Shown here piece by piece: positions 1-64,000 of a stretch of DNA of 64,000 nt (within the stretch, counting starts at the first letter, position 1; each line of letters begins with the position of its first letter). Source of the stretch: Clostridiaceae bacterium (lineage in GTDB: Bacteria; Bacillota; Clostridia; Acetivibrionales; DUMC01); the NCBI GenBank assembly GCA_012840075.1, contig DUMC01000151.1, forward strand, positions 1 to 64,000. The letters run 5' to 3'. Both the position numbers and the translations under genes were made by a program. The notes beneath the pieces are model-generated. The model searched no databases. It saw only the letters and a list, made by a program, of their open reading frames with translations, and was not told the origin of the DNA.

Positions 1-4
1 CTTA

Positions 5-1027
5 ATGATGATGGGGGGAACGACTAAAAACAGCGGGATAGTAATGAGCAGCAGAATAAGGCTCGCCAGAAATTTAAATGAATATCCCTTTCCAATAAAG
101 ATGAATAATGCACAAGCAGGAGAAATCATAAACAAAGTAAGAAAAATAATTTCCGAATCTGAAATGGAAGAACTTAAGAATTCCCTTTTTGTTCACATGC
201 AGGATTTGGGTGATATTGATAAACAGATGTTGGTAGAAAAACATCTCATTAGCCCTGATCTTGCGGAAAACAAAAAGGATAGCGCAGCCATTATAACCCG
301 GGATGAGAGAATCAGCATAATGATCAATGAAGAAGATCATTTAAGAATACAAGTTATATTTCATGGCTTGAAATTAGCTGATGCTCTCAAGATTGGTAAT
401 AGAATTGATGATTTGATTGCGAAAAAAGCAAATTATGCTTTCAGCAGTAATTATGGTTATCTAACATGTTGCCCTACCAATATTGGGACAGGTTTGAGAG
501 CATCGGTTATGATGCACCTTCCTGCGTTGGTTATGACCGGGTATATAAGGAATATACTGGAAGTATGCAGCAAACTTAATATGGCAGTTAGAGGAATTTA
601 CGGTGAACATAGCAGTGCATTAGGCAATGTATTTCAGGTTTCAAACCAGGTTACTTTAGGACAGACTGAAGAAGAAATAGTAACGGGTATTACTAATGCA
701 GCAACACAAATTATAGAGCAGGAAGCTGCCGTAAGAATTGAATTGTATAACCAAAATTCTGTAACGTTTGAAGATAAGATTTGGCGTTCTTTTGGATTAC
801 TTACTAATGCCAGGGTGCTTTCTACAGAGGAAAGCTTAAATTTGATTTCCGATGTTAGGTTAGGAATAGATATGGGAATAATTAAAGATATAAATATGGA
901 AAAAATTGACCAAATTATGCTTCTAATACAACCTGCATCATTACAAAAATTTGTAGGCAGACAACTTACTCCTGTTGAAAGGGATGTTAAGAGAGCAGAA
1001 TTAATAAGAAAAAAGCTTTTTGAATAA
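5..1027 (+). CDS. mcsB: Protein arginine kinase McsB (probably 5'-truncated by window edge)
   Basis: Translation has IVMSSRIRLARNLNEYPFP and the guanido-kinase-like pattern of McsB; directly upstream of clpC; frame is open to the window start. Confidence 0.93.
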   Translation: MMMGGTTKNSGIVMSSRIRLARNLNEYPFPIKMNNAQAGEIINKVRKIISESEMEELKNSLFVHMQDLGDIDKQMLVEKHLISPDLAENKKDSAAIITRDERISIMINEEDHLRIQVIFHGLKLADALKIGNRIDDLIAKKANYAFSSNYGYLTCCPTNIGTGLRASVMMHLPALVMTGYIRNILEVCSKLNMAVRGIYGEHSSALGNVFQVSNQVTLGQTEEEIVTGITNAATQIIEQEAAVRIELYNQNSVTFEDKIWRSFGLLTNARVLSTEESLNLISDVRLGIDMGIIKDINMEKIDQIMLLIQPASLQKFVGRQLTPVERDVKRAELIRKKLFE

Positions 1028-1199
1028 ACTTTTTTGTTGCACATTTGGAAAGTAAGTACATGAAATTGAACTTTAAATTGAAATTAGAGCATAAATATGA
1101 AACAAACGTGTATTACATTGAGACAAACGGGTATTACTATGATATACATTGATGTACGTCGAAATGTGAGACAAAATTTGCATGAGAGGTGAGATGGAA

Positions 1200-3653
1200 A
1201 TGTTTGGACGTTTTACCGAAAGAGCTGAAAAAGCTTTAAGTTATTCGCAGCAGAGCGCATATGAATTAGGTCACAGTTACGTCGGTACTGAGCATTTATT
1301 GCTAGGACTTATTAAAGAAGGTAGCGGAATAGCGGCTCGAGTACTCCAAAGCCAAGGAATTACGGAAGATAAAGTATTAAAAGAAATTATTGATTTAGTA
1401 GGTAGAGGAGAAAAAATAGGGCAACAGCCTATGGGCTTTACACCCAGGGTTAAACGTGTGTTAGAATTGAGTTTTAATGAAGCAAGAAGAATGAATCAAA
1501 GTTATATAGGAACGGAACACCTGCTGCTGGGTATAATGAAGGAAGGCGAAAGCGTTGCTGTAAGAATACTTATGAATCTTGGTGCAGATCCTCAAAAGTT
1601 GATTTCTGATATTGCAAGAATGTTGAATGAAGAAGCTCCCGGGGGACCAGGTGTTCAGAAAACCGGCTCGACTTATTACAATACACCGACTCTTAACCAA
1701 TTTGGAAGAGACTTGACAGAAATGGCAAGAGAAGGGAAACTTGATCCGATCGTAGGAAGAGAAAAGGAAATTGAAAGAGTTGTACAGATACTTTGTAGAA
1801 GGACAAAGAACAATCCTTGTCTCATAGGTGAACCCGGTGTCGGAAAAACGGCTATTGCTGAAGGTTTAGCTCAGAAAATTGTAGAGGGTAACATTCCTGA
1901 AATATTAAAAGATAAGAGGGTTGTGACACTAGATCTTTCGGCAATGGTTGCAGGTGCGAAATACAGGGGAGAGTTTGAAGAACGCTTAAAAAAGGCGATG
2001 GATGAAATAAGAAAAGCAGGAAACATCATATTGTTTATAGATGAAATGCACACCATAATCGGTGCAGGAGCTGCAGAAGGAGCAATAGATGCATCAAATA
2101 TATTAAAACCCGCTCTTGCAAGAGGGGAAATCCAGGTAATAGGTGCTACAACCCTTGATGAATACAGAAAACACGTAGAAAAGGATGCAGCTTTAGAAAG
2201 ACGTTTCCAGCCTATAACAGTAGGCGAACCCTCAAGAGAAGAGACAATTGAAATATTAAGAGGACTCAGGGATAAATATGAAGCACATCACAGGGTTAAG
2301 ATAACAGACGAGGCTATTGAAGCTGCTGTCAGGTTGTCGGACAGATATATAACAGACAGATACTTGCCCGATAAAGCAATAGATTTAATAGATGAAGCTG
2401 CTTCAAGAGTAAGGTTAAGAGCTTTTACGGAACCAAAGGAATTAAAAGAGATGCAGGAACAACTTGAAAAATTGGTGAAGGAAAAAGAAGACGCCATAAG
2501 GAATCAGGAGTTTGAAAAAGCTGCAAAAATAAGAGATAGGGAACAGGCGCTTAGGCAAAATCTTGACAGGGCTAAAAACGATTGGCAGCAAAAGAAGCAA
2601 ACCAGTACTGATAGAGTTACTGAAGACGAGATCGCCGAAATAGTATCTCTTTGGACGGGAATCCCTGTAAGAAGATTGGCTGAAGAGGAAACTGAGAGAT
2701 TGATGAAGATGGAGGAAATCCTCCATAAGAGGGTAATAGGTCAGGATGAAGCTGTTAAAGCAGTTTCCAGAGCCATCAGGAGAGGTAGGGTAGGTATTAA
2801 AGATCCCAAACGGCCTATTGGTTCCTTTATTTTCCTTGGACCGACCGGTGTGGGAAAAACAGAATTAAGCAAGGCACTTGCAGAAGCTTTATTTGGCGAT
2901 GAAAATGCAATTATAAGAATAGATATGTCTGAATACATGGAGCGCTTTGCTGTATCAAGACTTATTGGTTCGCCTCCGGGATATGTAGGATATGAAGAAG
3001 GAGGCCAATTAACCGAAAAAGTAAGGAGAAAACCCTACTCCGTAGTGCTTTTCGATGAGATAGAGAAAGCACACCCGGATGTCTTCAATATTCTGCTTCA
3101 GATACTTGAGGACGGAAGACTTACTGACTCCCAGGGGCGTGTGGTAGATTTCAAAAATACGGTAATAATCATGACATCCAATATAGGAGCAAGGCTAATT
3201 ACCGAGCCAAAACGCTTGGGATTTACTGCAACAAGCAGCATTGCCGATAACTATGAAGAAATGAAGAATAATGTAATGGGTGAACTGAAAAAGACATTCA
3301 GACCTGAATTTTTAAACAGAGTAGATGAAATAATCGTATTCCATCCGCTCACTGAAGAAAATCTGAAAGATATAGTAAGCCTCATGATTAACAACCTAGC
3401 TACGAGACTAAAACAAAACGATATAACCATAGAAGTTACAGATGCTGCAAAAGCATTTTTAGCAAAGAAAGGTTATGATCCTGTATTTGGAGCAAGACCG
3501 CTAAGAAGATCCATCCAGAACTTGATTGAGGACAGGCTAGCCGAAGAAATGCTGGAAGGCAGAGTAAAGAAAGGCGACACGGTAATAATAGACAAGGATC
3601 CGGAAGAAGATAAAGTTGTTTTTAGACAGAGGGACGGTTCTCTTGTCTCTTAG
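1200..3653 (+). CDS. clpC: ATP-dependent Clp protease ATP-binding subunit ClpC
   Basis: [13 protein letters not shown]... double Clp-N repeats, two Walker A motifs ([16 protein letters not shown]), UVR region; gagaggtgag RBS before ATG 1200. Confidence 0.97.
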
Positions 3654-3773
3654 ACAGGGGGACGGTTCTTCTGTCTCAGACATCAAGACAAAGGCAAGAA
3701 AAGGGAGCAATATAGACAGAGTATAGACAGAGGGACGGTTCTTCTATAGACAGAGGGACGGTTCTTCTGTCTG
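3624..3773 (+). repeat. Cluster of four copies of agacagRGGGACGGTTCTtctgtct repeat (plus a decayed copy to about 3795)
   Basis: Near-identical units at about 3624-3649, 3652-3677, 3725-3746, 3748-3773. Confidence 0.9.
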
Positions 3774-3813
3774 GATAAATAGAGTGACAGTTCTTAAAAG
3801 GGTCAATTGGAAG

Positions 3814-3902
3814 TTTTGCACACGAAAAAGGCTCAACTAGTAGATATACAATGCATGTTGAGCCTTTTTCCTACGAAAACACTATATTTAACGTGCGCAA
3901 AA
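3814..3902. repeat. Nested inverted repeat (ttttgcacacg...gaaaaaggctcaac...gttgagcctttttc...cgtgcgcaaaa)
   Basis: Inner 14-bp arms and outer 11-bp arms (one mismatch) read directly. Confidence 0.8.
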
Positions 3903-4968
3903 TTTTTGATTGCTCGAGAAGAATGCTCAAGAAGAACAGAACAAAGTAGCGAAACACAAGACACCTCAAGAACAAGAACACGAGGCACATCAAAAATTAA
4001 CTTATGGTATTGCAGTTTTTTTCTTTTATTTTAAATTTTCAAGTTGTTGTTTTTTTCATATTATTTCTTGTAAAATTTTATATCTTTCATATTCCTTGCT
4101 CTTGTATGCATTTCTCTTATATATATTTTATAAACGCTCTTACTCTACGAAAATACGATTATCTTGTTGAGTCTGGTATTCCTTCGAGTACACTAGACTT
4201 CTGAAACCTCCTTTAAGTTCAAAGTACAAATTTATTTCTTGCTCATAATTGTTCATAGCACTATTTTCCGATTCTTAAGGATTTATATGTTGAAACCTTA
4301 TATCAGAAGGTAAGAGGTAACCTGGCTAATTTAATTTTAATATATATTGTTTTTATGTTATATGTTGTAATCATAATCACGATCATAATCAAAATATGAA
4401 AAGTATGTCTTCCTTTTTTCTTTTTGAGCTTCTTTTTAAACCTTCGTTTGAACTCTGCAATTTAATATTTAAAAATTGGTATTTATAACATATGGTATTT
4501 GATATTCAATGTTCAATGTTATAAGATCTTGCAAGTTTTCTTGCAAATATTTTATATAATATGTTACATTTCTGCGAATGTTGGGTATACATAAAATGAA
4601 GCGATTAATATTAATTATGTAGCACGGATATATTAATGATGTTTATTTGACATTCAAAATTATTTATCTTTCTTTTATACAAGAAGAGATTCTTGCTTAT
4701 GACATTCTTTTATATAAAAGAGACAATATATTCTGCGTAATTTGGTAAAATATTTTATTAAGTTAATTAACATGGAAGGGACATTGACAAAAACTTCACA
4801 GTAATTTTCTCATAGTTCTAAGCAATAATAATTTTAGTTGCAAAATAATAATTTTATAATTATAATGTTTTGTTTTGAATCCATAAAAAATCTGAATTCA
4901 TAACATCGATGCAAATTTTATTTTTGATGTATACAGCACACAATATACAATACAGAGGAGTGGATAAT

Positions 4969-5739
4969 ATGAACGATTTATTTAGCTTAAAAGGGAAAGT
5001 GGCATTGATAACAGGAACTTCGAGCGGACTGGGTGTGCAATTTGCAAGAGCTTTTGCAAGACAAGGTGCAGATTTAGTAATCCTGGCGAGAAGGTATGAT
5101 AGACTTGAAGCTTTAGCTAGAGAAATAGAAGAAGAAACAGGGGTAAGATGTTTGCCTATAAAATGTGACGTTTCTGTTGAAAGTGAAGTTAAAGCAGCAG
5201 TGGCAAAAGCGGTAGAAGTATTTGGCAAAATAGATATATTGGTGAATAATGCCGGAATAGGAGCAGGAACACCGGCCGAACAATTATCAATGGACGAATG
5301 GAAACGTGTAGTAGATGTCAATTTAAATTCTGTATTCCTTATGTCCAGAGAAGTTGGGCAAATTATGATAAAAAATAAATACGGTAAGATAATAAATGTA
5401 GCTTCAATGTACGGAGTTGTAGCAAATAACGCTATACCTGCATCCTCTTATCATGCATCTAAGGCAGGAGTTATAAATTTAACCAGAGCTTTAGCTTGTG
5501 AATGGGCTAAGTACAATATTACAGTAAATGCTATAGGTCCTGGGTTTTTCCAGACAGAAATGACAGAAGAAGCTCTTCGAGATGAAGCATTTTTGCAGTA
5601 TATAAAATATACTACTCCCATGGGAAGATGTGGAAGAAGCGGCGAACTTGATGGCTTGGCAATTTATTTAGCTTCCGATGCGAGCAGCTATACCACCGGT
5701 CAGATTATCTGTGTAGATGGTGGTACTACAGCAATGTAA
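4969..5739 (+). CDS. SDR family NAD(P)-dependent oxidoreductase (gluconate 5-dehydrogenase / 3-oxoacyl-ACP reductase-like)
   Basis: TGTSSGLG, NNAG, YHASK motifs; gaggag RBS before ATG 4969. Confidence 0.92.
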   Translation: MNDLFSLKGKVALITGTSSGLGVQFARAFARQGADLVILARRYDRLEALAREIEEETGVRCLPIKCDVSVESEVKAAVAKAVEVFGKIDILVNNAGIGAGTPAEQLSMDEWKRVVDVNLNSVFLMSREVGQIMIKNKYGKIINVASMYGVVANNAIPASSYHASKAGVINLTRALACEWAKYNITVNAIGPGFFQTEMTEEALRDEAFLQYIKYTTPMGRCGRSGELDGLAIYLASDASSYTTGQIICVDGGTTAM

Positions 5740-5754
5740 CATAGACATGGTTAA

Positions 5755-6003
5755 CACAGACAGGGGGACGGTTCCTCTGTCTAACGAAAGGCAAGGGGAC
5801 GGCAGACTGCGAAAGACAAGAGAACGGTTCCTCTGTCTAGCAAAGCAAGAGCGAGAAAAGGGAATTATCTACTTACTTCGCATACACTCTGCCTGACAAC
5901 ATTGATAAAATATGACAAAAGAATTTTCCGGTTGCACTAAAATGAGACAAAAGAACCGTCCCCCTGTCTAAAAGAACCGTCCCCCTGTCTATCCCCCTGT
6001 CTA
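5755..6003. repeat. GGGACGGTTC repeats in inverted arrangement (two forward copies, two to three reverse copies)
   Basis: Forward acagacagggggacggttcctctgtct at about 5755-5782 and about 5811-5838; reverse agaaccgtccccctgtct at about 5951-6003. Confidence 0.88.
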
Positions 6004-7263
6004 TGCTTTTTCCAAATCTTTAATGCTTATTTTCCTGGTATGGATTGTATGATGCCAGTTTTTGTTGTTCTTGCTCAGAAATCCTTGGATAGCTATAGGA
6101 ACCCACGTGAGGCAATATATGGGAAATACTAAAAACCCAAATATTACAGCAGGTTTGAATTTTTTCTCCGCAAGTATGACGAGGGGACCGTATAAGCTCT
6201 GAAGGGTGATATAAACTTGCCATACTGTTACAGGAAATACGTATTGTAAACTAAAAAAGGGTGATTTGGGATATATTGCTTGAATCCAAATAAAAATTGT
6301 TGCTAATCCCAGTAATATAAATCTTAGGGGCTGAAACAGGTAAATAGCGCAATCAAAAGATATTAAACTAGATTCTTTAAATGCTTTTTTGAATAATGGT
6401 ATCAGATACCTTGACGCACAGTCAGCATGGCCTTGCATCCATCGAATGCGCTGTTTCCATGATTGTCTAAGTGTTATTGGTTTTTCGTCATAAACTACTG
6501 CGTTATGAGCCCAACCGATTTTTATATCATTTAAAGCGAGCTTCATTGTAAACTCCAAATCTTCAGTAAGGCATGTTGCGCCCCAACCGATCTTTCTAAG
6601 AACTTCCAGTGAGACACAAAAACCGGTTCCGCATAAGTTACATGAAAGACCTAAATTGTATCTTGGAAGTTGATAAATTCTATTGGATAACCAGAAAGCT
6701 ATTGAATAAGAACAAGTTATCCATGAATCGAAAGGATTTTTGCTGTCTATGTAACCTTGAACAACTTTATAGCCTTTTAGCAGCTGTTTATTCATTTCAC
6801 AAAGAAAGTTTGAAGACACCAGATTGTCGGCATCAAATACAGCTATTGCATCATAGTTTTCCTGCATATTATAGATTTTATTAAACATCCACTCGAGAGC
6901 ATATCCTTTTCCTCTTTCATTTTTGTTTTGCCTTATGAAAACTTTAGCCCCTTGTTTTTCTGCAATTTCTGCAGTTCTGTCAGTGCAATTGTCTGCTATT
7001 ACAAAAACATCATAGAGTTCCCTCGGATAATTCTGCATGAATAATGAGTCTATAATATGAGCAATAACTGCTTCTTCATTGTGAGCCGGAATAACAACGG
7101 CAAATTTTGTTTTTGGAGGATAATATCCGGCATCATCTTCCTTCTTTATTATCCATCCAAATATAGATATGCTAAAAAAGTAGCATCCAATTACAAAAAT
7201 CAAAACATGTATAATTTGAGATAATGTAAAAACTACTGCATTTATAAGTTCTAAAAGGTCCAT
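6001..7263 (-). CDS. Glycosyltransferase family 2, membrane-bound (cellulose synthase/N-acetylglucosaminyltransferase-like)
   Basis: VIPAHNEE, DADN, TEDLEFT, QRIRWMQGH motifs and TM segments; ggagg RBS before ATG at 7263 on minus strand. Confidence 0.9.
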   Translation of the reverse strand: MDLLELINAVVFTLSQIIHVLIFVIGCYFFSISIFGWIIKKEDDAGYYPPKTKFAVVIPAHNEEAVIAHIIDSLFMQNYPRELYDVFVIADNCTDRTAEIAEKQGAKVFIRQNKNERGKGYALEWMFNKIYNMQENYDAIAVFDADNLVSSNFLCEMNKQLLKGYKVVQGYIDSKNPFDSWITCSYSIAFWLSNRIYQLPRYNLGLSCNLCGTGFCVSLEVLRKIGWGATCLTEDLEFTMKLALNDIKIGWAHNAVVYDEKPITLRQSWKQRIRWMQGHADCASRYLIPLFKKAFKESSLISFDCAIYLFQPLRFILLGLATIFIWIQAIYPKSPFFSLQYVFPVTVWQVYITLQSLYGPLVILAEKKFKPAVIFGFLVFPIYCLTWVPIAIQGFLSKNNKNWHHTIHTRKISIKDLEKA

Positions 7264-7508
7264 GTTATTCCTCCACAAAAGTCATAAAAGTACAAGCTTA
7301 ATATATTTTGTGCTTTATGGCAAAAAATATTAATAGTTAAACAGTGTATTATAATGTATTTGCGTTATGAAAAATTTTCCAACGATGTTGACGTTAAGTA
7401 AGTTTTGTGAATAAAATTAAATTAATTAAATTAATTTAATTATGTGAATGAAAGAATTGAATAAATTCAATTTTAAAAATAAATTTTGGAATGGATGAGA
7501 GTGCAAAA

Positions 7509-8894
7509 ATGAAGATTAAAACAATATACAAATGTAAAAATTGCGGACGTCAGGAATCAAAGTGGCTCGGTAGATGCCCCAGTTGTAACGAATGGGACAC
7601 TATGGAGGAAATTACTGTTGAGGTTCCTAATAAAAGAACTTCCTCGCAATCTGTAAACAGTAAAAAAGTAGCTGCCACCAAGTTGTTGAATGTTGAGGGG
7701 AGCAATAGCGACAGGATTATTACAAATATCAGTGAGTTTAACAGGGTAATGGGAGGGGGAATCGTTAAGGATTCAGTTACGATAATTACTTCACAGCCTG
7801 GAGGAGGCAAGTCAACCCTGGTACTGGAAATTGCAAATGATGTAGCTTCTCAAGGTTTTAAAGTATTATATGCTTCAGGGGAAGAAAGTGAGAGTCAAAT
7901 AAAAAACAGGGCTGACAGGATATTGAACAGTATCAGTGAAAATTTATGGATAATATCAGATACAAATATGGACAATGTTCTGGAAAGCGTAAAAGAAATA
8001 GATCCTGATCTCATTATCATAGACAGTATACAAACCTTTACTCTTGAAGCTTTCCCAGAATCCCGTGCGGGTTCTCCTACTCAGACCATGGAATGCGCAA
8101 GCACACTTGTAAGAATAGCTAAGAACGAAGAAAGACCAAGAGCTGTAATAATAATCGGTCAAATGACAAAAGAAGATGAATTAGCAGGATTAAGAGCACT
8201 TGAACATTTGGTAGATGCTGTACTTTATATAGAAAGTGAAAGCAGCGACGAACTGCGATCTCTTCTTGCAACAAAGAACCGTTTTGGCAGCACTGGTGAA
8301 ATGGGCTTTTTTACTATGACTGAACGGGGAATGATTTCAATTGACAATCCATCGGAATATTTTATGACAAACAGGTCTAAGAATGAATTAGTACCGGGAA
8401 GTGCAATAACTGTATTAAGAGAAGGGACAAGACCTATAATTGCTGAAGTAGAAAGCCTGGTAACAAAAACATTTACTCCTTTTCCTTCCAGGATAAGCGA
8501 AGCTATCAAAAGAGAACAACTGAGCACACTTATATCCATCCTTGAGCAAAGAGGAAAGATTTCTTTGTATGATAAGGATGTTGTAGTGAAAAGTACGGGA
8601 GGTTTAAGATTTAAGGAACAAGCAGTGAACCTGGCAGTAATAATGAGTATAGTATCTTCAGTATTTGACAAAGGCATTCCCAATGACACTGCATTTATCT
8701 CCGATGTTGGCTTAACAGGTGAGCTGAAAAAAGTACCTTCCCTAGAAATGAGAATAAGAGAGCTAGACAGGAGAGGATTTAAGAAAGTATACGTAGCAAG
8801 GGATGCGGTAAGCAGCAATTTGAAAGTTGAAAATATCGAAGTAATTGCCCTTAAAACATTGCAAGAAGTAATTAAGCATGTGTTTCCCGCTTAA
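7509..8894 (+). CDS. radA: DNA repair protein RadA (start may be 7491)
   Basis: N-terminal CKNCG...CPSC zinc finger, Walker A GGGKST, KNRFGSTGE RadA motif, Lon-like C-terminal domain. Confidence 0.96.
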   Translation: MKIKTIYKCKNCGRQESKWLGRCPSCNEWDTMEEITVEVPNKRTSSQSVNSKKVAATKLLNVEGSNSDRIITNISEFNRVMGGGIVKDSVTIITSQPGGGKSTLVLEIANDVASQGFKVLYASGEESESQIKNRADRILNSISENLWIISDTNMDNVLESVKEIDPDLIIIDSIQTFTLEAFPESRAGSPTQTMECASTLVRIAKNEERPRAVIIIGQMTKEDELAGLRALEHLVDAVLYIESESSDELRSLLATKNRFGSTGEMGFFTMTERGMISIDNPSEYFMTNRSKNELVPGSAITVLREGTRPIIAEVESLVTKTFTPFPSRISEAIKREQLSTLISILEQRGKISLYDKDVVVKSTGGLRFKEQAVNLAVIMSIVSSVFDKGIPNDTAFISDVGLTGELKKVPSLEMRIRELDRRGFKKVYVARDAVSSNLKVENIEVIALKTLQEVIKHVFPA

Positions 8895-8985
8895 GTGCTT
8901 AGAAAGGGGAGAATTACATAGAGGAATATGAATCAATAATTCATGCTTGAACTAAAATTCGAAATCCATTTAGAAAAACTTCCAA

Positions 8986-9703
8986 ATGGCATCAGCAGTT
9001 ATTCTATATGGCATTAGCAGTTATAAAACAGTAGCACAGGAAGCACGGGAGAGTTACGTATATGTTGATAAAACAATGTATATTGAAAAATTAGAAAATC
9101 CACACTCACCGTTCCATCTTTTCTGCGCCCCAGGAGATTTGAAAAGAGCCTGTTTATATCTATGCTTCAAACTACTATGATATACGTAAAAAAGATAGTT
9201 TTGATATAGTTTTGATAAATTAAATTATTTAGAAATACTTACATAGAGCAAAATCCAACAAAAGAAAGAAATAACTACTATATCCTTAGCTTTGGTTTTA
9301 CAGATATAACTACTGATACAAAAGAACAATTGGAAGAAACTTTATTAACATAACGAAGAGAGCTGAAGAGAGCTTTTGAATTATGAAGAGTGCTTTGAAT
9401 TATTTCAAAGCAAATATAATATTTATTTTGATTATCTTCAAGAAGGTCCACCGGCTAGTATTTTTAAGGATTTTATGACTAAAATCACTACAAAAATAGA
9501 TAAACCTGTTTTTGTTCTTACAGATTGAATATGATCACTTTACTAATGAACTTTTAAGCTTTCAATTTGATATGTTCAAAGATTCTGTAAGCAAGACCGG
9601 ATTTGTTAGAAAGTGGTATGAAGTATTAAAAAAGCATACTAAAACAATAGTAAATCGCATATTTGCAACAGGAGTAAGTCCAATTACATTGGAAGATACA
9701 TAA
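8986..9703 (+). pseudogene. Degenerate AAA-ATPase-like / PD-(D/E)XK nuclease family gene (PF09820-type N-terminal half)
   Basis: YGISSYKTVAQEARESYVYVDKTMYIEKLENPHSPFHLF, then frame-shifted KERNNYYILSFGFTDITTDTKEQLEET and YDHFTNELLSFQFDMFKDSVSKTGFVRKWYEVLKK...IFATGVSPITLED; interrupted by several frameshifts/stops. Confidence 0.8.
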
Positions 9704-9814
9704 TTATAGATAATCTTTGATAATCTTTCATGTATAATGATCAGTAATTTAAAAGAGTTAGGGTAGAATGTAGAGTATAGCAGAGGAGAGTAGAGAACAG
9801 TAGGGAATAGTAAA

Positions 9815-9888
9815 GGACAGGTTCGTAATGTTTGAAAAAGGAAGTTACTTTTTTAATAATTTCAAACATTTAACCTGTCCCTTTTAGT
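9815..9888. repeat. Palindromic intergenic element with GGACAGGTT / AACCTGTCCC ends
   Basis: ggacaggttcgtaatgtttgaaaaag...ttaataatttcaaacatttaacctgtccc read as an inverted repeat. Confidence 0.75.
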
Positions 9889-9904
9889 ATGCTTTAAAGT
9901 AAGT

Positions 9905-10035
9905 AAATAATATATAATGCTAATATATAATATTAATATAGTTAATATATTACAATTTAATATAGTTAATATATTACAATATTATTAAATATATAATGTT
10001 AATATATTATAATACCGTATTATATCAATATCGTA
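9905..10035. repeat. AT-rich degenerate tandem repeat (aatatagttaatatattacaat)
   Basis: Unit taatatagttaatatattacaat occurs twice back-to-back with degraded copies around it. Confidence 0.75.
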
Positions 10036-10483
10036 AGAAAGTTATATTATAGTAAAATGTTATTATTGAAATTCAAAATAAATGGAAGTATAGTTTAAGT
10101 GTAAATATACTGAAATGTATATATCAACTATGGTAACAATGCCTAAGGGTAATAATGTTCAAAGGCAATATTACACAAAGCAATACAAATCAAGGGCCAC
10201 GCTGTATAAAAACGATATAATCAAGGGTAGTACTTGCTAAAGATACTGATATTAAATTATGTAATAAATTTACAATTAAGGCAAATATAACAAATTAATA
10301 AAGTTAAAAATAAAGAAAATTAACAAAACTAAAAACAAATTAACAAAAACTAAAAATATAGCTAATTAATGTAAGTTACGAATGTAACAAATTAATTGAT
10401 GAAAGTTATCGGATTAATTGTTAAAAGATGCAAGAGGACGGTATTAACGAACTGCAATAAAAATTTGCTTATATTTCAGCAGA

Positions 10484-11620
10484 ATGGCACTGTACACTGA
10501 AATGCCTCTGCAGAATGATTATGAAAGGAGTGCATTGGAAATAAATAGATCAGTTATGAAAGATAAGTCAAAAGCGTTAACTAGGATAAGCAAATCAAAA
10601 ATATCGTTAACTAGGATAAGTAAATCAAAAACATCATTAACCAGGACAAGTAAATCAAATGAATTAAATTCGATAAGCGGCTCAAAAGCATTAACAATAT
10701 TAACTCGGGGGAAAGTAGGAAAAGAGTTTTACAAGTACATAAAATATAGGTGGTTGGTTTTACTCTTCCTTCCCGGACTAATTTATTACATTATTTTTCA
10801 TTATATTCCAATGTATGGAGTAATTATAGCTTTTAAAGATTATAAATTCTCTCAAGGTATATGGGGGAGTGAATGGGTAGGATTTGAACACTTTAAGGCT
10901 TTATTCAGCAGAGAGAGTTTCTGGGAGGTATTTAAAAATACTCTATGTATTAGTTTTTATAAGTTGGTTTTTGGCTTCCCGCCACCAATTATACTAGCGT
11001 TAATGCTAAATGAAGTTAGAAGTCTTAGGTATAAAAAAATTGTACAAACCGTTAGTTATCTTCCTCATTTTGTTTCCTGGGTTGTCCTTGCCGGATTATT
11101 TATGCAGATTCTTTCTCCTTCAACCGGAATTGTTAATCAGATAATTAAATCAATGGGTGGAGAACCTATATATTTTCTTGCCGATCCTAAATGGTTCCGA
11201 ACTACATTAGTAGTAACATCTATATGGAAAGAAGTTGGATGGGGTGCTATTATATATGTTGCATCATTATCAAATATAAACCCTGATCTATACGAGGCAG
11301 CAAGAATAGATGGTGCAAATAGGTTTAAACAGCTGATATATATAACATTACCATCACTTGCACCTGTAATCACTATCATGTTTATATTAGCAACAGGAAA
11401 GCTGATAAATGATGATTTTGATCAGATTTTTAATCTTTATTCTCCCGCAGTATACAAAGTAGGTGATGTTATCAGCACCTATACATACAGGGCAGGGTTG
11501 GTAAATATGGACTACAGTTATTCCACCGCAGTAGGACTATTTAAAAATATCATTTCCTTGATTTTAATTATCAGTACTAATTCGATTAGCCAAAAAATAA
11601 ATGACTATGGGTTGTTCTAA
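10484..11620 (+). CDS. ABC transporter permease, LplB/YtcP-like sugar family, with repeat-derived N-terminal extension
   Basis: FLPGLIYYIIFHYIPMYGVIIAFKDYKF and EAARIDGANRFKQLIYITLPSL (EAA motif). Start uncertain. Confidence 0.9.
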   Translation: MALYTEMPLQNDYERSALEINRSVMKDKSKALTRISKSKISLTRISKSKTSLTRTSKSNELNSISGSKALTILTRGKVGKEFYKYIKYRWLVLLFLPGLIYYIIFHYIPMYGVIIAFKDYKFSQGIWGSEWVGFEHFKALFSRESFWEVFKNTLCISFYKLVFGFPPPIILALMLNEVRSLRYKKIVQTVSYLPHFVSWVVLAGLFMQILSPSTGIVNQIIKSMGGEPIYFLADPKWFRTTLVVTSIWKEVGWGAIIYVASLSNINPDLYEAARIDGANRFKQLIYITLPSLAPVITIMFILATGKLINDDFDQIFNLYSPAVYKVGDVISTYTYRAGLVNMDYSYSTAVGLFKNIISLILIISTNSISQKINDYGLF

Positions 11621-11625
11621 GGCAG

Positions 11626-12696
11626 GTGAATGAAGTGAAAGAATATATTAACAGAGATCAAGAGCCAAATAATACGGATCGAACACAAAACAACGGAAAT
11701 CAGACATCAAATAACATAGATCAAATACTAAGCAACAGAAATCAAACACCAGATAACGGTGTTCAAATGTCAAATAATACAGATCAAGCATCAAATGCTA
11801 AAAACAAGATGAGGCAACCGGTAAGTACATCAATATATGGGCAGATATTTAATGTAATAAATTATGCATTGCTTTTTGCTTTATGCGTATCAACTTTGTA
11901 TCCTTTTTTGATTATACTCTCATTATCATTCACCTCGGAAAGAATTTTAACTATTGGCTATTCTGCTAGTCTAATTCCGAAAGAGGTTTCATTGGAAGCG
12001 TACAGAAAGGTGTTAAGTTCGGATTTTATTAAATCAGGATACATTATGACTATTTTAAGGACGATATTAGGAACATCTTCAAGCGTTCTGGTTACCTCGT
12101 TTACTGCTTATGCTCTATCTAAAAAGTATTTTCCTCATAGGACTTTCTGGACAATGGTTATTGTTTTCACTATGTTTTTCAGCGGAGGTATGATACCATC
12201 TTATCTACTTGTAAGAAAACTCGGCTTAATAAATAATATCCTTTCACTAATACTTCCTCCATTAGTTAATACATTTAATATGGTAATAATGAGAAATTAT
12301 TTTATGACAGTTCCTGAAAGTTTAGAAGAATCTGCAAAGATTGACGGTGCAAATGATATCTTAATACTTTTCAGAATAATTATACCTGTATCAAAATCTA
12401 TAATTGCTACAATTACACTCTGGGTTGCAGTATGGCATTGGAATGCGTGGTTTGACAGCTTAATCTATACTACAAAGCCAAGTTTACAAGTTTTACAAGT
12501 AGTTTTGAGAAGAGTTATACTTGAAGGTTCTCAAATGGTGGAATCAGTCACTGCAAGAGATGACACTTACAGGGTAAGTACAGAGAAGATAAAAGCAGCA
12601 ACCATAATGGTTACCACGTTACCCATAATATTAGTATATCCTTTTATACAAAAATACTTTATAAGAGGGATTATGATTGGTTCGCTAAAAGGATAA
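11626..12696 (+). CDS. Carbohydrate ABC transporter permease (YtcP-like) with Asn/Gln-rich N-terminal extension
   Basis: LYPFLIILSLSFTSE..., EESAKIDGANDILILFRIIIPVSKS EAA motif; directly downstream of first permease. Confidence 0.9.
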   Translation: MNEVKEYINRDQEPNNTDRTQNNGNQTSNNIDQILSNRNQTPDNGVQMSNNTDQASNAKNKMRQPVSTSIYGQIFNVINYALLFALCVSTLYPFLIILSLSFTSERILTIGYSASLIPKEVSLEAYRKVLSSDFIKSGYIMTILRTILGTSSSVLVTSFTAYALSKKYFPHRTFWTMVIVFTMFFSGGMIPSYLLVRKLGLINNILSLILPPLVNTFNMVIMRNYFMTVPESLEESAKIDGANDILILFRIIIPVSKSIIATITLWVAVWHWNAWFDSLIYTTKPSLQVLQVVLRRVILEGSQMVESVTARDDTYRVSTEKIKAATIMVTTLPIILVYPFIQKYFIRGIMIGSLKG

Positions 12697-12945
12697 ATAA
12701 TTGATTATAAAAGGAATTACAATTGGTTCGCAGAGGGATAAATAATTGGTTCGCTGGTGGAATAATAAAGGAATACATAAAATAAAACTCTACCAAAATA
12801 TACAAGTTTTATTGATACCTACAGGATTTTATGTTACCTGCAAAACTGATTTAATGTTATCGACGCAGATTGATTTAATGTTATCTACAAGATGAATTTA
12901 ATGTTATCTATAAGGTTGATTTAATATTATCAACAAGATTTAGTA
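12690..12945. repeat. Degenerate tandem repeats (ttggttcgc..ggataaataa; gatttaatgttatcNacaag)
   Basis: Three copies of attggttcgc spaced about 45 then 31 bp, and four copies of tttaatRttatc at about 26-bp spacing. Confidence 0.75.
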
Positions 12946-13169
12946 ATACCAAATTAATAATACCGAATTCAACAAGCTTTAATCCAAGTAATAAAAAGTC
13001 TCTTGCTTCTATAAGCGAGAGCTGAATTGATGTAAACTGTAACAACAATCTTGTTTGTTTGGGGATTACAAAACCCCTACTGTATCCTTGAATGAAATAG
13101 TTTTGCTAAGTAAAAAATATACATATATTACAAAATATACATAATATGATAAAATAAGGGGGTAATTTT

Positions 13170-14845
13170 ATGTCAAAAAAGTCAAGTATTAAGTTTTTAT
13201 CAATTATAATTGCATTGCTGATGTTGTTGACACTAATAGGCTGTACACAGATGACTAGTAAAGAAGGTGCAACAGATAGCACTGCAGGTACGACAGAAAA
13301 AACTACGGATAAAAAAGACGGACAGGAGAAGAATGATGCGCAAGATCCACTAGCAAAGTATAATCCTATTGAAGGTAAAAGGTATAAGATTACCTGGGTT
13401 AGCGAAGCTTCGGGACCTACTGATGAAGATGCGGAAATGGTTAAGTACTGGGAAAAAAATTTAATATTGATCTAACCGTACTATACTTCGACAGATATGA
13501 AGAACAGTTGAATCTGCTTCTTGCATCAGGAGATATTCCCGATCGTTTTTGTCCTAGAATGAATAGCATATATAAAATGGTAGAGCAGGATGTTATGGCT
13601 GAATTATCAGAAGAGCTATTGCGAAAATTTATGCCTAATAAAATTGCTGCAATGGAAGCGCTTGAACCTAAAATTATTGAATACAGCAAGATAGATGGCA
13701 AACTGTATGGTTTAAGAGCATATGAAGCTAACTATAGGTACAGAAGTACAATGGTATGGAATATGCAATGGTTAAGAAACTTAGGTTATGATAAGATACC
13801 TGAAACTTTAGATGAAGCTGAAGAGGTTTTCTATAGGTTTGCAAATGATGACCCTGACAAGGATGGTGTAAAGGATACCTATGCATTTTCCCGAGAAGGG
13901 CTGTTTGCAATTTTCGGTTCATATGGAATTTTCCCCGGAGGAAATAAGTTCATGCCATTTGATCACTGGGTTGAAAGAGACGGCAAACTGGTTAACAGTG
14001 TTACTACACCAGAAATGAAGATTGTATTAGCAAAATTAGCAAAGTGGTATAAAGATGGTCTAATTGATCCCGAATGGTTAACCGGTGAGCACAGAGGTGG
14101 TGCTAATAGTGTTTCCTACTCATTTATTGAAGGTCGGATAGGTATGACAAACATGGGAACATATTATCATTGGATGCCCGCATATGCCGAAGGCACATAC
14201 CAGGGAATGAATTATACCGAATTATATAAGATATATGGAGAAGAAACTAAAAATATATTAGGGTTTAGTGGGGCATTAAAGGTTCCCGGTTACAATAGTG
14301 CTTTACCCAGCAATAACGAAATTTCAAATGTTATGGAGAGTTTTGGTAAGCATCTGGAAAAGGAACCTGATAAGCTTGGAAAACTGCTGCAGATATGTGA
14401 GTACTTTTCTGACAAAGAAAACGTTGTAACAGTATATAAAGGAATAGAAGGCAAACATTGGAAGGTAAATGACCAAGGTATAGTGGTCAGTATTGGCAAA
14501 TATGCAGACGTTGCAGAACAAGCCAAAATAGGTGCACACTGTACATTTACACATCATATAGACCCGGATGTTTTACACACAAAAATAAATGTTGGTTACG
14601 CAGAGTTTGCCAAATCAATCGGCTGTGATAAAGACATATTAAGAAATCAGCTCAAAATGCCTTTAAAATCTGCTAGTAAATACCAAAGTGAACTTGATAG
14701 ATTGAGAGACGAGATGATTGTAGCCATCGTCACCGGTGACAAGCCTGTTGACTACTTCGACGAGTTTGTAAAGATTTATAATGAAGCCGGAGGTGATGAG
14801 CTGACAAAAGAGGCTAATGAATGGTATCAAAGTATTAAGAAATAA
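13170..14845 (+). pseudogene. Extracellular solute-binding lipoprotein of the ABC sugar transporter, split by a -1 frame change at an A7 tract (pseudogene, recoded gene or sequence error)
   Basis: 13170..13475 has a lipoprotein signal (LLTLIGC); 13508..14845 supplies the remainder. A -1 shift at 13453-13459 fuses them: ...YWEK(K/N)FNIDLTVLYFDRYEEQLNLLLASGDIPD... Confidence 0.88.
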
Positions 14846-15119
14846 GTGTTAAAATAGCAATTATGATGTAAGGGACAAAAATTGTGTATGGGGAATTGCA
14901 TATAGTGTGTATAGGAAATTGCACATAGCGGATATATAGTAATGCTATTGCGTGGTATTACTGTACGATATTATTATGTATAATATTACTATGTGATATA
15001 AGCGTTTAAGTGTTTAAAGATAACAGGTGTAATAAGATATTCTTATTATGCCTGTTATCTAAACTATTTACAAGAGAAGTTGCTGGTAAATGCGCCGGTT
15101 ATGCCTAAGATTACAGTAT

Positions 15120-15352
15120 ATGAAAATAGTGTATGAATATAGTGTAAGACCATAAAGTAAGATTTCGGTGTAAGATCATAGTGTGAGATCACAGTATGAG
15201 ATTATAGTGTAAGACCATAGTTAAAGATCATAGTGCAGTGTCATAGTAGTGTCATAGTATAGTATCATAGCTTAAGGTCATAATATATGCTCAAAGGTTT
15301 GCGTAAAGATTTGTGTAAAGGTTTACATAAAGATTTACATAAAAATTTGCAT
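15120..15352. repeat. Degenerate tandem repeats (atagtgtaagaccatagtgtgagatcac...; then ~12-bp taaagatttRcat units)
   Basis: At least eight variants of (g)atcatagtgtaag and five of tttRYRtaaag before the regulator gene. Confidence 0.8.
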
Positions 15353-15389
15353 AATGAAAAGACTTTTCATTTGCAAAGGAGATATTAAA

Positions 15390-17741
15390 ATGAGTTTTTT
15401 CAAAAGGTTCAATAGAGTATTTTATAGGTTATTTATATCGTATATTGTGTTAATAATCCTGGCAGTTGCAATAGTAGGAATAACATCGTATTTATATTTT
15501 TCCAATTCTTTTGATAACGAAATAAATCGTTTATATAGCAGGCTCATTACACAGTATTCAGATTATATTGATAACTCAATAATTCAAAGAACAGAAAAAA
15601 TTTTTGTAAACTTATTTGCTGAAAAACAAAAAGAGGAAAATATAACATTCTTGTTTGATAATTACGTGCCCGGAAATCACATAAAGATTGTAAATGTTTA
15701 TAAATGCTTGCAGGAGATTGTTTCTACGAATTGTGACATTCTTGATTCCATATATATACATTATAAGAAAAATAACCTAATAGTTTCATCCCAAGGTGTA
15801 ATTTATTTTACCAGAGGAAAATGGGAAAATACGCTGCCACATATAAAACTGGATTGGTTAGATACGTTTTACAATAACAATAAAAAGGTAATGTGGACTA
15901 TAACGAGGGATATCAGTTCAGTAAGTACTTATTTGCCTCAAGTTGAAAGAGTTACAACTCTTTTACACAGTTTTCCGTTTAACTCATTCCCTGATAATAA
16001 CAAAGGTTGTATAGCAATCAATGTCAATGAGAAAGCAATACGTAATGCTATTAAAACATTAAGTATAGAGGATACGGCCAGAATTTTAATAATTGATGGA
16101 GAAACAAATAGCATAATCTCCTGTAGCGAAGTAAGTCAGCAGTTTAAAAATTCTTTTCTTAATAACTGCATGAAAAAAATTAACGAGGACGATGCATTTT
16201 CAGGTAGTTTTATCACATCTATAGATAATGAAAGAAATTTTGTTTTTTACCGCAACTCTCAATACAATAAATGGAAATATGTTGTAATAGTACCTCTGGA
16301 TACTATGTACAAAAGTTCATATGCGGTTAAGCAAATGCTAGTCATTTATTGCGTTTTAGCTCTTATAATAGGTATTATCATATCAGGTATATTTACAACA
16401 AAGATATATAATCCTCTGGAGTCATTAATTAATATGGCGAGAAAAATTCTTAAACGTCCTGTAAACAAAAAAGAAAATGAATATGTACTAATAAATAATG
16501 TAATAGATGAACTTTCGATAAAGGTGAATGAACTTGAGAATACTTTAAATAGCAATATACATATAATTAAACGCGATATAATAGATGCACTTTTAAATAA
16601 TAAAGCTGATATATCGCAGTTAGATAAAAAAATTAAACTGGTAAATATGGATATTTTTGCAGATTACTATACAGTGATTCTTTTAAATTTAGATCGGAAT
16701 TTCATGAACAACATCTCTACTGAAAATAGCCAGTTCATTAAGTATAACATGATAGATCATATAAACAAGTTTAACGACGGGAAGGTCAAATGTTTTGCAA
16801 CAGATGTAAATGATTATCTTATAGCAATAATTGTGTGTATAATAGGAGATATGACAAATGAGGATAAAATTATTGATAAATTGGTAAATGAATGCCTAAC
16901 TTACGCTAATGTGAATTTTAAGTTACCTGTACATTCTGCAATCGGGAGCACAATTTCAAATATTTATGATGTGTATGTATCATATGAAAATGCTCTTGTT
17001 GCATTAAAATATAGCTTTTTTAAAAGAAAAGATAAGGTTCTGCGCTTTAATGAGATTTCCTTTCTGGAATATAATACTGACCAAGATACATTTGATGATG
17101 CTTTGTTTGATGAATTTAAAAGATATATTAACACTAATAATTGCCGGCAAGCCATATGTATAGTTGATAAAATAGTAAATGAACTAAAAAATAAAAATTT
17201 TTCCTATGACTTTGCCAAGCAGAAATTGACCGAATTAGTTTCTTTATATTATGTATTAATCAAATCCGTTGACAAAGATATCATAAAGGAAATGGGAAAA
17301 GATATGTTTTCGCAATTTATAAATTTATCGGATATAGATGAATTTCAGGTATGGTTTGTTAATATAATAAGGCAAATATCAAATATAGTTTCCGAAAAGG
17401 AAAGCAGAAGCAGAACAAGTGAGGTCATAAAATCGGCTATAAATTATATTATAGATAATATAAATAGTGACATAACACTAAACGACATAGCTGAACATGT
17501 ATCATTAAGTCCGAATTATCTAAGCAAAATATTTAAAGATGAAACAGGTAAAAATATTCAGGATTTTATTACACAAGAAAGAATGGAAAGAGCAAAAAAA
17601 CTATTGCTTAGCACGAATATGAAAATAGAAGAGATATCCTTTGAAGTTGGTTATAATAACACCGCTTATTTTATAAGAAGATTCAAAGAAATGTACGGTA
17701 AAACACCAAAGAAGTTTAGGGAGCTTAACATTACAAATTAG
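15390..17741 (+). CDS. Membrane-bound AraC family transcriptional regulator (YesS/YtdP-like sensor-regulator)
   Basis: N-terminal TM, extracytoplasmic region, second TM, C-terminal AraC HTH (ITLNDIAEHVSLSPNYLSKIFKDETGKNIQDFIT...IEEISFEVGYNNTAYFIRRFKEMYGKTPKKFR); aaaggagat RBS before ATG 15390. Confidence 0.92.
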   Translation: MSFFKRFNRVFYRLFISYIVLIILAVAIVGITSYLYFSNSFDNEINRLYSRLITQYSDYIDNSIIQRTEKIFVNLFAEKQKEENITFLFDNYVPGNHIKIVNVYKCLQEIVSTNCDILDSIYIHYKKNNLIVSSQGVIYFTRGKWENTLPHIKLDWLDTFYNNNKKVMWTITRDISSVSTYLPQVERVTTLLHSFPFNSFPDNNKGCIAINVNEKAIRNAIKTLSIEDTARILIIDGETNSIISCSEVSQQFKNSFLNNCMKKINEDDAFSGSFITSIDNERNFVFYRNSQYNKWKYVVIVPLDTMYKSSYAVKQMLVIYCVLALIIGIIISGIFTTKIYNPLESLINMARKILKRPVNKKENEYVLINNVIDELSIKVNELENTLNSNIHIIKRDIIDALLNNKADISQLDKKIKLVNMDIFADYYTVILLNLDRNFMNNISTENSQFIKYNMIDHINKFNDGKVKCFATDVNDYLIAIIVCIIGDMTNEDKIIDKLVNECLTYANVNFKLPVHSAIGSTISNIYDVYVSYENALVALKYSFFKRKDKVLRFNEISFLEYNTDQDTFDDALFDEFKRYINTNNCRQAICIVDKIVNELKNKNFSYDFAKQKLTELVSLYYVLIKSVDKDIIKEMGKDMFSQFINLSDIDEFQVWFVNIIRQISNIVSEKESRSRTSEVIKSAINYIIDNINSDITLNDIAEHVSLSPNYLSKIFKDETGKNIQDFITQERMERAKKLLLSTNMKIEEISFEVGYNNTAYFIRRFKEMYGKTPKKFRELNITN

Positions 17742-17798
17742 GTTATTGCCAATTTTATAAAGTTTTATGTATGGCTTGAATAAAATTGGCAATAACTT
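17742..17798 (+). terminator. Rho-independent terminator-like hairpin
   Basis: gttattgccaattttat...ataaaattggcaataac followed by tttt. Confidence 0.8.
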
Positions 17799-18119
17799 TT
17801 GACACTGGACTATTAATACCTTTTTCTCAAAATGCATTTTATGAGATCCAACCAGCCTGGCAAAAAAGACCTTCTTCGCTAAATGCCTTTTCAGTAAAAA
17901 GTTAAAGCCTTTAAATGCATATTTATTGCTTAATGATAACTTTCTATTCGTCCAAGATATAGAAGTAGAATTAGTAGCTGACTTAGCACCCAAGCGGGAT
18001 GACTATTGTCTAAAATTGTAAAATACTATTTGACATATATGCATTTTGAAAAATTATGTTAAAATATTAGGTATAATATCATGTAATGACATACAGTAAC
18101 ATGTTAGCAACATGTTGAT

Positions 18120-18205
18120 GCATGTTGATATAAATAACATAAATAGCATAAATAACATAAATAACATAAATAACATAAACAACGTAAATAACATAAAATG
18201 AAATT
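18120..18205. repeat. ~10-bp tandem repeat (ataaataacat)n
   Basis: Consecutive units ataaataacataaatagcataaataacataaataacataaataacataaacaacgtaaataac. Confidence 0.85.
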
Positions 18206-18280
18206 TTTAGACCTTGAATTGAGGTTTCGTAAATGTTTTAAACTTGGCTTATAAGTAATATGAAAGGGATGATAATTTAT

Positions 18281-19138
18281 ATGAAAGAGATACTTGTAAA
18301 ATCGTCAATTGACGGAAGTATGCAGCCATCTTTATTCCACAAGGCAACTGGCAACGGGAAGAGGCCTTTGTTAGTAGGACTCCACACCTGGAGTGCTGAT
18401 AGGTTTAACCAGCAAAAGAATATGCTTCCTCTTGCCGAAGAACTGGGATGGAATTTACTTCTTCCGGAATTTAGAGGACCTAATTTGTGCAGTAATCCTA
18501 TTGGAAAGGAAGCTTGCGGATCCGTATTGGCAAAACAAGATATAGTAGATGCCGTGGAATATGTTTTAGCTAATCATGAAATCGATGATAAAAATATATA
18601 TTTACTTGGTGGAAGCGGAGGAGGGCATATGGCCCTTTTAATGGCAGCATATAAACCGATGTTGTGGAAGGCAGTTGCAGCCTTTTGCCCTATTACTGAA
18701 CTTTCAAAGTGGTACTACGAAAACCCCCACTATACTCCGCATATCCATTATTGCTGCGGGGGTGAACCCGAAGGCGAACATATGGATGAGTATGTGAAAC
18801 GCTCACCTATAAGCTACATAGACCAGATTGCAAAAAGCAATACTAAAATATTCCACGGAAGGTATGATAAATCCGTACCGTTTACTCACAGCTTGAATCT
18901 TTATTATGAGTTAAGCAATAAATATCCTCAAGCAAGAGTCTTTCTGGACATATTTGACGGAGGCCATGAATTAAGGCTGGATGAGGCGAAAAGATGGTTT
19001 CTGTCCCAAAGCGATTTATCAAGTGATATGCTTACCACCGGTCAAGATAGTAATAGGGCCGGCAATAGAGGCAACGCGGATAGCAACAACAATAATGGAA
19101 ATTTTTCAGGCAGCCGTAATTATGAACTGACGAAATGA
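18281..19138 (+). CDS. Alpha/beta hydrolase, prolyl oligopeptidase-like, with low-complexity C-terminal tail
   Basis: LVGLHTW, GGSGGGHMAL nucleophile elbow, DGGHELR; tail DSNRAGNRGNADSNNNNGNFSGSRN. Start could be 18260. Confidence 0.82.
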   Translation: MKEILVKSSIDGSMQPSLFHKATGNGKRPLLVGLHTWSADRFNQQKNMLPLAEELGWNLLLPEFRGPNLCSNPIGKEACGSVLAKQDIVDAVEYVLANHEIDDKNIYLLGGSGGGHMALLMAAYKPMLWKAVAAFCPITELSKWYYENPHYTPHIHYCCGGEPEGEHMDEYVKRSPISYIDQIAKSNTKIFHGRYDKSVPFTHSLNLYYELSNKYPQARVFLDIFDGGHELRLDEAKRWFLSQSDLSSDMLTTGQDSNRAGNRGNADSNNNNGNFSGSRNYELTK

Positions 19139-19152
19139 TTTTAAGAGTAAAA

Positions 19153-19293
19153 TTATGCTGCTTCAGAATTAGTATCCTTTCTGAATCTGAATGGCATCTT
19201 TCGTGATTAAATGGTAAACTATCGAAAAAAGTGGCAACCTACCGAAAATGATAATCTGTAGGAGGTGGCTGTATATATCTGAAGCAGCATAAA
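19153..19293. repeat. 141-bp element bounded by 15-bp perfect inverted repeats (ttatgctgcttcaga)
   Basis: ttatgctgcttcaga at 19153-19167 and tctgaagcagcataa at 19279-19293; internal ggYaaMctaYcgaaaa repeats. Confidence 0.75.
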
Positions 19294-19500
19294 TCAATTA
19301 ACCATAAATCAAATAAGCATAAATCAATTAAACAAAAATCAAAATTAAGAGCATGAATCGATTAAATATAAATCAATTAAATAAATTAATTGTGCGCAAA
19401 CAATTAAAGGAATACTTAAATAAAATTAAGAACTAAATAAAAAAAATACATGCTAAATAAAAATACATGCTAAATAAAAAACACACTTAATAAAGATGTA
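19290..19500. repeat. Degenerate A/T tandem repeats (cataaatcaattaa; acatgctaaataaaaa)
   Basis: Multiple adjacent variants of ataaatcaattaa and tacatgctaaataaaaa. Confidence 0.7.
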
Positions 19501-19754
19501 CCTTGGATTATTATACCATTTTTAAACGGAAATCATAAAGACAATTCGTAAAAGAAAGTATAAAGACTACATAAGAATTTATTATGTATTACATATTTTA
19601 CAAATTTATGTTAATTTGTACATAATAATGGTATTATATTATAAATTTAAATAAATTAATTTATAAATTTATATAAATTAATAATTCATTCTATGCAACT
19701 CATTTTATAACTTAGCAGAAAATTATAACTTAGCAGAAAAATGGGGGTTTCAAA

Positions 19755-20171
19755 GTGTGGAAGGAAAAATATAAAATCGGAGTGGAATTAATTGATTCTC
19801 AGCATAAAGAGCTATTTAACCGGGTATATGACTTTCTCAGCACAATGCAAAGTAAAGGGGACTGGGATGAAAAGCTGGAGAAGGTAAAGGAAACAATGAA
19901 CTTTATGCAGGAGTATGTAGTAGTTCACTTTAACGATGAAGAAGCATATCAGGATGAAATCGGTTATCCGGAAAGGGAAGAGCACAAGAAGGTTCACGCA
20001 GATTTTAGATCAACAATTAATAATTATGTGGAAATTTTCAATAAACAAGGATTTAGTGAGGAACTTGTTCAACAATTTGGAGCTAAGCTTATGACATGGC
20101 TGATAATGCATGTTTGTAAGGCCGATAAGAAAATCGGGGAATATGCGCAGAGCAAGGGGGAAAATAACTAA
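19755..20171 (+). CDS. Bacteriohemerythrin
   Basis: DSQHKELFNRVYDFL, HFNDEE, HKKVHADF, HVCKADKKIGEY match the hemerythrin di-iron His/Glu/Asp pattern. Confidence 0.93.
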   Translation: MWKEKYKIGVELIDSQHKELFNRVYDFLSTMQSKGDWDEKLEKVKETMNFMQEYVVVHFNDEEAYQDEIGYPEREEHKKVHADFRSTINNYVEIFNKQGFSEELVQQFGAKLMTWLIMHVCKADKKIGEYAQSKGENN

Positions 20172-20632
20172 TGAAGGCAGAATATGTTAACCCGTTTTAT
20201 ATAGCTGCCTGCGATGTTTTCGAGCTTATGCTTAGTTTACATCCTAAGAGGAGTTCATTAAAAGCGGTAGAAGAGCTGATAAATACTAAAGAAGCAAGTG
20301 TAGTACTTGGAGTTACGGGAGACCTAAAAGGAATAGTAATATTTAGTTTCCCCAAGGAAATGGCCCTGGAAATGGTCAAAATAATGTCGGGTATAGAAAT
20401 GGAAGAAATTGATGGTTTTGTATCTTCTGCCCTTGGTGAGATTGGTAATATTATTTCAGGAAATGCTCTTACCCTTTTAAGTAAAAACAATTATAAGTGT
20501 GATATTACACCTCCTCAGATACTTGTGGGAAAGTATAAAACTTTTTCAGCACCCAACGAGAAATCCTTGCTTTTGAGTTTGAGTACCGAGATTGGGGAGT
20601 TTGATATAAGCATGCTATTAAAAGAAAAGTGA
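20171..20632 (+). CDS. CheX-like chemotaxis protein (CheC/CheX family)
   Basis: SALGEIGNIISGNALTLLS is the E-x2-N CheX/CheC motif; start codon overlaps the hemerythrin stop (taATGa). Confidence 0.88.
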   Translation: MKAEYVNPFYIAACDVFELMLSLHPKRSSLKAVEELINTKEASVVLGVTGDLKGIVIFSFPKEMALEMVKIMSGIEMEEIDGFVSSALGEIGNIISGNALTLLSKNNYKCDITPPQILVGKYKTFSAPNEKSLLLSLSTEIGEFDISMLLKEK

Positions 20633-20675
20633 ATAAAAAAATAAAAGTGAATAAACCTCAAAAAAATTTGTAAAA

Positions 20676-20702
20676 ACTTTGACCTAGGTCAAAGTTTTTT
20701 AT
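20676..20702 (+). terminator. Palindromic terminator
   Basis: aaactttgacctaggtcaaagtttttta, perfect palindrome plus T tract. Confidence 0.85.
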
Positions 20703-20995
20703 TTATGTCCGTAATAAAATGAACCTGAAAAATGAATCAGCAACATGGGATAAAAATAAAATTGAACGAACGGTGTACAATAATAACTGATAAGCAACCG
20801 GTTTGCGAGCTGGTTGACATAAAATAATAACAATAAAAGTCAAATGGACTAATTAATTGGCTGATTAAATAGTAGATTAAAATATTTAAAATATTAGATT
20901 AAATATTGGATCAAATAATCAAATATTAAAAAAGTATAAGATCAAATATTGAAGTATTAGATCAAATATCAGAAAAATATAGGAGGCATATGTTT

Positions 20996-21211
20996 ATGAC
21001 AAACAAAACTTATCAATTGGAAACATTAACTTGCCCGAGTTGCACGGCAAAGATACAAACTGCTCTGAAAAAAACTAATGGTGTTGAAGAAGCGGAAGTA
21101 TTATTCAACACAAGCAGAGTAAAAGTTAACTTTGATGAAACCATAGTGTCACCGGAAAAAATAAGAAATACGATTGAAAGTTTAGGCTTCAAGGTCCTCA
21201 GTGAAAAGTGA
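20996..21211 (+). CDS. Heavy-metal-associated (HMA) domain protein, CopZ-like
   Basis: LTCPSCTAKIQTALKKTNGVEEAEV, CxxC metallochaperone fold. Start 20990 or 20996. Confidence 0.9.
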   Translation: MTNKTYQLETLTCPSCTAKIQTALKKTNGVEEAEVLFNTSRVKVNFDETIVSPEKIRNTIESLGFKVLSEK

Positions 21212-21297
21212 ATTTCCAACAGCATCATAAAATCATAGCATCATATGACCATAAAGTTTAAAACATGAATTTTAAAACATGAAAAGGGAGGAAGGTT

Positions 21298-23163
21298 ATG
21301 CTGAAATTAACGAAAATTCGGAGAGTATGGATTTCAGGAATTCTTGTTGCCATATCTTTTATCCTTAAAAATTTATTAGGCCATCACATAATTACAGACA
21401 TAACAATGATCGCTTCTACAATTGTTGCGGGTACACCTATATTGAAAAATGCGATTTCTGCTATACGTTATAAGATACTTGGTATTGATGCATTGGTTTC
21501 TATCGCGGTAATTGGAGCTGTGTTAATCGGTGAGTATTGGGAAGCCGCAGCAGTAACCTTCCTCTTTATGTTTGGCGATTTCTTGGAATCAAAAACCATA
21601 GAAAAAACCCGTTCATCCATAAAAGCTTTATTAGAATTGACTCCTGATATTGCAAGAGTAATCAGGGAAGGGAATGAAATAGAAATATCCCCGGATGAAG
21701 TAGTTAAGGGAGATATAGCAGTTATAAAACCGGGAGAAAAAATTCCGGTTGACGGTACCGTTATTGAAGGCAATGCTTATGTAAATCAGGCGGCTATTAC
21801 AGGAGAATCCATTCCGGTTAATAAAATCCCTGGGGATGAAGTTTTCTCAGGTACTGTCATTGAAACAGGCTATATAAAGGTGAGGGCTGATAGGGTGGGT
21901 GAGGATACCACCTTCGCCAGGATACTGCAGATGGTTGAGGAAGCGCAGGATAAAAAAGCCAAAACTCAAAAGTTTCTTGAAAAATTCTCAAAGTACTATA
22001 CACCAGGTATTATTGTTTTATCGGTCATAATGTTCCTTATTACAAGAGATCTTGCTCTATCCCTTACATTACTTGTTATAGCATGTCCGGGTGCTCTGGT
22101 GATTTCCACCCCGGTTTCTATAGTGGCGGGCATCGGAAATGGTGCTAAAAACGGTATTTTGATAAAAGGCGGGGAAATCATGGAAAAGCTCGGCAAGGTC
22201 AAGGTATTGGCTTTTGATAAGACCGGTACTTTAACTAAAGGAAGACCGCAGGTAAATAGTTTAAAAGCATATGATATTTCAGAAGATGAGCTATTGAGAA
22301 TAGCAGCAATTGGTGAGGCTTATTCGGAGCATCCAATTGGCAAGGCTATAATAAATAAAGCAGAAGAAACTATAGGCAAAATATCCCAGGTGCCGTCTGA
22401 AGCCGAAATAATTCCGGGTCAGGGATTGAAGGTTGTTATAGATAATAGTACAGTATTAATCGGAAACAGAAAACTGCTGGTAGAAAACGGATTAATTATA
22501 GACGTATCCCAGGAAGCATATATCAGATCCCAGGAAGAACAAGGACAGACGGTTGTTCTCGTTGCAACCCCGGAAAGACTGCTTGGTGTAATATCAATTG
22601 CTGATACAATAAGGGAAGATGCAAAAAAAATGGTTGTTAATCTGAAAAGACTAGGCATAAAAAAGATCGTAATGCTTACAGGTGATAATAGAAGAGCTGC
22701 AGGAGCCATATCAAATGAACTGGGACTGGACGAGTATTATGCTGAATTGCTTCCTGAGAACAAAGTAGAAGTTTTGGAAAGACTTAGGGGAAAGTATGGA
22801 CTTGCAGCCATGGTAGGAGACGGAGTTAATGATGCTCCTGCACTGGCATCAGCAGATTTAGGTATTGCCATTGGCGGAGCAGGAACCGATGTGGCTATGG
22901 AAACGGCTGATGTTGTGTTGATGTCAAACGAGCTCAAGAAATTGTCTCATGCTATAGGTCTTAGCCGTGCCACGGTGAGAAATATGAAGCAAAATATTTC
23001 TTTTTCTTTGGCAGTAGCAGGAGTGCTTTTGGCAGGAGTACTGGTAAAAACCGTGGATTTGTCCTTCGGTATGTTAATTCATGAATTGAGTGTACTTCTT
23101 GTAGTAATTAATGCAGTAAGATTACTAGGATACGGAAGAACCCGTTTTAAGTTAATGTCTTAA
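21298..23163 (+). CDS. Heavy metal-translocating P1B-type ATPase with CPG motif
   Basis: TGES, DKTGTLTKG, SEHPIGKAI, GDGVNDAPALA; TM metal site reads ACPGALVIS. Confidence 0.94.
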   Translation: MLKLTKIRRVWISGILVAISFILKNLLGHHIITDITMIASTIVAGTPILKNAISAIRYKILGIDALVSIAVIGAVLIGEYWEAAAVTFLFMFGDFLESKTIEKTRSSIKALLELTPDIARVIREGNEIEISPDEVVKGDIAVIKPGEKIPVDGTVIEGNAYVNQAAITGESIPVNKIPGDEVFSGTVIETGYIKVRADRVGEDTTFARILQMVEEAQDKKAKTQKFLEKFSKYYTPGIIVLSVIMFLITRDLALSLTLLVIACPGALVISTPVSIVAGIGNGAKNGILIKGGEIMEKLGKVKVLAFDKTGTLTKGRPQVNSLKAYDISEDELLRIAAIGEAYSEHPIGKAIINKAEETIGKISQVPSEAEIIPGQGLKVVIDNSTVLIGNRKLLVENGLIIDVSQEAYIRSQEEQGQTVVLVATPERLLGVISIADTIREDAKKMVVNLKRLGIKKIVMLTGDNRRAAGAISNELGLDEYYAELLPENKVEVLERLRGKYGLAAMVGDGVNDAPALASADLGIAIGGAGTDVAMETADVVLMSNELKKLSHAIGLSRATVRNMKQNISFSLAVAGVLLAGVLVKTVDLSFGMLIHELSVLLVVINAVRLLGYGRTRFKLMS

Positions 23164-23206
23164 GTTACTGTCTTATAATATATAAATTGAAGAGATGGGT
23201 GGGTTT

Positions 23207-23272
23207 GGGTGCATTTTAATAAATATTAGATGCTTTTTAATAAATATTTCTTCATATAAATCAAGCGCACCC
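23207..23272. repeat. GGGTGCA palindromic element, copy B
   Basis: gggtgcattttaataaata...aatatttcttcatataaatcaagcgcaccc; matches copy A at 42388-42431. Confidence 0.75.
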
Positions 23273-23317
23273 GATAAAATTTACCCGGTAGAATTTAATG
23301 AAAAAGGGGATGGAAGT

Positions 23318-24016
23318 GTGAGTTCACAACTTTGCAATAATTGTAATCACCATAAAAGCGAGTCGAAAAATTGTATCAAGAGAGTACCGATTTTTAGCAA
23401 TCTCACAGCAGAAGAAATGCTGGAAGTTGCAAAAATTACTACGGATAGAACTTATCGCAAAGGTGAAATGATATATATTGCAGGCAATAAAGGAGAAAAA
23501 CTTTATGTGATACATAAAGGAAAAGTGAAGATAACGAGGATATCCGATAGCGGAAAGGAACAGGTGATTAGAATTCTAGGACCCGGAGAGTTTCTTGGAG
23601 AACTTTCGCTTTTTAGTTCCGAGCCTATGACAGATAACGCTGAGGTGTTGGAAAAGACTACAGTTTGTATTATATCGTCGGAGAAAATAAAGGAACTCAT
23701 GATAAGATACCCTTCCATAGCTTTTAAAGTAATGGAAGAGCTTAGCAGGCGGCTGGCAAGAGCTGAAGAACTGTTGGAAAACATAAGCCTTCATGGAGTA
23801 GAAAAGAGATTGGCAGATGCTTTGCTGGATATGGCCGGTGATGGTGATGAAATTGTTTTGAAGATAAGCAAAAAAGATTTTGCCTCTCACATGGGTATGA
23901 GTCAGGAAACTTTAAGCAGGAAACTGTCTGTATTTCAAGAAATGGGATTAATTAAATTGATAGGTCAGAGACGTATAGTTTTATTAAATAAGAATGGTTT
24001 GAGGGACATAGAGTAA
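23318..24016 (+). CDS. Crp/Fnr family transcriptional regulator
   Basis: GTG start at 23318 with upstream aagggga; CNNCNHHKSESKNCIKRVPIF N-terminus, cNMP-binding fold, HTH (SKKDFASHMGMSQETLSRKL). Confidence 0.9.
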   Translation: MSSQLCNNCNHHKSESKNCIKRVPIFSNLTAEEMLEVAKITTDRTYRKGEMIYIAGNKGEKLYVIHKGKVKITRISDSGKEQVIRILGPGEFLGELSLFSSEPMTDNAEVLEKTTVCIISSEKIKELMIRYPSIAFKVMEELSRRLARAEELLENISLHGVEKRLADALLDMAGDGDEIVLKISKKDFASHMGMSQETLSRKLSVFQEMGLIKLIGQRRIVLLNKNGLRDIE

Positions 24017-24341
24017 ATTACTGCTTGTGCGTGTTTTATGATAATTAAAAAATATCACTTGGGTTTTTGGGTATTATTAAATCACGTGAAATATATAAGT
24101 TTTGTAAATCACGTGAGTTGTGTTAAACATGCGATTCATGCTGATCAGGTAGGTCATATGAATCATGTGAGCCGTGTAAGTCATGTAAGGCTTATGAGAA
24201 TGAAGCTATTTTCTGCAAGCGGCTGATATGTTATAATAAATGAAAAATTTATAATAAGCAAAGGAATAAGCAAAGAGTTATAATTTTCATATTTATAACT
24301 CTCAAGGTGCTAAGATATATACAAAGAAGGGATGTTTTTTA

Positions 24342-24809
24342 ATGAAAAGTATAAAACCCGGCCGCGGTCCGTCCGGCATGTCCTTTATCGGCTCAATAAT
24401 TTCCGTAATTTTTGGGGTTTTTTGGACGATTATTGCAATTGCAATTACTTCAAAATCATCTTTTGGAATAATTGGGTTGATTTTTCCTCTCTTTGGTGTA
24501 ATTTTTGTAATAATGGGAATAATTCAAGCGGCTTATCATTATAAAAATGCTACAAGCAAGGATAGGTTTTCATTGTTTGATATTACTGATCGTTCCGAAG
24601 AGGGAGATCCTGCTGATAGTTGGATAAAAGATGAGTGCGGGAACAATTATTATAAAAACTTTGACACCAATGATGCTGATATGAAGAAAATCAATAATGC
24701 AAGTGTTTCGAATACCTCAAACGATGACATGAATTATTGCCCGTATTGCGGAAGGGCATTAAATAAGGATTTTTCCTTTTGCCCGAAGTGTGGAAGACGT
24801 TTGAATTGA
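24342..24809 (+). CDS. Membrane protein with C-terminal zinc ribbon
   Basis: Two TM segments followed by YCPYCGRALNKDFSFCPKCGRRL. Confidence 0.8.
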   Translation: MKSIKPGRGPSGMSFIGSIISVIFGVFWTIIAIAITSKSSFGIIGLIFPLFGVIFVIMGIIQAAYHYKNATSKDRFSLFDITDRSEEGDPADSWIKDECGNNYYKNFDTNDADMKKINNASVSNTSNDDMNYCPYCGRALNKDFSFCPKCGRRLN

Positions 24810-25005
24810 ATATAAATATTGGATATAAATATAGTGAAGTATAAATATAGTGAAGAAATATTATCAAAAAAGTATCAAGAGTGTAGAAGCGTCTATTAAA
24901 GGAGAGCAGTTCCTAAAAGAGGAGCCGGCACCCAAAGAAGAGCCTCCACTGAAAGAAAAGCTGTCCCTCAAGGAATAGCTGTTCCTCGGAGAAGATCCCC
25001 AAAAA

Positions 25006-25064
25006 TTCTTAAATTTAAGAAAATCTTAAGAAATTTATTCACTTTTTCTTAAGGTTTTTTATTT
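25006..25064 (+). terminator. Terminator-like hairpin(s) in A/T-rich region
   Basis: cttaaatttaagaaaatcttaagaaa...ttcttaaggttttttat. Confidence 0.5.
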
Positions 25065-25199
25065 ATTATTTAGGCAAGGCTGTGGGGTTTATCTTGCGGA
25101 TGTGCTATAATAACAAACAAATAATTGGTTAACGAAAACGAAGAAATTATGAACAATCATGAGAACAAACATGTGAATTTTTTTAAGAGGGAGCGGCTT

Positions 25200-25919
25200 A
25201 TGGATAACTTAAATGAAGCAGGCAAGCTTTCCATTCTGGTTGTAGATGATGATAAGGAAATTGTGAATGCGATTTCCATTTATCTTGAGAATGAAGGTTA
25301 CAGGGTGTATAAGGCATATGACGGCTTTCAAGCTCTTGATATTATCACTTCTCATGATATTAAGCTGATTCTTATTGATATTATGATGCCTAGGTTGGAC
25401 GGCTTATCCGCTGTTGTGAAAATCCGTGAGCAAAAGAATATACCAATAATTATACTGTCTGCAAAGTCTGAAGATTCAGATAAAATTTTAGGACTTTCCA
25501 TTGGAGCAGATGATTATGTGACCAAGCCTTTTAACCCAATGGAACTGGTAGCAAGGGTAAAATCCCAGCTTCGCAGGTATTTGACATTAGGCGATGTTAA
25601 CGGTACTAGGAAAGCTAATGTTCTTAAATCAGGTGGTTTATGTTTTGATCTTGATTCTCGCACCGTAACAGTGGATGGTGAACCGGTGAAGCTTACTGCA
25701 ACGGAAATGAAGATTGTTGAGCTTCTTTTGAGACATCCGGGACGCGTTTTCCCGGCCGAAGAAATTTATGAGCGCGTGTGGCAGGAGCCTGCATACAATG
25801 CAGAAAATACCGTTATGGTACATATCCGCCGAATCCGTGAAAAAATTGAGATAAACCCTAGAGAGCCTAAATATTTAAAGGTGGTGTGGGGTATTGGATA
25901 TAAAATTGAAAAAATCTAA
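25200..25919 (+). CDS. OmpR/PhoB-family response regulator
   Basis: VVDDDKEIV, DIMMPRLDG, K (TKPFNP), winged-helix C-terminus (NTVMVHIRRIREKIE); start by receiver homology. Confidence 0.93.
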   Translation: MDNLNEAGKLSILVVDDDKEIVNAISIYLENEGYRVYKAYDGFQALDIITSHDIKLILIDIMMPRLDGLSAVVKIREQKNIPIIILSAKSEDSDKILGLSIGADDYVTKPFNPMELVARVKSQLRRYLTLGDVNGTRKANVLKSGGLCFDLDSRTVTVDGEPVKLTATEMKIVELLLRHPGRVFPAEEIYERVWQEPAYNAENTVMVHIRRIREKIEINPREPKYLKVVWGIGYKIEKI

Positions 25920-28086
25920 AGCATTAATCGTATGGTTGTGTTTTTTTATCGGAATTTGTATAGTTGCGGGTATTATAACCGGCGGCATTGTTCTTCTTAA
26001 GGAAGACTATCATGGTTTTTTATATGCATTGGATAAAGCTTTTTTTAAATTAGATATCAAGGATACATTGGAATTTAAGCATACTATATCACTTAGATTT
26101 CATATGCTGGCAGAAGCCTTGACTGATGAAAATGCGGAAGAACGGTTAAAAGAAGTTCAATCTAATTTAGAAAAAGAGGGACAAAACCTTATATACTATG
26201 CAAAGAATCTGCAAAACGGCGTCAAACTGTCAAACAGCGAAACTGATTTCGGAGCGGCGGCAAAGGGATTCCCGAATTTGCCCGATGGGTATGATTATTA
26301 TATATTTTTTTACGGGAAAAAAATGACTATTGAGGATTCAGGAAAAGCAGTTAATATTTATGACAAAAATGTTTACAATGCCGGTTATTCGGTGCTGAAG
26401 CACTATGGATATTTATCTGAAGATATTGCATTAGTAAATCCTATCCTGTCTAAATGCCATATACTCTTAATAGTGAAAAAAGACATTGAAGAAGTAGACG
26501 GTCAAGAAAGCCAATTGTATCAGATTAAACAGGATCTGAATGATTTAAAATCCTTTTTTGGAAGAATTTTTATTGTATTTTTGATAGGCTGGGTACTGAT
26601 TTTTCTATCAATATTAAACCGGGTAACTAAGAAGGAATTTGACGTAAAGATCGGCAACTTTCTCGGCAAGTTCTGGATTGAAATAAAAATAATAGCAGCA
26701 CTGATTATTTTGTTTATAGTGGTATTAATTAGCTATAGATATGATTCAATCGGCATTTCTATGCTACAATTATTGGCGAAAATTTTTACCGTATTGATAG
26801 TAATCTGGAGTTTATATTTTGTATTCATAGACTTATTGCATAACAGGAAAAAAGTTTTTTACAACAATACCATTAATTCGCTGATTAAAGTTTACCGTAC
26901 TTTTGAAAGGAAAAAACCGTTCCAAAAAGGAATGCTGTTGAGATTATATGTATTCATAGCTGCAGAGGCAATACTGGTTATAACTGCAGGAATATCATTT
27001 ATTATTCTTGCGTTTGGAAATACGAATAAGATTCCTTTCTTGTTTGGTTTTTTGTTGTCTTTGGCTATAGGAGTGTACCTAATCTACCGGTATGTTCGCA
27101 GATATAACAATACGGTAAGTGATATAGGAAAATTGATAGACCAAATCGAGGCTATTAAAAACGGGGACGTAAAGAACAAATTACAATTAAATCCTGATGC
27201 AGATATGTACAATGCAGCTCAAAGTCTTAACAAAATACAGGAAGGTATAAATAAAGCGGTGGAGGCAAGGATCAGAAGCGAACGCACAAAGGTGGAACTT
27301 ATTACCAATGTTTCCCATGATTTAAAAACACCTCTTACTTCAATTATTAGCTATGTGGATTTGTTATACAAGGAAGAAGGTTTATCTGAACATATTAAAG
27401 ATTATATAAAGATTATCAAGCAAAAATCAGACCGTTTAAAAACCCTGATAGCAGACTTGTTTGATTTAACTAAAGCAACCAGCGGAGAAATTAACGTTGA
27501 CTTTGAGAAAATCGATCTCGGAAAACTTGTCTGGCAAACTTTGGCTGACATGAATGATGATATTGAGCAGTCCGGGTTAAAATTTAAAGTGAATATACCC
27601 GAGTCTCCGTTATTTATAATGAGTGATGGGAAAAAATTATACCGGGTGTTTCAGAATTTAATATCAAATGCTTTAAAATATTCACTGGCAGGATCAAGGG
27701 TGTATGTAGACTTGACAGCCGGTAACGGAAAGGGTAATGCTGGCAATGGAAAAGACAACGATGGGAAGGATAATACAGCAATGAAAGATAATATATATAG
27801 GGAAGAAAATGTAGACATGGAAAATAATATTAACGGTTTTGATGATCCTTGGCAGGTTACCGCAATAATTAAAAATATTGCCAATTATGAGATGAATTTC
27901 ACTGAAGATGAAATTCTTGAGCGGTTTGCCAGGGGAGACAAAGCCCGTTCTACCGAAGGATCAGGATTAGGTCTTGCCATAGCTAAAAGCTTTACCCAGG
28001 TCTGTGGCGGTGAATTTGACATTGTAATAGATGGTGATATGTTTAAAGCAATACTAAAATTTAATCTTATAGGTGAAAATGCTTAA
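25894..28086 (+). CDS. Sensor histidine kinase with low-complexity insertion in the catalytic domain
   Basis: VSHDLKTPLTSI H-box, N-box FQNLISNALKYS, GSGLGLAI; TTG start overlapping the response regulator. Confidence 0.92.
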   Translation: MDIKLKKSKALIVWLCFFIGICIVAGIITGGIVLLKEDYHGFLYALDKAFFKLDIKDTLEFKHTISLRFHMLAEALTDENAEERLKEVQSNLEKEGQNLIYYAKNLQNGVKLSNSETDFGAAAKGFPNLPDGYDYYIFFYGKKMTIEDSGKAVNIYDKNVYNAGYSVLKHYGYLSEDIALVNPILSKCHILLIVKKDIEEVDGQESQLYQIKQDLNDLKSFFGRIFIVFLIGWVLIFLSILNRVTKKEFDVKIGNFLGKFWIEIKIIAALIILFIVVLISYRYDSIGISMLQLLAKIFTVLIVIWSLYFVFIDLLHNRKKVFYNNTINSLIKVYRTFERKKPFQKGMLLRLYVFIAAEAILVITAGISFIILAFGNTNKIPFLFGFLLSLAIGVYLIYRYVRRYNNTVSDIGKLIDQIEAIKNGDVKNKLQLNPDADMYNAAQSLNKIQEGINKAVEARIRSERTKVELITNVSHDLKTPLTSIISYVDLLYKEEGLSEHIKDYIKIIKQKSDRLKTLIADLFDLTKATSGEINVDFEKIDLGKLVWQTLADMNDDIEQSGLKFKVNIPESPLFIMSDGKKLYRVFQNLISNALKYSLAGSRVYVDLTAGNGKGNAGNGKDNDGKDNTAMKDNIYREENVDMENNINGFDDPWQVTAIIKNIANYEMNFTEDEILERFARGDKARSTEGSGLGLAIAKSFTQVCGGEFDIVIDGDMFKAILKFNLIGENA

Positions 28087-28258
28087 TACTATTTACAGGT
28101 CGGTTTTAGTATCATTTGCTAATTAATGGGGATGATAATTAATGGGAATCATTAGCTAATTTATTTTGCTAAACGTTAAGCTGAACCTAGCCAAAAATGA
28201 AAGCTATTGAATGTTTTCAAAATCCAAGCTGTTGGAGGTTTCTTATATATGGGTTATA

Positions 28259-28302
28259 AACAGGAGTAATTTGTACAAGGTGTCGTACAAATTACTCCTG
28301 TT
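28259..28302. repeat. 18-bp-arm perfect inverted repeat
   Basis: aacaggagtaatttgtac-8 nt-gtacaaattactcctgtt. Confidence 0.88.
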
Positions 28303-28385
28303 TAATTGACAAAATTCTTTATTTTATGTACAATATATTAATAGAATGACCCATCTTTTGCACAATATACCGTACAAAATAATGC

Positions 28386-28416
28386 ACATTACCATATAAC
28401 AATTATATGGTAATGT
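28386..28416. repeat. 13-bp-arm perfect palindrome
   Basis: acattaccatata-acaat-tatatggtaatgt. Confidence 0.85.
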
Positions 28417-28498
28417 AAAATATGGTGCTTAATATGAAATTTTCATAATTTACAATATAATTTCCATTGCGTAATAAGTATAAGGGAGGCAATCTATC

Positions 28499-29242
28499 AT
28501 GTTGGTTCCTGCCAGCAAAGTGAGAAATAATTTTAGCAAATACTTAAAACAAGTTTCGGGAGAAAACAAGGAAATAATTATCACAAAAAACAATGTAAAA
28601 GTGGCAAGGTTGGTGCCTTATATAACTGACCTCGACAAGTATTTTACTATACGTGAAAATGCCGTTGACTATAATTATAACCACAGAAAGGTTTCATACG
28701 AAGAATTCATGGAAATTTACGAAAACAGCAATGCCAGGATGGAATACATAAACGGAGAGATATTTCTTTTAAGTTCTCCAAGTGTTTTTCATCAGGCAGT
28801 ACTAGGAGATTTGTACACAATTTTTAAGGAGTATTTTAAAAAGGGGAAGTGCAGAGTTTTTACGGCACCATTTGACGTACATTTCAGGAAAACGGATATA
28901 GATGTTCCTGATGTAATGCAGCCTGATTTACTTGTAATATGTGACATTAAGAATAATATTAATGAAAAAGGCAAGTATATGGGAACACCTACGTTGACAC
29001 TTGAAATAGTATCTCCCAACACAAAAAGAAAGGACATGGTTTTAAAACTTAATACCTACATGAGGTCCGGAGTAGCCGAATATTGGATTGTGGAACCGGA
29101 GAACCGAAGAATTACAATATATAATTTTATTAATTATGAAATTGATAAGAACGAGGTTTATAAAGCGGGAGAAATAGCCAAATCCATAATCTTTGAAAGA
29201 CTTGAAATTGATGTTGGTTATTTATTTGAACAAGGATTTTAA
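28499..29242 (+). CDS. Phd/YefM-type antitoxin domain fused to Uma2-family (DUF820) endonuclease
   Basis: N-term MLVPASKVRNNFSKYLKQVSGENKEIIITKNNVKVARLVP is Phd/YefM-like; C-term YEEFMEIYENSNARMEYINGEI...VMQPDLLVI...LEIVSPNTKRKDMVLKLNTYMRSGVAEYWIVEPE is Uma2 PD-(D/E)XK. Confidence 0.87.
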   Translation: MLVPASKVRNNFSKYLKQVSGENKEIIITKNNVKVARLVPYITDLDKYFTIRENAVDYNYNHRKVSYEEFMEIYENSNARMEYINGEIFLLSSPSVFHQAVLGDLYTIFKEYFKKGKCRVFTAPFDVHFRKTDIDVPDVMQPDLLVICDIKNNINEKGKYMGTPTLTLEIVSPNTKRKDMVLKLNTYMRSGVAEYWIVEPENRRITIYNFINYEIDKNEVYKAGEIAKSIIFERLEIDVGYLFEQGF

Positions 29243-29526
29243 GCGTTTTATTATATATTTGTCAACCCGGTTAACATCAAGGTTTAGAATATCAAATCTT
29301 TTGACAACTGTCATACCTTTGTAGTATACTTAATTATATACAATAGAAATACAATAGTATATTTACAATAGCTTAATCCAAAACAACATAACTAAAATTG
29401 TACAGGGATTCAGCAGAGTTTCAGGATAGCTGAAGTTGATATGGTTACCAAATATTACGACATATTTTTATCAAACACAATTAAAGGTGAGGGTATATTT
29501 TGTTGAACTTTTCGGGGGAGTTTATA

Positions 29527-30006
29527 ATGTTTAACATAGGGGACAAGATTGTTTATCCAATGCACGGAGCAGGTGTAATCGAGTCCATTGAGGAAAAAGA
29601 GATATTGGGACACAAACAAAACTATTATATCGTGAGGATTCCCATAGGAGATATGAAAGTAATGATACCTATAGAAAGCGTTGATGAGATCGGCATAAGG
29701 GAAATCATTGATGAAGAACAAGCAGATGAGGTCCTTAACGCACTTAAGCAGAAAACCACCTATGAAACGGGAAACTGGAACAAAAGGTACAGGGAGAATA
29801 TGTTAAAAATTAAAAGCGGGAATATTTTTGAAGTGGCTGAGGTAGTTAAAAGCTTAATGCTGAGAGACAAGGAAAAAGGACTTTCAACCGGAGAGAAAAA
29901 GATGCTAAATAGTGCCAGGCAGATACTAATAAGTGAGTTGGTTTTGGTAAAAAATAAAACACCGGAGGAAATAGAAAATATTATTGAAAGCAACATAGGA
30001 CTTTAA
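29527..30006 (+). CDS. CarD family transcriptional regulator
   Basis: MFNIGDKIVYPMHGAGVIESIEEKEILG; gggggag RBS before ATG 29527. Confidence 0.93.
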   Translation: MFNIGDKIVYPMHGAGVIESIEEKEILGHKQNYYIVRIPIGDMKVMIPIESVDEIGIREIIDEEQADEVLNALKQKTTYETGNWNKRYRENMLKIKSGNIFEVAEVVKSLMLRDKEKGLSTGEKKMLNSARQILISELVLVKNKTPEEIENIIESNIGL

Positions 30007-30091
30007 TTCGATGGCATAAAATACGTAGCTCGTATGTAGTTAAAATGTGGAAGTAAAGATTAAGTTAAATTGTTAAATAGGTGAGTTAAAT

Positions 30092-31144
30092 ATGGTTGTA
30101 AACAATGTGATTAAACTTTCCTTCACTGCTTTTGGAGCTATTACCGGATATAATGTAACAAGAGCAATTTTTTCAATTTATCAATTGGATATTCAGCCTG
30201 ATCTTAAAACAGCAATATATATGGCGGCAATAATATTGGCATCGACTATTTTCTACTTTATTGGTATAAAGACAATGAATTCTTTGGCAAATTTCTTTGA
30301 CAAGCTTGAAAAAACCATACAAGCCATGACTTTATACGAAATTTTCATGAGTTCGGTGGGGCTTGTATTAGGTCTTATAATAGCCAATCTTATTGCAATA
30401 CCCATCAATAAACTTAATATTGTCGGGGTTCCGCTATCTATTGCCATTAATATTCTATTTGGTTCACTAGGAGTAGCAATTGCTTCATTGAAGAAAAATG
30501 AGCCTTTTCCGGATTTCAAAAAGAGACACAGTGATCATAAAAAAGTAGTTGACACAAGTGTGATAATCGACGGAAGAATTGTTGACATATGGCGTGCAGG
30601 TTTCTTGGAAGGAGAATTAATAGTACCTTCTTTTGTACTTAAAGAATTGCAGCATATTGCAGATTCTTCCGATCAATTAAAAAGAAATCGCGGAAGAAGG
30701 GGTTTGGATGTACTTAATATTCTTCAAAAGGAGCTCAATTGTCCTGTGAAAATAGAAAATGTGGAGCTCTCTGAAGGCGCAGAAGTAGACATGGAGCTTT
30801 TAAAACTGGCCAAAAAGTTAGGGGCAAAAGTACTTACAATAGATTATAATCTAAACAAAGTAGCATCTGTGCATGGTGTTGATGTATTAAACATAAATGA
30901 GTTGTCTAATGCCGTGAAACCCATTGCCTTACCCGGAGAAGAAATGGTGGTTCAGGTAATAAAAGACGGTAAAGAAAACGGACAGGGAATAGGTTATCTT
31001 GAAGACGGAACCATGATTGTAGTTGATGGTGGAAAACGCTACATAGGAGAAAGAATAAATGTATTAGTAACAAGCGTTTTACAAACTGCTGCTGGACGTA
31101 TGATTTTTGCCAAACCAAAATATACGGTTGAAAGGATAGTTTGA
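30092..31144 (+). CDS. PIN/TRAM domain membrane protein (YacL-like)
   Basis: N-terminal TMs, PIN (VVDTSVIIDGRIVDIWRAGFLEG), C-terminal TRAM (GQGIGYLEDGTMIVVDGGKRYIGE). Confidence 0.93.
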   Translation: MVVNNVIKLSFTAFGAITGYNVTRAIFSIYQLDIQPDLKTAIYMAAIILASTIFYFIGIKTMNSLANFFDKLEKTIQAMTLYEIFMSSVGLVLGLIIANLIAIPINKLNIVGVPLSIAINILFGSLGVAIASLKKNEPFPDFKKRHSDHKKVVDTSVIIDGRIVDIWRAGFLEGELIVPSFVLKELQHIADSSDQLKRNRGRRGLDVLNILQKELNCPVKIENVELSEGAEVDMELLKLAKKLGAKVLTIDYNLNKVASVHGVDVLNINELSNAVKPIALPGEEMVVQVIKDGKENGQGIGYLEDGTMIVVDGGKRYIGERINVLVTSVLQTAAGRMIFAKPKYTVERIV

Positions 31145-31147
31145 AAA

Positions 31148-31879
31148 GTGAAAAAACGTGAAGAAATATTTGTCAGTGTGATTATAGCAGCAGCAGGAAG
31201 AGGAACCCGTATGAACTCCGGCATTAACAAGCAATACATTGATATTTGCGGAGTACCGGTGCTTGCAAGGACGATTGGGATATTTCAAGAATGTAAAACG
31301 GTTAATGAAATAATTGTAGTTGTAAATAGAGATGACATAATATATTGCAAAAAGAATATAGTTGATGAATATAAGTTTACAAAAGTATCTCAAATAATTG
31401 CAGGTGGAGACAGCAGGCAAAAGTCTGTATTAAATGGGTTGAATGCCGTTAATTCGAATACTGAAATTGTTTTAATACATGACGGTGCAAGGCCTTTTGT
31501 AAAACAGGAGATCATAATTGAAAGCATTGATGCGGCAAAGAAATTTGGGGCAGCTTGTGTTGCAGTGCCTGTAAAAGATACTGTTAAAAGAGCGGTAGTA
31601 AAAGACGGACAAAATTTTGTTGTTGAAACCATTCCAAGAGAAACACTCTGGTTGATTCAAACTCCTCAAGCATTTCGTTATTCTTTGATAAAACAAGCCC
31701 ACAAGAAGGCATCCGAAGAAGGATTTGAAGGAACGGACGATAGTATTCTGGTAGAGAGATTAGGGCTTCCGGTGAAAATTGTCATGGGAAGTTATGATAA
31801 TATAAAAATTACAACCTGGGAAGATTTGGTCATAGGAGAAGCCATATTGACCAAATCTGAGTTAAGTTTAAAGGGTTGA
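31148..31879 (+). CDS. ispD: 2-C-methyl-D-erythritol 4-phosphate cytidylyltransferase
   Basis: AAAGRGTRMNSGINKQYIDICGVPVLARTI, HDGARPFV, TDDS; GTG start. Confidence 0.95.
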   Translation: MKKREEIFVSVIIAAAGRGTRMNSGINKQYIDICGVPVLARTIGIFQECKTVNEIIVVVNRDDIIYCKKNIVDEYKFTKVSQIIAGGDSRQKSVLNGLNAVNSNTEIVLIHDGARPFVKQEIIIESIDAAKKFGAACVAVPVKDTVKRAVVKDGQNFVVETIPRETLWLIQTPQAFRYSLIKQAHKKASEEGFEGTDDSILVERLGLPVKIVMGSYDNIKITTWEDLVIGEAILTKSELSLKG

Positions 31880-31887
31880 GCTAAGTG

Positions 31888-32361
31888 TCACGGACTGACG
31901 GTGATGCAGCTAAATACTTGAATACCCAAACCTTTTCCGAAATCGGTAAGACCTTCTCCTGATGTTGCGGTTATCCCAATACAATTTTCCGGGATGTTCA
32001 ACAGCTTAGAAAGATTTTTTCGAATTTCCGGTATCTTCGGAGATATTTTTGGAGTTTTGCATTCGATTGAAATTGAAAGATGGATGATTTTGCTGTCACC
32101 TAAGTATTTCATGGCTTCTTTGACATAATAAGAGCTGTCTTTTATATTTTCTTCAAAACACATTCTGTCGCTAATTTCACCAAGAATGTTAACACAAGTA
32201 ACTCCTGAGATGGCGTTAGTAATGGAATGAAGTATTACATCGGCATCACTGTTGCCTTTTAAAGGAGGGTGCCCTTCGAAAACTACTCCTCCCAGTATCA
32301 GTTTCTTTTCTTTGTCTTCAAAATCAAATCTATGACTATCCTGCCCGATTCCAACTCTCAT
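31888..32361 (-). CDS. Divergent IspF-like protein (2-C-methyl-D-erythritol 2,4-cyclodiphosphate synthase family)
   Basis: MRVGIGQDSHRFDF...LILGGVVFEGHPPLKGNSDADVILHSITNAI...IPEIRKNLSKLL..ITATSGEGLTDFGKGLGI matches the IspF fold with altered active-site residues. Confidence 0.85.
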   Translation of the reverse strand: MRVGIGQDSHRFDFEDKEKKLILGGVVFEGHPPLKGNSDADVILHSITNAISGVTCVNILGEISDRMCFEENIKDSSYYVKEAMKYLGDSKIIHLSISIECKTPKISPKIPEIRKNLSKLLNIPENCIGITATSGEGLTDFGKGLGIQVFSCITVSP

Positions 32362-32566
32362 AAAAACATCCTTTCTTGATTAAAATAATTCTCTCTTGGT
32401 GAGTATAATTAATAATTCTTTTTATAAAAACATTATCATTAAAATGTATTGGTATCAAGGCGTAATATTACCTGAACGCATCAATATAGCATTGCAGTGT
32501 TGACTTAACTCTTTACGTAATGTATAGTTTTGTAAAGTATAGATGGAAGGGTGGGGTAGGATTTTC

Positions 32567-34312
32567 ATGAAAGTATCGCAAATGTTTATGCCAACTTTAC
32601 GCGAAATACCTGCCGAAGCTGAGATAATCAGCCACCAGCTCATGTTGAGAGCAGGTTTGATAAGGAAAATTGCGTCCGGGATATATGCTTTTTTACCGTT
32701 AGGATATAGGGTTTTCAGAAAAATTGAAGGGATAATAAGAGAGGAAATGGAAAAGTCCGGAGCGCAGGAATTAATGATGTCTTGCTTGCTGCCTGCTGAG
32801 TATTTTCAAGCTTCAGGCAGGTGGGAAGTCTTCGGACCGGAAATGTTCAGGTTAAAAGATAGGAATAATCGAGATTTTTGCCTTGGACCTACTCATGAAG
32901 AAATTTTTACACAGATAGTAAAAAATGAGATTAAATCATACAGAGACTTACCTTTAATTCTTTATCAGATTCAGACGAAATTCAGGGATGAGATCAGACC
33001 TAGATTTGGACTAATAAGAGGAAAAGAATTTGTAATGAAGGATGCTTACAGCTTTGATAGAGATTATGAAGGTTTAGAAATTTCTTACAGGAAAATGCAT
33101 GAAGCTTACTGCAGGATATTTGACCGTTGCGGTCTAGACTACATAGCAGTCGAAGCAGATTCAGGTGCAATGGGTGGTTCGGGTTCGGAAGAATTTATGG
33201 TGAAGTCTGAAGTAGGTGAAGAAATCATTGTATATTGTGATAAATGCAGCTATGCTGCAAATGAAGAAAAAGCGGAGTGTGTGCCCGAAGATTTAGGTGA
33301 AGATATTGCTGATTGCCGACAAGATGGCTATAACAGGTGCTGTGAAGAATTGCCCGTTCAAAAGAAAGCTACTCCCGGTGTAAGAACAATCGAAGAGCTA
33401 GTTAAGTTTTTCGGCTGTTCACCAAAAGAGTTTGCAAAGACTTTGATTTATAAAGCAGATGATAGATATGTAGCTGCGATGGTGAGAGGTGACAGGGAAC
33501 TGAATGAAACAAAACTTAAGAACTACCTAGGTTGTATTGCACTTGAAATGGCTGATGCCGAAACCGTTAAGAAGATTACAAATGCTGACGTTGGTTTTGC
33601 AGGTCCTGTTGGATTGGATATAGATATAATCATTGATCTTGAAGTGGGAAATATGAAAAACTTCATAGTTGGAGCCAATGAAACAGGATATCACTTGATA
33701 AATGTTAATGTAATGAGAGATTTTAAACCTACTGCAATAACCGATATAAGAAATATTGCTCAGGGGGATAAATGCCCGAAGTGCGGTGAACCTGTAAACA
33801 TATGCCATGGCATTGAAGTAGGACATATTTTCAAACTTGGTACAAAATACAGTGAAGTCTTAAACTGTGTATACTTGGACGAAAACGGAAAGGAACAGGC
33901 CATGGTTATGGGTAGTTATGGCATTGGATTGGGCAGAACGATGGCTGCTATTATTGAGCAAAATTATGATGAAAACGGAATCATATGGCCTATTTCAGTT
34001 GCTCCTTATCATGTAATCATCGTACCGGTAAACCAAACCGATGAAAATCAGGTAACAACGGCCAATGCTTTATACAGTATATTATTGGATAATGGAATTG
34101 AAGTTTTGATGGATGACAGAGATGAAAGACCCGGTGTAAAATTCAAAGATGCCGACCTGATCGGAATACCGATTAGAATAACCGTGGGGCGCAAGGCAAA
34201 AGACGGTGTGGTGGAATTTAAACTTAGAAAATCCGGGGAAATAAAGGAAATAAAAGTTGAAGATGTACTGAAAGAAGTTAGAAAAACTATTGAAGATCAA
34301 TTAAATAAATAA
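32567..34312 (+). CDS. proS: Prolyl-tRNA synthetase (bacterial type with editing insertion)
   Basis: [46 protein letters not shown]..., [16 protein letters not shown]. Confidence 0.96.
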
Positions 34313-34348
34313 GGCAAGGGAAAGTAATAGAGGTCAAGTTTGGGCAAG

Positions 34349-34409
34349 ATGGGGTCAGGTTTGAATAATTCACTTAAAAAATAAGTGTATTATTCAAGCC
34401 TGACCCCAT
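34349..34409. repeat. GGGGTCAGG palindromic intergenic element
   Basis: atggggtcaggtttgaataattcacttaaaaaataagtgtattattcaagcctgacccca inverted repeat. Confidence 0.88.
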
Positions 34410-34487
34410 TATAATTCGAAAAAAAATGTCAATAATATTATTATGATTTGAATATGCAATATTAAACAGTAATTTTGGAGGGATTAT

Positions 34488-35342
34488 ATGAAGAAAAGAA
34501 TTGCACTGGTAGTTGTATTGGCTATAGCTGTTTCGATAGCTTTTAGTTTCGTTCCGGAAAGCACGACGACTGCAGAAGCTTCGCCTGAATATACAGTGTT
34601 AGGGTACCTGGATGCAAAAGTTACAGCTAACTACTTAAATGTCAGAACTGGACCTTCAACAAATTACAGGATAATAACCGTTCTAAGGAAAGGTCAAAAT
34701 GTAAAAGTTTTTGGCAAGTTGGGTGATTGGTATACTATATACGAACCTGCCACTGGCTGTGTAGGAGTTGTCAGCGTTAAGTATCTTGATGTCGCTTGGC
34801 CGCAACCACAACCTAAACCGGAACCCCAACCTGAACCTGAAAAGCCTGAACCTGAAAAGCAACCTGAGCAGCAACCGCAACCTAAGCCGGAACCTGAACC
34901 GCAACCGGAACCTGAACCACAGCCTGAACCCGTTCCTGAAGAACCTGAAGAAGTCACTATAAGCCCTGAAGTTCAAACACTTCTTGACCTAGTAAACAAA
35001 GCAAGAGCAGATGCCGGAGCAGGACCGCTTAAGATTGATCCTGAACTACAAAAAATAGCGGTATTAAAAGCAAAGGATTTAGTTGAGAACAACTACTTCT
35101 CACATGAGTCACCCACATATGGTTCACCTTTCGATATGATGAGGCAATTCGATATAAACTTTAGAACAGCAGGGGAAAACATAGCAGGAAATAGAACTGT
35201 GGAAGGTGCATTTAAAGCTTGGATGAATTCAGAAGGACATAGAAAGAATATATTAAATCCAGGATTTAATTATACAGGTATCGGTATAGTTGACAGTCCT
35301 AAGTACGGTAAGATATTAGTGCAAATGTTTATAGGACGATAA
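34488..35342 (+). CDS. Secreted SH3b plus CAP (SCP/YkwD-like) domain protein with P/E/Q-rich linker
   Basis: Signal peptide; ANYLNVRTGPSTNYRII SH3b; LVNKARADAGAGPL...HRKNILNPGFNYTGIGI CAP domain. Confidence 0.92.
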   Translation: MKKRIALVVVLAIAVSIAFSFVPESTTTAEASPEYTVLGYLDAKVTANYLNVRTGPSTNYRIITVLRKGQNVKVFGKLGDWYTIYEPATGCVGVVSVKYLDVAWPQPQPKPEPQPEPEKPEPEKQPEQQPQPKPEPEPQPEPEPQPEPVPEEPEEVTISPEVQTLLDLVNKARADAGAGPLKIDPELQKIAVLKAKDLVENNYFSHESPTYGSPFDMMRQFDINFRTAGENIAGNRTVEGAFKAWMNSEGHRKNILNPGFNYTGIGIVDSPKYGKILVQMFIGR

Positions 35343-35365
35343 GAGGCGAAGAGAATTAAGTATGA

Positions 35366-35400
35366 AGGAGGCAGTCCCTGATAAAACGGGGACTGCCTTC
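35366..35400 (+). terminator. Terminator-like hairpin
   Basis: ggaggcagtccctgataaaacggggactgccttc. Confidence 0.7.
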
Positions 35401-35458
35401 AAAAACTAAAAAGCATGCAATAAAATATCAAAGGCTGAAAAAGCTAATAAATGAGCAT

Positions 35459-36523
35459 TTACCATGGAGGATCCACCACAAATATTTTTCCTTTCAAATA
35501 ATTAAGCATATTTTCTTCTCTAAAATCAAAAATAATCTTGTAAGCCCACAATGCTTGTTTTTTGACACCTAATTTTCTATTTAAAGAATTGATTCCATAC
35601 TTGCCGTCACCAACAATAGGATGACCGATAAATGCAAGATGCGCCCTTATTTGGTGAGTTCGTCCCGTAACAAGTTCTACCTCCAGTTTGCTAATATCAT
35701 TTTCATAAGACAATACCTTATATTTTGTAATTATTTCAACAGTACCCGGTTTTTTGACATTATGTATGTAAACCCTACCCTGCTTGCTGTCCTTTTCCAA
35801 AAAAGCTCTTAGAACACCGGAGGATTTCTCCGGTTTGCCAACAACCAAGCATTGGTAAAACTTTCTGATTTTCCTGTGTTTTATATTATCTAAAATAATT
35901 TCATGACTCTTCCGATTCTTTGCGATTATCACAAGGCCTCCTGTATTCCTGTCAAGCCTGTGGCAGAGAGAAGGCGAGAAAGATGAGATGTTTGACGAAT
36001 CATACTCGCCTTTGCTTTCTAGATAATTTTTTACAAGATCGATTAAAGTAGGCTCATTTAAATCTTGACTTTCTGCTTTTTCCGTGTCAGGATGAACTGC
36101 TATACCCTGTTGCTTGTTTACAATTAAAATGTTTTTGTCTTCGTATACTATCGAAAAGCCTAAAGTTTTACTTGCAACAGAGTCTATATAACCAACCGCA
36201 TTACTGCCGGTTCCAATTGCATTATTATCCGTTTCATAATCCATACTGGTGTTTCCGGTTTTTTTAATGTCATTACCGGTGTTGATATTTGCCGGATTTA
36301 AAGGTATTCCGTATAAAATGTTATCGGAAATATAAACATCTATAACATCACCGGGTGATACGATGTAATCTTTCGGAACCCTTTTTCCGTTAACTTTAAT
36401 ATCTTTTTTTCTAAAAGCCTTGTGCAGCGCACTTTCAGGCATATTCCTAAAATGCTCTCTCAGGAAATACCATATTTTTTTATTCTTACTTTCTGCATCA
36501 ACAATTATGGTTCTCATACTCAA
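35459..36523 (-). CDS. RluA-family pseudouridine synthase with low-complexity insertion
   Basis: S4-like N-terminus, CHRLDRNTGGLVIIAKN, GRTHQIRAHLAFIGHPIVGDGKYG. Confidence 0.93.
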   Translation of the reverse strand: MSMRTIIVDAESKNKKIWYFLREHFRNMPESALHKAFRKKDIKVNGKRVPKDYIVSPGDVIDVYISDNILYGIPLNPANINTGNDIKKTGNTSMDYETDNNAIGTGSNAVGYIDSVASKTLGFSIVYEDKNILIVNKQQGIAVHPDTEKAESQDLNEPTLIDLVKNYLESKGEYDSSNISSFSPSLCHRLDRNTGGLVIIAKNRKSHEIILDNIKHRKIRKFYQCLVVGKPEKSSGVLRAFLEKDSKQGRVYIHNVKKPGTVEIITKYKVLSYENDISKLEVELVTGRTHQIRAHLAFIGHPIVGDGKYGINSLNRKLGVKKQALWAYKIIFDFREENMLNYLKGKIFVVDPPW

Positions 36524-36810
36524 GCTCCAATCTTAATCTTTGAACTTCAATATTAAATTTCAATATTAAATTCAAATATTAAATTCAAATAAACTCTGAC
36601 TTTTAGGACTCAATATTAAGCATTAATATTATGGACTGCATAATCTAATTGCATAACCTAATATTCATAAATCATTATATCCTGTATAAACCGGAATTCA
36701 AGGTGAAAATTTTTATGATGCCGTTATATAAAAACAATGAATAGTTATTTTCTTTTTGGATATGATATTAATACCATTAACACTAAAATTGAAAGAAGGT
36801 GTATTAATCA

Positions 36811-36927
36811 ATGGGTGATAAGAAAAAGAAAAAAAACAAAATGAAAATCAAGCCGAAAACAAATGATGATCAATTAGGTGAAAATGCTAACGAAAATTTT
36901 GAAGATGAGTATGACAACAAATATTGA
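36811..36927 (+). CDS. Small hypothetical protein (38 aa, MGDKKKKKNKMKIKPKTNDDQLGENANENFEDEYDNKY)
   Basis: gaaagaaggtg RBS-like sequence before ATG; not in ORF track because of length. Confidence 0.4.
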   Translation: MGDKKKKKNKMKIKPKTNDDQLGENANENFEDEYDNKY

Positions 36928-37118
36928 CGGAAAGCTCGGCAATAGGTAAATAACTTCGAAATATATAAGCAAAGAATTTAGTAATAAGTAAATAATTTGA
37001 CAATAGCTAAACACAAAATAATCGTTAATAAAGTAAACCAAAAAACAGTAGTAATTAATAAATCAATAAATCGGTCATAAATAAAGCAAAAATAAAAAGA
37101 ATATCATCACTACTGGAA

Positions 37119-37176
37119 AAATAACCGCATTGAAATCAACATTAAAGTTATATGTTGATGAAATGTGGTTATTTTT
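37119..37176. terminator. Long-stem hairpin with T tract
   Basis: aaataaccgcattgaaatcaac...gttgatgaaatgtggttattttttct. Confidence 0.8.
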
Positions 37177-37423
37177 TCTTATAATCGAATAATTGAAATG
37201 CATACACTGTAAAATAATTGCACTTTCTTAAAAATTTAAGCTTTTATCTTAGCCACAAAAAATGTATAATAATTGTAAAATAATTGTTTTTTAATTAAAA
37301 TAGCTGTTTTTTAATGTTATAATGTTATAATGTATAGTATGTAAACTCACAGCATACATAGGATGCAGGAATTATACGGATGCCGAAGTTATACGCTACA
37401 AAAAGGAGTGAAATTGGATTAAA

Positions 37424-38656
37424 ATGAAAAAAGCAGTAATGTATGGAGCGGGGAATATTGGCAGAGGTTTTATAGGCCAGCTTTTCAGCCAGTCAGGCTA
37501 TGAAGTGGCTTTTATAGATATTAATCCTGTTATTATTGAGAGATTAAATGAGGATAAAGCTTATCCCATCCGAATTGCTGCCAGGGACAGATACGAAGAA
37601 ATAACGGTGAGTAACGTCAGGGGAGTGAACGGATTCAACATACAGGACGTAGCTGAAGAGATAGCAACGGCAGATATTATGGCTACGGCAATAGGAGTAA
37701 ATGCACTACCCAAGATTTCAAAGCCTATAGCTTTAGGTCTTAAAAAAAGATGGGAAAAGAAAAATTTTAATCCATTAAATATTATAATTTGCGAAAATTT
37801 GATTGATGCCAATAAATACATGGAGAAATTGATAAAGGCAGAATTGAATGAAGAAGAGATTAAACTGTTTGATGAATATGTTGGTCTTGTCGAAGCTTCC
37901 ATAGGTAGAATGGTCCCGATAATGACCGAAGAAATGCAGGAGGGAAACCCGCTAAGAGTATATGTTGAAGAGTACTGTGAATTACCTGTTGACAAGGATG
38001 GATTTAAAGGCGAAATTCCTGCCATAAAAAATATGATACCATATTCACCCTTTGATTTATATATTCAAAGGAAGCTTTTTATGCATAACATGGGTCATGC
38101 AACTTGTGCATACCTAGGATTTCTTAAAAACCATACTTACATATGGGAAACTATGGAAAACGTGGCCATTAAATTGATAACTTTAAGAGCTCTGCTTGAA
38201 TCCGCAATCGCTCTTTCAGTTGAACATAATTATCCCCTCCATAAACTTATTGAACATGCAGATGATTTAATTTACAGATTTAGCAATAAATTGTTAGGAG
38301 ATACGGTAGCCAGAGTAGGCAAGGATCCTGTCAGAAAACTTGCTGCAAATGACAGATTAGTAGGGGCTACCAGATTATGTCTCAAACATGGAATCAGCCC
38401 TTCATATATATGCTTGGGAATAGCAGCAGGCTATGCTTTTTCACCTGAGGGGGATGAATCTGCGGCTAAAGTGGTAGAAACAGTGCAAAATGAAGGTATA
38501 GAATCAGCTCTTTCTAAATTTAGCGGAATCAACAAAGAAAAAGATGAAGTGATTTTTAATATGATAGTTGATTTCTACGATATGATTAGACGCGGGAAAT
38601 CCCCGGAAGAACTGGAGCAAGCAGCTGAGATCAAATCAAAGATAATCACGGAGTAG
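37424..38656 (+). CDS. mtlD: Mannitol-1-phosphate 5-dehydrogenase family protein
   Basis: YGAGNIGRGFIGQLFSQSGYEVAFID, ENLIDANKY, FMHNMGHATCAYLG. Confidence 0.87.
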   Translation: MKKAVMYGAGNIGRGFIGQLFSQSGYEVAFIDINPVIIERLNEDKAYPIRIAARDRYEEITVSNVRGVNGFNIQDVAEEIATADIMATAIGVNALPKISKPIALGLKKRWEKKNFNPLNIIICENLIDANKYMEKLIKAELNEEEIKLFDEYVGLVEASIGRMVPIMTEEMQEGNPLRVYVEEYCELPVDKDGFKGEIPAIKNMIPYSPFDLYIQRKLFMHNMGHATCAYLGFLKNHTYIWETMENVAIKLITLRALLESAIALSVEHNYPLHKLIEHADDLIYRFSNKLLGDTVARVGKDPVRKLAANDRLVGATRLCLKHGISPSYICLGIAAGYAFSPEGDESAAKVVETVQNEGIESALSKFSGINKEKDEVIFNMIVDFYDMIRRGKSPEELEQAAEIKSKIITE

Positions 38657-38659
38657 AGG

Positions 38660-39514
38660 ATGGGTAGAATGACAAATACGGGAAATATTATTGGTAATAC
38701 TATTGGAGTTATATTAAAGCGACCTTTTATAATAATATTTTGGGGAGTAGTTACTCTGGTCACTACTGTTATTGGATACTTACTTCCAATATTCAGGATA
38801 TTCTTTGAACTAATGACTATAAGCGGAAGTAATATATTTGAGTCTGTAATGTCATTTATTCAATTAGTCTATGGATATTTAACAAATGTAAGGATTGTTT
38901 TTATAATTGCCGTCGCTTTATTGTTGATACTTTTTTCGATAGCAGTGATATCTGCTATTTTATTGTCAGGTTATTTATTTAAACTAAATAATGCAGTTAA
39001 TAAAAAAGAAAGCCAAAAAGGGGAATTTGCATTAGGAGTAAGACAATATTTTAATAAAATATGCTTTATGAATTTCAGCCTGCTTTCATTAGGGGTAATT
39101 GTACTAATTGTTATGGCCATAGCATCGGTACCGGCCCTAATTATTACCAGTGCACTTGTAGGAAAGGGCCAGGACATGCTTCCTCAAGTATTGTTTGTTG
39201 ATGTTCTTACGGTATTTGTATTATTTTTTGGATTGATGTTTTTCAGGATATATTCCTTATTCTGGTATCCTGCAGTAATAAACAACAAGGAAAAACCATT
39301 CAAAGAGGCCAGAAGTATAACAAATAGGTACTTTTGGAGAATTGTGCTGGTGTTTACAATTTTTGATATTGCTTACATAGGTTTCAGGATGCTATTTGTT
39401 AATCTTGATAATAATTTGCTTTTTCTCTTTCTAAGGTGGATTTTTTCAACAATATTTTATGCTATGTTCACAACATATATATTTGCTGCTTTTAGAAAGT
39501 ATTCAAAGAAGTAA
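38660..39514 (+). CDS. Multi-pass membrane protein, unknown function
   Basis: Several hydrophobic TM segments; close downstream of mtlD. Confidence 0.7.
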   Translation: MGRMTNTGNIIGNTIGVILKRPFIIIFWGVVTLVTTVIGYLLPIFRIFFELMTISGSNIFESVMSFIQLVYGYLTNVRIVFIIAVALLLILFSIAVISAILLSGYLFKLNNAVNKKESQKGEFALGVRQYFNKICFMNFSLLSLGVIVLIVMAIASVPALIITSALVGKGQDMLPQVLFVDVLTVFVLFFGLMFFRIYSLFWYPAVINNKEKPFKEARSITNRYFWRIVLVFTIFDIAYIGFRMLFVNLDNNLLFLFLRWIFSTIFYAMFTTYIFAAFRKYSKK

Positions 39515-39988
39515 ATAAGCCAATGCGATTAATAGCATGTCGTCTCTTTTTTCTTCATGCAAAAGGATGAGAATTATTGCAATAATTAATAAGTCTTCAA
39601 AGTTAATCCTGTTTAGAATATACTTAACCAAAGGGAAACTTGAGGATTTGCGCCTTAATGATGAGGTTCGAACCCCGGTAACAGGAAAGGTTTCCGGGGT
39701 TTTTCCATCTTCTTTTTCATTTGGCATGGGTATTTCTTCCGCTATTGATTTAATATTCCCTGCTAATTTCATATTTTCAGTTGATTTAGTATTTTCAGCC
39801 GATTTCATATTATGAGGTTGCTTTTCTCCAAGAAGGTTTTTTGCCCCAGTGACATCTTCAAGTGTTTCAGGAATATCTTTAGGTAATTTATTTTCCTGGT
39901 TTGTGCTTTTCTCCTGGGGGGGCTTTGCAGCAGGGTAATAATAATATCTATGTATATAAGGGTATCTTTTATATACCATCATGGTCAC
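39503..39988 (-). CDS. Hypothetical protein with Y-rich N-terminus and imperfect repeats
   Basis: MMVYKRYPYIHRYYYYPAAKPP..., KSAENTKSTENMKLAGNIKS; overlaps the preceding ORF by 20 bp. Confidence 0.6.
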   Translation of the reverse strand: MTMMVYKRYPYIHRYYYYPAAKPPQEKSTNQENKLPKDIPETLEDVTGAKNLLGEKQPHNMKSAENTKSTENMKLAGNIKSIAEEIPMPNEKEDGKTPETFPVTGVRTSSLRRKSSSFPLVKYILNRINFEDLLIIAIILILLHEEKRDDMLLIALAYLLL

Positions 39989-40394
39989 TCTCCCTGAATA
40001 AATCCATTGATCTGACTATACTGGTCAACTGGAGCAGCATAATGCAATTATTTAGCTTTTTTTGCCTGCTGGGGCTTAAAAACGGCTTTAGCGATGTTAG
40101 AAGACGTACCCGCGGGTCATGTCTTGTATTTAATTTATCCATGATGCTTGCCAATTGCCTCATCATTTCAGTGCTTTCATGTGGGCTGTCTTTTCCGCGA
40201 AAACTTTCTGCCTTTTCTTCCTCTTCTTTCTGTTCATCTATTTTATTTTCCTTAATTTCGCTCTCCTTATTTGAACTTTCCTTGCTTCCGGAAGAACTTA
40301 AAAGTGAAAGAAGAGCCATTAGACTGTCTTTACCTTTATCCTGGCTTAGCATTTCTCCTATTTGTTTTAGTGCTTTGCTGAGGTCATCGCTCAC
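39969..40394 (-). CDS. Hypothetical protein (charged central region, conserved-looking C-terminus)
   Basis: RHDPRVRLLTSLKPFLSPSRQKKLNNCIMLLQL; RBS-like gaggaaagaaatg. Confidence 0.65.
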   Translation of the reverse strand: MSDDLSKALKQIGEMLSQDKGKDSLMALLSLLSSSGSKESSNKESEIKENKIDEQKEEEEKAESFRGKDSPHESTEMMRQLASIMDKLNTRHDPRVRLLTSLKPFLSPSRQKKLNNCIMLLQLTSIVRSMDLFRESDHDGI

Positions 40395-40650
40395 ATTTCT
40401 TTCCTCCCCACGGTAATACAGGATTTTCCGATTCTTAAAACCTGGTTTTCAAGCTTCTAATAAAAACTTTTTAATAGCTATAATACGAAACATGTTAATC
40501 CGGATATTGTAGATATATTCTCCGTATATTATAGATATATTCATAGGTGTATTCAGAAATGATATAATAATATGTTTAATCCCTAATATTTTCTAATAAT
40601 TCAATATTTATTTGTTATTTAACAAACATTATCATCTGGTTCAGAAATTC

Positions 40651-40965
40651 TTACTTGATAACTTCTTTTATTTTTGCTATTATTTCATCCCCGTGTTCGC
40701 CGATCAAGTTTTTCAAATTCTGCAAATCTTTTTCAGTTATTTTGCTTTTAATTTCATCAAGGTTTATGTTCAAATCTTTTATTTTTGATTTGTCAAATTC
40801 CCTTATTTTTTCCATTAGTTCATCTTTATCAATTTTATTTATCTTCTTTGCCAGCTCCTCTGTTTTTCCTTTCTTTAACATATCTAAAGCAGCGTTCAAT
40901 TTTGCCTGTAATACTTTTTCATCCATTTTGCCGAGTATTTCAGCCAGTTTTTTATTAAGATCCAT
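40651..40965 (-). CDS. Hypothetical helical Lys/Glu-rich protein
   Basis: 104-aa ORF with ggagattg RBS-like sequence; same strand as the two following ORFs. Confidence 0.6.
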   Translation of the reverse strand: MDLNKKLAEILGKMDEKVLQAKLNAALDMLKKGKTEELAKKINKIDKDELMEKIREFDKSKIKDLNINLDEIKSKITEKDLQNLKNLIGEHGDEIIAKIKEVIK

Positions 40966-41432
40966 AAATCAATCTCCTTTCCCATTCATTTTTTTAATTA
41001 TTTTTAATGGTTCATATACCTTTACTATAATATGAAACCGAAACAAAAATTGTTACTGCTAAAATAAATACTGCACAATACTTTGTTTCAATGAATATTA
41101 TTTATATATGAATAATTTTTGTTAAGCATGTTTTACGGTGAGGGATGCGTGATGCTGCCATTGGAATGTAAAAATATAACAAGGTATGGGCAAAAAGATT
41201 CCAAGTTATTGTATTTCATAATTGTATATCTTTTATTATTTTATGACCTGCGCCCATTGTTGCTTCTTACAGGAAAATGTGATGAAATTTATTTTATTAA
41301 TGATATAAAACCTAATTCCATATCTTTGTACTTTATTTTGATATTCTTGATATTATTCTATTAATTATGTAGTATAAATAATATAATAAGCAATATAGAA
41401 CAACAAAAGAAAAACGTTTTTGAGGTGTTTTT

Positions 41433-42341
41433 ATGTTAAAATACGATGTTGTTATAATCGGCAAGGGACCGGCAGGACTATCGGCAGCACTCTACACAAC
41501 GAGGGCTAATCTTAAAACACTTATTATTGGGAAAAATGATAGCTCACTCAGAAAAGCAGCTAAAATAGAAAACTATTTTGGTTTTTCGAGTGCAGTGAGC
41601 GGAGATTATCTATTAAATGAAACAGAGAAACTGGTTCTTAGTTTTGGTGCGGAGATAGTTGATGATGAGGTTGTATCTATTGAAAAAACAGGTACCTTTA
41701 AAGTTATTACACCTAATAATGAATACGAAGGAACTGCTGTACTTATAGCAACAGGACAACCCAGAAAGAAATTAAAAATTAAAAACCTGGAAAAATTTGA
41801 AGGAAACGGAGTAAGTTATTGCACAACTTGTGACGGTTATTTCTATAAAAACCTTAAGGTAGGAGTGCTGGGAAATAAAGATTATGCTGTTCATGAAGCA
41901 ATGGAACTGGAAGCATACACCGGCAACATAACTATATTTACAAATGGAAAAGAGCTTGAAGTGAGTCAGAAATATCAAAATGAATTATCAAGATTCAGAA
42001 TTAACAGGAAAATAATAACGGAATTAAACGGGGCTGATTTTCTTGAGAGGATCGCTTTTGATGACGGCACTTCCGAGGAAATTGACGGTATATTTATTGC
42101 CGATGAAAGTGCGTCCAGTGTAGATTTTGCCAGAAAATTAGGTGTAATGACGCAAGGAAATTCAATAATTACGGATAAAGATCAGCAAACAAATCTGAAA
42201 GGTCTGTTTGCTGCAGGTGACTGTACGGTAGAATTTAAACAACTGGCTACAGCTGTAGGAAGCGGAGCACTGGCAGGAAGAAAGATGATAGAATATGTAA
42301 GGGAATTAAACAAGGAAAGGCAAACTAATGTGATTAAATGA
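41433..42341 (+). CDS. Thioredoxin reductase-like flavoprotein lacking canonical NADPH motifs (possible ferredoxin-dependent type)
   Basis: VVIIGKGPAGLSAALYTTRA FAD motif; CTTCDG redox site; GLFAAGDCT; GVLGNKDYAVHEA in place of GGGxxAxE. Confidence 0.88.
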   Translation: MLKYDVVIIGKGPAGLSAALYTTRANLKTLIIGKNDSSLRKAAKIENYFGFSSAVSGDYLLNETEKLVLSFGAEIVDDEVVSIEKTGTFKVITPNNEYEGTAVLIATGQPRKKLKIKNLEKFEGNGVSYCTTCDGYFYKNLKVGVLGNKDYAVHEAMELEAYTGNITIFTNGKELEVSQKYQNELSRFRINRKIITELNGADFLERIAFDDGTSEEIDGIFIADESASSVDFARKLGVMTQGNSIITDKDQQTNLKGLFAAGDCTVEFKQLATAVGSGALAGRKMIEYVRELNKERQTNVIK

Positions 42342-42387
42342 ACAAAAGAAAAAGCGATAAAAACAATAGAAGCTGCAAAATATAAGA

Positions 42388-42431
42388 GGGTGCATTTAAC
42401 AAATTTTTCTTCACATAAATTAAATGCACCC
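42388..42431. repeat. GGGTGCA palindromic element, copy A
   Basis: gggtgcatttaa-caaatttttcttcacataaa-ttaaatgcaccc. Confidence 0.8.
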
Positions 42432-42686
42432 AATATAAGTTTTTATGGGACATGCATTCATTTATATACATCTTTCTCTGCAGCATTTTTTCAATAGCTA
42501 TTAGTTTTATTTTTCTTAAATAACTCCTTCCTAAAAATGGATTATTGATTTTTTCAATTTCATATGCTAAAATTCATAGTATTAAGTTTATAAAACAACT
42601 GTTTACTGTAATCGATATAGGGGTTGATGCAGTAAGTTAATATGATCAAATTTTGCTGTTAAGTAGCAGCGGAATGGTGGACCGGT

Positions 42687-43232
42687 ATGAAAATGTTAGG
42701 CGATGTATTTAATTTTGATGAAAACACGATCTTCCGAAGTATCAATAAAGGTGAAATGACTTTTAAGGAAGTATACGAAGAAATCCTGAATTTTATAAGC
42801 CTTGATACCAATTGTTCCTATAGGATATCTATAGGAACGGATTCCCAGTCTGCTTCAAATACCATTTTAGTTTCATGCATAATTGTACACAGAATCGGCA
42901 GGGGTGCTATAGGTTTCCTTCATAAGTCCCAGATACCAAGACCGGTTAAAAGCCTAAGAGAAAAGATATATCTTGAAACATGCGCAAGTCTTCAAATAGC
43001 TTATTTATTCGATGATGAAAAAATAAAAAGAATAATAAATGCTGTTAATTCCGGTGGGAAATCAAAACATGTATACTTTGAGTTCCATATAGATATTGGG
43101 ACTAACGGTCCGACAAAAGCTCTTATAAGCGAAATGACAGGGATGGTAAAAGGACTTAATTTTGTACCTAAGATCAAGCCTGATAGTTACTGTGCAAGCA
43201 ATTTTGCCGATAGATATACAAAAGCGAACTGA
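42687..43232 (+). CDS. YkuK-family ribonuclease H-like protein (DUF458)
   Basis: SIGTDSQSASNTILVSCIIVHRIGRGAIGFLHK... FEFHIDIGTNGPTKALISEM. Confidence 0.85.
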   Translation: MKMLGDVFNFDENTIFRSINKGEMTFKEVYEEILNFISLDTNCSYRISIGTDSQSASNTILVSCIIVHRIGRGAIGFLHKSQIPRPVKSLREKIYLETCASLQIAYLFDDEKIKRIINAVNSGGKSKHVYFEFHIDIGTNGPTKALISEMTGMVKGLNFVPKIKPDSYCASNFADRYTKAN

Positions 43233-43353
43233 TAGCAAATTGATAAAGCGAATAAATGCAATAAAATTAATCTAAAATTCCAAATTTTTAGAATACTGAA
43301 AACAAACCCGGCATAAAGATATGTATGAGAACAATTTTGAGAGGTGCCGGGTG

Positions 43354-44157
43354 ATGAACAAGCCATTCTATAAAAAAATAGTAATAATTACTGTTTTTTC
43401 TTTAGTATTGCTGCTGCTTAGCGGATGCAGCATCTTACAAAAGCTTGGAATTGGTGAAAAAAACAATGATGATGAAATCCAGCCTGTGAGTTTTGTTTAC
43501 ATGGATGAGGTAGATGCAGCGAAAATATCGGGGAAAACACCGGTAAAGCTTTACTTTACGAATGAAGATTATTCTAAATTAGTAGCTGAAATAAGATATA
43601 TTAAACTTGATGAAAAAAAGAAAAACGATCCTGCAACTTTGGCGACGGAAATCATGCTGCAATTAATTAAGGGTCCGGCAGAAGGAACAGGTTTAAAAGC
43701 CACTATACCGGAAGGGACAAAATTGCATTCACCAATTACGGTTAAAGATAAAATTGCTACAGTAGATTTGACTAAAGAATTTGTGGATAACCATCCGGGA
43801 GGAAAAGAAGCCGAAAAAATGACGATTTATTCAATTGTAAACTCGCTCACACAAGTAAAAGGTATAGAAAAAGTTCAGTTCATAATTGAAGGACAAGTAA
43901 AAGAAAGATATAAAGGTAATTTTAAATTTGATACACCTTTTCCACCTAGTCCATCCATAAACAGTAAGGAACCTCCTGTAAAAGGAAAAGAATCCAGCAT
44001 TGAATTTTCCGAAGAAAAGGAAACGTCAGGGGATGCTGAAAATCCATCAGGCGATAACGAATCAGATGATGTAGAAGATATCTCGGAAGAAGCCGAAGAA
44101 ACTTCCGGTGAAATTGAAGAAACTTCAGACGACACAGGACAGGAAATACTTGAATAA
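43354..44157 (+). CDS. GerMN-domain lipoprotein with acidic C-terminal tail
   Basis: Lipobox LLLLSGCS; VKLYFTNEDYSKLVAEIR...LLKGPAEGTGLKATIPEGTKL GerM-like; gaggtg RBS. Confidence 0.85.
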   Translation: MNKPFYKKIVIITVFSLVLLLLSGCSILQKLGIGEKNNDDEIQPVSFVYMDEVDAAKISGKTPVKLYFTNEDYSKLVAEIRYIKLDEKKKNDPATLATEIMLQLIKGPAEGTGLKATIPEGTKLHSPITVKDKIATVDLTKEFVDNHPGGKEAEKMTIYSIVNSLTQVKGIEKVQFIIEGQVKERYKGNFKFDTPFPPSPSINSKEPPVKGKESSIEFSEEKETSGDAENPSGDNESDDVEDISEEAEETSGEIEETSDDTGQEILE

Positions 44158-44252
44158 AAAATGCCGAGCATCGGTAAAAAAAAGCTGAAATAAAAAACAA
44201 TTAACAGATAATAAAGCAACAAGTAACAAAATTAGCAAGTAACAAAAACTAA

Positions 44253-44298
44253 AAACTCATTCACTCCTTAAAAAAGGGTTGAATGAGTTTTATTGTTT
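44253..44298 (+). terminator. Rho-independent terminator
   Basis: aaactcattcactccttaaaaaagggttgaatgagttttattgttttt. Confidence 0.8.
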
Positions 44299-44375
44299 TT
44301 ATCTTCAAAAGACGGAACTATATCATCAATCTATAGAATACAATCAATCTATAGAGGGTACTAAATCAACGGGCA

Positions 44376-44594
44376 CTACATCAATCCGCATCTGTTACCG
44401 CATTTGCCGGCGTTAGGGCAAGCAGCCATTTCATTTTTTCTTGAAATGGAATAATTAAGATTTTTAAAAACCGGGCTTAATTCATTACTCCCGCATTTAG
44501 GACATTTAATGAGTTTTTGTTCTCGCTCACTCATTTTTGCCATTACATTAAATTCCTCATTGCAATTATCACATTTTAAGTCATAAAAAGGCAT
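44376..44594 (-). CDS. FmdB-family zinc ribbon protein
   Basis: MPFYDLKCDNCNEEFNVMAKMSEREQKLIKCPKCGS; ggaggtgcc RBS. Confidence 0.85.
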   Translation of the reverse strand: MPFYDLKCDNCNEEFNVMAKMSEREQKLIKCPKCGSNELSPVFKNLNYSISRKNEMAACPNAGKCGNRCGLM

Positions 44595-44850
44595 CTTAAG
44601 GCACCTCCGTCTAAATAAAGCTAAAGCTGTGTAGAAAACCGGCATGGTTTAGTTAATTAATTATATTTTGTGTTTTATTGTTATTATAGCATAAAAAAGC
44701 TGCTGTAACAATGTGAAGGGTATAAATTAATAAACGCACCCACTTGAAGGTATGATTCATAAATAGTAAAATGAGTAATATATATTAAAAAGAGAAATAT
44801 TATTAAATTGTGTTATAAAAGAATTAGAAAAGAGAAATGGCGGGTTAAAT

Positions 44851-46062
44851 ATGAAAAATAAAAAAAGAATTGCCGTAATATTTGGCGGTCAGTCTACAGA
44901 ACACGAGGTTTCAAGGTTTTCGGCCCAATCCGTAATTGAAAATCTCGATAAGAATAAATTTGAAGTAGTTATGATAGGAATAACAAAAGAAGGTAAATGG
45001 TTGAAATATAACGGACCTGTTGAAAAAATCGGAAGCGGTGAATGGGAGGAAATAGCAGTAAGGCAGAGGTTAGAAAATATAAAAAACATTAAAAGCCTGC
45101 CGCGTTATGATGGTTTTCAACAATCAGATGAGGAAGATAATGAAGATTCTAATGATTATTGCGATAATTATCAAATAGATAACAATAATTCCGCAAGGGA
45201 GATTTTGCTTGCAACAGGAGTAGAAGACGGGAACAATAAAATAGATGTTGTATTTCCTGTATTGCACGGGCTTAATGGCGAGGATGGAACCATACAGGGT
45301 TTGTTTGAACTTGCCAACATTCCTTATGTAGGTTGCGGTGTTTTAGGTTCTGCTTTAGGCATGGATAAAGCTATTGCCAAAATTATATTTGAAAAAGAAG
45401 GTATTCCTATCGGCAAGTATGTAGCTTTCAGCAAAAAACAATTCTTTGAGAATCAGCAGAACATAATAGGAGAAATAGAGAAAAAACTTGGTTATCCTTG
45501 CTTTGTAAAACCCTGTAATTCAGGTTCGTCTGTTGGCGTGAGTAAGGCAAAAAACAGAGATGAACTAATTGAAGCCGTAAACTATGCCACAAACTTTGAT
45601 CGCAGAATTTTAGTTGAAGAGTTTATAAACGGCAGGGAAATTGAATGTGCGGTATTGGGAAACGATAATCCTGAAGCTTCTACGGTAGGAGAAATAATAC
45701 CGGGTAACGAATTTTACGATTACGATGACAAATACAGTAGCGAAAGCAGGTCAAAGCTTGTTATACCTGCAGAACTTCCAAGTGAAACAATCGAGAAGAT
45801 CAGGGAATATGCCGTCAGGGCATTTAAAGCGTTGGATTGTTCAGGTCTTGCAAGAGTAGATTTTTTTGTCCACAAGGAAACAGGAGAAATCTACATAAAT
45901 GAAGTTAACACAATGCCCGGTTTTACAAAAATAAGCATGTATCCAAAGTTATGGGAAGCCAGCGGGTTGCCTTATAGCAAACTACTTGAAAAACTAATTG
46001 ATCTTGCTGTAGAAAGGCACAATGAGAAAGAAATGATACGAAAAATTCAAAGAGGGAATTAA
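44851..46062 (+). CDS. ddl: D-alanine--D-alanine ligase with acidic low-complexity insertion
   Basis: VIFGGQSTEHEVSRFSAQSVIENL, VFPVLHGLNGEDGTIQGLFE, EVNTMPGFT. Confidence 0.95.
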   Translation: MKNKKRIAVIFGGQSTEHEVSRFSAQSVIENLDKNKFEVVMIGITKEGKWLKYNGPVEKIGSGEWEEIAVRQRLENIKNIKSLPRYDGFQQSDEEDNEDSNDYCDNYQIDNNNSAREILLATGVEDGNNKIDVVFPVLHGLNGEDGTIQGLFELANIPYVGCGVLGSALGMDKAIAKIIFEKEGIPIGKYVAFSKKQFFENQQNIIGEIEKKLGYPCFVKPCNSGSSVGVSKAKNRDELIEAVNYATNFDRRILVEEFINGREIECAVLGNDNPEASTVGEIIPGNEFYDYDDKYSSESRSKLVIPAELPSETIEKIREYAVRAFKALDCSGLARVDFFVHKETGEIYINEVNTMPGFTKISMYPKLWEASGLPYSKLLEKLIDLAVERHNEKEMIRKIQRGN

Positions 46063-46113
46063 ATAAGCAAATTAATAGCTATATATATAAAATGTGGAAG
46101 TCAGGAGAGGGAG

Positions 46114-46926
46114 ATGGATAACAGACCTATTGGTATTTTTGATTCCGGGCTCGGGGGATTAACGGTTTTGAAGGAAATAAGGGCGTTGATGCCTAAAGAA
46201 AGCCTGGTGTATTTTGGTGACAGCGGAAGGGCTCCTTATGGCACAAAATCAAGGGAAACTGTTATAAAATATACTTTGCAGGATGTAAGATTTCTGTTAA
46301 AACATGATATTAAGATGATTGTTGTGGCATGTAATACTGCAAGTGCTCTAAGCCTTGAAAAGATAAAAGAAAATGTGGATGTACCTGTGGTTGAGGTGAT
46401 AAAGCCAGGAGCGTTAACAGGGGTGAAGAGTACCCGAAATAAGAAGATAGGAGTTATAGGAACTCCGGCTACTATAAATAGCAGGGCTTATGAAAAAGAG
46501 ATAAAAAGGTTGGATGAATCCATACAAGTTTTTTCCAAAGCATGTCCCCTTTTTGTTCCGTTAGTTGAGGAAGGACCTGAATGGTGGGAAAACGAAGTTG
46601 CGTATAAAATTGCACTTGAGTATCTTTCATCTTTAAGGAATGAAAAAATAGATACCCTTGTTCTTGGGTGCACGCATTATCCTTTATTACAAAAAGTAAT
46701 ATCTTCGGTAATGGGAGACGGAGTAAATCTGGTAAGCTCTGCGTATGAGGCGGCAAAAGCCGTAAAAAAAATATTGGACAAAAATGAGATGAATAGTGAT
46801 GAAAAAAATAAACCTATCTACAAATACTATACAAGTGACAGCGTTGAAAAATTTAAACCTTTTTGCAGTGCGATTTTAAACGATGAAATTATTTCTGTTG
46901 AGAAAATTGATATTGAAAAATACTAA
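46114..46926 (+). CDS. murI: Glutamate racemase
   Basis: IGIFDSGLGGLTV, VACNTASA, LGCTHYPLL. Confidence 0.96.
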   Translation: MDNRPIGIFDSGLGGLTVLKEIRALMPKESLVYFGDSGRAPYGTKSRETVIKYTLQDVRFLLKHDIKMIVVACNTASALSLEKIKENVDVPVVEVIKPGALTGVKSTRNKKIGVIGTPATINSRAYEKEIKRLDESIQVFSKACPLFVPLVEEGPEWWENEVAYKIALEYLSSLRNEKIDTLVLGCTHYPLLQKVISSVMGDGVNLVSSAYEAAKAVKKILDKNEMNSDEKNKPIYKYYTSDSVEKFKPFCSAILNDEIISVEKIDIEKY

Positions 46927-46976
46927 CTTTAATGCTAGATTTAATAAAGCATTATTGCAAAAGAGGAGGGATTTCT

Positions 46977-47414
46977 ATGGAGAAAAATGTAATAATTTCA
47001 GTTATAGGCAGTCAAACTACAGGGCACGGAGATTCCAGCGCACTTGAATTGGTAACTGAAGGCAAGTATTATAAGGAGGGCAACACATATTATATTAAAT
47101 ACAATGAAAGTGAAGTAACGGGTCTGGAGGGAACTACTACTACGATAAAGGTCGATAATGATGTTGTAACCTTGATGCGTGAAGGCTCAGTGAATTCGCA
47201 ATTTGTGTTTCAAAAAGGTAAAAAACATATTTCATATTATGATACCGCACATGGAGCATTTGTTGTAGGAATATTTGCTAATAATGTGGATATAAAAATG
47301 GATGACAGCGGCGGAGAAATAAGCATTGATTATCAAATTGATATTGACAATAACAGTACGGGAAATAATGATTTTTATATGTCAGTTAGAGAGGTAGGAA
47401 ATTCAAATGACTAA
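46977..47414 (+). CDS. DUF1934 (YwiB-like) beta-barrel protein
   Basis: MEKNVIISVIGSQ..EGKYYKEGNTYYIKYNESEVTGLEGTTTTIKV; between murI and argS; gaggaggga RBS. Confidence 0.85.
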   Translation: MEKNVIISVIGSQTTGHGDSSALELVTEGKYYKEGNTYYIKYNESEVTGLEGTTTTIKVDNDVVTLMREGSVNSQFVFQKGKKHISYYDTAHGAFVVGIFANNVDIKMDDSGGEISIDYQIDIDNNSTGNNDFYMSVREVGNSND

Positions 47415-49101
47415 TCTTATTGAAAATATTAAGGTAACTATTTCAAATCTGATTGTACAAGCTTTGTCAAAGGCCATGGAAAAAGGAGAACTACCGGAAT
47501 TCCAAATTCCGGATGTTTTTATTGAAATACCCAGAGAAAAAGGCCATGGCGATTTTTCGACGAATATTGCAATGCAGCTAACAAAATTATTACGGATGCC
47601 CCCTCAGAAGATTGCTGATAGTGTCATTAATAATATTAACACTGAAGGTACTTACATCAAAAGAGTTGAAAAAGCGGGACCTGGTTTTATTAATTTCTAC
47701 CTTGATAATCAATGGTTATATGAAGGACTTAAGATTATTAAAAATGAAGATAGAGATTACGGAAGAATTAATATCGGAAAAGGCCAAAAAGTGATGGTTG
47801 AATTTGTAAGTGCAAATCCTACGGGACCTTTGCACATGGGAAATGCAAGGGGCGGAGCCTTAGGAGATTGTATTGCAGGGGTCTTAGAAGCTGCAGGATA
47901 TGATGTCACAAGAGAATTTTACATCAATGATGCGGGAAACCAAATAGAAAAGTTCGGTGCGTCCTTGGAAGCAAGATATATCCAGCTTCTCAAGGGTGAA
48001 AATGCTGTTGAATTTCCCGAGGACGGATATCATGGTGAAGACATAATTGAGCACGCAAGAGCTTACATCGCACTTTATGGAGACAGCCTCTTGAATGAGG
48101 ATTCGCAGACAAGACGGAAAAAACTTGCCGAGTATGCCGTACAAAAAAATATTTCAGATATCAAGAAAGTATTGGAAGACTATGGAATTGTATACGATGT
48201 ATGGTTTTCGGAAAAATCCCTGTACGAGAGCGGAGAATTGGAGCAAACTCTTAAGTACTTAAAAGATAACGGTTATACGGAAGAAAAAGAGGGAGCTCTC
48301 TGGTTTAGATCACCGGACACCGAAGATGAGAAAGAAGCCGTCCTTGTGAGAAATAACGGCATTCCCACCTATTTTGCATCAGATATAGCCTATCACAGAA
48401 ATAAATTCCAAAAAAGAGGCTTTGATTGGGTTATTAACTTATGGGGTGCTGACCACCACGGGCATGTAGCCAGAATGAAAGCTGCCGTAAAAGCCTTGGG
48501 AATAGATCCTGACAGACTTGATATAGTGCTTTTCCAATTAGTACGTTTATATAGAAACGGTGAAATAGTAAGAATGTCAAAACGTACGGGAAAAGCTATT
48601 TCTCTTGCTGACTTGCTCGAGGAAGTAGGAAGGGATGCTGCCCGTTTCTTCTTTAACATGAAAGCTTCCGGAAGTCATCTTGATTTCGATCTCGATCTTG
48701 CCGTAAAACAAACAAATGAAAATCCGGTATTTTACGTACAGTATGCTCATGCTCGCATATGCAGCATTATAAGGCTTCTTGAAAGTGAGGGTGTAAAAGT
48801 ACCCGAGGTTAATGAAACTGATTTAACTTTGCTTAAAGAACAGGAAGAACTTGATCTAATCAAAAAGCTTGTTGAATATCCGGAAGAAATAAAGATATCT
48901 GCCCAGACTTTGGAACCAAGCAGGTTAACAAGATATGTTATAGATGTAGCTTCAAGTTTTCACAGCTTCTACAATGCCTGCAGGGTAAAAGGTGCAGAGG
49001 AAGACCTGATGAAAGCAAGGTTATTGTTAGTGGACTGCACAAGGATTGTAATAAGAAATGTACTTAATTTATTGAAAATCAGCGCGCCGGAGAGAATGTA
49101 G
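47407..49101 (+). CDS. argS: Arginyl-tRNA synthetase
   Basis: FVSANPTGPLHMGNARGGALGD, WGADHHGH, MSKRTGK. Confidence 0.96.
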   Translation: MTNLIENIKVTISNLIVQALSKAMEKGELPEFQIPDVFIEIPREKGHGDFSTNIAMQLTKLLRMPPQKIADSVINNINTEGTYIKRVEKAGPGFINFYLDNQWLYEGLKIIKNEDRDYGRINIGKGQKVMVEFVSANPTGPLHMGNARGGALGDCIAGVLEAAGYDVTREFYINDAGNQIEKFGASLEARYIQLLKGENAVEFPEDGYHGEDIIEHARAYIALYGDSLLNEDSQTRRKKLAEYAVQKNISDIKKVLEDYGIVYDVWFSEKSLYESGELEQTLKYLKDNGYTEEKEGALWFRSPDTEDEKEAVLVRNNGIPTYFASDIAYHRNKFQKRGFDWVINLWGADHHGHVARMKAAVKALGIDPDRLDIVLFQLVRLYRNGEIVRMSKRTGKAISLADLLEEVGRDAARFFFNMKASGSHLDFDLDLAVKQTNENPVFYVQYAHARICSIIRLLESEGVKVPEVNETDLTLLKEQEELDLIKKLVEYPEEIKISAQTLEPSRLTRYVIDVASSFHSFYNACRVKGAEEDLMKARLLLVDCTRIVIRNVLNLLKISAPERM

Positions 49102-49127
49102 CGGTGAATTACGGATTTTACCTATCA

Positions 49128-49182
49128 TGGGGACATTCCTCAACGTAAGAGGAATACCTGGAACCCGAGAGAGGTGTGTCCC
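49128..49182. repeat. Structured palindromic element with GGGGACA/TGTCCCC ends
   Basis: atggggacattcctcaacgtaagaggaatacctggaacccgagagaggtgtgtccccgt. Confidence 0.7.
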
Positions 49183-49388
49183 CGTGTATAACAACAATAC
49201 CTATGCTTTGTTCACATATTAGACAGAAGAAATCGTTTTCCTGTTTGTAAGATGGTGCAAAATAAATAAATATAGTTAGACATGGCGGGATCTGCTCCTG
49301 ATGCTTGAATAATTTATTTTATTTAGCAAAAAATAATCTTGCTGTTAAATTTTTTTTGCTAAATAAAGTATAAGGGAGTAGATCTCAT

Positions 49389-50102
49389 ATGAAGAAGAAT
49401 TCTATGCTGTCCGTCTATTTATTATGGTTGTTGTTGCTTGCAGCTGTTGTAATAGCGGTACAGTGTTTTAATATGTTTTCCTTGGAGAATAACATGACGG
49501 GTGAAAGTACTGAGGTTCTTTCATACTATGGCTCCAGGGGACAGGAAGTTATCAATATACAGACCAAGCTGAAACGGTGGGGATATTATAAAGGTGAAAT
49601 TGACGGAATATTCGGGAGACTAACGTATCAAGCCGTAAGAGAATTTCAGAGGAAAAACGGGCTTAAAGTAGACGGTATAGTAGGTCCTGAAACTCTCGCA
49701 GCATTAGGATTGCCAACCGGCCAAGCTGCTCGTGGCACTTCTACTTCTACAAATAAGGATCTAAACCTTCTGGCAAGAATTATTCACGGTGAAGCAAGAG
49801 GGGAACCATATATTGGCAAGGTTGCAGTAGGAGCGGTTGTTTTAAACCGTGTGAAAGACAGTCGTTTCCCTAATACCATTGCAGGTGTAATATATCAACC
49901 TGGTGCTTTTGATGCGGTGACTGACGGTCAGATAAACCTGCCCCCGGACGAAACTTCAATTAAGGCTGCACGTGATGCATTAAACGGGTGGGATCCAACC
50001 TATGGTTCACTTTATTATTGGAATCCTGCCACCGCAACAAGTAAATGGGTTTGGTCTAGGCCGATTGTTACTCAAATTGGAAATCATGTGTTTGCAAGGT
50101 AA
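49389..50102 (+). CDS. sleB: Spore cortex-lytic enzyme SleB-like (PG-binding plus hydrolase_2 domain)
   Basis: SRGQEVINIQTKLKRWGYYKGEIDGIFG; LLARIIHGEARGEPYIGKVAVGAVVLNRV. Confidence 0.88.
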   Translation: MKKNSMLSVYLLWLLLLAAVVIAVQCFNMFSLENNMTGESTEVLSYYGSRGQEVINIQTKLKRWGYYKGEIDGIFGRLTYQAVREFQRKNGLKVDGIVGPETLAALGLPTGQAARGTSTSTNKDLNLLARIIHGEARGEPYIGKVAVGAVVLNRVKDSRFPNTIAGVIYQPGAFDAVTDGQINLPPDETSIKAARDALNGWDPTYGSLYYWNPATATSKWVWSRPIVTQIGNHVFAR

Positions 50103-50326
50103 TAACATATTAGTGAAGTAACATATAAGTAAATTAATAATATATTAGCCACACATCATCACAAACTCCCCGAAACATAATAAATTTTCTTTCTATTATT
50201 CTTTTATTATTCTTAAACATTTAAAGTATATTGCCGATATACCTTAATAGAGAGATTTTGCTAAAATTTGATACCTAATAATATAAATTCTGAAAAATAT
50301 ATTTGTTAAATGTACGGGGAGTTTTA

Positions 50327-52099
50327 ATGGCCATGTTGAAACATTGTTATAAATTTAAAAGGGACAAGTTATGGAATAAACAGGGAAGAGCGTCACTGTT
50401 ATTGATTGTATATGTTTTAGGTATATTATTGCCTGCTTTCTTTTCGGTTCAGCCGGTATTTGGCGCGGAACAGTTTAATACAACGAAGCCTTTTGCAGCA
50501 GGTTTTGATCATAAAATTGTTGTAAGCGGTATTGTGGAGGAAAACAATACCGCTCTTGGATATATAGCCATATATAATTTTGACGGATTGGCCGAAAACC
50601 AGGAAAAAGTTATACAGATATATAATTATTTAGGTGCCGATGAAGTTGAAGTAATAAAAAATTATCAGAAAAGCCATATTGAATTTATTGAAGAAGGAGA
50701 TTCGGTGTTTTTGCAACTTGATGAGGATGGATATGTAATTTCCATAAGTGCAGTAAGCAACTATATTGCAAGATATGGCACTGTAGTTCGCAAGTCTCCT
50801 CTTTCAATTGTAGTTGAATATGACAATAAAGCTCAGCAAGTATTTAGAATAAACTCCCAAATAAACTTTATATATAAAGGAAAAAAAGTCAGCATTAACC
50901 AAGTAAAAGACGGTGATAAAGTAAAGCTGTTGTTGCAAGAGAGCCCCTATGGGGATATTTTAAAAGAAGTTACTATAATAGAAGAAATTAGCAACAGCAA
51001 TTTAAATGTATATAAAGGCAAAGTAATAAGGATAGATGAAATCACCGATAAACTCCTTGCAGAAAGACTGCTCCTCTTTAAGAACGGCAGATGGGAAGTA
51101 GCCGGAATCAAAGGTATTGCCGGGTTTGCATTGTCCGAAGAATTTTCTGCTTTTTATGATAACCGGAAAATTAGCATATCAGATGTAAATAAATATTTCA
51201 GAAACAATGAAGTGTACATAGTAACAAAAGAGGATTACGGCGGACAAGAACAAGTAGTGAGCGCTGTATTGAGAAATGAATGGGATACTGAAGTTATATT
51301 TAAAGATTCCATTATTCGTACGGTCCCAGGTTCAAAAAGTTTCAATTTAGCGGGAGATTTAAGAAACATATTTTACTCGGATGAAAGCATAATCATAAAG
51401 GACGAACGCTTAGTGAGCGGACTGAGCATAACTGAGGATGATAAAGTATATGTAGTTGCCAACAGGGATTGGGACGGAAATTATAAAGCCAGTCTGATTC
51501 AAGTATATAATAACGAAAATCTCCCCGGCATATACAGAGGCAGAATAAAATCAATTGATGAGTTTTGGAGTTTTACTGTTGAGTCCTACTCAGTTTTAGA
51601 AGATTTTGGTTGGAAATTTTATAATACCCCTAAAACTTTTAATATCACTTTTGATACTAGAATCCTGGATGAAAATGGATTAATCAGCCAGGAAGATTTT
51701 ACACCATACGGTGAGGATAGTTATTTAGGAAAGGTAGTTTACGTAATTGCTGACAGCGTGGATGCAATTCTGGTCAGTACAGCGCCTTATGGTAGCTACG
51801 TTTTCAAAGGTGAAGTATATAGATTGGAAGGGACGGTAATAGGTCAAGAAGGCAGCATTATTGAAGAACCGGATGAAATTAACGTAGTGAATGTAAAGGT
51901 ATACGATGATGAAAAGAAAATGTGGACTGAGCTTGATTTTAAGGAATCGATTATACGGATACTTAACAACAGTATAATAATTAAAGACGGAACGATAATT
52001 AAACCGTCACAACTTGAAAAGGGAGATAAAATCAGGTTTATAAAGAGAGATAAAACGAAAGAGGGAGACTCTTATTTAATAATTGTGGAGCGGGGGTAA
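50327..52099 (+). CDS. Secreted protein of unknown function
   Basis: Signal peptide-like N-terminus; beta-rich, recurring SIIIKD segments; operonic with SLH protein 3 bp downstream. Confidence 0.7.
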   Translation: MAMLKHCYKFKRDKLWNKQGRASLLLIVYVLGILLPAFFSVQPVFGAEQFNTTKPFAAGFDHKIVVSGIVEENNTALGYIAIYNFDGLAENQEKVIQIYNYLGADEVEVIKNYQKSHIEFIEEGDSVFLQLDEDGYVISISAVSNYIARYGTVVRKSPLSIVVEYDNKAQQVFRINSQINFIYKGKKVSINQVKDGDKVKLLLQESPYGDILKEVTIIEEISNSNLNVYKGKVIRIDEITDKLLAERLLLFKNGRWEVAGIKGIAGFALSEEFSAFYDNRKISISDVNKYFRNNEVYIVTKEDYGGQEQVVSAVLRNEWDTEVIFKDSIIRTVPGSKSFNLAGDLRNIFYSDESIIIKDERLVSGLSITEDDKVYVVANRDWDGNYKASLIQVYNNENLPGIYRGRIKSIDEFWSFTVESYSVLEDFGWKFYNTPKTFNITFDTRILDENGLISQEDFTPYGEDSYLGKVVYVIADSVDAILVSTAPYGSYVFKGEVYRLEGTVIGQEGSIIEEPDEINVVNVKVYDDEKKMWTELDFKESIIRILNNSIIIKDGTIIKPSQLEKGDKIRFIKRDKTKEGDSYLIIVERG

Positions 52100-52101
52100 A
52101 C

Positions 52102-53667
52102 ATGAAGAAAGTCAGTGTTATTTTGGTTTCATTGTTAATTCTTACATTCATTTTTGAACCTATCCAAACCTTTGCTCAAAAGGGTGATAACGGGTACGAA
52201 GGCGGTATTACCGTAGGTGTTCGTGAAGACAGAACTCCAATGCAATATCAGGAAGTTTGCTTTATCACAGGTGAGCCTTTGGTTCTAAAAGGTACTCTTA
52301 CCATAAATAAATCTAAAAAGCAGGATACAATAATTACAACATATAATTATACACTGAGAAATGATGATGTAGGAGCGGTTTTGACGAGAAACTTTACATA
52401 TAATATACAGTTGTCGGACGGCGGAAACGGAAACAATCAGCAAATTGAAAAGGTAACCTTGGGAAGAAATTTTACGGAAGTGCTTAGATTAGTAAATGGC
52501 GATACTTATGTTCTCACAAACTATGATTTTGATTTCTCAAGCCTGACCGATACTCGCCCGGCCATAAATTATTATGCCGGTACTTTAAATGCAAGGAAAG
52601 TCTACCGGATCGGCAATAGTGATAACGGGAGGACTGTGACACAGGAAATAACCGGAAAAGTACACGGGTATAATCAATATTGGGGAAGTGTTGAACTGGC
52701 TTCTCTTGATTATGTAATAAATTGGGCAACACCTACGGCCCAATGGGGCGGTACGGCTCATATTAATCTTTCGAATACTGTTACAAACGAATTTAAATAT
52801 GTAGACAACATACCCGAAGAGATCAGTTTTAAAGGAAGATATGTACAGTTTACGAATTACAACAGTACCTTGATATACACCTTCAGTGCTCCTGAGCTTG
52901 ATACTGAAGGTGAACCTACGTATAGGACGGTGGAAAAGCAAGGGAGCTTAAAACTTGAGAATCAACCCACTCAAAAAAGCCTTGTAGTACCTGAATTATC
53001 ATATTTAAGAGGACACTGGCTTGAGGAAGAAATGAAAAGGTTATATAGCCTTCAGATCTTTAAAGAAAACGAAAACAAAATTATTCCTGAAAATTACATA
53101 ACGAGGGGAGAATTTGTTGCAGCGGTCATGGAAGTGATAAAAGAAGTGCCTGAAGATCCTTCTTTAAAAGACAGGACTTCGGAAAGAAGAACTACAAGCA
53201 CCAGGATGAGAGGAAGAGGAAGAGCGGTTGAAGAAGAGATAGTTTCTCCTTTTGTAGATTTGCCGGTTGACCATCCGTATTTTAACCAAATAAATAATGC
53301 ATACAGTAAGTCTTTGGTAAGCGGTAAAGGGCAGGGTAAATTCGGGACAGATGACAATATCAGCTTAGAAGAAGCTTTAGTAATACTTATAAGAGCTCTG
53401 GGGCTTGAAAACCTGGCTCCCGGTCCAGGTCCTAATGCAATTACTCCCTTTATTGATGACGATCAGATATCCACTTATGCGAGAAAAGCGATCTATATTG
53501 CGAATAGAATAGGTCTGATAACTGCCGATGAAAGAGGATATGTTTATCCTAAAAAACTGCTTAGCTTTGGAGATGCCGCAGTCTTGCTTGATAAATTTAT
53601 TAATTATATGTGTGAAGGATTAAAAAATGATTGGGAAAAAAATATAAAAGATATTTATTCTTTTTAG
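52102..53667 (+). CDS. S-layer homology (SLH) domain protein
   Basis: Signal peptide; SLH-like FVDLPVDHPYFNQINNAYSKSLVSGKGQGKFGTDDNISLEEALVILIRALGL. Confidence 0.85.
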   Translation: MKKVSVILVSLLILTFIFEPIQTFAQKGDNGYEGGITVGVREDRTPMQYQEVCFITGEPLVLKGTLTINKSKKQDTIITTYNYTLRNDDVGAVLTRNFTYNIQLSDGGNGNNQQIEKVTLGRNFTEVLRLVNGDTYVLTNYDFDFSSLTDTRPAINYYAGTLNARKVYRIGNSDNGRTVTQEITGKVHGYNQYWGSVELASLDYVINWATPTAQWGGTAHINLSNTVTNEFKYVDNIPEEISFKGRYVQFTNYNSTLIYTFSAPELDTEGEPTYRTVEKQGSLKLENQPTQKSLVVPELSYLRGHWLEEEMKRLYSLQIFKENENKIIPENYITRGEFVAAVMEVIKEVPEDPSLKDRTSERRTTSTRMRGRGRAVEEEIVSPFVDLPVDHPYFNQINNAYSKSLVSGKGQGKFGTDDNISLEEALVILIRALGLENLAPGPGPNAITPFIDDDQISTYARKAIYIANRIGLITADERGYVYPKKLLSFGDAAVLLDKFINYMCEGLKNDWEKNIKDIYSF

Positions 53668-53705
53668 TAAAATGATATATAATAAATATCAGGAACAGAT
53701 AGCTT

Positions 53706-53758
53706 GAGGACACTCTTCAGGTTAGTTAAATATTTTGGTTTGCAGAGGAGTGTCCTTA
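53706..53758 (+). terminator. Terminator-like hairpin
   Basis: aggacactcttc...cagaggagtgtcctta. Confidence 0.65.
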
Positions 53759-53815
53759 TAATTTATTAAGAGGAAAATAATTTCTCATTTAAATTTGGAT
53801 GAGAGGAGAGTTTTC

Positions 53816-55360
53816 ATGAATAAGAACGCGAAAAGAAAAGAAATAAAAAATCAGGGTAAGTCTACAAAATATATTAAGTCTTCGGTTAAAATTGTTTCGG
53901 TATTTCTCATTCTGGTCATAACAGTGGTGTTTAATGCAAGTACTGTAGGAGCGACTGAGAGCAAAGCACTTAATCTCGACTATTTAAATAGCATAATGGA
54001 GTTAATCGATTCAAAATACGCTGGGGAAGTTGATAATAATAAATTATTGGAGGGAGTTTTAAAAGGAATATTTGGTTCGTTGGACCCATACACTCAATTT
54101 TATACTCCGGAAGAGGCAAAGCAATTTTTTGGCTCAGTGGAAGGTTCATATGAAGGAATAGGCATAGCTATAGAAAAACAAAATAATGTTATAATCATAA
54201 CTAAAGTTTTTCCCGGGACACCCGCTGATCAAGCAGGATTAATCCAAGGAGACAAGATAATTTCCATAGATATGAAGAGTACTGCTGATATGACGGTAGA
54301 AGAGGCAGCTAATTATATACGTGGCTTGACCGGTACAAAAGTAACACTGGGAATTATGCGAGGCAACAGTAATGATGCTAAAATTGTGGAAGTGGAAAGG
54401 AAGAAAATCAAACTCAACCCTGTAACTTACGAGATAAAAGGCGATATCGCGTATATAAAACTTGAGACATTTAATGCTAACACGGAAGAATTTTTTAATG
54501 ATGCTTTAAAAGAAATTGATGATAAAGGAATAAGCAAAATTATATTGGACTTAAGAGACAATCCCGGCGGGCTGGTAGACCAAGGTGTGGCATTAGCAAG
54601 GCATTTTGTACCTAAAGGACTGATTACCAAGTTAGTATTCAAATCCGAAGATATGCCCGATCAGGAATATAATTCTTACCTTGAGAATCCCAAATATAAA
54701 CTCGTTGTGCTGGTAAACGAAATGAGCGCCAGTGCGTCGGAAATAGTGGCAGGAGCAATACAAGATACTAAAGCAGGAACAATAGTCGGAACCAAAACTT
54801 ACGGTAAAGCCAAAGTTCAAAATTTGCTACCCATCTTAACTCCGGAAGCTTATGAAAAATATGCAAAAATCGTCAATGACAAAGTGGTAGAAGCTTATGA
54901 TTTAATAAGTAAGCACGGTGTTAATCCGTTAAATAGCGAAGTTCTGGGATGGATAAAAATCACAACGGGATATTATGTAACACCCAATAACAGGATGATA
55001 GACGGAGAAGGTATAACTCCTGATGTAATTGTAGAAAGCACAACTGTTGTAGACGGTATACATATAAACAGCATACAAAAGCTGTCATTAACCTGGAAAC
55101 CAACTCTTGGGGATGATGGTTTAGATGTTTATAACGCAGAAAAGATTTTGAAACTTTTAGGTTATGATATAGGCACTCCCGATACTTATCTTGATGAGAA
55201 GACATATTCGCAGATATCAAAATTCAGGACGGACAGAGGCTTTTATGCCGGAGGTGTATTGGATTTTACGACGCAAAAAGCTTTAAATGAAGCATATGAA
55301 TTTCTTAGAATTTTATATGATAAGCAATATGCAAAAGCGCTTGAAATATTAAGAAAATAA
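53816..55360 (+). CDS. S41-family C-terminal processing peptidase (CtpA-like) with PDZ and PG-binding domains
   Basis: SGSVEGSYEGIGI PDZ, LDLRDNPGG, NEMSASASEI, TYGKAKVQ. Confidence 0.94.
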   Translation: MNKNAKRKEIKNQGKSTKYIKSSVKIVSVFLILVITVVFNASTVGATESKALNLDYLNSIMELIDSKYAGEVDNNKLLEGVLKGIFGSLDPYTQFYTPEEAKQFFGSVEGSYEGIGIAIEKQNNVIIITKVFPGTPADQAGLIQGDKIISIDMKSTADMTVEEAANYIRGLTGTKVTLGIMRGNSNDAKIVEVERKKIKLNPVTYEIKGDIAYIKLETFNANTEEFFNDALKEIDDKGISKIILDLRDNPGGLVDQGVALARHFVPKGLITKLVFKSEDMPDQEYNSYLENPKYKLVVLVNEMSASASEIVAGAIQDTKAGTIVGTKTYGKAKVQNLLPILTPEAYEKYAKIVNDKVVEAYDLISKHGVNPLNSEVLGWIKITTGYYVTPNNRMIDGEGITPDVIVESTTVVDGIHINSIQKLSLTWKPTLGDDGLDVYNAEKILKLLGYDIGTPDTYLDEKTYSQISKFRTDRGFYAGGVLDFTTQKALNEAYEFLRILYDKQYAKALEILRK

Positions 55361-55396
55361 TAATTCTTTAGCTTTAAACCTATTTCGGAGGAGTAA

Positions 55397-57010
<1,614 letters not shown>

Positions 57011-57107
57011 ACCGCTAATTTCAAAAAATCTGCCATATTAATTTATTAATTTGTTGATTTATTAAATATGCCATGATTAATTTTTAATATATGATAGAAT
57101 CACCATG

Positions 57108-57140
57108 CAGAGGAACGTACGAATTCGTTCCTCTTTTTTA
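57108..57140 (+). terminator. Rho-independent terminator
   Basis: agaggaacgtacgaattcgttcctctttttta. Confidence 0.85.
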
Positions 57141-57242
57141 TTTATTTTATAAATACCCCCTTTGTTGTATAATTCTTTTTTTTACTGGTAATACTTAATA
57201 TCAAAAGAAGATGTAACATAATTTGAAAATAGGGGGATATTC

Positions 57243-57959
57243 ATGAATAAAAGATTATTTTTAATAAATAAAAAATTTTTTATTAAAAAAGGCACGTATT
57301 TTAAAAAAGGCATATATTTATTATCGGTCAGTCTTTTGTCTTTATTCATATATTCTGCCTTCTACTCTGACAGTATATCAAAGGGGATAGCCGAAAATTT
57401 GGTCAGATTGCATGTTGTTGCTGAAAGCGATTCCGTAGAAGATCAGGAACTTAAGTTAAGTGTCAGGGATGCCGTAATTGATTATATGTATGATAAACTG
57501 TCAGAAGCAAAGGATATCGGAGAATCCAAAAAAATAATAGAAGAGAACTTGAATAATATAACAAAAGTGGCTGAGAATGTAATACGTTCCAGTGGAAAAG
57601 AAGTGCCTGTGACAGCAACCTTAGGAATATATCCTTTCCCTACAAAAAAATACGGTGATATTACTTTACCGGCAGGAAATTATCATGCTTTAAAAGTTGT
57701 GATAGGAAACGGGAAAGGCGCGAATTGGTGGTGTGTCTTGTTTCCTCCTCTATGCATTGTGGACGTAACACATGGAACTATATCCGAGTCGGTAAAAGAA
57801 GAGCTGAAAAATGCTTTAACAGATGATGAATACAAAATCATAAGTTCTGCTGAAAGTGATGACGATATACCTGTAAAAATAAAGTTTAAAATAGTTGAAT
57901 TTTTTCAAAATTCCAAAATAAGGTTTTCAGGCTTGATTAGTAAAATTTTTGGTGATTAA
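57243..57959 (+). CDS. spoIIR: Stage II sporulation protein R
   Basis: NLVRLHVVAESDSVEDQELKLSVRDAVIDY... NWWCVLFPPLCIVD. Confidence 0.93.
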   Translation: MNKRLFLINKKFFIKKGTYFKKGIYLLSVSLLSLFIYSAFYSDSISKGIAENLVRLHVVAESDSVEDQELKLSVRDAVIDYMYDKLSEAKDIGESKKIIEENLNNITKVAENVIRSSGKEVPVTATLGIYPFPTKKYGDITLPAGNYHALKVVIGNGKGANWWCVLFPPLCIVDVTHGTISESVKEELKNALTDDEYKIISSAESDDDIPVKIKFKIVEFFQNSKIRFSGLISKIFGD

Positions 57960-58023
57960 TCAATAATTTTTAAATAATTAATCTATACCAATAAAGTGTT
58001 AAAAATTGGAGAATGGAAATGAA

Positions 58024-58935
58024 ATGCAAGGTAAAATTGATGATAAAAATAACTATATGACAAATGAGAAAATAAAAAAAGCTTATGAAATACTGGGTGT
58101 AAGAGAAGGAGCCGGCAGAGATGAAATAGAAAGAAGGTATTTTTTACTGGCTAAAAAACATTTAATTTTACAACGGGAAAATTTAAAAAGTGAAGTAGTA
58201 GGTCTCAATATGGAAAAAATAAATGAGGCCTATTATTTATTAATAGGTCTACATAGCCATGATACTAAAAAATTGCTTGGCTCAGATGATGAAGAGCTTA
58301 GCTCAGATAAAATGGCTCAAAAATTAAAGGTGTATATAAGGGAGAATATCGGAAAAGTAATAGCAGTATTCATTATTGTGCTTATAGGGGCAGTTATTTT
58401 GCTCTTCTCCGATAGCAACAATTATATTAATATAGTGATTTTTGGTGAATATGAGAATAATCTCCGTTTTATTAAAGCATTTGAAAGTAAAAATACAATT
58501 ATTAACAGAATTTTTAGACCTAAAAATGTAAAAATACAGGAGTTTGTATTATCAGAAAATCTTCCTTTACCATATAAATTGGAGATGATGTTAGCAGCAT
58601 ATAAATTTGTAACCCAGGGTGATTATCATGTTCTTATAATGGACAGGGAAAGCTTTATTGAGTACGGAACTGTAGCAAATATAGCAAAACTTGATGAAAT
58701 TATTAATGAGCTTGGATTGGATAAAGGTAGTTATTTTACAATAAAAAAACCGGGCATAGACGAAAAAGAACATATTTACGCTTTAAATGCAGCACATATA
58801 ATTAATGGATATGATTTCACTCAAGCCGAAGATTCCCTTGAAGATACGCACGTAATAGCCTTCAGGGAAGGCTTGGATTATGATATAATTAAACTGGTTA
58901 TCGAAGCAATGCATCTTCTGATTGAACAACAGTAA
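58024..58935 (+). CDS. Membrane protein with J-domain-like N-terminus
   Basis: KIKKAYEILGVREGAGRDEIERRYFLLAKKHLI...INEAYYLLIG then a TM segment and extracytoplasmic domain. Confidence 0.6.
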   Translation: MQGKIDDKNNYMTNEKIKKAYEILGVREGAGRDEIERRYFLLAKKHLILQRENLKSEVVGLNMEKINEAYYLLIGLHSHDTKKLLGSDDEELSSDKMAQKLKVYIRENIGKVIAVFIIVLIGAVILLFSDSNNYINIVIFGEYENNLRFIKAFESKNTIINRIFRPKNVKIQEFVLSENLPLPYKLEMMLAAYKFVTQGDYHVLIMDRESFIEYGTVANIAKLDEIINELGLDKGSYFTIKKPGIDEKEHIYALNAAHIINGYDFTQAEDSLEDTHVIAFREGLDYDIIKLVIEAMHLLIEQQ

Positions 58936-59111
58936 ATTGTTTGAATAATAAGCTGAAATAAGCTGTAATATATAACGATACTAAAACTTTAAAAAATAAA
59001 ATTGGAAATTTAAAAAATTCTTGACTTATACGAGTTTTTATGTTAAAGTAAGTATTGCTCTTGGTGTAGGCTTTTTTTTTATGCCATTTAGCTAAGCTGG
59101 AGGTGTAGGAG

Positions 59112-59261
59112 TTGAGAGTTAAAATTACATTGGCATGTTCTGAGTGCAAACGCAGAAATTACAATACGACAAAAAACAGAAAAAATGATCCTGACAGGAT
59201 TGAATTGAGCAAATACTGCAAGTTCTGCCGCAAACACACAGTTCACAGAGAGACAAGATAG
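59112..59261 (+). CDS. rpmG: 50S ribosomal protein L33
   Basis: TTG start: [49 protein letters not shown]; gctggaggtg RBS; upstream of secE. Confidence 0.93.
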
Positions 59262-59384
59262 GCGTATATTTGATTGTAAAATATGATATAGTATAGATGT
59301 ATGGCATATTATAATAATTAATATTGTGTTTAAAAGGACAAATAAACACATATAAGTCAAAAAGTAAGATGGAGTTGTGTAACA

Positions 59385-59600
59385 ATGGCTGTAAGAATGG
59401 AATCAGTAAAACAATTGGGAAAGAAAATCGTAAAACATTTTAAAGAAGTAAGAGGCGAATTGAAGAAAGTAGTATGGCTAACTAGGGAACAGTTGATTAC
59501 CAGTACTATCGCTGTGTTTGCTGTATGCTTGTTTTTCGGTATTATTATATGGATAGTGGATTTGGGCTTTTCATTAATTATGGAATATACCTTTAAATAA
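59385..59600 (+). CDS. secE: Preprotein translocase subunit SecE
   Basis: FKEVRGELKKVVWLTREQLITSTIAV plus single TM. Confidence 0.94.
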   Translation: MAVRMESVKQLGKKIVKHFKEVRGELKKVVWLTREQLITSTIAVFAVCLFFGIIIWIVDLGFSLIMEYTFK

Positions 59601-59648
59601 TTAAAAAGTTTACTTATTTGTGATTTTTAAAGGAGGATACTTGTATTA

Positions 59649-60182
59649 ATGCTTCCTGAAGAGGTTTCCGAAGGCCTGAAATGGTATGTTATTCATACGT
59701 ATTCGGGGTACGAAAATAAGGTAAAAGCTAACCTTGAAAAGATTATTAAAAGCCGTGGTATGGAAGATTATATAGTTGATATAGTCATACCAATGGAAGA
59801 ACAAGTTGAAATTAAAGATGGTAAAAAGAGAACGACTTTAAAAAAGATATTCCCTGGATACGTCCTTATAAAAATGATAATGACCGATGAAACCTGGTAT
59901 CTTGTTAGAAGTATCAGAGGGGTTACCGGGTTTGTAGGACCATTGTCCAAACCTGTGCCTTTAACTGATGAAGAGATTAAGTTCATGAGAGTAGAAAGTT
60001 TTCCGCCTGTGGTGGATTACGAAGTTGGAGACAGTGTGAGGGTTATTTCAGGTCCTCTCGAGAACTTCATAGGTACTGTAGAAGAAATTAGTGTTGATAA
60101 AAAGAAAGTGCGTGTTTCCGTATCCATGTTTGGTCGAGAGACACCGGTTGAGCTTGATTTTGACCAAATACAGAAGTTATAG
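59649..60182 (+). CDS. nusG: Transcription termination/antitermination protein NusG
   Basis: WYVIHTYSGYENKVKANLEK; KOW region VGDSVRVISGPLENFIGTVEEI. Confidence 0.97.
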   Translation: MLPEEVSEGLKWYVIHTYSGYENKVKANLEKIIKSRGMEDYIVDIVIPMEEQVEIKDGKKRTTLKKIFPGYVLIKMIMTDETWYLVRSIRGVTGFVGPLSKPVPLTDEEIKFMRVESFPPVVDYEVGDSVRVISGPLENFIGTVEEISVDKKKVRVSVSMFGRETPVELDFDQIQKL

Positions 60183-60507
60183 TTTTAAGTTTTGATTTTT
60201 AGCTGATTAGAATTTTATTGAATAAAGAGAGTTTTGATTTATGTATTATTAAAAAGGGAGCTTTAATTTAAGTATTATTCAGTTGGTTTTTTAATGTGAA
60301 AGTTCAGTTATTATATTTAGGCGCTATCAACTGAATAATGACTTAAAATTTATATATAAATTAAATAATGACTTAAAAATTTTATATTTAAATTTATATA
60401 TAAATCATTAATGTTAAGTTAATATATACATTTTATATAAAAAATGTATTTTTTATTTTAGAAGATACAAGAAGATTGAAGATTAATGATTGGGAGGTGG
60501 ACATAAA

Positions 60508-60933
60508 ATGGCAAAAAAAATAGTAGGTTATGTAAAACTGCAAATACCTGCAGGTAAAGCAACTCCGGCTCCACCGGTTGGACCAGCTTTAGGACAGCAT
60601 GGTGTTAACATTATGGGGTTTTGTAAAGAGTTTAATGAAAGGACAGCAAAAGATGCAGGTTTGGTAATACCTGTTGTAATAACCATATATTCGGACAGAT
60701 CATTCTCTTTCATTACAAAAACACCACCTGCTTCCGTATTGTTAAAACGAGCATGTAATATAGAAAGCGGTTCAGGCAGACCAAACAGGGATAAGGTTGC
60801 TAAAATATCAAGGGAAGAACTTAGAAAAATAGCTGAACTCAAAATGCCTGATCTGAATGCCGCAAGCATAGAAGCTGCAGAAAGAATGATTGCAGGAACC
60901 GCTAGGAGCATGGGTATTGTTGTAGAAGATTAA
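60508..60933 (+). CDS. rplK: 50S ribosomal protein L11
   Basis: [43 protein letters not shown]. Confidence 0.98.
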
Positions 60934-61000
60934 GATGTTTGGTTATTTATTAAAAATAATTCACGGCACATTGTATGTGCATAAATATAAATAACTAAAC

Positions 61001-61035
61001 GTGGGAGGGAAATTTCCCGAAACAAAATAAACCAC
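61001..61035 (+). promoter_or_regulatory. Probable ribosomal protein L1 mRNA-binding site
   Basis: GUGGGAGGGAAAUUUCCCGAAACAAAAUAAACCAC resembles the 23S L1-binding helix pattern GUGGGAGG...GAAAUACCAC; abuts the rplA RBS ggaggtg. Confidence 0.65.
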
Positions 61036-61049
61036 GGAGGTGAAAGGAA

Positions 61050-61733
61050 ATGAAGAGAGGAAAAAGGTATTTAGAAGCAGCTAAACTAGTAGATAGGCAA
61101 AAACTTTACAGCCCAAGAGAAGCAATTGAATTGGTTCAAAAAACAAGCACCGCAAAATTTGATGAGACAGTTGAAGCACATTTTAGGCTTGGCGTTGATT
61201 CCAGGCATGCGGACCAACAGGTAAGAGGAGCAGTTGTACTCCCTCATGGTACAGGTAAGCAGGTCAGAGTTCTGGTTTTTGCAAAAGGAGATAAAGCCAG
61301 GGAAGCCGAAGAAGCCGGTGCAGATTATGTAGGAGCAGAAGAACTGGTAGCAAGAATTCAGAATGAAAACTGGTTTGAATTTGATGCAGTTGTTGCAACA
61401 CCTGATATGATGAGTGTTGTAGGAAGAATCGGTAGGATATTGGGACCAAGAGGGTTAATGCCTAATCCAAAAGCCGGTACTGTAACAATGGATGTTGCAA
61501 GAGCGGTAAGAGAACTTAAAGCAGGAAAAATTGAGTATAGGCTTGATAAGACAAATATCATACATTGTCCTATCGGGAAAGTATCATTTGGAACAGAAAA
61601 GCTTTTGGAAAACTTCAATACATTATTAGATGCTATTATTAGAGCAAAACCGGCGGCTGCTAAGGGACAATACTTGAAATCTGTAGTTATTACATCTACA
61701 ATGGGTCCTGGTATAAAAGTTGCTACAACTTAA
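61050..61733 (+). CDS. rplA: 50S ribosomal protein L1
   Basis: [15 protein letters not shown]..., [22 protein letters not shown]. Confidence 0.98.
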
Positions 61734-61994
61734 GTTAATAGTTAATATACCGGAGCATTATAAAACTATTGTGATATTGTTTTGATATTATTATAGATTA
61801 AATAGTACAATAAATAGATGATTAAATAGAAGAGTCCTTTTGACAACGGTAATGACCGCATAAGAAATTTGAAAAATTTTAAGAAAAATATTTACTAAAT
61901 GAAATTTTTAAATAAAATATTATTATGTGCTAAATATTATTATGTGCTAATGAATATGTTAATATAGAATAGAAAATAAAAAACTAAATAAAGA

Positions 61995-62155
61995 ATATAA
62001 GAACTTCTAAATGCCATAGACAGCAGGTGCTGAAAAGCGTAATAGATAACGTAATTTGGTTATCTGCCTGCCGAGGCGAGGTTTGGGTAATAAGATTGCT
62101 TTATATAAATAAACCAATGACCCTTCGTATGTCTATGTGCATGCGAAGGGTTTAT
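61995..62155 (+). ncRNA. Ribosomal protein L10 leader (attenuator) upstream of rplJ
   Basis: tagacagcaggtgctgaaaagcg...gttatctgcctgccgaggcgagg followed by cccttcgtatg...catgcgaagggtttatt terminator. Confidence 0.82.
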
Positions 62156-62186
62156 TTATTGCTCCGGAGGAGGTGAAAGGACAAAA

Positions 62187-62726
62187 ATGCCAAGTGAAAA
62201 AGTATTAAAGGAAAAACAGGAAATAGTACATGATATATCTGAAAAGCTTTCAACATCAAAAGGTATAATTTTTGCTGATTATAGAGGTCTTAGCGTAGAG
62301 CAGGATACAGAATTAAGAAAGGCTTTACGAAAAGCCGGTGTAAATTATCGGGTAGTTAAAAATACTTTAACCAGAATTGCAGCTAATAATATTGGTTTAG
62401 CTGAATTAGAGCCTTTCTTGAAAGGGCCTACGGCTATGGCTTTTAGCCAGGATGATCCTGTAATTCCCGCTAAAATAATGAATGAATATGCAAACAAATA
62501 TGAAAATCTCAAATTGAAAGCGGGATTAGTAGAAGGCAAAATAATTGGTGTAGATCAAATTAAATCTTTGGCAGATCTGCCGTCTAAAGATGTGCTCATA
62601 GCACAAGTACTTGGAGGTATGAAGGCTCCGATTACAGGACTTGTCAATGTATTGAATGCAAATATCAGAGGTCTTGTAATAGCACTAAATGCTATAGCAG
62701 AAAAAAAGGAAAAAGCAGAAGCTTGA
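62187..62726 (+). CDS. rplJ: 50S ribosomal protein L10
   Basis: GIIFADYRGLSVEQDTELRKALRKAGVNYRVVKNTL. Confidence 0.97.
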   Translation: MPSEKVLKEKQEIVHDISEKLSTSKGIIFADYRGLSVEQDTELRKALRKAGVNYRVVKNTLTRIAANNIGLAELEPFLKGPTAMAFSQDDPVIPAKIMNEYANKYENLKLKAGLVEGKIIGVDQIKSLADLPSKDVLIAQVLGGMKAPITGLVNVLNANIRGLVIALNAIAEKKEKAEA

Positions 62727-62907
62727 TTGTAAAATGTAAAAATGTAAATTTTACAAATATATTTACAAATACAAGAAAGAACTTAACAGGTAAAAATTTA
62801 GAATTAAAGATTACAAATTAAATGTTGCAGATTACAAGTTATATAATTTAAAAAATTATAATTTCAGAAAAAGTATAAAAAAGAAACTATTATGGAGGTA
62901 TGTAAGA

Positions 62908-63303
62908 ATGGCAAGTGAAAAAGTAACAAAATTAATTGAAGAAATAAAGAATTTAACAGTTTTAGAATTATCTGAATTAGTAAAAGCTCTTGAAGAAGAA
63001 TTCGGAGTATCAGCAGCAGCACCTGTTGCATTTGCAGCAGCACCTGTAGCCGGAGGAGCAGCCGGAGCTGCAGCACCCGCTGAAGAAGAAAAGACAGAAT
63101 TCAATGTTATATTGAAAGAAGTAGGAGCTGAAAAGATTAAGGTTATTAAAGTTATAAGAGAAATAACAGGTCTTGGACTCAAAGAAGCAAAAGATCTGGT
63201 TGACAAAGCTCCTAGCACAGTAAAAGAAAATGTATCAAAAGAAGAAGCTGCTTCAATCGAAGCTAAGCTTAAAGAAGTCGGAGCAACTGTTGAAATTAAA
63301 TAA
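62908..63303 (+). CDS. rplL: 50S ribosomal protein L7/L12
   Basis: [18 protein letters not shown]...[20 protein letters not shown]. Confidence 0.98.
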
Positions 63304-63410
63304 AGCAACTTAAATTAAGTAACTTAAATTGAGAAAGTTATAGATAGCTTTAACTTAAAAGCTTAAAAAAGTTTAATAATCTTTTGCTCAAAAGCAGTAA
63401 ATTTAAACCA

Positions 63411-63451
63411 AACAGGGACAGGGGGTACGTATTGACCTTGTCCCTGTTTTT
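63411..63451. repeat. GGGACAGGG palindromic element / possible terminator
   Basis: aaacagggacagggggtacgtattgaccttgtccctgttttt. Confidence 0.75.
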
Positions 63452-63614
63452 GTCACAGGTTGACTTTTAAAAAAACCTAATTTAAAATAAAAACAGAATA
63501 ATACATTATTAATACTTTTATTTCCCAATATTTCCCAATACCCATGGTTCTCGCAGTTTAACAGGTTCATTACAACCAAGAATTCAATACAAAACAAAAG
63601 GAAGGTGCATATTT

Positions 63615-64000
63615 ATGAATGTTGATAAGATTAATGTAACACTACGATATACCCCTTCATTAGATAAAAATTTTATTCCGGCAGCATTATACAATCGTGC
63701 ATTTTTAAAAGCAGTTAAAGAATCAGGAAAAGGTTTTCCTTTACGCATTGCTATAGAAAGACATGATGGATTGATTTCTACTTATGATACTGAAGTTTTT
63801 GCAGAAAACTGTGGCATGGATGAGGCTAACTTTTTTTATGTTGAACGCCTTGTAAAAACACTTTTGTGGATCCGAGGCGGATGGAAAATTATAATCGGAG
63901 GTCCTAGAAGTATTGGCGAATACATTAAAAAAGCTTATTCACAAAACGGAATAAGAGCATTTGATGAAAAGTTCATGGGCAATGTTTATGAAAAGCCCTT
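63615..64000 (+). CDS. Partial CDS, ROK-family-like protein (truncated at window end)
   Basis: MNVDKINVTLRYTPSLDKNFIPAALYNRAFLKAVKESGKGFPLRIAIERHDGLISTYDTEVF...IIIGGPRSIGEYIKKAYS; gaaggtg RBS. Confidence 0.55.
   Translation, partial: MNVDKINVTLRYTPSLDKNFIPAALYNRAFLKAVKESGKGFPLRIAIERHDGLISTYDTEVFAENCGMDEANFFYVERLVKTLLWIRGGWKIIIGGPRSIGEYIKKAYSQNGIRAFDEKFMGNVYEKP

Follow-up and report, generated by a model that had tools for sequence, protein, structure and literature searches.

The gene at 28499..29242 (plus strand) of the window, the whole 64,000-nucleotide stretch of DNA that was analysed, encodes a 247-residue protein in which a Phd/YefM DNA-binding domain precedes a Uma2 domain. The domain and structure predictions, together with the promoter sequences of related genes, make it quite probable that this is a one-gene, autorepressed Uma2 nuclease, in which the antitoxin domain would supply operator binding rather than toxin neutralisation. 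The N-terminal domain would dimerise, the dimer would bind an array of short sites over its own promoter, and this binding would hold expression of the fusion gene low, with the C-terminal PD-(D/E)XK-type domain, a predicted nuclease, carried on a flexible linker.

Domain architecture of the fusion protein

The open reading frame, whose ATG is preceded by AGGGAGG, had been proposed in a sequence-only reading to join a Phd/YefM domain in-frame to a complete Uma2 domain, with profile searches of the two halves as the check; Pfam, NCBIfam, AlphaFold2 and Foldseek all confirm this architecture. Residues 3-41 (28505..28621, plus strand) significantly match the PhdYeFM_antitox profile of Pfam (E=7.1e-9; score 35.7 bits, cut-off 29.8), the NCBIfam model phd_fam matches the protein with E=2.4e-8, and residues 1-64 searched alone give Phd at 5e-10. 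Residues 68-227 (28700..29179, plus strand) match the PD-(D/E)XK-like nuclease family Uma2 (PF05685; E=8.9e-28; 97.4 bits against a curated cut-off of 27).

Modelled with AlphaFold2 from 58 sequences, the protein reaches a mean pLDDT of 89.8. The model contains a folded Phd domain of beta-alpha-alpha-beta-beta topology (residues 1-40) and a folded Uma2 domain, separated by a linker that is predicted to be disordered (residues 48-59, 28640..28675, plus strand; pLDDT below 50). With Foldseek, the first 40 residues match the Phd/YefM-family antitoxins 9g12, 6jqy, 2odk, 7v6w and 4zlx, and the matches include the P1 Phd N-domain and a YefM-YoeB-DNA complex. These matches have an rmsd of approximately 0.7-1.7 Å and a probability of 1.00, with E-values of only 0.03-0.2 because the domain is small. 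The C-terminal part matches the Uma2 structures 6okh (E=1e-15), 9y1l, 3ot2 and 1wdj.

The aligned N-terminal residues cover positions 4-42 of the 74 in the Pfam profile. Positions 43-74, where antitoxins have their toxin-binding tail, find no Pfam match in the fusion protein; the Phd part corresponds to the DNA-binding half of an antitoxin and not to a complete one. The protein shares its N-terminal DNA-binding domain with the antitoxins of YefM-YoeB, Axe-Txe and Phd-Doc but differs from them in having neither a toxin-binding tail nor a partner toxin; the C-terminal toxin-neutralising segment is replaced by the disordered linker and the Uma2 nuclease domain. K14 and Y15 of the Phd part are invariant in the fusions compared, and 75/78 keep E53, which lies in the linker region.

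For the Uma2 family (COG4636, DUF820), an H-PD-EXX-K active site was proposed previously (PMC551604). The corresponding predicted residues of the fusion protein, H98, D143, E169 and K183, are invariant in 78/78 fusions, and by these residues the Uma2 domain looks catalytically intact. Both the fold (1wdj, 3ot2, 6okh, 9y1l) and the active-site residues are common to the fusion protein and the family, as is the presence of several copies per genome. The Uma2 members described in that study were not reported with antitoxin domains (the words "fusion" and "antitoxin" are absent from the paper), whereas here a predicted operator-binding domain is attached and promoter arrays are present.

Putative operator array at the promoter

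Five centres of the motif that characterises the class of this gene (class I, see below) lie upstream of it, at 28275, 28287, 28330, 28362 and 28374, within a putative operator array at 28272..28388 that also holds a weaker site (GCACA, first base 28384). This cluster is the densest of its motif in the 64 kb: every other 115-bp stretch contains at most two centres, the only motif pairs in the window spaced by 12 bp are 28275/28287 and 28362/28374, and none of 2000 shuffles reaches the array. Inside it lies a promoter-like TTGACA-17-TACAAT (28306..28334, plus strand), identified by consensus match only (11/12 bases), and its -10 element overlaps the site at 28330.

Residues R9 and K30 of the fusion protein presumably correspond to R10 and R31 of YefM, and both YefM residues are necessary for the protein to bind DNA (PMC4803016). 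In the operators of YefM and Axe, palindromes with a TGTACA core are spaced by 12 bp across the promoter (PMC7730913, PMC4803016), and the paired GTAC-core sites at this spacing (PMC7730913) resemble the arrangement at the window gene.

Two inverted repeats flank the promoter-like sequence. A perfect 20-bp repeat with an 8-nt loop (28257..28304) contains the first two GTAC sites, which form its inner ends, and it could be half of the operator, the terminator of the upstream gene, or both. The other, a 21-bp repeat (86%) with a 3-nt loop in the presumed leader (28379..28423), is terminator-like on the minus strand only. Two features of the window gene speak against autorepression: its sites lie at -125 to -224 from the start, as opposed to -33 to -100 in most relatives, and the N-domain of its protein (ASKVRNN) is divergent inside its own class.

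Class-specific motifs upstream of related genes

Reading of the upstream regions of the fusion genes revealed, after the fact, two motif signatures that follow the type of N-terminal domain. Class II, the larger class, typically has the N-domain STExQNNFGKYL and carries TAGCTA: the 72 upstream regions contain 141 occurrences compared with 7.3 in shuffles, and at least one occurrence is present in 65 of the 72 genes. Class I, to which the window gene belongs, carries [CT]G[TCA]AC[GA]A, with 44 occurrences upstream of 20 genes compared with 4.75 in shuffles; two to three of its genes have no site under the pattern used, which also counts against autorepression. These counts are string matches on both strands, with shuffles counted likewise, so that one palindromic site may count twice, and they are inflated by the relatedness of the genes. 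However, the proteins compared are often only approximately 40% identical, and unconstrained upstream DNA should therefore not have stayed alike. The motifs do not cross between the classes, as TAGCTA is absent from the 20 class I regions and the class I motif is not enriched in class II (6 observed, 7.0 expected). Neither motif occurs upstream of nine control genes (eight solo Uma2 genes and one gene in which Uma2 carries a ribbon-helix-helix domain).

The sites are also regularly placed. Neighbouring class II sites are most commonly spaced by 9 bp (37 pairs, in a first-pass set of 65), and TAGCTA is most commonly located 5 bp after the -10 hexamer in the 59 class II genes with a promoter-like match, a number obtained with a scan that is lenient in AT-rich DNA. 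Class I sites recur at approximately 33, 55, 77 and 100 nt upstream of the start, which corresponds to steps of 22 bp.

Among 17 new genes outside the original sample, 11/14 class II and 3/3 class I genes fit as labelled. Relabelling of L191, L192 and L194 from class II to class I on the basis of their N-termini (GKFLD or GKYID variants) gives 11/11 class II genes with TAGCTA and none with the class I motif, and 6/6 class I genes with the class I motif and without TAGCTA; this relabelling was made after the table had been seen, and the improved figures should be weighed accordingly. From the sequences, each fusion class appears to have its own operator-like array, which is new here; no paper joining "prevent-host-death" with TAGCTA was found in the literature collection searched.

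QNN in the N-domain pairs with TAGCTA in 59/61 cases, and K-x-N (x not N) pairs with the class I motif or with none. A specificity switch at a single residue was rejected: KNN also pairs with TAGCTA, and there is therefore no simple residue code. A wider regulon of TAGCTA arrays in this genome was likewise rejected, with 13 places at one mismatch or fewer compared with 15 for the reversed control; two of these places overlap at the promoter of a class II paralogue, and the sole exact match falls inside a coding frame.

The same genome also holds a ribbon-helix-helix sister gene (L151, G000:C127:80100-81400, gene 60-851, minus strand), in which a CopG-type domain is fused to Uma2. Its promoter contains two near-perfect palindromes of the type ATACAAA-N-TTTGTAT, and similar palindromic sites are found at its relatives in two other genomes (L202 in G002 and L203 in G030). 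Where the DNA-binding domain differs, the promoter palindrome thus differs too, in support of the idea that the fused domain serves promoter binding; the ribbon-helix-helix domain would do the same operator job in this sister copy.

Distribution and gene neighbourhood

The fusion is a recurrent design and not a one-off. Seven Uma2 open reading frames were found in this genome, of which six carry Phd and one the ribbon-helix-helix domain at the N-terminus. A scan of genome contigs yielded 80 relatives from Clostridia, Bacilli, Spirochaetes and others, nearly all of them full-length fusions, and the architecture is kept across distant lineages at 36-58% identity. The survey across genomes that the sequence-only reading had suggested was performed on 299 genomes drawn evenly from the phylum. 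The fusion profile has a match in 140 of them, and full-length Phd-Uma2 proteins are present in at least 39 of the 298 other genomes, among the matches listed. Many other matches in the survey begin at approximately position 45-60, that is, they are Uma2 alone. The plasmid and phage collections contain 37 and 1 matching records, respectively, none of which covers 80% or more of the query.

By sequence reading, the gene upstream of the fusion encodes a sensor kinase, and the downstream genes encode CarD-like, PIN/TRAM-like and IspD proteins, in agreement with the earlier statement that no partner toxin frame is adjacent. Twelve relatives keep the CarD gene and have no Uma2 gene upstream of it wherever that side is readable, several of their contigs stopping just upstream of CarD; the fusion gene looks accessory. 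Pfam reveals no recurrent partner among 134 neighbouring frames at 80 loci, where the commonest families (ABC transporter, acetyltransferase and Uma2) account for three to four frames each, and the 25 neighbour families listed include no RelE-, Doc- or PIN-type toxin. A two-gene type II toxin-antitoxin operon was rejected, as neither an adjacent toxin nor a recurrent neighbour was found.

The Uma2 half, from residue 61, matches PDC-S03 of PADLOC (3.1e-56), a candidate single-gene defence system that is alike in this half. Counted as raw hits, the PADLOC matches of the neighbouring genes consist largely of generic ATPases, together with Uma2 itself, and no recurrent defence neighbourhood is apparent among them. 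The biological role may be defensive, selfish or housekeeping.

Mobile cassette ends were considered and rejected, because the homology between L002 and L003 extends past the gene into an upstream gene. Two Uma2 gene ends in one other genome (L207 and L208, contigs C107 and C242 of G002) lie at contig ends and are 97% identical over 456 bp; this likeness suggests recent duplicates that broke the assembly. Tandem Uma2 genes occur at L201 (G314), L146 (G002), L020 and L044, where a Phd-Uma2 gene lies beside a second one or beside a solo Uma2 gene.

Mode of control and alternative explanations

The sequence-only reading had regarded the gene as an autoregulated nuclease whose antitoxin domain gives operator binding or restrains the nuclease. 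The operator-binding part is supported by the class-specific promoter arrays, which are absent from the controls, and these suggest that the fusion protein may switch its own gene off. Restraint of the nuclease gains no support: the toxin-binding part is absent and the linker is predicted to be disordered. For the same two reasons, a one-chain toxin-antitoxin system, in which the Phd part and linker would hold the nuclease in cis until stress releases it, is unlikely. The fusion of both domains in a single chain, the absence of a separate partner and the conserved E53 would fit such a system, and EzeT, likewise a single chain with an antitoxin-type domain and an effector domain, shows that an antitoxin domain can act in cis (PMC4826407). 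However, the domain of EzeT quenches a kinase toxin, whereas the fusion protein keeps the DNA-binding half, and many relatives have a Uma2 domain of similar length without Phd, which indicates that the nuclease is tolerated without such a domain.

If the Phd domain directed cleavage to operator-like sites, whether in invading DNA or at the gene's own copies, it could promote recombination and spread, and a homing-like role for Uma2 was proposed in 2005 (PMC551604). The dispersed copies, several per genome, and the closely similar copies at contig ends in G002 are consistent with this selfish role. It is nevertheless improbable, as the sites are located at promoters, where repression accounts for them, the duplicated DNA of L002/L003 runs beyond the gene without cassette ends, and plasmids and phages have no full-length match. 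An equally improbable elaboration is a self-spreading, self-limiting homing-like unit, in which conditional nicking at its own promoter arrays would lead to gene conversion and gene copying, and the specificity classes would avoid cross-talk. That the fusion is accidental or decayed, and that the upstream sites serve some other regulator, is extremely improbable. In favour of this reading, the Phd match spans only 39 residues and the sites were noticed post hoc; against it, the architecture recurs in distant lineages at the identities given above, K14 and Y15 are invariant, and the motif class tracks the fused domain and disappears without it.

Under autorepression, the nuclease would be bound at the host's own promoter, which makes constant cutting of ordinary double-stranded DNA improbable. 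It is likely that the substrate of the enzyme is structured, modified or foreign, or that its activity is conditional.

Some bacteria have a vastly expanded set of Uma2 proteins. How nucleases of this kind are restrained was a question raised in 2005, in the paper that assigned the Uma2 fold, and their surroundings gave no clue to it (PMC551604). The fusions and their matching promoter arrays provide a testable answer for one branch of the family, namely a built-in operator-binding domain as the control. They also make available two naturally occurring DNA specificities of the small Phd/YefM fold, and they would allow Uma2 action to be assayed by comparing wild type with catalytic mutant.

Variation in other Uma2 genes

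In two paralogues in the same genome (L006 and L007, on contigs C141 and C172), the AP-D and QPD motifs of the Uma2 domain are separated by a hydrophilic insertion of approximately 25-30 residues, which the window protein does not have. In one strain of Thermoanaerobacterium, the Uma2 gene Tsac_2318 contains approximately 20 clustered variants at 36-45% frequency, and this cluster resembles recombination with another copy, not point mutation (PMC6997586).
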